From a virus: DNA of 25,988 bases. The stretch spans positions 1-25,988 of the IMG/VR virus record IMGVR_UViG_3300043568_001570. The stretch is one strand, 5' to 3'. Of this stretch, positions 1-25,988 are shown one piece after another (the stretch's first letter is position 1; each line of letters starts with the position of its first letter). The notes below the pieces were generated by a model, which saw nothing but the letters and a program-made list of their open reading frames with translations, did no database searches and was not told the DNA's origin. A program made the translations under genes and the position numbers.

Positions 1-360
1 GCCACTGGCCGGTGCACTATAATAAAATATGGCAACTCCGTTAACAGATGCGTGATGATGGTGGCAAAACACCCGAGAACCTTTGTATAACTTTGTAGTC
101 CAGGGGGAATGTAAGTTTACATCTTGAGCGTCTGGGCAATTCAATTGATCTTTAACAGATAGCAAGCATTCTTTTATCCATTCAATCAACGGAGATATTC
201 CGTTGAGTTCAATGATATTTTTGGTATAAAAAAAGTAATTTTCGTTGTAGGGCACCTCGTGTACTCCCCGCAGCAACTCTTCAACAGATTTAGCTAATTC
301 CGGTTGAGTATAATAATCCTCTGTGCATGATATTTTTAATATTTCGTTATCTTTTAACAT
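1..360 (-). CDS. Putative 2OG-Fe(II) oxygenase-like protein, C-terminus outside window
   Basis: An open minus-strand frame starts with ATG at 360 and runs off the left edge; 120 residues are visible. Near the cut edge it reads CHHHHASVNGVAIFYYSAP, which resembles the first metal-binding His segment and following 'SGVYYL..P' strand of phage 2OG-Fe(II) oxygenases. Only the N-terminal half is present, so the second His and the 2-oxoglutarate-binding Arg cannot be checked. A short purine-rich AAAGG lies upstream of the ATG and a TATAAATA box is 28 nt upstream, suggesting late expression. Family assignment rests on one motif and is tentative; the reading frame itself is solid. Confidence 0.55.
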   Translation of the reverse strand, partial: MLKDNEILKISCTEDYYTQPELAKSVEELLRGVHEVPYNENYFFYTKNIIELNGISPLIEWIKECLLSVKDQLNCPDAQDVNLHSPWTTKLYKGSRVFCHHHHASVNGVAIFYYSAPASG

Positions 361-387
361 ACACACAGACCTTTTATACGCATTGGT

Positions 388-395
388 TATTTATA
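388..395 (-). promoter_or_regulatory. T4-type late promoter box TATAAATA
   Basis: The minus strand reads TATAAATA, the exact T4 late-promoter -10 box, 28 nt upstream of the ATG at 360. It abuts the closing stem of the structured element at 398-470. No -35 element is expected for this class. Confidence 0.5.
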
Positions 396-397
396 AC

Positions 398-470
398 ATA
401 GAAAAACACACTGTACGCAACCTCTTATGCGCTGGGGTGATCAGAATTTAATCCCAATGTGTTTATCTAT
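398..470 (-). ncRNA. Stem-enclosed structured element E1 (AAACACACT family)
   Basis: Arms at 398-413 and 455-470 are complementary except for an A/A mismatch and one position that is G-U on the minus strand. On the minus strand the enclosed part can form two hairpins: a GGG/CCC stem, and CGCA/TGCG around a loop containing ATAAGAGGT. The result is a three-way junction. The arm core matches elements E2-E6. No open reading frame fits. Function unknown; orientation is inferred from the neighbouring tRNAs. Confidence 0.5.
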
Positions 471-476
471 AACTAC

Positions 477-546
477 CATATAGAAACACACTCACCCGAA
501 TGGACATTGTCACCTCCGCCTGCTGTCGGAAGTGTGTTTTTATATG
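477..546 (-). ncRNA. Stem-enclosed structured element E2 (AAACACACT family)
   Basis: Arms CATATAGAAACACACT (477-492) and AGTGTGTTTTTATATG (531-546) pair over 16 positions with a single non-Watson-Crick position. The element starts 4 nt after the tRNA-like gene at 550-624 in transcription order and is followed 6 nt later by E1. It encloses 38 nt with a short CCG/CGG hairpin. Part of the repeated family described for E1. Confidence 0.5.
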
Positions 547-549
547 CAA

Positions 550-624
550 ACTCATTGGCAGGAATCGAACCTGCGTTTGCCTCTAAATTGACGAGGCTTT
601 CTTACCACTAGAAGACAAAACGAG
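550..624 (-). tRNA. tRNA-like gene, anticodon arm abnormal
   Basis: The T arm (GCAGG, loop TTCGATT, CCTGC) and D arm (TCTT/AAGA with GTGG in the loop) are regular, and the acceptor strands pair apart from one position. The anticodon stem GCCTC/GAGGC closes a 9-nt loop, GTCAATTTA, instead of 7 nt, so no anticodon can be assigned. There is no encoded CCA. It may be a degenerate tRNA or one with an expanded loop. Confidence 0.45.
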
Positions 625-674
625 TTCTTGAGGTTAATTACTCCCCAATATGGATGCTACCTGCAGATAACATT

Positions 675-778
675 TACCATATAGAAACACACTACCTTTA
701 CTCACCTACGATTCTATACGTAGCCAGCGAAAGTTAACAACCTGCTCATGCGTTGCTATAATGTGTTTTTATATGGTA
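675..778 (-). ncRNA. Stem-enclosed structured element E3 (AAACACACT family)
   Basis: Arms 675-693 and 760-778 (19 nt) pair with two non-Watson-Crick positions. The 5' strand in transcription order starts inside the CCA of tRNA-Lys (774-776), so tRNA 3'-end maturation and stem formation would compete for the same bases. The enclosed 66 nt includes a CTACG/CGTAG hairpin and the motif ATGAGCAGGTTG, similar to E1 and E5. Confidence 0.5.
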
Positions 779-849
779 GGACCACCCGGACTCGAACCGG
801 GAATTGGCAGATTAAAAGTCTGCTGTGATAACCATTTCACTATGATCCC
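774..849 (-). tRNA. tRNA-Lys(TTT)
   Basis: A complete cloverleaf: acceptor GGGATCA/TGGTCCT, D stem GTGA/TCAC, anticodon stem GCAGA/TCTGC with loop CTTTTAA (anticodon TTT), T arm CCCGG/CCGGG with TTCGAGT. CCA is encoded (774-776). A consensus promoter at 959-987 drives it after a leader of roughly 100 nt. Confidence 0.93.
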
Positions 850-958
850 ATACTCAGTCGTGAATTGTCTTTTCAGTGCCAACTCCAGACCGACATGGGA
901 TCTGGGTCGACACTACATTTTAGCTGTTCGCTTCATATAGTCTTTCGTTTAAGTTTTG

Positions 959-987
959 ATTATACAACAATCGCAGAATGTTGTCAA
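959..987 (-). promoter_or_regulatory. Sigma70-type promoter upstream of tRNA-Lys
   Basis: TTGACA (982-987) and TATAAT (959-964) are both perfect and separated by 17 bp. It lies between tRNA-Arg(ACG) and tRNA-Lys, and the roughly 100-nt leader contains a CCAGA/TCTGG hairpin. Confidence 0.85.
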
Positions 988-994
988 CTGTGTT

Positions 995-1072
995 TGGTGC
1001 GTCCTGAGAGACTCGAACTCCCGGCCCCCGGCTTCGTAAACCAGTGCTCTATTCCGACTGAGCTAAAGACGC
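995..1072 (-). tRNA. tRNA-Arg(ACG)
   Basis: Acceptor GCGTCTT/AGGACGC, D stem GCTC/GAGC, anticodon loop TTACGAA (anticodon ACG), T loop TTCGAGT, encoded CCA at 995-997. A34 would need conversion to inosine by the host TadA deaminase to read CGU/CGC/CGA. Confidence 0.92.
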
Positions 1073-1078
1073 ATTGAG

Positions 1079-1150
1079 TGGCCCCGGAGGAAGGAATCGA
1101 ACCTTCATTGGTTGTATACGGACCTGTGTTGCCATTACACTACAACCGGG
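1079..1150 (-). tRNA. tRNA-like gene, no readable anticodon arm
   Basis: The 3' half is tRNA-like: T arm GAAGG, TTCGATT, CCTTC, acceptor strand CTCCGGG, discriminator G and encoded CCA (1079-1081). The 5' strand CCCGGTT pairs at 5 of 7 positions, and a GTGT/ACAC D-like hairpin is present. The segment where the anticodon arm should be gives no 5-bp stem with a 7-nt loop. Instead GGTTGTA and TACAACC form a 7-bp stem across the D/anticodon region. Degenerate tRNA or tRNA-like RNA. Confidence 0.4.
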
Positions 1151-1158
1151 ATAAAAAG

Positions 1159-1232
1159 TGGTGCCCCACGACAGAATCGAACTGCCATCACAGGATTACA
1201 AAACCAGTGTACTGCCATTGTACTAGTAGGGC
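1159..1232 (-). tRNA. tRNA-Thr(TGT)
   Basis: Acceptor GCCCTAC/GTGGGGC, D arm GTAC/GTAC, anticodon loop TTTGTAA (TGT), T arm GGCAG/CTGTC, encoded CCA at 1159-1161. The anticodon stem has T-T mismatches, so folding is weaker than in its neighbours. Confidence 0.82.
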
Positions 1233-1284
1233 AAAAAAGAAAAATCCAGGGACCTAACTTTTCAAGGGAGAGTATGGATTTGTT

Positions 1285-1360
1285 TGGCTCCTCAGCGTGG
1301 GATCGAACCACGGACATCGACATTAACAGTGTCGCGCAACTACCGCTGTGCTACTGAGGA
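1285..1360 (-). tRNA. tRNA-Asn(GTT)
   Basis: Acceptor TCCTCAG/CTGAGGA, D stem GCAC/TTGC with wobble, anticodon stem CGACA/TGTCG with loop CTGTTAA (GTT), T arm CGTGG/CCACG, discriminator G, encoded CCA at 1285-1287. Confidence 0.92.
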
Positions 1361-1368
1361 ATAAAACT

Positions 1369-1456
1369 TGGCGGAATGACTCGGACTCGAACCGAGAAGC
1401 CGTTTAACCGACCGACGGCTTAGCAAGCCGCTCCAATACCATTATGGGACCATTCC
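1369..1456 (-). tRNA. tRNA-Ser(GCT)
   Basis: A class II tRNA of 88 nt with a long variable arm. Acceptor GGAATGG/TCATTCC, anticodon loop TTGCTAA (GCT), T arm CTCGG/CCGAG, discriminator G, encoded CCA at 1369-1371. Confidence 0.92.
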
Positions 1457-1472
1457 TGAAACTAACACTGCT

Positions 1473-1501
1473 ATTATATAGCAGTTGACCAACAGTGTCA
1501 A
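1473..1501 (-). promoter_or_regulatory. Consensus promoter with palindromes over -10 and -35
   Basis: TTGACA (1496-1501), 17 bp, TATAAT (1473-1478). The -10 sits inside the perfect palindrome ACTGCTA-TATAA-TAGCAGT, and the -35 inside GTTGAC-7-GTCAAC. It lies between tRNA-Ile and tRNA-Ser and would transcribe Ser, Asn, Thr, Arg. The palindromes may be operators or a start-site hairpin. Confidence 0.82.
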
Positions 1502-1509
1502 CATATATG

Positions 1510-1584
1510 TGGTTGCCATGGACAATTTCGAAATGTCGACCTAACGCTTATCAAGCGTTTGCTCTTCCTCTGAGCTACACGGCA
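1510..1584 (-). tRNA. tRNA-Ile(GAT)
   Basis: Acceptor TGCCGTG/CATGGCA, D stem GCTC/GAGC, anticodon stem AACGC/GCGTT with loop TTGATAA (GAT), T loop TTCGAAA, discriminator A, encoded CCA at 1510-1512. The T stem has one T-T mismatch. Confidence 0.92.
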
Positions 1585-1588
1585 ATAT

Positions 1589-1662
1589 TGGCAGAGGGTA
1601 CTGGGATCGAACCAGTGATGACAGAGTCAAAGTCTGTAGTGTTACCGCTACACTAACCCCCA
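1589..1662 (-). tRNA. tRNA-Gln(TTG)
   Basis: D arm GTGT/ACAC, anticodon stem ACAGA/TCTGT with loop CTTTGAC (TTG), T arm ACTGG/CCAGT, discriminator G, encoded CCA at 1589-1591. The first acceptor pair is T-T, consistent with the weak first pair that glutaminyl-tRNA synthetase prefers. Confidence 0.9.
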
Positions 1663-1672
1663 ACAAAAAACT

Positions 1673-1748
1673 TGGCGTACCGCCAGGGATTCGAACCCCG
1701 AACCGCTGGTTTTGGAGACCAGAACTCTGCCAATTGAGCTAGCGATAC
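1673..1748 (-). tRNA. tRNA-Trp(CCA)
   Basis: Acceptor GTATCGC/GCGGTAC, anticodon stem CTGGT/ACCAG with loop CTCCAAA (anticodon CCA), T arm CGGGG/CCCTG, discriminator G as usual for tRNA-Trp, encoded 3' CCA at 1673-1675. Confidence 0.93.
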
Positions 1749-1757
1749 ATTAACATA

Positions 1758-1832
1758 TGGTGGACCGTAACGGGATCGAACCGTTCCTCCAGGCTTGCAA
1801 AGCCCGTGTGCCCCCAACAACACCTACAGCCC
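1758..1832 (-). tRNA. tRNA-Ala(TGC)
   Basis: Anticodon stem CGGGC/GCCTG with loop TTTGCAA (TGC), T arm AACGG/CCGTT, acceptor GGGCTGT/ACGGTCC including G-T pairs, encoded CCA at 1758-1760. Position 8 is A instead of the usual U. Its 5' end lies 3 nt from element E4. Confidence 0.87.
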
Positions 1833-1835
1833 ATA

Positions 1836-1896
1836 CATTCTAAAACGCACTAGATGCGACATCACAGTCCATATCAACTTAGTGCGTTTTAGAATG
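1836..1896 (-). ncRNA. Stem-enclosed structured element E4 (covarying member)
   Basis: A perfect 17-bp inverted repeat (1836-1852 / 1880-1896) encloses 27 nt. Relative to the other family members the arm core changes from ACACACT/AGTGTGT to ACGCACT/AGTGCGT. That is a two-sided change that keeps pairing, so the helix rather than the sequence is conserved. It sits 3 nt upstream of tRNA-Ala. Contains TAAGTTGAT, a shortened form of the motif in E5. Confidence 0.58.
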
Positions 1897-2040
1897 CCCA
1901 GTATTGCTACTGGACATGACGGGGTTGATACCCCGACCAGGAGTCTTACTAGTGTGTTATCGCCACACGTTCATGTGTCCTGTCCGCCCGTTTGCCTGGT
2001 TTAGTGTGCTGGCTGAGTCCTCGTTACTCATTGCACATAA
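1897..2040 (-). other. Gene-free stretch rich in hairpins; tRNA-like 3' end
   Basis: No protein gene is seen. On the minus strand there are hairpins CCAGTA/TACTGG with loop GCAA (1898-1913), CGGGG/CCCCG, and GTGTG/CACAC with loop GCGATAA, plus a CATGTCCA end that recalls a tRNA 3' end. ACCAGG and CCTGGT could pair around the middle. I could not fit a cloverleaf with a legal T loop. Confidence 0.35.
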
Positions 2041-2042
2041 AG

Positions 2043-2070
2043 AAAAACCCTGGAGTTTTTAGTTCCAGGG
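2043..2070 (-). terminator. Rho-independent terminator of RNA X
   Basis: Stem CCCTGGA/TCCAGGG (2064-2070 with 2048-2054) followed on the minus strand by TTTTTCTTT. Confidence 0.85.
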
Positions 2071-2228
2071 TCCTTGAAGTTTGTGAGTTACTGCTGTTAG
2101 GCGCAACTGATTCCTTCTCGGACCCGGTGATTCCCTGTAATACTTTTGCCGCAGGCAAAGGCACGTGACCAGGGCTGTGCCAAGGTCTGTACGGAATGCA
2201 TGCGGTCGAAAGTGTTTTTGTTCATCAT
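2043..2228 (-). ncRNA. Structured RNA X (own promoter and terminator)
   Basis: A consensus promoter at 2235-2263 and an intrinsic terminator at 2043-2070 delimit a transcript of about 186 nt with no plausible reading frame. Hairpins seen on the minus strand: GGCAC/GTGCC, TTTGCC/GGCAAA, then the motif CAAAAGTA (2141-2148) also present in RNA Y. A stem GGGTCC/GGACCC (2120-2125 with 2068-2073) overlaps the first strand of the terminator stem, so the two are mutually exclusive. It precedes the tRNA array at 1832-550. Either a free small RNA or an attenuator leader. Confidence 0.62.
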
Positions 2229-2234
2229 GTTTGT

Positions 2235-2263
2235 ATTATAAGGTATTTAGTGATTGTTGTCAA
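2235..2263 (-). promoter_or_regulatory. Sigma70-type promoter of RNA X
   Basis: Perfect TTGACA (2258-2263) and TATAAT (2235-2240) with a 17-bp spacer. Predicted start near 2228. Confidence 0.87.
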
Positions 2264-2316
2264 CCACTGAATTTTTGTTGCAAGTTATTTATGACTCACA
2301 GCAAAAATGTTGTGTT

Positions 2317-2392
2317 TGGTTGCGGGACTTGGATTTGAACCAAGGATTGCAAAGGCTTATGAGACCCTGCCGGTGACCGGACCCTTCCCGCG
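2317..2392 (-). tRNA. Probable initiator tRNA-fMet(CAT)
   Basis: Acceptor CGCGGGA/TCCCGCA leaves a C1-A72 mismatch, the hallmark that marks bacterial initiator tRNA for formylation and IF2. The anticodon loop is CTCATAA (CAT), T arm CTTGG, TTCAAAT, CCAAG, 3' ACCA encoded. The anticodon stem AGGGT/GCCTT keeps only two of the three initiator G-C pairs, and the D arm is odd (CCGG/CCGG around a 3-nt loop). Seven nt upstream is GATAAATA, similar to a late promoter box. Confidence 0.8.
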
Positions 2393-2405
2393 ATAATTTA
2401 TTTAT

Positions 2406-2490
2406 CTATTGTGAAACACACTCATCACGCACCGTATCATAAGCGATCAACCTTATGACCTTAAAGGCATCAAAATGTGTTTTAGAATAG
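2406..2490 (-). ncRNA. Stem-enclosed structured element E5 (AAACACACT family)
   Basis: Arms 2406-2422 and 2474-2490 pair over 17 positions with three or four imperfect ones. Inside, CATAAG/CTTATG forms a 6-bp hairpin with loop GTTGATCG. It ends about 14 nt before the initiator tRNA. Confidence 0.5.
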
Positions 2491-2551
2491 TGGAACACTG
2501 AGATTACATGCTTACACAAAATGTACCTGCATTTCTCTGCAAGTTTGCTGT

Positions 2552-3328
2552 TTAAACTAAACAATGATCAGTGGGTTTGAAAAATATTTTATGAATATAC
2601 AACGATGGATTTACCCATTTGATCAATCCTGGTCCATAATATATTCTGTCAGATTCTTCGTGGTGTTTTATATGCCACGCCTGATTTCCAAATATTGGCA
2701 AATACCATGATCGGTCTGTTGCGGTGTGGTATCTATGAAATATTTGATCGTGTATTCCACCAATAATTGTTCCAAACCCTATGTAATATATGGAAATTAC
2801 TGCAAACCATTCAATGGGTAAAATAATAAAAAGTAAACCGTGAAAAATCCAAAATATTTTTTCACTGTGACTATCTAGTTTCTTTACCAAAGAATTGTTT
2901 TTGAACAAGTTACTTTTTACATACGGCAAATTGTAAGATACTGGCTTTTGAAAATTTAATGCGTATTGCCAAAACGAACTCTCCTTCATTTTTTGCTGTG
3001 GAGGGTCCAGGTCTGGTGTTTTCCAAAATCTATGATGACTTACGTGGTATGCTCTTTTGCCATCAATACTTCTTCCTGCTAATCCGTAAAACACTATTAA
3101 GCAAATAATTTCTATTACTTTGTTTCTGGGTTGAATATATTCGTGACAGATATAATCATGAGAAATTGTTTGCGTTATAGGCATCAATATCAGATGTACT
3201 AATATGGACCATAAAAAGTATTCAAATGGCAATACTATTAAGCATAAAATAATCAACAAGTGCCACGCCCACATTTTGCAGTGGTAATAGCCATAAATTT
3301 TGTAAAATTCCTGTATTTTTTTAAGCAT
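2552..3328 (-). CDS. Fatty acid desaturase-family membrane protein
   Basis: 258 residues with the three histidine boxes of membrane di-iron desaturases/hydroxylases: HDYICHEY (57-64), HVSHH (95-99) and HIKHH (219-223). These are separated by hydrophobic segments at about 22-52, 73-85 and 160-190, so it should be an integral membrane enzyme acting on lipid acyl chains or a related hydrophobic substrate. ATG at 3328 is chosen because an AATAAATA late-type box lies 20 nt upstream; there is no clear Shine-Dalgarno. It stands alone between tRNA-fMet/E5 and a radical SAM gene. Substrate cannot be told from sequence. Confidence 0.82.
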   Translation of the reverse strand: MLKKIQEFYKIYGYYHCKMWAWHLLIILCLIVLPFEYFLWSILVHLILMPITQTISHDYICHEYIQPRNKVIEIICLIVFYGLAGRSIDGKRAYHVSHHRFWKTPDLDPPQQKMKESSFWQYALNFQKPVSYNLPYVKSNLFKNNSLVKKLDSHSEKIFWIFHGLLFIILPIEWFAVISIYYIGFGTIIGGIHDQIFHRYHTATDRSWYLPIFGNQAWHIKHHEESDRIYYGPGLIKWVNPSLYIHKIFFKPTDHCLV

Positions 3329-3347
3329 AAGTGTTGGTGTTCACAAT

Positions 3348-3355
3348 TATTTATT
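3348..3355 (-). promoter_or_regulatory. Late-promoter-like box AATAAATA
   Basis: One mismatch to the T4 late box TATAAATA, 20 nt upstream of the desaturase ATG. A TTGACA at 3419-3424 has no good -10 partner. Confidence 0.35.
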
Positions 3356-3644
3356 CATATGTTAGTTGCAGTGGAGGGAATCAAACCGACCTTTATATGT
3401 ACAACAAACAACAATGATTGTCAACTGAATTTGAATAAGCTGATCATGTGACTGTCCTGCGTTTAAAGGTGCGGAATGCAAGACTGCACTCCCTTCCTTC
3501 CTGAACATGTGTTGACTGTGACTAGCAGTCTCGTGTTTTTCAACGTCAGCGGTTCAGGATTTAATCGTGGTCCCTGGCAGTCGGGCCCATAGTCAATGAG
3601 TTTTTCCGCCACATGATCTGCTTAACTTGGTGATACAATTTGTA
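3356..3644 (-). other. Gene-free stretch with nested stems and a T-arm-like remnant
   Basis: No protein gene of plausible quality. At 3362-3385 the minus strand has a T-loop-like TTTGATT without the rest of a tRNA. The 3473-3558 part forms strong nested helices, listed separately. The rest shows nothing I can name. Confidence 0.4.
3473..3558 (-). ncRNA. Candidate structured RNA Z
   Basis: A hairpin GGAGTGCA/TGCATTCC with loop GTCT (3473-3492, 8 bp) is followed, in the sense away from transcription, by three nested stems: CCTGAAC/GTTCAGG (3500-3506 with 3552-3558), GTTGA/TCAAC (3511-3515 with 3540-3544) and GACT/AGTC (3520-3530). Eight- and seven-bp perfect helices in 86 nt suggest a folded RNA. 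No promoter or terminator was found, so the boundaries are open. Confidence 0.35.
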
Positions 3645-4769
3645 TCAATATTTTAAAAATTCTTTGTGAGAGTTTGCTCGTGCATGATCTCTAAGAGAAG
3701 TCCAGTCTACAAAAAATTGCCACATCCCATGGTCCATTGGACGTTCAAGAGCGCTTTTTAAAACATTCTTGTATTGAGTTAGTGAATTTCGAATATGCAA
3801 ATCAAGCTCAAGATCAAGTGTTTGTTCTAGATGATCAATTGCTTGTTTTTTCAAATGATCTGGCAAGTTGGTAATTCGTAAATGCTTGGGATAGACCAAT
3901 AAATCCATCATTAAATGAATGTTTATGTCATGTGCCCATTGCACCAATTTGCCTATACTTAGAATATTTAGATTCTGTACTGTTGCATGTATAACTGGGT
4001 TGATATTGCTGTTGCTGACTATTTTTTTGATATTTTCTTCAACCTGGCAAAAGTCAGCTGGATAGCGAATGTATTCAAACAAGGATCCAACTGCATCAAC
4101 ACTCAGCATGATTCTCACCAGTTGAAACTTTTTTAGTGCGGCTTCCCATTCTGGAGACCAACGTGTTGCATTTGTTGAAAGATGTAACATTGTTAAATTC
4201 AGGTGTTGGTCAGAGAACTTGTTTATAATGTCCAATATTTTTTTATTGTACATTGGCTCACCGCCACGCAAATTGACCACTCTAGGAACAGTTGCTAATA
4301 TCTGTTCAAGATGATCAAACGCAGTGTCGGGCCAGGTGAAATCTTGTTGATCACTTGTAGAAACATTCAATCGTCGATTCTCTGACAGAATAGCACTGCT
4401 TGATTCTTCGTCACACATGATACAGGACAAGTTACAAAGATTCCCTACAGCAAGTTCTACGCTTAACAATTTTTGCTGAAAAGGTTTCGCCCCTAAAATT
4501 TGGTATTCTTGTGCCTGAACTTGCCTAAGGCTTGATACGTTTACATCTTCAAGTTTCCAACATGCGTTGCAACCAGGATGTTCTAGTCCTTGTTCAAAAC
4601 TTGTTTGTACTTCCTTAAGGTATTGATTGTTCTGCCACTCCAAGTGAGAAATAAATTTGATATTTTTTCTATGTTCAGCAGGGACAGGATGTTTACAACA
4701 AATTTGATAGTCGCCTCGAGGATTAACATTTACATGGTTAAATGGCAAGGCACAGTATTTGTTTGTCAT
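3645..4769 (-). CDS. Radical SAM protein, twitch/SPASM-like
   Basis: 374 residues starting at ATG 4769, where the family-like N-terminus MTNKYCALPFNH begins; an upstream extension would run back through the tRNA at 4809-4898. The radical SAM signature CNLSCIMC gives C112, C116 and C119 (CX3CX2C), followed by the GGEP motif near 168. Extra cysteines before the core (C6, C24, C25, C67, C70) could bind an auxiliary cluster, as in twitch or SPASM-type enzymes that modify peptides or small molecules. No peptide substrate gene is visible next to it. It lies alone between RNA genes. Family clear, substrate unknown. Confidence 0.85.
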   Translation of the reverse strand: MTNKYCALPFNHVNVNPRGDYQICCKHPVPAEHRKNIKFISHLEWQNNQYLKEVQTSFEQGLEHPGCNACWKLEDVNVSSLRQVQAQEYQILGAKPFQQKLLSVELAVGNLCNLSCIMCDEESSSAILSENRRLNVSTSDQQDFTWPDTAFDHLEQILATVPRVVNLRGGEPMYNKKILDIINKFSDQHLNLTMLHLSTNATRWSPEWEAALKKFQLVRIMLSVDAVGSLFEYIRYPADFCQVEENIKKIVSNSNINPVIHATVQNLNILSIGKLVQWAHDINIHLMMDLLVYPKHLRITNLPDHLKKQAIDHLEQTLDLELDLHIRNSLTQYKNVLKSALERPMDHGMWQFFVDWTSLRDHARANSHKEFLKY

Positions 4770-4808
4770 GGCAGTATTTAACACTAAATTTGTTTGTGTC
4801 AGTTTAAC

Positions 4809-4898
4809 TGGTACCAGCGGAGAGAATCGAACTCTCTCAAAGCCGCTAATCTGGCGGAAAGGGCATATAAGACCCCTCGGACTCCAAGTCTCGCTGGC
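4809..4898 (-). tRNA. Class II tRNA, apparent anticodon TAT
   Basis: Acceptor GCCAGCG/CGCTGGT, T arm GAGAG/CTCTC with TTCGATT, discriminator A, encoded CCA at 4809-4811. Variable arm CCGC/GCGG is long (class II). The anticodon stem GGGGT/GCCCT closes loop CTTATAT, anticodon TAT (reads AUA). Class II shape belongs to Leu, Ser and Tyr, so Ile identity is doubtful. The D arm is a tight GACT-TGG-AGTC hairpin. Confidence 0.6.
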
Positions 4899-4902
4899 AA
4901 AA

Positions 4903-5062
4903 ATTTTTATAGTCAAGCATCAAGAGATGCCAATTTGTCAACAAAGGTGCTTCCTCTGACAAGCGAATAGCAGTTTTATCAGGACCTGTTCCTCGCACAG
5001 TTAGGCCCGCATAGTGACAGCGTCCCGTCACGATACCTTTATTGATGCTTGACTATAAAAAT
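4903..5062 (-). ncRNA. Structured element E7 closed by a perfect 21-bp stem
   Basis: 4903-4923 and 5042-5062 are perfect inverted repeats of 21 nt enclosing 118 nt. On the minus strand the interior can fold into AAAGGT/ACCTTT, GTGAC/GTCAC, CTGT/ACAG and GCTT/AAGC helices, a multi-branch layout. It ends 4 nt before the tRNA at 4809-4898. Arm sequence differs from E1-E6, but the placement 5' to a tRNA is the same. Confidence 0.58.
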
Positions 5063-5205
5063 AAAATATTGAATTTGTTAAAGTAGCAGCACCACGTTAT
5101 TGCTGCCATTCACCCGAATTAACAAGCTCGAGCGGGAGTCGGTAAGTTACTTGGGATACCGGTCCAGTTTAGTCGCCTCAATGGACCCCTGCAGTTCCCC
5201 GCAGG

Positions 5206-5265
5206 GTGGGTGTCGAACCCATCACCTTCTACTGCTTTGGTTCTTCGAAGAAACCTAGACAGCGT
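5206..5265 (-). pseudogene. tRNA-Arg(TCG)-like remnant
   Basis: A regular anticodon arm GGTTT/GAACC with loop CTTCGAA (5239-5255, anticodon TCG) and a T-arm with loop TTCGACA (5206-5222) are present. They are separated by about 16 nt, and no acceptor strands pair. The would-be 3' acceptor instead forms its own CCCTGC/GCAGGG hairpin. Confidence 0.4.
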
Positions 5266-5296
5266 GACTTTCTCTTGCTAACACTCTAACAAAACT

Positions 5297-5366
5297 TGGC
5301 GCCCCTAACAGGAATTGAACCTGTCTACGTTCAGCTTCAAATCTGACTCGCAACACAGTCCAGGGC
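5297..5366 (-). tRNA. tRNA-like gene, anticodon uncertain
   Basis: Acceptor GCCCTGG/TAGGGGC, T arm ACAGG/CCTGT with TTCAATT, discriminator G, encoded CCA at 5297-5299. The D stem GACT/AGTC and anticodon stem TCAG/CTGA share bases, and the loop ATTTGAAG has 8 nt. GAA (Phe) is possible but not secure. Confidence 0.45.
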
Positions 5367-5372
5367 ATAACT

Positions 5373-5432
5373 TGGCGCAGAACATTTCTGTTTTTATCCG
5401 TGTCCAGGAATATTACTCCAGACAAAAACTGC
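5373..5432 (-). other. Short tRNA-like hairpin unit with GCCA end
   Basis: Sixty nt between two tRNA-like genes, with ends GCAG/CTGC, an inner GTTTTT/AAAAAC stem and a GGAGT/ATTCC hairpin, ending in GCCA followed by the same AGTTA linker as the tRNAs. There is no T loop. Possibly a collapsed tRNA. Confidence 0.3.
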
Positions 5433-5438
5433 ATAACT

Positions 5439-5530
5439 TGGGGCATCATGTGGGATTCGAACCCACGCAAGAAAACCTTGAAGATCATTCAAGGTTGAGG
5501 CAAACCGCACCCCGTTACATCCTATAACGC
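5439..5530 (-). tRNA. Class II tRNA-like gene, anticodon not assignable
   Basis: Acceptor GCGTTAT/ATGATGC pairs at all 7 positions, T arm GTGGG/CCCAC with TTCGAAT is perfect, and CCA is encoded (5439-5441). A long variable hairpin CCTTGAA/TTCAAGG is present. Only 29 nt remain for D and anticodon arms, and no 7-nt loop with U33 can be drawn. Confidence 0.45.
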
Positions 5531-5542
5531 CATAAACTAATC

Positions 5543-5591
5543 AAGAGCTTGTAGACCAAACTACAATTTACCGGTTTCTAGACGAACTCTT
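5543..5591 (-). other. Small stem-loop unit between tRNAs
   Basis: AAGAG (5543-5547) and CTCTT (5587-5591) enclose a GTAG/CTAC hairpin. No gene; function unknown. Confidence 0.25.
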
Positions 5592-5596
5592 AAACT

Positions 5597-5673
5597 TGGT
5601 GCCCCAGAGGAGACTCGAACTCCTAAAATTTGGTTTCTAAGACCAACACGTATACCAATTCCGTCACCGGGGC
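5597..5673 (-). tRNA. tRNA-Leu(TAG) by anticodon, class I shape
   Basis: Acceptor GCCCCGG/CTGGGGC, anticodon stem TTGGT/ACCAA with loop CTTAGAA (TAG), T arm AGGAG/CTCCT, discriminator A, encoded CCA at 5597-5599. The variable loop is only 5 nt, whereas bacterial Leu tRNAs normally have a long variable arm. Confidence 0.82.
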
Positions 5674-5680
5674 AAAAACT

Positions 5681-5755
5681 TGGCGATGCGTGGGAGAGTC
5701 GAACTCCCGTCTCTGGATAGACAATCCAGGATAATGACCGTTATATGAACGCACC
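5681..5755 (-). tRNA. tRNA-Asp(GTC)
   Basis: Acceptor GGTGCGT/ACGCATC, anticodon stem CTGGA/TCCAG with loop TTGTCTA (GTC), T arm GGGAG/CTCCC, discriminator G, encoded CCA at 5681-5683. The D stem is A/T only. Confidence 0.9.
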
Positions 5756-5761
5756 TAAATT

Positions 5762-5847
5762 TGGTGGACAGTAATGGATTTGAACCACTGCGCTTTTTAC
5801 AGAACGGATTTACAGTCCGTCGCCTTCAACCACTCGGCCAACTGTCC
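5762..5847 (-). tRNA. tRNA-Tyr(GTA)
   Basis: A class II tRNA of 86 nt. Acceptor GGACAGT/ACTGTCC, anticodon stem ACGGA/TCCGT with loop CTGTAAA (GTA), long variable arm, T loop TTCAAAT, encoded CCA at 5762-5764. Confidence 0.93.
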
Positions 5848-5857
5848 TAAACTTGAT

Positions 5858-5951
5858 TGCACCGCAGGGAATCGAACCCTGCACCCCCCGCATCGCCTCT
5901 CGGGTATATCTTTCGATACTAACCTGTAACGCTTCCATTACGCCAGGTGCA
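5858..5951 (-). tRNA. Class II tRNA-like gene, possibly Ser(CGA)
   Basis: T arm CAGGG/CCCTG with TTCGATT, acceptor pairing TGCACC/GGTGCA, D arm GTAA/TTAC and a long variable arm CCCG/CGGG. The anticodon stem GTAT/ATAC closes an 8-nt loop CGAAAGAT without U33. CCA is not encoded. Confidence 0.42.
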
Positions 5952-5957
5952 AAACTT

Positions 5958-6032
5958 TGGTAGAGCATAGCGGAGTCGAACCGCTCTTAGTGGACTGAAA
6001 ACCCACTGTCCTAACCGATAGACGAATGCTCC
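5958..6032 (-). tRNA. tRNA-Glu(TTC)
   Basis: Acceptor GGAGCAT/ATGCTCT, D arm GTCT/GGAC, anticodon stem GTGGG/TCCAC with loop TTTTCAG (TTC), T arm AGCGG/CCGCT, encoded CCA at 5958-5960. It is the first tRNA of its array, 7 nt after element E6. Confidence 0.92.
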
Positions 6033-6039
6033 AAATTTG

Positions 6040-6171
6040 TTATATTGAAACACACTCGGCTCTCCTTACAACCTTATTTCTGTCAATTCAGAATGCACCT
6101 GGCTCAAGTCCAGCGGATCCCCTTGGTTGTTTGTATCTGTCAATTCAGATTGAAAATGTGTTTCAATATAA
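6040..6171 (-). ncRNA. Stem-enclosed structured element E6 (AAACACACT family, largest)
   Basis: Arms 6040-6056 and 6155-6171 pair over 17 positions with a single G-U on the minus strand. The interior has two hairpins with the same sequence TCTGAATTGACAGA (TCTG/CAGA, loop AATTGA), an ACAACC/GGTTGT helix and CTGG/CCAG, so it is a multi-branched fold. It contains ATAAGGTTG, shared with E5. It lies directly 5' of tRNA-Glu. Confidence 0.6.
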
Positions 6172-6191
6172 TTTCTTGCCGTAGCAAGAAA
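6172..6191 (-). promoter_or_regulatory. Hairpin with UNCG-type tetraloop
   Basis: TTTCTTGC and GCAAGAAA pair over 8 bp around TACG on the minus strand, directly before E6 in the leader of the second tRNA array. No U-run follows, so it is not a terminator; it may stabilise or mark the transcript. Confidence 0.5.
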
Positions 6192-6256
6192 AAATATCAG
6201 TAAATTTTTAAAGAATTCTACTCAGCTACTCGATCGTTTGCTGCTGTTATGTGTGT

Positions 6257-6285
6257 ATTATAGCACTGGTGCGATTTTGTGTCTA
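6257..6285 (-). promoter_or_regulatory. Sigma70-type promoter of the 6032-4809 tRNA array
   Basis: TAGACA (6280-6285), 17 bp, TATAAT (6257-6262). Placed just downstream of the RNA Y terminator and upstream of E6 and tRNA-Glu. Confidence 0.72.
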
Positions 6286-6293
6286 CCAGCGCC

Positions 6294-6320
6294 ATAAAAA
6301 AACCCGCCTAGTTAGCGGGT
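6294..6320 (-). terminator. Rho-independent terminator of RNA Y
   Basis: Stem ACCCGC/GCGGGT with loop TAACTAG, followed on the minus strand by a run of seven T. Confidence 0.88.
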
Positions 6321-6440
6321 CTTTGTGAATGCAGTACTTTTGTTAACTACACCGGCAAAGACCCTGAAGACAATCGCTCTCATAGGCCAGCTCTGGGCTG
6401 GTTGGTATTAGATTGAGTGTGAGTACAGTTTGCATCATCA
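6294..6440 (-). ncRNA. Structured RNA Y (own promoter and terminator)
   Basis: A promoter at 6447-6475 and a terminator at 6294-6320 delimit about 147 nt without a reading frame. It contains a CCAGC/GCTGG hairpin, the motif CAAAAGTA (6335-6342) shared with RNA X, and a perfect 9-bp stem GGGTCTTTG/CAAAGACCC (6356-6364 with 6317-6325). The second strand of that stem overlaps the first strand of the terminator. Same architecture and same location ahead of a tRNA array as X, so I treat them as one family. Confidence 0.62.
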
Positions 6441-6446
6441 TAGTGT

Positions 6447-6475
6447 AGTATATATGCCTTTGCGACAAAAGTCAA
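6447..6475 (-). promoter_or_regulatory. Sigma70-type promoter of RNA Y
   Basis: TTGACT (6470-6475), 17 bp, TATACT (6447-6452). Start expected near 6440, 22 nt after the upstream protein gene ends. Confidence 0.8.
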
Positions 6476-6502
6476 CTATTTTGGCAAAATTTGTGGCAGT
6501 TT

Positions 6503-7081
6503 TTATTCTGGAATCACAGACCAACCCAGACGAGCCAGGTCTTCACGGACATCATCAGTCACTGTGCTTTCGCTCACAAACGCTGTGCTTTCCTTGTGGG
6601 CCATCTGCTGCTCTGGAGTCAGCATGTTCCACTCAGATTGTTCCTGGCTGGCTTCATAGCCCTTGATGCCGCTACAGTACCAGTCAATGTAGTCACCCTC
6701 GCCACGCATGTCAGCCACAATGCCGCCAGCATAGCGCCACGAACATGACCAGACCTGATCTTTCAGTATGGGCCATACTTCTTGTTTCTGGAACTGGTTG
6801 TTGCACAAGGCAGCATAGAGATTTTGAGCGTACACTCTGCTTTCTTGAACCTTGGCAACCATCCAGTCTGCGGTACGCAGATCAAACTCCAGGTTGTGTT
6901 TTTGCCACTCGGGATCCTGGGCATGTTGATCAGCCTGGGCCCGTGCATCATCATAGAGTTGGATCACGGCCTGTACATTGGGATCATCAAGATCGCGACC
7001 TTCTTCAAGACGACGCTCAATGTACTTGTCTTTCTGGAAAGTGTAACGATCTGGACTGCTAGAAATCATATGTTCTTTCAT
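6503..7081 (-). CDS. Conserved phage protein, function unknown
   Basis: 192 residues, soluble, acidic and rich in Gln, Trp and Tyr; the segment WSCSWRYAGGIVADMRGEG is the most distinctive part and recalls uncharacterised proteins of T4-like marine phages. No catalytic motif or membrane segment is seen. The ATG at 7081 follows directly on a tRNA-Leu fragment (7083-7113), and no Shine-Dalgarno precedes it; an internal Met at residue 5 is an alternative start. It is the last protein gene before RNA Y. Confidence 0.72.
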   Translation of the reverse strand: MKEHMISSSPDRYTFQKDKYIERRLEEGRDLDDPNVQAVIQLYDDARAQADQHAQDPEWQKHNLEFDLRTADWMVAKVQESRVYAQNLYAALCNNQFQKQEVWPILKDQVWSCSWRYAGGIVADMRGEGDYIDWYCSGIKGYEASQEQSEWNMLTPEQQMAHKESTAFVSESTVTDDVREDLARLGWSVIPE

Positions 7082-7082
7082 G

Positions 7083-7113
7083 GTGCAAGCAAGAGATTCT
7101 AAGTCTCTTGTGT
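7083..7113 (-). pseudogene. tRNA-Leu fragment overlapping a protein gene end
   Basis: About 30 nt here match the D-arm end, anticodon arm and variable-arm start of tRNA-Leu(TAA) at 10514-10600 with three differences. The 7-nt loop CTTAGAA would be anticodon TAG. Acceptor and T arms are absent. The stop codon TAG of the protein gene at 7099-7788 is the anticodon triplet. Confidence 0.6.
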
Positions 7114-7788
7114 TGGGACTTGTTCCGCAAGTCCTGAGTAAATTTTTCTACTACTGAATTTAACTATTTCTTCGGCGGCAACATCTCGCATTACTACCAT
7201 TCCGGGATATATAATTGCATTGTTTCCTACGCTCATAGATGGAAATCCTAAAAATCTTGAACCTATTAAAGCAATAACATTTTCTCCAAATGTCACGTTA
7301 CTACCTGCAGTACTAGCTCTTTGGAACGTAGTATTTTTTCCTATCACACAACCGTGTCCTAATCCTGCCAATGAATGCATTATACAGTGATCGTGAATCA
7401 CAACCTGGTGAGAAATCCAGGACGAATATCCAATGTATACTCCTTTGCCTAACTTGGCCCCGGGACTGATTCTGCATTGAGGATCAATAATATTTGCACA
7501 TGGCAAATTCAATTGATCAACTAGATCGACAAATTGTCTGCGGCGTTGTATAGTGCGAGGCATTCCAGCAACTGCCGTTGACCCAATGAAAAAATCATAC
7601 TTGTCAGCAGCATCAGAAAAATCAAAATCATCTTCTCTACCAACATAAGGTATGCCCTGATAGTCTGTGGTATTGCCGTAGTAGTCACTATCGACGATTC
7701 CTGCAACACTTTGCCCATTAAGATCGCAAGTCTCTGCAAATTCTGTAATTTGCTGGCCGCTTCCCAAGAACATAATTGGTTTGTTCAT
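7099..7788 (-). CDS. NeuD/PglD-like sugar O- or N-acyltransferase
   Basis: 229 residues. The N-terminal part (about 1-85) begins MFLGSGQQ and looks like the small Rossmann-type PglD_N domain. Residues about 100-205 carry repeating hexapeptide-type turns (GAKLGKGVYIG, GCVIGKNTTF, GSNVTFGENV, GNNAIIYPGM), which fold as a left-handed beta helix in acyl-CoA or acetyl-CoA transferases acting on nucleotide sugars. It fits the sugar genes to its right. Start ATG 7788 follows the tmRNA terminator. The last residues (VPTQET) and the stop codon are encoded by a tRNA-Leu fragment, so the native C-terminus was probably replaced by recombination. Confidence 0.82.
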   Translation of the reverse strand: MNKPIMFLGSGQQITEFAETCDLNGQSVAGIVDSDYYGNTTDYQGIPYVGREDDFDFSDAADKYDFFIGSTAVAGMPRTIQRRRQFVDLVDQLNLPCANIIDPQCRISPGAKLGKGVYIGYSSWISHQVVIHDHCIMHSLAGLGHGCVIGKNTTFQRASTAGSNVTFGENVIALIGSRFLGFPSMSVGNNAIIYPGMVVMRDVAAEEIVKFSSRKIYSGLAEQVPTQET

Positions 7789-7807
7789 TATCTCATTCTG
7801 TTTTTGT

Positions 7808-7836
7808 ATTTAAAAGAAACCCGCCAAAGCGGGTTC
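7808..7836 (-). terminator. Rho-independent terminator of tmRNA
   Basis: AACCCGC and GCGGGTT pair (7829-7835 with 7818-7824) around TTTG, followed on the minus strand by TCTTTT. It closes the tmRNA coding piece. Confidence 0.88.
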
Positions 7837-7878
7837 TGAGTTTCTGTTACGAGGTATGTCTTACCCTAGATTGCTTTT

Positions 7879-7911
7879 TCAAGCAGCCAATGCGAACTGT
7901 GAGTCGTTTGC
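7879..7911 (-). other. tmRNA proteolysis-tag reading frame
   Basis: Codons GCA to TGA encode ANDSQFALAA, ten residues like the E. coli ANDENYALAA tag. The resume codon GCA is preceded by TAAAA, matching the position of UAGUC before GCA in E. coli. The stop codon lies in a TGCTT-GAAA-AAGCA hairpin. The ALAA end fits ClpXP recognition. Confidence 0.85.
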
Positions 7912-8127
7912 TTTTACTTTTTTTGTGTCTACGGCCGAAATACTCCAACCCTAACGGCTTCTACATTGCCGAGTAGATCTTGTCAATACTTGTTGCCCTG
8001 TCGAATCTTTTCAAGCCCATCAAAAACATTTTGTAGTTAGAGCCGTTTTTATTCTAACCTTATGGTATTTGACTCATCTTTCGATGGTTACAAAATGTTT
8101 ATGGTGGACCTGCCGGCATAATGCTAG

Positions 8128-8151
8128 CCGGGTCCAGAACTTCTTTCTATC
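8128..8151 (-). repeat. Imperfect repeat of tmRNA acceptor-piece sequence, copy 2
   Basis: Matches 8976-9000 at 19 of 25 positions (GATAGAAA..., TTCTGGAC). It lies on the downstream side of the GIY-YIG gene and continues into the T-arm-like stem and CCA end of the tmRNA. Confidence 0.6.
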
Positions 8152-8157
8152 AAAGCG

Positions 8158-8955
8158 TTAAACTACCATACTCGTTCGCGACATACTTGATTTAAGTCTG
8201 CCACTACTAAAACCTTTAAGGACATATTCTTGCTGTTTTTCAAGTAAGATATAATGCTCCTTAACACCATTATTTACCCAAAGTTTGGTAGGAGCATGGC
8301 CTTTCTTGCCCCTTGCCCATCCTTGTGGAATAGTATCATTTATTGTAATGCGTTTTACTTCTTTTGTCAATATATTTGAAATCCAAATCTTGCCATACTG
8401 ACTATTCTTATTGCCTACCGCATTTTCACTCTGTTGTTTTTTTCTTCTTTGCATTTCATCTTCAGAAATGTTCAACCAGCTATTATTATTTTTAGATCTG
8501 TTGGATTCTACTACTTTGCTGTGCCAATTTTGCCACCACTCTGTGTCGTTGAACTTTTGCTCTGCTATAAAATCGTTCAATCGTTTTGCGCCTTTTACGC
8601 CGCCTTTGCGTGAATTAGCACTGTGTTCTTTGCTACCGTTGTAGTGATCCCATCCTCCTGTACCACCTTTGTGCATATTGTAAGTGTTGGGTCTTTTTAC
8701 AAAATCTTCAGTGACCACTTCTGCTTCTTTGTCTGCCATTTCTTCCAATGACGAGCAGTAGTATAAGACTTCTTTCTTGAAGTTTTCTATACCGTATTTT
8801 TTAATAGCGGCTGTTATTTGTTTCCCAGAGCCGTAATATTCGTTTTCAGAAGGGTGTTTGGCAGATTTATGTTTCCCGACATAGATTTTGTCGTTCAACA
8901 AGTTTGTTATTTGATAGACATAGTAATACATAAGTGTATTTATGTCAGACGACAC
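8158..8955 (-). CDS. GIY-YIG homing endonuclease
   Basis: 265 residues from GTG 8955, or 257 from the ATG at 8931. The second start gives MYYYVYQITN directly at the GIY-YIG core: YVYQITN then KIYVGKHKS, followed by YYGSGKQI, AIKKYGIENFKKEVLYY and an acidic residue in KEAEVV. The C-terminal half has DNA-binding-type repeats (GKIWISN, WVNNG...) as in NUMOD-containing phage enzymes. It is flanked by imperfect copies of a tmRNA acceptor-piece sequence and ends 6 nt before the acceptor piece. The tmRNA-type promoter lies upstream of it. It is most likely a mobile gene inserted in the tmRNA locus. No good ribosome binding site is seen. Confidence 0.85.
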   Translation of the reverse strand: MSSDINTLMYYYVYQITNLLNDKIYVGKHKSAKHPSENEYYGSGKQITAAIKKYGIENFKKEVLYYCSSLEEMADKEAEVVTEDFVKRPNTYNMHKGGTGGWDHYNGSKEHSANSRKGGVKGAKRLNDFIAEQKFNDTEWWQNWHSKVVESNRSKNNNSWLNISEDEMQRRKKQQSENAVGNKNSQYGKIWISNILTKEVKRITINDTIPQGWARGKKGHAPTKLWVNNGVKEHYILLEKQQEYVLKGFSSGRLKSSMSRTSMVV

Positions 8956-8975
8956 TTCGATGCCGCTTAAAAGGA

Positions 8976-9000
8976 CCCGCGTCCAGAATCCTTTTCTATC
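8976..9000 (-). repeat. Imperfect repeat of tmRNA acceptor-piece sequence, copy 1
   Basis: Reads GATAGAAAAGGATTCTGG then ACGCGGG on the minus strand. TCTGGACGCGGGTCC is close to the TTCGGACGCGGGTTC found before the T loop of ordinary tmRNAs. Upstream AGTAGAT is complementary to ATCTACT in the coding piece and could form helix P2, although that competes with one pseudoknot. No matching T-arm strand or CCA follows before the endonuclease gene. Confidence 0.55.
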
Positions 9001-9023
9001 TACTTCATACAGTCTTAACTTGC

Positions 9024-9052
9024 AGTATATATTTATTCTCGTATGCTGTCAA
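9024..9052 (-). promoter_or_regulatory. Sigma70-type promoter of the tmRNA/endonuclease unit
   Basis: Perfect TTGACA (9047-9052), 17 bp, TATACT (9024-9029). Start near 9017, just before acceptor-piece copy 1. Confidence 0.82.
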
Positions 9053-9064
9053 GTGGGTTTGAGT

Positions 9065-10237
9065 CTATTGAATCAGATCCAATTGTGCCAGCACAAACTT
9101 GTAGATGTTTGGTCCAATGGTGTTTTGCGCTGCTTGAAATTGATCCCGGTACTGTGCATGTATCTGTTTGGCGTTAACAACAAAATCTCGATTTTGACTC
9201 AACATACAATTTATTTTTTCAGAAAAATGTTCATGTGTCAATGGATCTATTTGATCAAAATCAAGATTCATAAATTGTGACAGGTCAACATCGTAGAATC
9301 GCTGAATGTAGCTCATGCATCCTGCAGGCCCTAGAATCAAAAACATCTTGCCCAGCAGCGCAGGCCACACGCTTTTTTCAGTGGCAAAAAAATTGGTCAT
9401 AGTAGTTTCGGGTATGATGGCCAGAGGATAGTTTATGTAGGTTCTTTCCAGGTGAAGAAAGTTTTGCGTATTGCAGCTGAGCCACACATTGTTCTCAAAA
9501 AATTGTGCAGCCATTTTGTCATGATCTCTCCTGGGCGGTGTGCCATACGGGGCATGCGATTCGATCTGCACCTGTTGACCAATTTGATATTTGTCCGAGT
9601 GATACCAGTCGTGCGAATCTTTGGGCACAGTAAGCAGTCCGTATTGATCTAGACCATGATCTACCAGGGCTTCCAGCAGTTGCTTCCTAAAAGGTTCGTA
9701 CTTGCCGGTCACGGTGAAAAAATTACTAGTGGGATCTTGATAATGTCGCCGTGACAAAATTATAGTAGGTATCCGAACGCGTTTGATGTAGTTGTACACC
9801 AAGCATTCATTCAAGATCAACCAAGGCAATTCTAGTATTTTGCATTCAAGTCCGTGCTGATCCTGATATATCAACTTGATTCTTTTTGAATCGTATTGTG
9901 TTAGCCAATACACCGCATGGTCTTGGTAGCGATTCACTATTGCAGTTAACTGATGATTTTTTTCATAGTACACATGCTCATCTTCTACCAACAGTCCAAC
10001 TTTTTTGCCTGACGCAAGCGCCGATTCAATTTGGCCAGACAAGTCACTGTAGTCCACGTCCCGATGATGGTGTTTGACATTGCCGTAACAATCAGTGTTT
10101 TTTTTAAAATCCAGTCTGATTTCAATCAGTTCAATGTCAGGTCTGTATTGACCGATTAGTCCGGGTATGTAGTAGCCCCACTTCAAGGCTGTGCTGGCCA
10201 GCTCAATGTCTTGGTAGGCGGGCCAGTAATTTTTCAC
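9065..10237 (-). CDS. Putative glycosyltransferase-like phage protein
   Basis: 390 residues from GTG 10237 (no strong Shine-Dalgarno; 15 nt after the previous stop). No membrane segment. The C-terminal part contains TEKSVWPALLGKMFLILGPAG followed by a YIQRFYDVD segment. This resembles the 'TEKt..pi..gkPFi..G......l...GF' motif of fucosyltransferase/exostosin-like enzymes and of uncharacterised marine phage proteins. The rest is not recognised. Nearby sugar genes make a role in glycan assembly plausible. It ends 12 nt before the tmRNA promoter. Assignment is weak; the reading frame is certain. Confidence 0.6.
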   Translation of the reverse strand: MKNYWPAYQDIELASTALKWGYYIPGLIGQYRPDIELIEIRLDFKKNTDCYGNVKHHHRDVDYSDLSGQIESALASGKKVGLLVEDEHVYYEKNHQLTAIVNRYQDHAVYWLTQYDSKRIKLIYQDQHGLECKILELPWLILNECLVYNYIKRVRIPTIILSRRHYQDPTSNFFTVTGKYEPFRKQLLEALVDHGLDQYGLLTVPKDSHDWYHSDKYQIGQQVQIESHAPYGTPPRRDHDKMAAQFFENNVWLSCNTQNFLHLERTYINYPLAIIPETTMTNFFATEKSVWPALLGKMFLILGPAGCMSYIQRFYDVDLSQFMNLDFDQIDPLTHEHFSEKINCMLSQNRDFVVNAKQIHAQYRDQFQAAQNTIGPNIYKFVLAQLDLIQ

Positions 10238-10251
10238 GTTTTTTTAACTGA

Positions 10252-10497
10252 TCATTGTAGATATTGGCCGCGGCTGAGAAACAATGCATCTTCTGCATCT
10301 AATAGATCCCACTCTGCTTCGGTCAAGTTGTTTTCGTCCAAGGTCATAATATTCTGGGACTCAAAATCTTCAGTTGTCATGTTGCTAAATGTATCAGTAA
10401 TCTCTGCCATCAGCTGGTCTAGTTCTTCTTGGGTGCCTTCAAAGGTGTCAAACGCTCCGGGGGCAAATTCCACTTGCAGTTTTTTAATTGTGCTCAT
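10252..10497 (-). CDS. Small acidic protein, unknown
   Basis: 81 residues, strongly acidic (runs of Glu/Asp such as EELDQLMAEI and DLLDAEDAL), predicted helical, no cysteine pair or membrane segment. ATG 10497 has a good AAAGGAAC ribosome binding site. It lies 17 nt after tRNA-Leu(TAA) and 15 nt before the glycosyltransferase-like gene, so it may be co-transcribed with both. An acidic DNA mimic or a small regulator is possible, but nothing specific supports either. Confidence 0.72.
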   Translation of the reverse strand: MSTIKKLQVEFAPGAFDTFEGTQEELDQLMAEITDTFSNMTTEDFESQNIMTLDENNLTEAEWDLLDAEDALFLSRGQYLQ

Positions 10498-10513
10498 AAT
10501 GTTCCTTTTGTTG

Positions 10514-10600
10514 TGGTACGAGTAGCCGGAATTGAACCGGCATGCCCTTGCGAGCGAGAGATTTTAAGTCTCTTGTGTCTACCTATTTCACCATACTCGC
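10514..10600 (-). tRNA. tRNA-Leu(TAA)
   Basis: A class II tRNA of 87 nt. Acceptor GCGAGTA/TACTCGT, anticodon stem AGAGA/TCTCT with loop CTTAAAA (TAA), long variable arm, T arm GCCGG/CCGGC, discriminator A, encoded CCA at 10514-10516. Its centre is the source-like sequence of the fragment at 7083-7113. Confidence 0.94.
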
Positions 10601-10632
10601 AATAATCTTTTTGTTTCTTTGTAATTTTTACT

Positions 10633-11103
10633 TTAACTCAAAATCTCTAACCATGTATGGTCACCCATGTACTTTACTTGTGTCTGGTATTCATAGTCTT
10701 CAGGAGCACTACTTGACCAATCGTCGGGGCCGTTTTGTGTCAGCAAGGTATGTTGTCGACGCCGGTTCCACACCAACCAATACTGTTGTCCCATAACAGG
10801 TTGAAATTGGTACACTGCGGCATGCACTGCATCTGTAACATCTAGTCTACGCTTGATTGCTTGTGCTTGTTTTTCTAGTACTGCAACCAGTTCCATGATA
10901 CGATCGTGTTCTTGTTGTGCATACATCCTGGCATGATTGATCATTAGATCTTTTTGCTGTGTGACAGGCACCAGATCAAACTTAGGACCACCAGCTTCAG
11001 TTGGATAAGGTGTTACATTGCGATTAAAAAATGGAATCAATCCGCCGGTTGATGTAGAGTCGTAACTGTCTTTGCCTTTGACTAGGTTTGATTTTTGCTC
11101 CAT
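10633..11103 (-). CDS. DUF2452-like phage protein
   Basis: 156 residues. The start region GLIPFFNRNV, the long helix with EHDRIMELVAVLEKQAQAIKRR and the later FQPVMGQQYWLVWNRR follow the order I associate with DUF2452 proteins, common in cyanobacteria and their phages, whose function is unknown. The helix has a heptad-like pattern. ATG 11103 lies 17 nt after tRNA-Arg(TCT), and no strong ribosome binding site is seen. It is embedded in a tRNA cluster driven by the promoter at 11285-11313. Confidence 0.65.
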   Translation of the reverse strand: MEQKSNLVKGKDSYDSTSTGGLIPFFNRNVTPYPTEAGGPKFDLVPVTQQKDLMINHARMYAQQEHDRIMELVAVLEKQAQAIKRRLDVTDAVHAAVYQFQPVMGQQYWLVWNRRRQHTLLTQNGPDDWSSSAPEDYEYQTQVKYMGDHTWLEILS

Positions 11104-11119
11104 ACCATTACTTATATTC

Positions 11120-11194
11120 TGGTCCGGCGTAACAGAATCGAACTGCTATTAGGGGAGTAGAAATCCCCTGTATTATCCATTATACGAACGCCAG
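11120..11194 (-). tRNA. tRNA-Arg(TCT)
   Basis: Acceptor CTGGCGT/ACGCCGG, D arm GTAT/ATAC, anticodon stem GGGGA/TCCCC with loop TTTCTAC (TCT), T arm AGCAG/CTGTT, discriminator A, encoded CCA at 11120-11122. Confidence 0.92.
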
Positions 11195-11199
11195 ATGTT

Positions 11200-11276
11200 T
11201 GGTAGGACCTGAGTGATTCGAACACTCCACCAACAGATTATGAGTCTGCTGCTCTAACCTAATGAGCTAAGGTCCC
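11200..11276 (-). tRNA. tRNA-Met(CAT), elongator type
   Basis: Acceptor GGGACCT/AGGTCCT with a paired first position (unlike the initiator at 2317-2392), D arm GCTC/GAGC, anticodon stem GCAGA/TCTGT with loop CTCATAA, T arm GAGTG/CACTC, encoded CCA at 11200-11202. A lysidine-modified Ile reading cannot be excluded from sequence alone. Confidence 0.9.
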
Positions 11277-11284
11277 TAAATTAT

Positions 11285-11313
11285 ATTCTAACAGGAAAAT
11301 TATTTAGTGTCAA
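11285..11313 (-). promoter_or_regulatory. Sigma70-type promoter of tRNA-Met/Arg cluster
   Basis: Perfect TTGACA (11308-11313), 17 bp, TAGAAT (11285-11290). The -35 box lies inside the last codons (Val-Asp-Thr) of the upstream gene. Confidence 0.75.
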
Positions 11314-11713
11314 CAGTTTTAAACAACTGTTCAGAGTCACTTAAATGATCAGTTTTGATTTCTCTCAGATCCAGGTCAAACAAGGCAGCAATCGAATTCT
11401 TGTAGGTAATGCGTTTGTTGTTCCAGTCGCGGATGGCAATGGCTCGCCGGCCAATCTCGTCCATGGGCAACAGGTGCTCTACGCCAGATTTCAACTGCCA
11501 TTCCAGATCCCAGATACGATTGTGTATCACAGTGATTTCTGCAATGTTGTGATCCAGCACAGCTCGTTGGCCCTGAGTTAGAGTGCCAATCAGTTGCTGA
11601 TAACGTTGTTCATACCAAGACAGTTCGGCTTGATTGCCGCCCTTGGTTCTTTCAAATTTGATCCGGGCAATGCACAGTCGATCAATGAGTTCTAGTACAG
11701 GTAAAAATTCCAT
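11300..11713 (-). CDS. Helical protein, possibly DUF6165-like
   Basis: 137 residues, almost entirely predicted alpha-helical. The start LELIDRLCIARIKFERTKG recalls the 'ELIDKITILEIKLEKI' opening of DUF6165-type proteins of unknown function found near polysaccharide genes. No catalytic motif. ATG 11713 is 26 nt after the stop of the small gene at 11739-11870, with a weak ribosome binding site. The 3' end doubles as the -35 box of the tRNA-Met promoter. Confidence 0.65.
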   Translation of the reverse strand: MEFLPVLELIDRLCIARIKFERTKGGNQAELSWYEQRYQQLIGTLTQGQRAVLDHNIAEITVIHNRIWDLEWQLKSGVEHLLPMDEIGRRAIAIRDWNNKRITYKNSIAALFDLDLREIKTDHLSDSEQLFKTVDTK

Positions 11714-11738
11714 AGTGTGTTACTTATCAGTAGTTTTT

Positions 11739-11870
11739 TCAGCAGACACATTGTGACAAAGACCTTGTCACAATCTTGTACCCGGAGTAAGGATAAGTCT
11801 CCTGCAACCATTCCAACAGACCTGGCTCCCAGGGTAGCTGTATGGTGTTGTTGTGGTTGGCAATATACAT
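11739..11870 (-). CDS. Small protein, 43 residues, unknown
   Basis: Starts with ATG at 11870, sharing one base with the stop codon of the preceding gene (TGATG), which implies translational coupling. The product contains IQLPWEPGLLEWLQETYPYSGY and ends in SQCVC. Near its end a perfect 10-bp inverted repeat (ATTGTGACAA / TTGTCACAAT, loop GGTCT) falls inside the coding sequence; no U-run follows, so it is not a standard terminator. Short, but the coupling supports it as real. Confidence 0.55.
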   Translation of the reverse strand: MYIANHNNTIQLPWEPGLLEWLQETYPYSGYKIVTRSLSQCVC

Positions 11871-12043
11871 CAGTAAGTTTCTTTTACAATGTCAAACTGA
11901 TCAGCAGGCCATTGTGCCTTGAACTCATCTGTTCTGACGTATTCATTGTAGCTCTTGGCTTCAAAAAACACTTTTTTAAACACGCTCAGGTGCTTGCCCT
12001 TGGGCAAGACTGTGAGATAGATTGATTTTGCTTTGCCAGCCAT
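11870..12043 (-). CDS. Small basic protein, 57 residues, unknown
   Basis: ATG 12043 is preceded by AAAGGAATCAAC, a good ribosome binding site. The product starts MAGKAKSIYLTVLPKGK and contains EAKSYNEYVRTDEF; it is basic at the N-terminus and soluble. Its stop overlaps the next start by one base. It follows the small membrane protein gene by 15 nt and belongs to the same short operon driven by the promoter at 12303-12331. Confidence 0.68.
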   Translation of the reverse strand: MAGKAKSIYLTVLPKGKHLSVFKKVFFEAKSYNEYVRTDEFKAQWPADQFDIVKETY

Positions 12044-12058
12044 GTTGATTCCTTTTGA

Positions 12059-12277
12059 TTATTTGCTTGGGGTATGTGTGGAAGATTTAAACAAGAAGCC
12101 ACACAACACAGTCAGCCCCCAGGCCTGCAACCAGGACACTTCACTAACTCCCGCAACAGCGCCAACCAAGCAACCGTTCCACAGCAGATACACAGGCAAA
12201 CTCAGCAAAAAGCTCAGCAGCAGTAGACCCGCAATACCAAACATAATTGTGCCGACGATGGTGGTAATTTGTTTCAT
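12059..12277 (-). CDS. Small phage membrane protein
   Basis: 72 residues from ATG 12277, chosen because AAGGAATC sits 5-7 nt before it; a longer form from 12295 would lack a site. Two hydrophobic segments (about 6-30 and 38-60) and the segment LQAWGLTVLCGFLFKSS near the end match the layout of small two-span inner-membrane proteins widespread in T4-like marine phages. It is the first gene behind a perfect host-type promoter, so probably made early. Function unknown. Confidence 0.75.
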   Translation of the reverse strand: MKQITTIVGTIMFGIAGLLLLSFLLSLPVYLLWNGCLVGAVAGVSEVSWLQAWGLTVLCGFLFKSSTHTPSK

Positions 12278-12302
12278 GATGATTCCTTGTTGCAATGAAT
12301 GT

Positions 12303-12331
12303 ATTATAACACGGTTTTACAAATCTGTCAA
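12303..12331 (-). promoter_or_regulatory. Sigma70-type promoter before the small membrane protein
   Basis: Perfect TTGACA (12326-12331), 17 bp, perfect TATAAT (12303-12308). The -35 lies in the 3' end of the gene at 12317-12451. Confidence 0.88.
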
Positions 12332-12451
12332 GACCCTACGGAGTGTCCAACGAGCATCTATTCTGCTGGCAAACCAGCGGCTCAACGCTCTTGAATCATC
12401 CTGCAAGAGTCCGGGCTCAGCACCTGTCTTGCCCCCTCTAAGTATACTCAT
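12317..12451 (-). CDS. Small basic protein, 44 residues, unknown
   Basis: The start ATG overlaps the previous stop as ATGA, and an AGGAG ribosome binding site precedes it within the upstream gene. The product is Arg-rich (SRALSRWFASRIDARW, TLRR) and could bind nucleic acid, though no fold is recognised. The final codons overlap the -35 of the next promoter. The overlap and the good ribosome binding site are the evidence that it is translated. Confidence 0.6.
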   Translation of the reverse strand: MSILRGGKTGAEPGLLQDDSRALSRWFASRIDARWTLRRVLTDL

Positions 12452-12657
12452 ATCAATTCTCCTGTAGCATCGTTGACACAGCCGTAGTAGACTGCCTGCA
12501 ACTCTTCACCTTTTTGCTTTGCTCGACCGTTACGAATGTCTACCCAAGTCAGTGCATTAAAATGTGATTCAAACTCTTTTTCTTCCTTGACCTTTGTCAA
12601 GTTAGGTTCACCCAGTTCTACGGGGTGGACATAAACAATGTGTACGAATTTTGTCAT
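12448..12657 (-). CDS. Small protein, 69 residues, unknown
   Basis: ATG 12657 has a strong AAGGAG site. The product starts MTKFVHIVYVHPVELGEPN, then a charged stretch VKEEKEFESHFNALTW, and ends CVNDATGELI. No known domain. Its stop overlaps the next start (ATGA). It follows the GIY-YIG-like gene by 9 nt and would be read from the promoter at 13012-13040. Confidence 0.7.
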   Translation of the reverse strand: MTKFVHIVYVHPVELGEPNLTKVKEEKEFESHFNALTWVDIRNGRAKQKGEELQAVYYGCVNDATGELI

Positions 12658-12666
12658 TTCAACTCC

Positions 12667-13005
12667 TTATGCAACACCACGAACATCTGTGTTCAGGTTG
12701 GGTTTCATATCGCGGATCAAACCACGCTCCAGGTTGTGGGCTTCGGTCTTGCCGCGCACCACAGCCATCACACGCACAGTGAATTTGCCAACGCCACGAG
12801 CTCGCATGGTCTCGTACAGCATCCAGCTCTTGTCTTCAGAACGCATGCGATAAAAGTGCTTGCGGCAACGAGTGATCACTGATTTCTTCACAGTGCTTTC
12901 GGTCTTGGCAGTAACACCAATGTAAAAATCAGCGCCAGACTCAATCATGTAGATCACATGAGTACGATCGGTGCGCTTTTTACGGGCTAGTGTTTTTGTG
13001 TTCAT
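12667..13005 (-). CDS. GIY-YIG-like nuclease domain protein
   Basis: 112 residues. IYMIESGADFYIGVT fits the GIY-YIG signature, R and H follow at CRKHFYRM, and the acidic catalytic position is likely E in AHNLERGLIRDMKPNLN. The whole protein is one domain of about the minimal size, without the DNA-binding tail of the endonuclease at 8158-8955, so a resident phage nuclease is more likely than a homing enzyme. The basic N-terminus (KTLARKKRTDR) may contact DNA. ATG 13005 lies only 6 nt after a TATAAT box, so the leader is very short or the message starts close to the ATG. Confidence 0.72.
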   Translation of the reverse strand: MNTKTLARKKRTDRTHVIYMIESGADFYIGVTAKTESTVKKSVITRCRKHFYRMRSEDKSWMLYETMRARGVGKFTVRVMAVVRGKTEAHNLERGLIRDMKPNLNTDVRGVA

Positions 13006-13011
13006 GTGTAT

Positions 13012-13040
13012 ATTATAACCGATCTTGCGTTTTTGGTCAA
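13012..13040 (-). promoter_or_regulatory. Sigma70-type promoter
   Basis: TTGACC (13035-13040), 17 bp, TATAAT (13012-13017), just upstream of the GIY-YIG-like gene. Confidence 0.8.
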
Positions 13041-13105
13041 CCGTTTTTGCACATGAAAAGTATTACTACAAAATTACTACTTTTTGGGGTTAAAAAGTGT
13101 TGTTT

Positions 13106-13294
13106 TTATGCAACTTTTTCAATGCTAGCACGCCAGTAGCATTCTGGGCCGCCACAATCTTGGCGATATTTGTAGGCTTCTGCTTCTTCCAGGGTGGTAA
13201 AATACCGGATGTCGTCGGGGTCAACTCGTTGCACACCACAGTCGTATTCTGTCACTGTGACTTTGTACAGTGTGGAAAGTTTGACTTCTGCCAT
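13106..13294 (-). CDS. Small protein, 62 residues, unknown
   Basis: ATG 13294 with a strong AAAGGAG site and a promoter 42 nt upstream. The sequence (YKVTVTEYDCGVQRVDPDD, TLEEAEAYKYRQD, two Cys in DCGGPEC) suggests a small alpha/beta fold. No family recognised. It is followed by an A/T-rich inverted repeat (ACTTTTT/AAAAAGT) without a clear U-run and then by the promoter of the next gene. Confidence 0.7.
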   Translation of the reverse strand: MAEVKLSTLYKVTVTEYDCGVQRVDPDDIRYFTTLEEAEAYKYRQDCGGPECYWRASIEKVA

Positions 13295-13335
13295 TTTGAG
13301 CTCCTTTCACTTGGGTCACTAACTACTACAATTAC

Positions 13336-13364
13336 AGTATAAGCGATCTGGGGTTTTTGGTCAA
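13336..13364 (-). promoter_or_regulatory. Sigma70-type promoter
   Basis: TTGACC (13359-13364), 17 bp, TATACT (13336-13341). It overlaps the stop codon of the upstream gene and serves the 62-residue gene. Confidence 0.8.
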
Positions 13365-13726
13365 CCTCTATTTAGGCCCCGGGTAAATTTAACAATGTCC
13401 CCATACAGTGCAAACGCACTGGCTTCTCGACCATCAAAAAATACCAAGCGAGGCTTTTTGCCTAGTTGTATAAAGTATGGATGAGTCAAGTGTTTGTTCA
13501 GTGCAACCAACTGCCCCGGGTTAGCTGGTGTACCTACAGGAACATCAAATTCGTAGCTTTCGATACCCAGCTGTTTGAACACTTGATATCCTTCGCAACT
13601 CAAACGTAGGCCGCCGTCGGGACGAATATCTTGCCACCAATCTTTTAAAGCTATTTCCAAACTCAAACCGTGATCGCTGGGCAACAGCGACAGCATGTGC
13701 CTGGTATAATCTAGTTTAGACAGCAT
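13361..13726 (-). CDS. Conserved phage protein, unknown
   Basis: 121 residues, soluble. WWQDIRPDGGLRLSCEGYQVF followed by a beta-rich middle and FFDGREASAFALYGDIVKF match the pattern of an uncharacterised protein family common in cyanophages and other T4-like marine phages. Start ATG 13726 overlaps the previous gene by 11 nt. The 3' end overlaps a promoter. No catalytic residues can be named. Confidence 0.72.
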   Translation of the reverse strand: MLSKLDYTRHMLSLLPSDHGLSLEIALKDWWQDIRPDGGLRLSCEGYQVFKQLGIESYEFDVPVGTPANPGQLVALNKHLTHPYFIQLGKKPRLVFFDGREASAFALYGDIVKFTRGLNRG

Positions 13727-14012
13727 TGGGGAACACTTGGGTTCCCTGTGTCAACACCACCACAGAGAACTTGTCTGTTTTGAATTGTGTGTTGAGTTTG
13801 CGAGCTAGATTGATAGCATGTCCTGGATTTGAAAAAGATACTTTTTTGTACTTGGGTCCAGGATACTGAGTCAGCATGTTTGAAGTTTTTAAATTGATAG
13901 GCTTTGACTCATAAAACACTGCCCATACGCCTTCGCTGGCCAGCACCTGCTCAGTTTTGTAAGTCTTCTTGTTTGTGTTCTCAATCAACACTTGAGGTTT
14001 GGGTCTACTCAT
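13716..14012 (-). CDS. Small protein, 98 residues, unknown
   Basis: The ATG at 14012 is preferred; a GTG at 14027 would add five residues. Upstream is GATAAATA, similar to a late promoter box, placed so that a transcript from it would start almost at the ATG. The product is basic (KPINLKTSN, KYKKVSF) and soluble, without a recognised domain. It overlaps the next gene by 11 nt. Confidence 0.62.
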   Translation of the reverse strand: MSRPKPQVLIENTNKKTYKTEQVLASEGVWAVFYESKPINLKTSNMLTQYPGPKYKKVSFSNPGHAINLARKLNTQFKTDKFSVVVLTQGTQVFPNAV

Positions 14013-14032
14013 ACATTTATTTATCACATAAA

Positions 14033-14251
14033 CTATGTACTTTTAAAACCACCACCAGTGAGTTCTACGGTAATTACTTCGTCTTTTTGGGCACCAGGTG
14101 CTTTGTTATGCAACTGTTCCAGCGTCAACAACAACTTGGTAATGTCGCTGTGCAAGTCCTTGGCGTCTCGCATGCTCATGACAAAGTCTTTTTGACCACG
14201 ACTTTCGTGTGCTTTGATGCTGTCAACAAAGCGATTGATGTGTAAACTCAT
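14033..14251 (-). CDS. Small conserved phage protein, 72 residues
   Basis: The product begins MSLHINRFVDSIKAHESRG and continues QKDFVMSMRDAKDLHSDITKLL. This helical pattern is conserved in T4-like marine phages but has no assigned function. AGGAG precedes ATG 14251, which shares one base with the stop of the gene at 14251-14391 (TAATG). Helical, possibly oligomeric. Confidence 0.7.
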   Translation of the reverse strand: MSLHINRFVDSIKAHESRGQKDFVMSMRDAKDLHSDITKLLLTLEQLHNKAPGAQKDEVITVELTGGGFKST

Positions 14252-14391
14252 TATTTGATCTCCTGTTGCATTTGATCACGCCATTGAATTGCGTCTTCTT
14301 CGTAGTCAAAATGCGGACTGAGTTCTAGATCTTCATTGTGATCTTCGACCCAGACCCAGCAATCGTCGTATTCATCATTGATTAGTCGCAT
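14251..14391 (-). CDS. Very acidic small protein, 46 residues
   Basis: ATG 14391 has a CGGAG site. The product is rich in Asp/Glu and Trp (DEYDDCWVWVEDHNEDLE, DYEEDAIQW) with an estimated net charge strongly negative. The stop overlaps the next start by one base. Such composition is seen in DNA-mimic and polymerase-binding phage proteins, but nothing specific links this one to them. Confidence 0.62.
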   Translation of the reverse strand: MRLINDEYDDCWVWVEDHNEDLELSPHFDYEEDAIQWRDQMQQEIK

Positions 14392-14416
14392 GGTATTTCT
14401 CCGTTGAGTCTGTATA

Positions 14417-14785
14417 TTATTTCTTCAAGAACGGCGTAAGCTCAGGTGCTTTCCAGCCCATGGGCTTGAGTACCTTGCCATCTTCACGCTTGCGCACCTT
14501 GCCGGTGTCTCGATCAATCTTGGCAAAGTTTGTGTTCATAACTTCTTTCCAGGCACCTTCGCCGTTGAATCCAGCACTATGTATAGCACCAATGGTGACC
14601 ACCAGGATGTCAATCAAGGCGTCCAACTGTTCAGTCATGTCGTCGTCTGCCACTGCTTGTTTGAGTTCAGCATGTTCTTCGTCAATTAGATTCAGATACA
14701 TCTTGTACTGAGAAATTGCATACGCATCAGTTTTCTGATCACATGCTCGCATAAATTTCTCTTGATCTCTAAACGGATTTGTCAT
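14417..14785 (-). CDS. MazG-like nucleotide pyrophosphohydrolase
   Basis: 122 residues from ATG 14785, which has AAGGAACAAG upstream; a longer frame to 14839 lacks a site. The all-alpha MazG/PRA-PH-type core is visible: LIDEEHAELKQAVADDD (metal-binding Glu pair) and DALIDILVVTIGAIHSAG with the second acidic pair. The C-terminal GKVRKREDGKVLKPMGWK is typical of phage members. Expected reaction: hydrolysis of a (d)NTP or related nucleotide to the monophosphate and pyrophosphate, possibly altering host alarmone or nucleotide pools. Overlaps the previous gene by 17 nt. Confidence 0.85.
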   Translation of the reverse strand: MTNPFRDQEKFMRACDQKTDAYAISQYKMYLNLIDEEHAELKQAVADDDMTEQLDALIDILVVTIGAIHSAGFNGEGAWKEVMNTNFAKIDRDTGKVRKREDGKVLKPMGWKAPELTPFLKK

Positions 14786-15212
14786 TTGCTTGTTCCTTGG
14801 TGTGAAAAGGGCCTTGATAGTCATATCGTTGTAGTGCAATCAACTTGGGATTCTGCACAGTCTTCCAGTCACGATGTTGTTTGACTCGGTACCATCCAGC
14901 AGCATACCAGCTTTTGCTTTTGGTGTCGCGGGTGAACAACGGCAATCGGTGTTTCACATCCCATACAGGATTGTACACACGTCCGGTGACTTCAAACCCA
15001 TGCACCTGGTTGGTGACTGGCTTGACACTGGATAACTTGGTAAATTCAATATTGGCCTCGCGACCAGCCATCCGGATGGTTTTGTAGCCGGCCACACGGT
15101 TCTGTATCTTTACAGTGACTCCAGATTCATCTGCTTCGATTTGCCCAACCTTGCGGTTGTCCTGTTTGAGGATCCAGTATCTGTCGGGAATAACTGGTTT
15201 TGCTTCGATCAT
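14769..15212 (-). CDS. Conserved phage protein, unknown
   Basis: 147 residues from ATG 15212, which overlaps the exonuclease stop as ATGA and has AAGGAG upstream. QVHGFEVTGRVYNPVWDVKHRLP and FTRDTKSKSWYAAGWYRV are the distinctive stretches and recall an uncharacterised protein found next to nuclease genes in T4-like marine phages. Beta-rich, soluble. The translational coupling to the exonuclease suggests joint use in DNA metabolism, which is inference. Confidence 0.72.
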   Translation of the reverse strand: MIEAKPVIPDRYWILKQDNRKVGQIEADESGVTVKIQNRVAGYKTIRMAGREANIEFTKLSSVKPVTNQVHGFEVTGRVYNPVWDVKHRLPLFTRDTKSKSWYAAGWYRVKQHRDWKTVQNPKLIALQRYDYQGPFHTKEQANDKSV

Positions 15213-16243
15213 TTTAATACTCCTTGGTATGTTGTGTTCAGCCAACGACCCATGGCATCTGCATGGTCGCTGAGTTTGACAAGATCGTACTTGCCACAGA
15301 ATTTCAAAAAGTGTGCACCTACCATGCCCACATCTTTGTGACTGACTTGTTCGCGAATGGCAGCATCTACCGCGGCCTTGACATCATCGGGCTGTGCTGT
15401 GAGATCGATCAAGGTACGGTTGCGTTCGTAGTCGTCTAGCACTCGGTGTTCTGCTTGCTCGTGGTCAGACCATCTCTGAAGCATGAGATTGTTCCAGGCA
15501 TAACCACGGCGATCACGGTCTTTGAAAGCTTCAGTCAAGCCCACCTGATTCTTGGTGCCTTTTACTCGCACACCAGGATAGGCCGAAAACACATTGTCAC
15601 CTGGGTCGCCACGCATACATTTCATGAACAATGCCCAATGCTGATAGTCTGCAGGTATTTCAAACTTGGGGTCAGGCTTGCCTACTTTGATTTTACTGTT
15701 GCTTTCAACAGTGAATGCCAGGCGGCGACCACGATTGTCTGTGACACCGTCCACAGCAAACAAGTGTTCATTGATGCCGTTGTAGAGTTTGACATTGGGT
15801 GCAATCATTTGCACAAAATCTGAGTCTGAACTCACAATCACATGTTCGTCTTGTGGATGCAGTGCGATCCAGCGAGCAATCACATCGTCTGCTTCGGCAG
15901 TGGCACAGCGTATCACACTGCAATTGGTCTTGGCTGAGAGATACTGGGTCATCAAATCATAAGTCTCCCAAAACATCTTGTCTTCTTCGGATTCAGTCTC
16001 AGTCATGGCACCACGTGCCACAGCACGGTTGGCCTTGTAGGGTTTGTACACGTCTTTGCGCCACGAGCGACCTTCCAGTGCAAACACCACGTGGTCTGCT
16101 CCAAGATCACGAGCAACCTTGTTGGCACTCATAAAAGTCAGGTGCAGGGCAAAACCCAGCTTGGTCCATGTGTCACTGGCACGATGTGCTTGATGCCTGG
16201 CACGAAAGAACATGTTAGACGTGTCGATTAGCAGGTATTTCAT
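15209..16243 (-). CDS. 5'-3' exonuclease / RNase H-like (FEN family)
   Basis: 344 residues. Acidic active-site motifs of the flap-nuclease/T4 RNase H family are in order: D7 in MKYLLIDTSN, E117/D119/D120 in AEADDV, D140/D142 in SSDSDF, and D213/D216 in RGDPGDN of the helix-hairpin-helix region. R and K of WRKDVYKPYKANR fit the phosphate-contacting arch. Likely removes RNA primers and flaps during phage replication. It starts 29 nt inside the upstream SGNH-like gene and ends with an ATGA overlap, so it is translated as part of a tightly coupled operon. Confidence 0.92.
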   Translation of the reverse strand: MKYLLIDTSNMFFRARHQAHRASDTWTKLGFALHLTFMSANKVARDLGADHVVFALEGRSWRKDVYKPYKANRAVARGAMTETESEEDKMFWETYDLMTQYLSAKTNCSVIRCATAEADDVIARWIALHPQDEHVIVSSDSDFVQMIAPNVKLYNGINEHLFAVDGVTDNRGRRLAFTVESNSKIKVGKPDPKFEIPADYQHWALFMKCMRGDPGDNVFSAYPGVRVKGTKNQVGLTEAFKDRDRRGYAWNNLMLQRWSDHEQAEHRVLDDYERNRTLIDLTAQPDDVKAAVDAAIREQVSHKDVGMVGAHFLKFCGKYDLVKLSDHADAMGRWLNTTYQGVLK

Positions 16244-16952
16244 TGGTGCCTAGTAGTTGGTTATCTTTAATGTATTGTAGCACACGTTCAGCCCAAAGTC
16301 TATGACTTTTGGCATCAAAATGATAACTTTTGGCATTGGCATAGGTGCCACCGTTGTTTATTAGCCAATTATGATAGGATTCTTCCCGAACATACGGATA
16401 CATGTAGTATTTGCCCCAGTCGAGTTGATCCTGGATATCACTAAATGTACTGTGGCCACTAAAGAACAAATGTCGCACGCCTAGCTGTTTGAGGTACAAA
16501 TGCATTGCCCAAATTTTATCATGTGCATCAAGAGTTTTACTGGGCCAATCTACATTTACCACATAGTTTTTGTAGCGTTCTTGTAGTTCAGATGGCACAG
16601 TGTCTATTCCGCTAGCATTTACTTGATACCATGTGCCATTATGCAACCATTCTTCTCGTTCCCAAGTGGTCCATTGCAAAATTACAAACGTATTTGCCAA
16701 TTGTTCTTGATTGTGATTGATCCATTCTGTGGTGGTTCTAATAACACGATCGTTGCTGCCGCCCGAACTGGCCTGACATATCAAGTCCATGCCCATGGCG
16801 TCTGCTATTCTTTTGCCGTAACTAACTGCCAGGTTAGCAGGATGCGGCTCAGCTCCAGTTCCCCATAGATCACCGTCATCACATGACCAGGCGTATTTGA
16901 CCAACGCCTCAGCGGCTGCACTATGGCTACAACCATTAACGTACAAGATCAT
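16215..16952 (-). CDS. SGNH/GDSL hydrolase-like protein
   Basis: 245 residues. The N-terminus MILYVNGCSHSAA carries the nucleophile-type GCSHS block I, and QASSGGSNDRVIRTT the G/N block II-III; FDAKSHRLWAERVLQYI near the end supplies the His of block V. No signal peptide. Members of this group are frequent in marine T4-like phages beside sugar genes and may remove acyl groups from glycans. Start overlaps the cytidylyltransferase stop by 4 nt. A second, related-looking protein is at 18866-19573. Confidence 0.78.
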   Translation of the reverse strand: MILYVNGCSHSAAAEALVKYAWSCDDGDLWGTGAEPHPANLAVSYGKRIADAMGMDLICQASSGGSNDRVIRTTTEWINHNQEQLANTFVILQWTTWEREEWLHNGTWYQVNASGIDTVPSELQERYKNYVVNVDWPSKTLDAHDKIWAMHLYLKQLGVRHLFFSGHSTFSDIQDQLDWGKYYMYPYVREESYHNWLINNGGTYANAKSYHFDAKSHRLWAERVLQYIKDNQLLGTNEIPANRHV

Positions 16953-17425
16953 TTGTGTGACAGTGCCTTGTGACTTTCGGCAGCAACCACACGCTTGCGT
17001 AGACTACTGCTGGAGAAACTATGGTCTCGTCCGTTGAATACCAGTTCAATTCCTCGCAGGGCACCTTCGGACCGACCACTAAAATCCTGATGCTTGTATT
17101 CTACACCCAGCACACGCACATCAAGTGGCAGAATCAACAACAGGTCAATGAGATCTTGTTCAGTTTGATACACCACAACTTCGTCCACATAACGGCAAGC
17201 AGCCAATTGTATCTGTCGTTCCACAATGCTTTGTATAGGTTTGTTTTTGGTATCAGGTCTGTCAATTGTGGGATCAGTTTGCAGGCCGCATATCAAATAA
17301 TCGCAGTGGTTCTTGGCTTCTGACAGCATGGCAATGTGGCCAGCATGCAGCATGTCAAAGGTTGAGAAAGTGATGCCAATTTTCTTTCCGTCTTGTTTGA
17401 GTTGTTTGATGTGATTAAATATCAT
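16949..17425 (-). CDS. Cytidylyltransferase-like nucleotidyltransferase (TagD type)
   Basis: 158 residues. GITFSTFDMLHAGHIAML contains the HxGH signature (HAGH), and SSSSLRKR near the end is the ISTS.R-type motif, both of the glycerol-3-phosphate cytidylyltransferase group; the protein is a little longer than the usual ~130. Expected reaction: CTP plus a phosphorylated polyol or sugar gives a CDP-activated precursor. It fits the surrounding glycan genes. Coupled by ATGA overlaps on both sides. Confidence 0.87.
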   Translation of the reverse strand: MIFNHIKQLKQDGKKIGITFSTFDMLHAGHIAMLSEAKNHCDYLICGLQTDPTIDRPDTKNKPIQSIVERQIQLAACRYVDEVVVYQTEQDLIDLLLILPLDVRVLGVEYKHQDFSGRSEGALRGIELVFNGRDHSFSSSSLRKRVVAAESHKALSHK

Positions 17426-17604
17426 ACTAAATCTTTAAACATTAATTTTCTGCCTGCCTCACCAATTTCTTGATCAAAAATTTCTCGAGTACGTTGCATC
17501 ATAACACAAGCCATCATCAGCAGTTCTTCGCGATTGTCGCACATTAGGATTTGTTTTTCTATGGGTAGTGCCAATTCTTGCATGCGCTCTTCGACGTTGT
17601 ACAT
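17422..17604 (-). CDS. Small helical protein, 60 residues, unknown
   Basis: The product starts MYNVEERMQELALPIEKQIL, contains NREELLMMACVMMQRT and is predicted to be all helix. It overlaps the next start (ATGA) and follows the previous stop by 2 nt, so it is clearly part of the operon. Similar short proteins are common in T4-like marine phages. No function can be inferred. Confidence 0.75.
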   Translation of the reverse strand: MYNVEERMQELALPIEKQILMCDNREELLMMACVMMQRTREIFDQEIGEAGRKLMFKDLV

Positions 17605-17606
17605 GT

Positions 17607-18023
17607 TTATGATACCTCGCTGCGACCGTTGCCAATGTCAGTGCTGCGTACCCAGATGCCTGATTTGTTTATGGCCTGCTCTTGTTCCCAAGTTTCCATC
17701 ACCACATGGCGGCACACGTTCTGAAACCAGCGATCCATAATTTCTGTGTCAGTGTCGTCTTTTTTGATCATGTAGCCAGCTTTGACCAGTCGAGCAATAA
17801 AGATTTCGTTCCAGTCTAGTTCAAACGCACCTTGGTGCAAGTTTTCGGGGTCAACGTCCATGCGCAAGATAGCAACATAAGGCTCGCCTTTTTCAGTTGC
17901 AAGCTCTTTCTCACTCTTGACCGGAGGCTTGGCTTTTGGTGCCCTGGGTTCAGGCTTTGGGGGCACTAGGCCACCTGCTGCAGGCCGGTCATTGCCAAGC
18001 CACTTTTTGATTTTGTTGAACAT
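17607..18023 (-). CDS. Conserved phage protein, unknown
   Basis: 138 residues. A proline/lysine-rich linker (about 15-40) follows a basic start MFNKIKKWLG; then comes a compact domain with MDVDPENLHQGAFELDWNE, VKAGYMIKKDDTDTEIMDRW and a final GNGRSEVS. This pattern is strongly conserved among T4-like cyanophages and relatives and has no assigned function. It starts directly after queE (one base between stop and ATG). Confidence 0.78.
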   Translation of the reverse strand: MFNKIKKWLGNDRPAAGGLVPPKPEPRAPKAKPPVKSEKELATEKGEPYVAILRMDVDPENLHQGAFELDWNEIFIARLVKAGYMIKKDDTDTEIMDRWFQNVCRHVVMETWEQEQAINKSGIWVRSTDIGNGRSEVS

Positions 18024-18869
18024 TTATTTTCCCCAGCCATTGCCCCAGATATCCACATGCAATCGTGGACTGTACCAGTAGCCACGTTTAAGTGCTTCGT
18101 CGGCCACGTTAATTCTGTTGCCGTTATACACTGACACCACGCCGCCAACAGGCATCACAAACACAGGGCCTGCAAATTCACGACTGCGATATTCGGCCAC
18201 AGCACGATCCAGTTCGTCAAAGTCCGCAGGCTTTTCTACCACAAACTTGAGATAGGTCACACCGTAGGATTCATAATCCCAGACCACATCAGGCCGTATA
18301 GCATCTGCCCAAGCTTCGCCACTCACACTCAGCTTGGGGCTGACGCTGAAAGTGATCTCACCAAACCAGTTGGCCAGATACTGTTTGAAATCTCGAGTGA
18401 GTTCTTGGGTACCATTGGTTTCAAATGTGATATGCCGCAGACCACGTTCGGCTAGAATATCCAACAGTTCTGGATAAGCACGTTGCCAGCCCAGCAAGGG
18501 CTCGCCGCCAGTGATTACCAAGTGCACGGGATTGCCGTTGGGCTGTTGCCACACACCATTGGGCAACAGTTCAGTCATGCGGTCTGCCAGTTCTTGTGCA
18601 GTGTATGTGGGACTGAGATGTTTGAAGTCTGGGTGCCATGACGCATAGCTGTCGCAGCCAGTTGTGACCAAGGGTAGTTCTTCAAAAGTCTTGTACAGTT
18701 CAACTTTCTTGGCCACTTTGTCTGCTTCTGTGGATTTTTCTCCAGGCTTGCAGCCAAATCCTGAACAGGTAAAGTTGCAACCAAACGTGCGTAGAAATAC
18801 TGAAGGAACGCCTACATAGCGACCTTCGCCTTGTGCTGAATAAAATAGTTCACTTACTTTGAGTTTCAT
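18024..18869 (-). CDS. queE: 7-carboxy-7-deazaguanine synthase QueE
   Basis: 281 residues. Begins MKLKVSELFYSAQGEGRYVG, the QueE N-terminus that binds substrate; the radical SAM cysteines are C31, C35 and C40 in CNFTCSGFGC, spaced CX3CX4C instead of the usual CX3CX2C; GGEP is at 121-124. It converts 6-carboxytetrahydropterin to CDG on the way to preQ0. The length is above the ~210-240 of many bacterial QueE proteins, owing to inserts after the cluster loop. With queD and folE in the window it supplies three steps of 7-deazaguanine synthesis. Overlaps the upstream SGNH gene by 4 nt. Confidence 0.92.
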   Translation of the reverse strand: MKLKVSELFYSAQGEGRYVGVPSVFLRTFGCNFTCSGFGCKPGEKSTEADKVAKKVELYKTFEELPLVTTGCDSYASWHPDFKHLSPTYTAQELADRMTELLPNGVWQQPNGNPVHLVITGGEPLLGWQRAYPELLDILAERGLRHITFETNGTQELTRDFKQYLANWFGEITFSVSPKLSVSGEAWADAIRPDVVWDYESYGVTYLKFVVEKPADFDELDRAVAEYRSREFAGPVFVMPVGGVVSVYNGNRINVADEALKRGYWYSPRLHVDIWGNGWGK

Positions 18870-19573
18870 AATCTTTTTACCTTTGCTATTCCTGAACGTG
18901 CAGGGGTTTTTGTTAAATTAATACTTTCCTCATGCATTTTAACACGAGTTGATTCTTTTGTCACCCAACCTGGCAACACTACATCTAGATAAGCCAAATG
19001 TTCTTCGGGACTGGGATGTGGATCATCTCCTGGTTTAGGCCAGTTGTTTAAAAAAACAGTTTTGTCGTATCCAGGCAAAATAGTATCTAGCACATCTGAA
19101 TACAGTCTCATAACATCTCTATAAACACTGACATTGTCGTCGGCAACAGGTCGAGCCATTAGTTCTACCATGCTTAAAAATTTCCAGTTTATGCCCGGCC
19201 GGTTTTCTAACAAAGTTTTTACAGCTTTGATGTATGCCAGATCGCGAATTAAAAATCCTCGCTCATCAATGTGAGATCGAAGATAGTCTGGATGATACAC
19301 TGTCTTGGCAAAATATGCATTACCCGGTGTGTGCCATCTGTCTTGTATGTACCGGTCTTCTCGATCAATGCTGGTCCAACAAACTACTACAGTATCGTCA
19401 GGTCCAAATGAATACCGTTGATCCGCTTCCATTACTGAATTAAAAATATAATGATTGCCGCCGCCGGCTTGCCCCCAATTTTCAAAATAATCAAATTCTG
19501 GGGCCAAACAATTAGCCCACGTACTCCAGCGATAGTTGGTAAAACTACATCCGAATGTAAATAGTTTTTTCAT
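18866..19573 (-). CDS. SGNH hydrolase-like protein
   Basis: 235 residues from ATG 19573; the longer frame would overlap gmd and lacks support. MKKLFTFGCSFTNY carries block I (GCSFT), and DPHPSPEEHLAYLD near the C-terminus supplies a D..H catalytic pair (block V). Other blocks are weak. It lacks a signal peptide. It starts one base after the gmd stop and ends overlapping queE. A role in glycan de-acylation is possible; binding without catalysis cannot be excluded. Confidence 0.75.
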   Translation of the reverse strand: MKKLFTFGCSFTNYRWSTWANCLAPEFDYFENWGQAGGGNHYIFNSVMEADQRYSFGPDDTVVVCWTSIDREDRYIQDRWHTPGNAYFAKTVYHPDYLRSHIDERGFLIRDLAYIKAVKTLLENRPGINWKFLSMVELMARPVADDNVSVYRDVMRLYSDVLDTILPGYDKTVFLNNWPKPGDDPHPSPEEHLAYLDVVLPGWVTKESTRVKMHEESINLTKTPARSGIAKVKRL

Positions 19574-19574
19574 G

Positions 19575-20552
19575 TTAATCGTTGCGTTGTCGGCTGTAAA
19601 TGTGTTGCCAGTGCTCAATCATTTCGTCCATGAGTGCTTCAAATGTGTATGTGAGTTGCCATCCCAGTTGCTTGACAATCTTGGTGTTGTCTCCACGCAA
19701 GTAAGGCAGTTCTTCTGGGCGAAGGTATTTAGGATTCTGAATCACATGGTCTTGATAATTCAATCCCAGTTGTCCAAATACATATTCACACATGTCTCGC
19801 ACAGATCTAGTAATGCCAGTGGACACCACAAAGTCGTCAGGTTGGTCTTGTTGTGTAATCAGGTGCATGGCTCGCACATAATCATAGCTGTGACCCCAGT
19901 CACGATAACTGTCCATATTGCCCATCTCCAACTGGTTACTCAAGCCCAGAGCAATCTCCACAGCACCTTTGACCACTTTGTTGGTCACAAAATTTGAGCC
20001 ACGGCGCGGGCTCTCATGGTTGAACAATATACCGTTTGACGCATGCAACCGGTAGGCCTTGCGATAGTGATGTACCATGTTGTAGGCAAACACCTTGGTA
20101 CAACCATATGGGCTCACCGGTCGCATGGGAGTGGTCTCACGCTGATAATTGTCAGCATCCACACTGGATCCAAACATCTCGCTGCTGCTAGCTTGATAAA
20201 ATCTAGCTTCGGGAACCACAGTGCGATAGGCCTCCAACATGTTGATCACACCCAAGGCATTGACCTGTGTGGTAAACTGTGGAATGTCGCTACTGATACG
20301 CACATGACTTTGTGCACCCAGGTTGTAGATTTCATTGGGTTGATACAGTCGCAGTGCACGTTCCAGACTGCTTTGATCAGTTAGGTCACCGTATTCCACT
20401 TCCACTGGTAGATTGCCAATGCGATCCTTTTGATGCTCCACAGTTGAATTGCGTCGAATGATGCCAGTGACTCTATAGCCCTGTTCCAGCAGGTGTTCGG
20501 CCAAATAACTGCCGTCTTGTCCTGCAATGCCTGTAATAAATGCTGTTTTCAT
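19575..20552 (-). CDS. gmd: GDP-mannose 4,6-dehydratase
   Basis: 325 residues. N-terminal ITGIAGQDGSYLAEHLL is the Gmd-type NAD(P)-binding GxxGxxG; SSSEMFG supplies the catalytic Ser/Glu region and SPYGCTKVFAYNMV the YxxxK. FNHESPRRGSNFVTNK is family-specific. It converts GDP-D-mannose to GDP-4-keto-6-deoxymannose, the precursor of fucose, rhamnose, colitose or perosamine. The length matches the family. It follows the SDR gene after 2 nt. A GDP-fucose synthase was not found in the window. Confidence 0.95.
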   Translation of the reverse strand: MKTAFITGIAGQDGSYLAEHLLEQGYRVTGIIRRNSTVEHQKDRIGNLPVEVEYGDLTDQSSLERALRLYQPNEIYNLGAQSHVRISSDIPQFTTQVNALGVINMLEAYRTVVPEARFYQASSSEMFGSSVDADNYQRETTPMRPVSPYGCTKVFAYNMVHHYRKAYRLHASNGILFNHESPRRGSNFVTNKVVKGAVEIALGLSNQLEMGNMDSYRDWGHSYDYVRAMHLITQQDQPDDFVVSTGITRSVRDMCEYVFGQLGLNYQDHVIQNPKYLRPEELPYLRGDNTKIVKQLGWQLTYTFEALMDEMIEHWQHIYSRQRND

Positions 20553-20554
20553 TG

Positions 20555-21127
20555 TTAAGTTCCTAGTTCTAGTAGTGTACGACTTTTCATTGTGCGTGTC
20601 AAATCTATCATGACCTGAGCCATGTATTCTGGCTCCAAACTGGCACCTGGTCTACCATTCAACATTGGTGTGTTGACTCTGGGAGGATGTATCAAGGCAA
20701 TGTGTACATTGGTTCCGGCAAATATGTCTTCAGTGCTTTGCCACATGTTGTGCAGTGCCGATTTGCTGGCAGCATACAGCACCAGATTGCGACGAGGTTG
20801 ATTGTGTACAGCACTTCCGGTCAGTACAATTTTGACTGCTTGATCAGGGTGGTCGATATAGTGTCGCACAATGGCCCAGGCACTACCAAAGTTGGCATCA
20901 AATACTTCTCGGTACCTGCTTTGATTGGTGCCCAACGTACCAATACAGTTGAATATCCAGTCTGGTTCCGTTCGGGCAATGATATCAGAGATCTGTTGTT
21001 CTAAAAAGTCATTGCTGCATTCTAACTCAGCACGAGTGACAGTTACAACTTGATGTCCTTGTTGAGTCAATTGATCACTCACACAGGAACCAATACCTCC
21101 TGTGGATCCAAATACCAGTGTTTTCAT
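20555..21127 (-). CDS. Short-chain dehydrogenase/reductase
   Basis: 190 residues, short for an SDR. MKTLVFGSTGGIGSCV is the cofactor loop, NCIGTLG the NAG-like segment, TGSAVHNQ the catalytic Ser and YAASKSALHNMW the YxxxK. Likely a keto-group reductase acting on a sugar-nucleotide or related intermediate in the glycan pathway with gmd. Overlaps the cupin gene by 4 nt and precedes gmd by 2 nt. Substrate unknown. Confidence 0.88.
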   Translation of the reverse strand: MKTLVFGSTGGIGSCVSDQLTQQGHQVVTVTRAELECSNDFLEQQISDIIARTEPDWIFNCIGTLGTNQSRYREVFDANFGSAWAIVRHYIDHPDQAVKIVLTGSAVHNQPRRNLVLYAASKSALHNMWQSTEDIFAGTNVHIALIHPPRVNTPMLNGRPGASLEPEYMAQVMIDLTRTMKSRTLLELGT

Positions 21128-21534
21128 TGAATTTTTTCCGAGTCAGCTTTGGGTCCGTTGTAGGGACCGTTTTTGATTTCGTATATCACAGCATCTACAG
21201 ATACCACTGTGAAGTTGTGCCCACCGCGATACAAGATCATACAGTCGCCTGCAGTCAATCCCACAGTTGCGACCAGTGACTGGTCAAGATCAAACACCTG
21301 TGCTACCACACGACCCGACACCACAACCCAGGCTTCACAGGTGCCTGTAGTAGTTCGCACCTGTGGCAGATGACAGTGCGGAGCAATAGTTTTGCCAGTG
21401 GGCAATCGCAAAATACTGGCTTGTAAAATTTCTTCTGCATCTGCTGCGTCCGTGCGACCTGCAGCGTCAGCTGCTGACATCACACACGCTAACAAAGTGT
21501 CTGGTTGGGATCGACTGTGGATTTTCTGGGTCAT
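21124..21534 (-). CDS. Cupin-fold protein, WbuC-like
   Basis: 136 residues. A single cupin barrel is indicated by APHCHLPQ (first motif His) and AWVVVSGRVVAQVFDLD, with a second motif GDCMILYRGGHNFTV and the tail IYEIKNGPYNGPKAD. This order resembles WbuC-like and related sugar-locus cupins. It may bind metal and act on a nucleotide sugar, or be structural. Translationally coupled on both sides (4-nt overlaps) to a glycosyltransferase and an SDR. Confidence 0.78.
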   Translation of the reverse strand: MTQKIHSRSQPDTLLACVMSAADAAGRTDAADAEEILQASILRLPTGKTIAPHCHLPQVRTTTGTCEAWVVVSGRVVAQVFDLDQSLVATVGLTAGDCMILYRGGHNFTVVSVDAVIYEIKNGPYNGPKADSEKIQ

Positions 21535-22385
21535 TGGTCAGGAGTATAATTTACTTGGCCACTGGCAGGATCAACTTTCATGTTGAACTGTACCATCTGA
21601 TGATTGGTATCAAAATCTTTGAGTTTGACCCAGGGATCTTGTGTACCAGCTTTGACGCTATCCCACCAGGCAGTATCCGTGCCTAGAGATCGCATGTAAA
21701 CTGCAAGTTTTTCACATTCTGCCATGCGACGTTTAGTGTTGGAGATATGATGGAAGTCTACAGGATCATGAGGACGGCCTTCCAGTGCTATACGTCCTTT
21801 GAACGTGGCGTCAGCATTGTTGCCAGTGAGATCATGACGATCGTGGGTGACATAGATTTCTAGTCGGTCCATGATGTCCAACATGTAGGCCTGTTGACTC
21901 AACCAAGCGTCAATCATTTGATGCGGACTCAAGTGGCCAAGAATGTCCATCCACTCTGCAGGCACAATGGGAAAAATGCTGTAAGGGTGATCATTGTGAG
22001 TGTGCACCGCCAACAGTCGAAACTCACCAGTGCGTTCGCCGATCATTCTGTCCCACTCAGCTGTCTCCATAATAGCATCGTCGTTCCAGAACATGTACCA
22101 GTCTGCGTCAGCATGTTCGGCCAAGATATTGCCATATCGGTTGATGTTGATATAGCCCAGGGGATTAAACTGCACAGCCACATAATCCACACCCTGTTGA
22201 TCCAGTTTGGGTTGGAGACTGGTGCGAAAATAATCAAGTCCCACTGTGTCGTCGCGATCAAATCCAAACATGATCTGTACATTCTTTATGTCATGTGCGT
22301 TGTCGATCAAGGTACGTACACTGCGATCCAACGCATGTGTTCTGCCACGAGTAGGCAGCAAAATTGCTATGTTATATTTTTTCAT
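21531..22385 (-). CDS. Glycosyltransferase, family 2-like (GT-A fold)
   Basis: 284 residues. It starts IAILLPTRGRTHALDRSVRTL like GT2 enzymes, which bind UDP- or GDP-sugar at this strand, and has a DxD-like acidic pair in FWNDDAI at about 110. HDRHDLTGNNADATF and DPVDFHHIS carry later conserved acidic and His residues. No membrane helix, so a soluble transferase. It probably glycosylates phage DNA, a virion protein or a host surface glycan; the target is open. Confidence 0.85.
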   Translation of the reverse strand: MKKYNIAILLPTRGRTHALDRSVRTLIDNAHDIKNVQIMFGFDRDDTVGLDYFRTSLQPKLDQQGVDYVAVQFNPLGYININRYGNILAEHADADWYMFWNDDAIMETAEWDRMIGERTGEFRLLAVHTHNDHPYSIFPIVPAEWMDILGHLSPHQMIDAWLSQQAYMLDIMDRLEIYVTHDRHDLTGNNADATFKGRIALEGRPHDPVDFHHISNTKRRMAECEKLAVYMRSLGTDTAWWDSVKAGTQDPWVKLKDFDTNHQMVQFNMKVDPASGQVNYTPDQ

Positions 22386-22593
22386 TTGGATAAATCTTTA
22401 AAAGTTTCAGCACTGGATGTTGATCTTGATCAATTTTTTTCCATTGCAGTTTTCCAGGAGTATCGTATGGAGAATACATTTCGCTAGTTTCCATGTCAAC
22501 CAGCATCCACTTGGCAGGACACTTGGTTTTGATTGTGAGTGTCACAGCCTTGTCCAGATCAGGAACTTCAGCACCTGTTGCTAGTTTTCTCAC
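22372..22593 (-). CDS. Small protein, 73 residues, unknown
   Basis: The product contains KTKCPAKWMLVDMETSEMYSP and TPGKLQWKKID, a small beta-rich protein without recognised family. It overlaps queD by 4 nt and the glycosyltransferase by 14 nt, so it is translated in the same operon behind the promoter at 23159-23187. Confidence 0.7.
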   Translation of the reverse strand: MRKLATGAEVPDLDKAVTLTIKTKCPAKWMLVDMETSEMYSPYDTPGKLQWKKIDQDQHPVLKLLKIYPNEKI

Positions 22594-23141
22594 GCAAATA
22601 AATCTTCATTCCACTCACGATGTCCTTCGCGGAACGCCATGTTGGCTTGTGTTTCGCGAACTTCCACACGATAGCACCACAAGCGATTGGACTCGGCTTG
22701 GCCCCACATGTCAGGAATGTAAACACCATTCACATACTTGTACAGCTGATCTGCCAGACCTTCACAACCCAGCTTAGGCAGAATTGTCAGTTTGGCCAAC
22801 TTGCGCTGTTCCATTTCTTTGTAAAATGCCAGTTCAGGATCGTCTTCGGCCACCAGCAGAGTGTGATCAAATTGACTTTCTAGTACAGCCTTGAGTTCTT
22901 TAAGCCCGCCATAGTCAGCAGCCCAGTTGCGAGCATCCAGATCATTGGTACCAAAGTAAAACTTCATGTTGAAGCTGTAGCCGTGTATTAGATTACAGTG
23001 ACTATCAGCCCGCCATTGTCTATAAGCGCAGGGAAAAGAGTCGTGATACTCTTTGGTGCTGGTGTACCTATAGTTCACTGGTCTAGTGTTTTGTAAGTTT
23101 TCTTCTAAATGACGGATTAAGTCGACTGATGAGTTTGCCAT
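22590..23141 (-). CDS. queD: 6-carboxytetrahydropterin synthase QueD-like
   Basis: 183 residues, longer than the ~120 of E. coli QueD. SHCNLIHGYSF aligns with the HKCGRLHGHSF block: C49 matches the catalytic Cys and H53 a zinc ligand, while the second His of HGH is Tyr55, a change I associate with a divergent PTPS subfamily that has FPCAYRQWR upstream. DHTLLV and the final EVRET are the other PTPS motifs. It makes 6-carboxytetrahydropterin from dihydroneopterin triphosphate, the FolE product. It has its own promoter and an AGGAG site. Confidence 0.87.
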   Translation of the reverse strand: MANSSVDLIRHLEENLQNTRPVNYRYTSTKEYHDSFPCAYRQWRADSHCNLIHGYSFNMKFYFGTNDLDARNWAADYGGLKELKAVLESQFDHTLLVAEDDPELAFYKEMEQRKLAKLTILPKLGCEGLADQLYKYVNGVYIPDMWGQAESNRLWCYRVEVRETQANMAFREGHREWNEDLFA

Positions 23142-23158
23142 GTTTTTTCTCCTATGTG

Positions 23159-23187
23159 ATTATAGCATAGGTGGCAGAGTTTGTAAA
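23159..23187 (-). promoter_or_regulatory. Sigma70-type promoter of queD
   Basis: TTTACA (23182-23187), 17 bp, TATAAT (23159-23164); an AGGAG site and ATG follow. Confidence 0.8.
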
Positions 23188-23220
23188 GCGGGAATGACAC
23201 CAAGACCGCTTGATCATTAC

Positions 23221-23616
23221 TTATGACGGCTGTTGATAGCCGGGTTGTTTGTAGTTGGCCTGGCCTGCAATAACACCACGCACACCGCCCACAGGATCTG
23301 TGCAGTCGCCTGTACGCCTGGGAATCAGATGTATATGCGGATACATCACTGTTTGTCCAGCAGCAGCACCCGAGTTCATACCCACGTTGAATGCATCGCA
23401 TTCGCCGGCTGCGACCATTCGGTTGCCTTCGGCCATGGCAGATTCAAAACAATCCTGGATCACTCCCGCAGTATTGTATTTGGGTACAAACAACAAGTGA
23501 CCATGAGTCACCGGATATCGATCCTGAAACACAGCCACATGAAAATCTGTTAACTCAGAGACTTCCAAGTTCCAGGGAGCAATTTTGTCCTGCATTGCTT
23601 GTTCTAAATCAGTCAT
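23221..23616 (-). CDS. HIT-family nucleotide-binding protein
   Basis: 131 residues. FQDRYPVTHGHLLFVPKYNT and YPHIHLIPRRTGD match the HIT fold; the active-site motif reads HIHLI, so the third His of HxHxH is absent. GMNSGAAAGQTVMY is the usual preceding loop. Likely a nucleotide hydrolase or transferase of the HIT group, or a binding protein if the loss matters. Coupled to folE by a 4-nt overlap, which hints at a link with purine or pteridine nucleotides. Confidence 0.85.
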   Translation of the reverse strand: MTDLEQAMQDKIAPWNLEVSELTDFHVAVFQDRYPVTHGHLLFVPKYNTAGVIQDCFESAMAEGNRMVAAGECDAFNVGMNSGAAAGQTVMYPHIHLIPRRTGDCTDPVGGVRGVIAGQANYKQPGYQQPS

Positions 23617-24452
23617 CGTGGTGCAAAGTCCTGTTGTAGTTTGATATTGTCAAAGAATTCTTTCTTGACACCTTGGTCCATCTTGAATGCACCTTTGAGC
23701 ACTGTGGTCTGTGTTAGACTTGAATGTGCCATGATGCCGCGATTCTCACAGCAGCCATGTGTGGCCTGAATATACACTGCTACGTTTTCACTGTCGGTAG
23801 CTTTGGAGATTTCTCGGGCAATGTCATTACACAGTTCTTCTTGAAGTGTGCCCCGGCGAGCACACCACTGAGCAATGCGAGTATACTTAGACAGACCAAT
23901 AAGTTTATTAGCAGCAATAATACCAATGTAAGCAACGCCGCTAACGGGTTGATGATGATGGCTACACATAGAACGAAGCTCGCTTCGAACAACAAGCATA
24001 CCTTCATAACGGTCTTCACTATCATTTGGGAACGCTGTTGCGTCTGGTGCTGGTTCATATCTACCTTCCATGATCTCCTTAAAATACATTTTGGCCAGGC
24101 GCCTTGCTGTGCCTTTTGAGTTGGGATCTGTTTCTCGATCAATAAGCAGTCGATCCAGCACTGTTTCAAATGCTTCGGCTGCTTCGTCGATCAAGCGTTC
24201 TTTATTTTCTTCTGTGACATATTCGCTGATGTTATCGCCTGCCCAGAAACGTTTGCCTTCACGTTTCATCTTGAAGCGAAGATGATCACCTAGGTATGCT
24301 TCTTTATAATCTTTATCGTCATCGCCTTGTTGCTCTGCACCTGCAATGATATTGTTATGTGTTTTTGATTCGGCTACAGGATGTAGTAGTTGATCTGGCG
24401 CAAATTCAGCTGTGTTGCGTAATATTTTTTCTGGTACAAATTCTTTTGTCAA
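23613..24452 (-). CDS. folE: GTP cyclohydrolase I
   Basis: 279 residues, about 60 more than E. coli FolE because of an acidic N-terminal extension (about 1-80). The catalytic domain has SMCSHHHQPVSG (C163, H166) and THGCCENRGI (C234) as the zinc site, and FIG-like AYIGIIAANKLIGLSKYTRI. It opens GTP to dihydroneopterin triphosphate for QueD. The start codon is TTG at 24452: it has a GGAG site and an in-frame stop directly upstream, so no ATG alternative exists. First gene behind the promoter at 24494-24522. Confidence 0.92.
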   Translation of the reverse strand: MTKEFVPEKILRNTAEFAPDQLLHPVAESKTHNNIIAGAEQQGDDDKDYKEAYLGDHLRFKMKREGKRFWAGDNISEYVTEENKERLIDEAAEAFETVLDRLLIDRETDPNSKGTARRLAKMYFKEIMEGRYEPAPDATAFPNDSEDRYEGMLVVRSELRSMCSHHHQPVSGVAYIGIIAANKLIGLSKYTRIAQWCARRGTLQEELCNDIAREISKATDSENVAVYIQATHGCCENRGIMAHSSLTQTTVLKGAFKMDQGVKKEFFDNIKLQQDFAPR

Positions 24453-24493
24453 TTATGTTCTCCGATGTTGACGCAGTGGATTGCGTTTTGTTA

Positions 24494-24522
24494 ATTGTAT
24501 AGTATTTAGACCGCAAAGTCAA
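24494..24522 (-). promoter_or_regulatory. Sigma70-type promoter of folE-HIT operon
   Basis: TTGACT (24517-24522), 17 bp, TACAAT (24494-24499). The -35 overlaps the stop of the upstream gene. Confidence 0.72.
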
Positions 24523-25121
24523 TCTACTATGGTAATGTTTCTTAAATCTGGGTAAGCGACAGGCACAGGCACACAGCCCTGTTCTTTGATACCTTCTAAC
24601 ATGGCCAGGCCTTGAACAGCTTCTTCGGGTGTGGGCTTGTAGTGATAACCAACTTGAAATGTGTGTTGTGCTTGCCAGGGTGTGATATCGAGGTCGCGAC
24701 CATCATATCGTTGACGGATCATGGTCTTGTATGCGGCTGGGTCATCCAGCAAGATAGCACCACCTCGGCCAATGTGCAGAGGTTTGCCGTGGCCAAAACT
24801 CAGACACTGCATAGCGCCAGGTCGATACATGTTCTTTTCCAGTCGTCGAGCGCTGTCCCAGATTCGAGTGTCATGAATGTGATACTCACCAGTCCAGTCT
24901 TCATTTTCCAAGCTGTATTTGATGCCCAGCTTGTGCATGGTCATGGCCACACTCAGATAGGTAAATGCAGTAAAGCTACAGCTTCGTACTCGATCATGGC
25001 GTAGACAAAGTTCAATGGCATGTGTGCAGCAATCAGTCATGATCACATAAGGTGCGCCAGTGAACTCTGCCAGCGCATGTTCAAACTTTAGAATCTTATC
25101 GAACATACCAAGCCCAGGCAT
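24519..25121 (-). CDS. Compact DegT/DnrJ/EryC1/StrS-like aminotransferase
   Basis: 200 residues, about half of the usual ~370. FEHALAEFTGAPYVIMTDCC and THAIELCLRH match the PLP-phosphate-binding region, IHDTRIWDSARRLE the Asp that contacts PLP, and CLSFGHGKPLHIGRGG the catalytic Lys segment. The C-terminal small domain is largely missing, though RQRYDGRD is still present. It may be a reduced sugar aminotransferase or a PLP-binding relic with another role. ATG 25121 overlaps galE by 26 nt; ATG 25106 is an alternative. It sits right behind galE in the same operon. Confidence 0.78.
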   Translation of the reverse strand: MPGLGMFDKILKFEHALAEFTGAPYVIMTDCCTHAIELCLRHDRVRSCSFTAFTYLSVAMTMHKLGIKYSLENEDWTGEYHIHDTRIWDSARRLEKNMYRPGAMQCLSFGHGKPLHIGRGGAILLDDPAAYKTMIRQRYDGRDLDITPWQAQHTFQVGYHYKPTPEEAVQGLAMLEGIKEQGCVPVPVAYPDLRNITIVD

Positions 25122-25988
25122 GACCGATCATGGCGTCAAGATCATGTTGTTGCCACTGATCTGCTACTGAATTAAACTTGCCTGCACTGGCGGTTAACAA
25201 CGGAGGATCACCGTCACGTTGTTTACCGGATATAATTTTTAGTTCTTTGCCAGTGATGCGTTCTGCCGCAGCAATGATTTCTCGGTTGCTGATGCCTGTA
25301 CCAGAACCTAGATTATATACTCCAGCTGGCACAGCACGATCTAGAGCAAGAGCATGAGCTCGAGCAATGTCTTCCACATGTACATAGTCGCGAATGCAGG
25401 TGCCATCCGGCGTGGGATAGTTGGTGCCATTCAGTGTGAACTCAGCGTCATCACGCAAACATTCTAAAACTCGCGCAATAATGTGAGTAGCACCAGGTTC
25501 TTGACCATGTCGCTTTTGAGCATCAGCTCCACACGCATTGAAATAACGAAAGCTGACATAATCAAGACCATACGCACGTCGGTATGCTTCCAGCATCCAG
25601 TCAATCATCAGCTTGCTTTCGCCATAAGGACTGATAGGTTCTTTGGGATCAACTTCGTGACAATTAGCCATAACTGGCTCACCGTACACCGCGGCGCTTG
25701 AACTAAAAATAATTCTAGTCTGTGGCATGGCTGCCAACACAAAGTCCAACAGGTGCATGGTTCTGGCCATGTTGTTGTGATAGTAGTCGCTGGGAGTTTT
25801 CATGCTGGGGCCAACCAGGCTGGAACCAGCACAGTGTACAACAGCATCTGGCCTGACATCAAGCAGTTTCCTGAAGGATTCATTACAGTCAAAGTCTGCT
25901 TGCACAAAATCCATAACACCTGTAAGATGCGTTGGCAGGGGTCTACGATCAATCCCTGTTATGGCGTGCCCTGCATCCTTGAGCTGTA
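25096..25988 (-). CDS. galE: UDP-glucose 4-epimerase-like, N-terminus outside window
   Basis: The frame is open to the right edge: codons upstream of the internal Met at 25914 read LKDAGHAITGIDRRPLPTH, the normal N-terminal strand-helix of GalE after the GxxGxxG loop, so the Met is not the start. AVYGE, SPYGESKLMIDWML (YxxxK), RYFNACGAD and DGTCIRDYVHVEDIARAH are all GalE motifs. It interconverts UDP-glucose and UDP-galactose or their N-acetyl forms. About 297 residues visible, ending at TAA 25096, 26 nt inside the next gene. Confidence 0.93.
   Translation of the reverse strand, partial: QLKDAGHAITGIDRRPLPTHLTGVMDFVQADFDCNESFRKLLDVRPDAVVHCAGSSLVGPSMKTPSDYYHNNMARTMHLLDFVLAAMPQTRIIFSSSAAVYGEPVMANCHEVDPKEPISPYGESKLMIDWMLEAYRRAYGLDYVSFRYFNACGADAQKRHGQEPGATHIIARVLECLRDDAEFTLNGTNYPTPDGTCIRDYVHVEDIARAHALALDRAVPAGVYNLGSGTGISNREIIAAAERITGKELKIISGKQRDGDPPLLTASAGKFNSVADQWQQHDLDAMIGHAWAWYVR

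Follow-up and report, generated by a model that had tools for sequence, protein, structure and literature searches.

Two-piece tmRNAs of the permuted type (RF04321) are already on record for phages, e.g. Melnitz. A survey of 18,146 phage genomes contained 53 of them, 50 being marine or aquatic (PMC9004378). SegB, a homing endonuclease of T-even phages, cuts within tRNA genes. SITE-seq of the T6 enzyme recorded 83 cleavage sites, 23 of which carry the motif RAWTSGAAC, and peaks lay inside tRNA genes. Cutting is enhanced by the motif but does not strictly depend on it in vitro, and a change of Y17 or G19 kills the enzyme (PMC13096335). Seg genes carry embedded promoters for downstream genes, and at the late promoter of I-TevI lies an operator resembling a homing site (PMC2988022). 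The group I introns described for tmRNA genes all reside in the T-loop, some of them with a LAGLIDADG endonuclease (PMC11915505). In integrase islands, a regenerated target gene and a displaced fragment flank mobile DNA; Islander lists a 5′ fragment in 159 of 3919 islands (PMC4383910).

The locus described here lies on a virus record from IMG/VR, 25,988 bases long (the window, i.e. the whole stretch analysed). It shares architecture, G3.U70, CCA, tag, inter-piece spacer and phage location with the permuted tmRNAs of other phages (RF04321; PMC9004378). It differs from them in a 9-nt T-loop, an endonuclease ORF that precedes and overlaps the tmRNA, and a displaced leader fragment. This endonuclease has the domain family, Y17 and G19, 37% identity (to T6 SegB) and a place directly before a structured RNA gene in common with T-even SegB (PMC13096335; PMC2988022). 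Its C-terminus is longer, with a second WVNN repeat by our own reading of the sequence, and it is linked to a tmRNA instead of a tRNA. Unlike in SegB, a replacement RNA piece travels with it, and part of the target stays behind upstream. Group I intron tmRNAs (PMC11915505) resemble the window in the T-loop as target region and in a selfish endonuclease, whereas the window has no intron and function would be kept by replacement, not by splicing. The likeness to integrase islands lies in the regenerated gene and displaced fragment, but the window carries an endonuclease in place of a tyrosine integrase, and the T-loop of the regenerated target is not that of the original. At about 0.9 kb, the element is below the 2-kb filter of Islander and is without the integrase that this search requires (PMC4383910).

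A search of openly licensed PMC papers (CC0, CC BY or CC BY-SA, subscription papers being outside its scope) found no report of a GIY-YIG endonuclease in a tmRNA gene among the matches listed. MobE is inserted in nrdA of Aeromonas phage Aeh1, and fungal mitochondrial endonuclease ORFs replace a gene end. In these cases, as in the window, an endonuclease invades a gene whose function is retained; they hit protein genes, whereas a non-coding RNA gene is rebuilt in the window. The new part is the inserted homing endonuclease beside the tmRNA, as the permuted tmRNA of phages is itself known. With a probability of roughly 0.77, a GIY-YIG homing endonuclease of the SegB family invaded the T-loop of a phage permuted tmRNA gene, and its cassette replaces the 5′ part of the tmRNA with a resistant one.

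The tmRNA gene of the window comprises the following features.

8102 to 8167, minus strand: acceptor piece of the tmRNA, with helix strand, linker, T-arm, CAGGTCC and ACCA (RF04321)
8113 to 8131, minus strand: T-arm, its 9-nt loop TAGCATTAT (8126-8118) replacing the canonical 7-nt loop (RF04321, sequence and fold)
8019 to 8101, minus strand: 83-nt intervening sequence, the stem 8100-8089/8035-8024 extending the acceptor helix (fold)
7838 to 8018, minus strand: coding piece with the GGGCTTG acceptor strand, GATTCGAC region, tag and 3′ pseudoknot region (RF04321 and alpha_tmRNA; 8018 as 5′ limit and the lower limit ahead of the terminator read from the sequence)
7879 to 7911, minus strand: tag frame ANDSQFALAA (7911-7882) and TGA (7881-7879) (sequence)
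7817 to 7836, minus strand: intrinsic terminator-like hairpin with a T-rich tail (consensus; 2 in the region against 1.2 expected)

The order is thus, 5′ to 3′, acceptor piece with T-arm and CCA, spacer, coding piece and terminator-like hairpin. In an Rfam scan, RF04321 (tmRNA_permuted) matched end to end from 8167 to 7879 on the minus strand (84.9 bits, gathering 47, E 3.2e-15). A match of alpha_tmRNA covered 8223-7832 on the same strand (66.1 bits, gathering 50), and beta_tmRNA reached 74.2 bits with laxer filters, below its cut-off of 84. ARAGORN made no call for the gene. The phage-borne permuted two-piece tmRNA proposed in a sequence-only reading is therefore borne out by the Rfam models. 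CAGGTCC (8112-8106) pairs with GGGCTTG (8018-8012) in an acceptor helix joining the upstream 3′ piece to the downstream 5′ piece. ACCA (8105-8102) and G3.U70, the alanine identity pair, are intact. The fold of 8145-8012 yields T-stem, acceptor helix and spacer stem (-40.1 kcal/mol, z -4.1), with 1 of 200 shuffles equally good. The CCA end at 8102, the 83-nt spacer, the tag, the acceptor pairing and the T-loop of 9 nt all agree with the earlier reading. Its limit of the RNA at 8151 gives way to a start at about 8167 by RF04321. The perfect 11-bp spacer stem it described is present, with 11 pairs in the minimum-energy fold, though the complementarity is perfect over 12 bases (8100-8089 with 8035-8024). 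The proteobacterial type and the FALAA tag stand, while the lineage is unsettled, as beta_tmRNA gained more bits (below cut-off) than alpha_tmRNA (above its own). The window tmRNA belongs to a known kind, the permuted tmRNA, with an aberrant T-loop that departs from the usual, non-obligatory seven nucleotides. It presumably works in the cell. In isolate phages, blastn with the tmRNA gave only two weak 27-nt matches, both to Klebsiella phages.

Other genes of the window include 17 clustered tRNA genes by ARAGORN (774-1832, 4809-6032 and 10514-11276); Rfam did not list the one at 4809-4898 and added a weak one at 1082-1149. QueE-like, QueD-like and GTP cyclohydrolase I genes (18024-18869, 22590-23141 and 23613-24452) form part of a deazapurine (queuosine-type) pathway. 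A fatty-acid-desaturase-like ORF (2552-3328, below the Pfam cut-off) and a radical SAM ORF (3645-4916) are also present.

A motif sample of at least 120 IMG/VR virus contigs was drawn with a pattern for the tmRNA 3′ part, irrespective of any endonuclease. A structural script found a permuted tmRNA in 109 of 120 contigs among the matches listed; 105 of these were without and 4 with the endonuclease (local tblastn, among the matches listed). The script had no control run and was compared with Rfam for the enzyme-linked cases only, three of the four being Rfam hits as well (L007, L010 and L011). Eleven contigs gave no parse, some because the contig stretch is cut. Since such RNAs have been published before and occur in 109 of these 120 contigs (among the matches listed), a permuted tmRNA in a phage is ordinary as such. 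G3.U70 was kept in 123 of the 124 tmRNAs measured (125 less the unparsed L019). A spacer helix of at least 8 bp occurred in 101 of 124 relatives and in 15 of 620 shuffled sequences; the stems comprise 91 distinct sequences. The T-loop had seven nucleotides in 104 of 105 enzyme-less relatives among the matches listed. Of 120 tags parsed among relatives, 68 have 10 aa, the AND--FALAA type prevailing. Exceptionally long tags (about 28-36 aa) were seen in L011, L012, L014, L022, L036, L054, L083, L086, L111, L118, L121, L124, L136, L140, L143 and L147. Most of the long tags share one pattern, e.g. ANASTGEVTVSGKNVKFSARTAQRQSLAV, and often end in LAV or FAV, not LAA; some tag starts are uncertain. 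Some tmRNA-bearing contigs are large and reach 364 kb. Gp23, the T4 capsid family, was present in 8 of 21 records tested, namely in 8 of 9 large enzyme-less ones. It was absent from all 10 enzyme-carrying records tested, which are fragments of 15-89 kb. L050 carries a GOLLD RNA (2968-3431, 200.8 bits) on the contig of its permuted tmRNA acceptor piece.

An endonuclease ORF ending inside the tmRNA and a leader remnant upstream of it were missed by the earlier reading.

8158 to 8931, minus strand: SegB/SegE-like GIY-YIG homing endonuclease, 257 aa from the ATG at 8931 (Pfam, PHROG, identity and dN/dS)
8976 to 9073, minus strand: displaced 5′ fragment of a former permuted tmRNA, the leader up to T-stem GCGGG (local alignment)

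The stop codon TAA (8160-8158) falls within the tmRNA, which starts at 8167. The ORF is intact and matches PF19835 of the SegE type (E 5e-7) and the homing endonuclease family phrog_314 (E 3.4e-38), and the enzyme is SegB-like by sequence. Y17 and G19 are invariant in all 16 aligned endonucleases. Purifying selection is indicated by dN/dS values of 0.05-0.41, obtained from those 23 of 120 pairs whose dS was 0.02-1.2. No solved structure was matched by the enzyme profile at E≤0.01. One scan of bacterial genomes gave 68 stretches matching a pattern in genome contigs, none of which encoded a relative. The window contains a second, small GIY-YIG-like ORF at 12667-13005 (phrog_5123, E 7.7e-6). In L209, L210 and L211, a second endonuclease lineage (44-47% identity) occupies the same place. 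In L046 (7534-8277, minus strand) and L049 (731-1459), a permuted tmRNA with the TAGCATTAT loop has a diverged GIY-YIG ORF (32% identity) immediately upstream, pointing the opposite way. A different GIY-YIG ORF (30% identity) faces the 3′ end of a permuted tmRNA from the other strand in L109 (1882-2427) and L089 (2949-3494). In L036 (4001-4147), the last 49 endonuclease residues alone are recognisable ahead of a permuted tmRNA, apparently a relic left after loss of the enzyme.

A first search for relatives of the enzyme gave 44 loci, and a profile search 99, of which 80 were kept. The enzyme with a tail running into a tmRNA was present in 38 contigs among the 80, fewer independent cases than that number because some contigs are near-identical; all frames were open, with 247-270 aa from the match start. 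A CCACC end followed within 140 nt of the enzyme stop in 37 of the 38, while the remaining contig stops 10 nt past the enzyme stop. RF04321 scored above cut-off in 32. L118 was found by the script without being given to Rfam, and five others are cut by the contig end. Removal of ten near-identical or cut contigs (L003, L008, L015, L023, L024, L196, L199, L206, L207 and L208) left 28 loci. The term enzyme-less denotes tmRNAs with no match beside them, weak GIY-YIG matches being present elsewhere in the stretch in L054, L082, L089 and L109. Fifteen tail-less relatives were scanned (L026, L028, L029, L031-L034, L041, L212, L215-L217, L219, L220 and L222). None had a permuted tmRNA right after the enzyme, and tRNA genes lay within the stretch in 14. 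L032 has a cyanobacterial-type tmRNA about 200 nt away on the other strand, and L041 a standard tmRNA about 2.6 kb further on. Enzyme and permuted tmRNA are thus linked.

For the leader remnant, a 160-nt stretch immediately ahead of the enzyme was compared by alignment with leaders and T-arms of the 105 enzyme-less tmRNAs among the matches listed. The window stub scored 122, whereas none of 200 random segments exceeded 51 (the highest value among them), and the similarity of the stub ends at base 5 of the T-stem, which differs from the T-stem of the window's acceptor piece. Upstream flanks exceeded all 200 null segments in 16 of 28 loci. The other 12 did not pass the null maximum, four of them scoring 49-51 and the rest little or nothing. 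No alignment in the 28 loci ran beyond the T-loop. Those of L018, L019 and L020 end exactly at GTTCGA, and several high-scoring stubs stop short of the T-arm. The stub of L019 is identical to the enzyme-less L088 at 57 of 58 positions up to the break. Numerous enzyme-less contigs agree with an enzyme-carrying one on both flanks, and occupied and empty sites occur in related phages, e.g. L007/L164 and, clearest, L118/L086. Between L118 (enzyme) and L086 (empty), 1432 bp upstream agree at 89%, and the leader at 46 of 48 positions up to the T-arm. Beyond the leader, L118 has the enzyme, after which acceptor piece, spacer and the 5′ part of the coding piece differ from those of L086; on the tag side, 219 nt agree at 93%. 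Such a replacement tract is what homing with co-conversion would leave. L050 has a leader similar to that of the window, uninterrupted. A syntenic empty site was not found for the phage of the window itself, and the neighbouring gene (7099-7788) as query retrieved only two contigs, both 100% identical and without information on an empty site.

The reverse complement of the SegB motif, GTTCSAWTY, reads by our own interpretation as a T-loop; the main text of the SegB study uses neither "T-loop" nor "T-arm" (PMC13096335). T-arms within one mismatch of the motif occurred in 3 of 28 tmRNAs with the enzyme and in 56 of 92 unique ones without it among the matches listed (Fisher 2.4e-6, a value that overstates independence because many loci are related). 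On unique arms, the counts were 3 of 23 and, among the matches listed, 19 of 35 (p 0.002, overstated likewise); in a smaller first set of enzyme-linked tmRNAs, 1 of 21 kept the motif. T-loops of other than 7 nt were present in 13 of 28 enzyme-linked and 1 of 105 enzyme-less tmRNAs among the matches listed (p 1.3e-9), counted by eye with four that could close an extra pair left out. The T-loops of enzyme-linked and enzyme-less tmRNAs thus differ in bias. The three enzyme-linked tmRNAs that keep the motif are L021 (perfect), L190 and L233. The N-terminal domain of the enzyme is divergent in L021, an excuse that L190 and L233 lack. The TAGCATTAT loop recurs in L209, on a different stem, and in L046, L049 and L050, the last three having been fetched with a pattern that included the loop. 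A strict specificity of altered T-loops for the cassette was considered and rejected. Such loops are not specific to it because 36 of 92 enzyme-less arms (among the matches listed) also lack the motif, and L050 has the window's loop without this enzyme alongside. The 9-nt loop of the window probably reflects immunity, not damage.

Four candidate control elements lie before or within the endonuclease ORF.

9024 to 9052, minus strand: promoter-like TTGACA-17-TATACT just ahead of the leader stub (consensus scan, 11/12)
8948 to 8960, minus strand: TCGAA-N5-GTC, the tmRNA half-site GAC-N5-TTCGA in inverted form (exact match)
8937 to 8944, minus strand: CATAAATA, T4-late-promoter-like, 5 nt ahead of the ATG (consensus likeness)
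8342 to 8370, minus strand: promoter-like TTGACA-17-TACAAT within the endonuclease ORF (consensus scan, 11/12)

The outermost element is probably the old tmRNA promoter; the uninterrupted L050 has TTGACA-17-TATAAT ahead of the same leader. The inverted half-site, a possible operator, is exact in 17 of 28 enzyme loci and in 2 of 1073 background segments (both orientations). Autorepression by the enzyme is a reasonable guess because of the homing-site-like operator at the late promoter of I-TevI. The T4 late promoter consensus is TATAAATA, and ATAAATA lies just ahead of the ATG in 18 of 20 loci, a count that stands without a background figure. Of the 28 loci, 24 entered the consensus test and 23 the shuffle test of the embedded promoter. 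A sigma-70-like promoter of at least 10/12 occurred in 21 of 24, at one of two positions. It exceeded synonymous-codon shuffles at P≤0.05 in 13 of 23 non-independent loci (0.053 for the window locus), values that overstate independence because many loci are related. The embedded promoter may drive the tmRNA, and the promoters of the locus are presumably functional. L209 has a strong hairpin across the ORF start with TATAAATA within it (z -3.85). In L029 (about 3950-3985), an enzyme relative in a tRNA cluster, TCGAAC lies just ahead of TATAAATA as an inverse match to the T-arm of the upstream tRNA.

Under the preferred reading, the enzyme would act on a co-infecting phage whose tmRNA gene is enzyme-less and cut this gene in its T-arm. 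Donor-templated repair would then bring in a cassette that consists of the endonuclease gene with its internal and preceding promoter-like sites and of an entire replacement acceptor piece, altered in the T-loop. The leader of the recipient would stay upstream as a stub reaching no further than the T-loop. Thanks to its altered T-loop, the donor would escape cleavage by the enzyme it encodes, and with G3.U70, acceptor pairing and CCA intact the tmRNA could still work. We infer T-loop cleavage, transfer by homing and immunity through the T-loop from this pattern. A free-standing endonuclease might instead have come by chance into a region of tRNA and tmRNA genes, as SegB in T-even phages. The leader copy would then be an unrelated tandem duplication and the T-loop differences drift. 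Tail-less relatives do reside among tRNA genes, the ORF ending directly before a tRNA in L026 and 3 nt before one in L029, and segB of T6 ends 5 nt ahead of tRNA-Arg. Altered T-loops also exist without the enzyme, in the 36 of 92 arms (among the matches listed) given above. Such a coincidence is nevertheless unlikely, as the enzyme frame runs up to the start of the tmRNA in 38 contigs, no stub runs beyond the T-loop, L118/L086 is an interrupted gene with a replaced tract, and odd loop lengths are concentrated with the enzyme.

Decay would account for the aberrant 9-nt loop if the acceptor arm were degenerating and the tmRNA a pseudogene; a damaged arm was one guess of the sequence-only reading, and the RF04321 alignment flags some positions as non-standard pairs. 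The helices, CCA, tag and terminator-like hairpin are all present, however, together with the G3.U70 pair that nearly all relatives keep. L209 has this loop again on another stem, and odd loops are concentrated after the endonuclease (13 of 28 against 1 of 105 among the matches listed), which makes decay improbable. An endonuclease inside a self-splicing intron in the T-loop would follow the known group I intron form, whose members share this position and in part carry endonucleases (PMC11915505). Rfam gave no group I intron match at E≤1 in 7780-9100, and the stub T-stem differs from that of the acceptor piece. Splicing would not be needed because the downstream acceptor piece is already complete; the chance of such an intron is slight in the extreme.

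Beyond the homing cassette itself, an arms race may be suggested tentatively, on odds clearly below even. SegB-like enzymes would cut the T-loops of tRNA and tmRNA genes, and the permuted layout would let the acceptor piece move as a swappable module of a homing cassette. Repeated recoding to escape cleavage would lie behind the many aberrant T-loops seen in phage tmRNAs. These would include alleles that have since become enzyme-less, such as L036 with its enzyme tail only, and perhaps the GGC-type T-loops of some bacterial permuted tmRNAs.

If the invasion at the T-loop is true, a homing element would be aimed at the gene of a ribosome-rescue RNA and would evade its own cut via a functional variant RNA part, with no intron involved. 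The tRNA motif of SegB would be tied to a general T-loop specificity. Odd tmRNA T-loops would have a cause, and the tolerance of tmRNA to T-loop change would become directly testable in natural variants.
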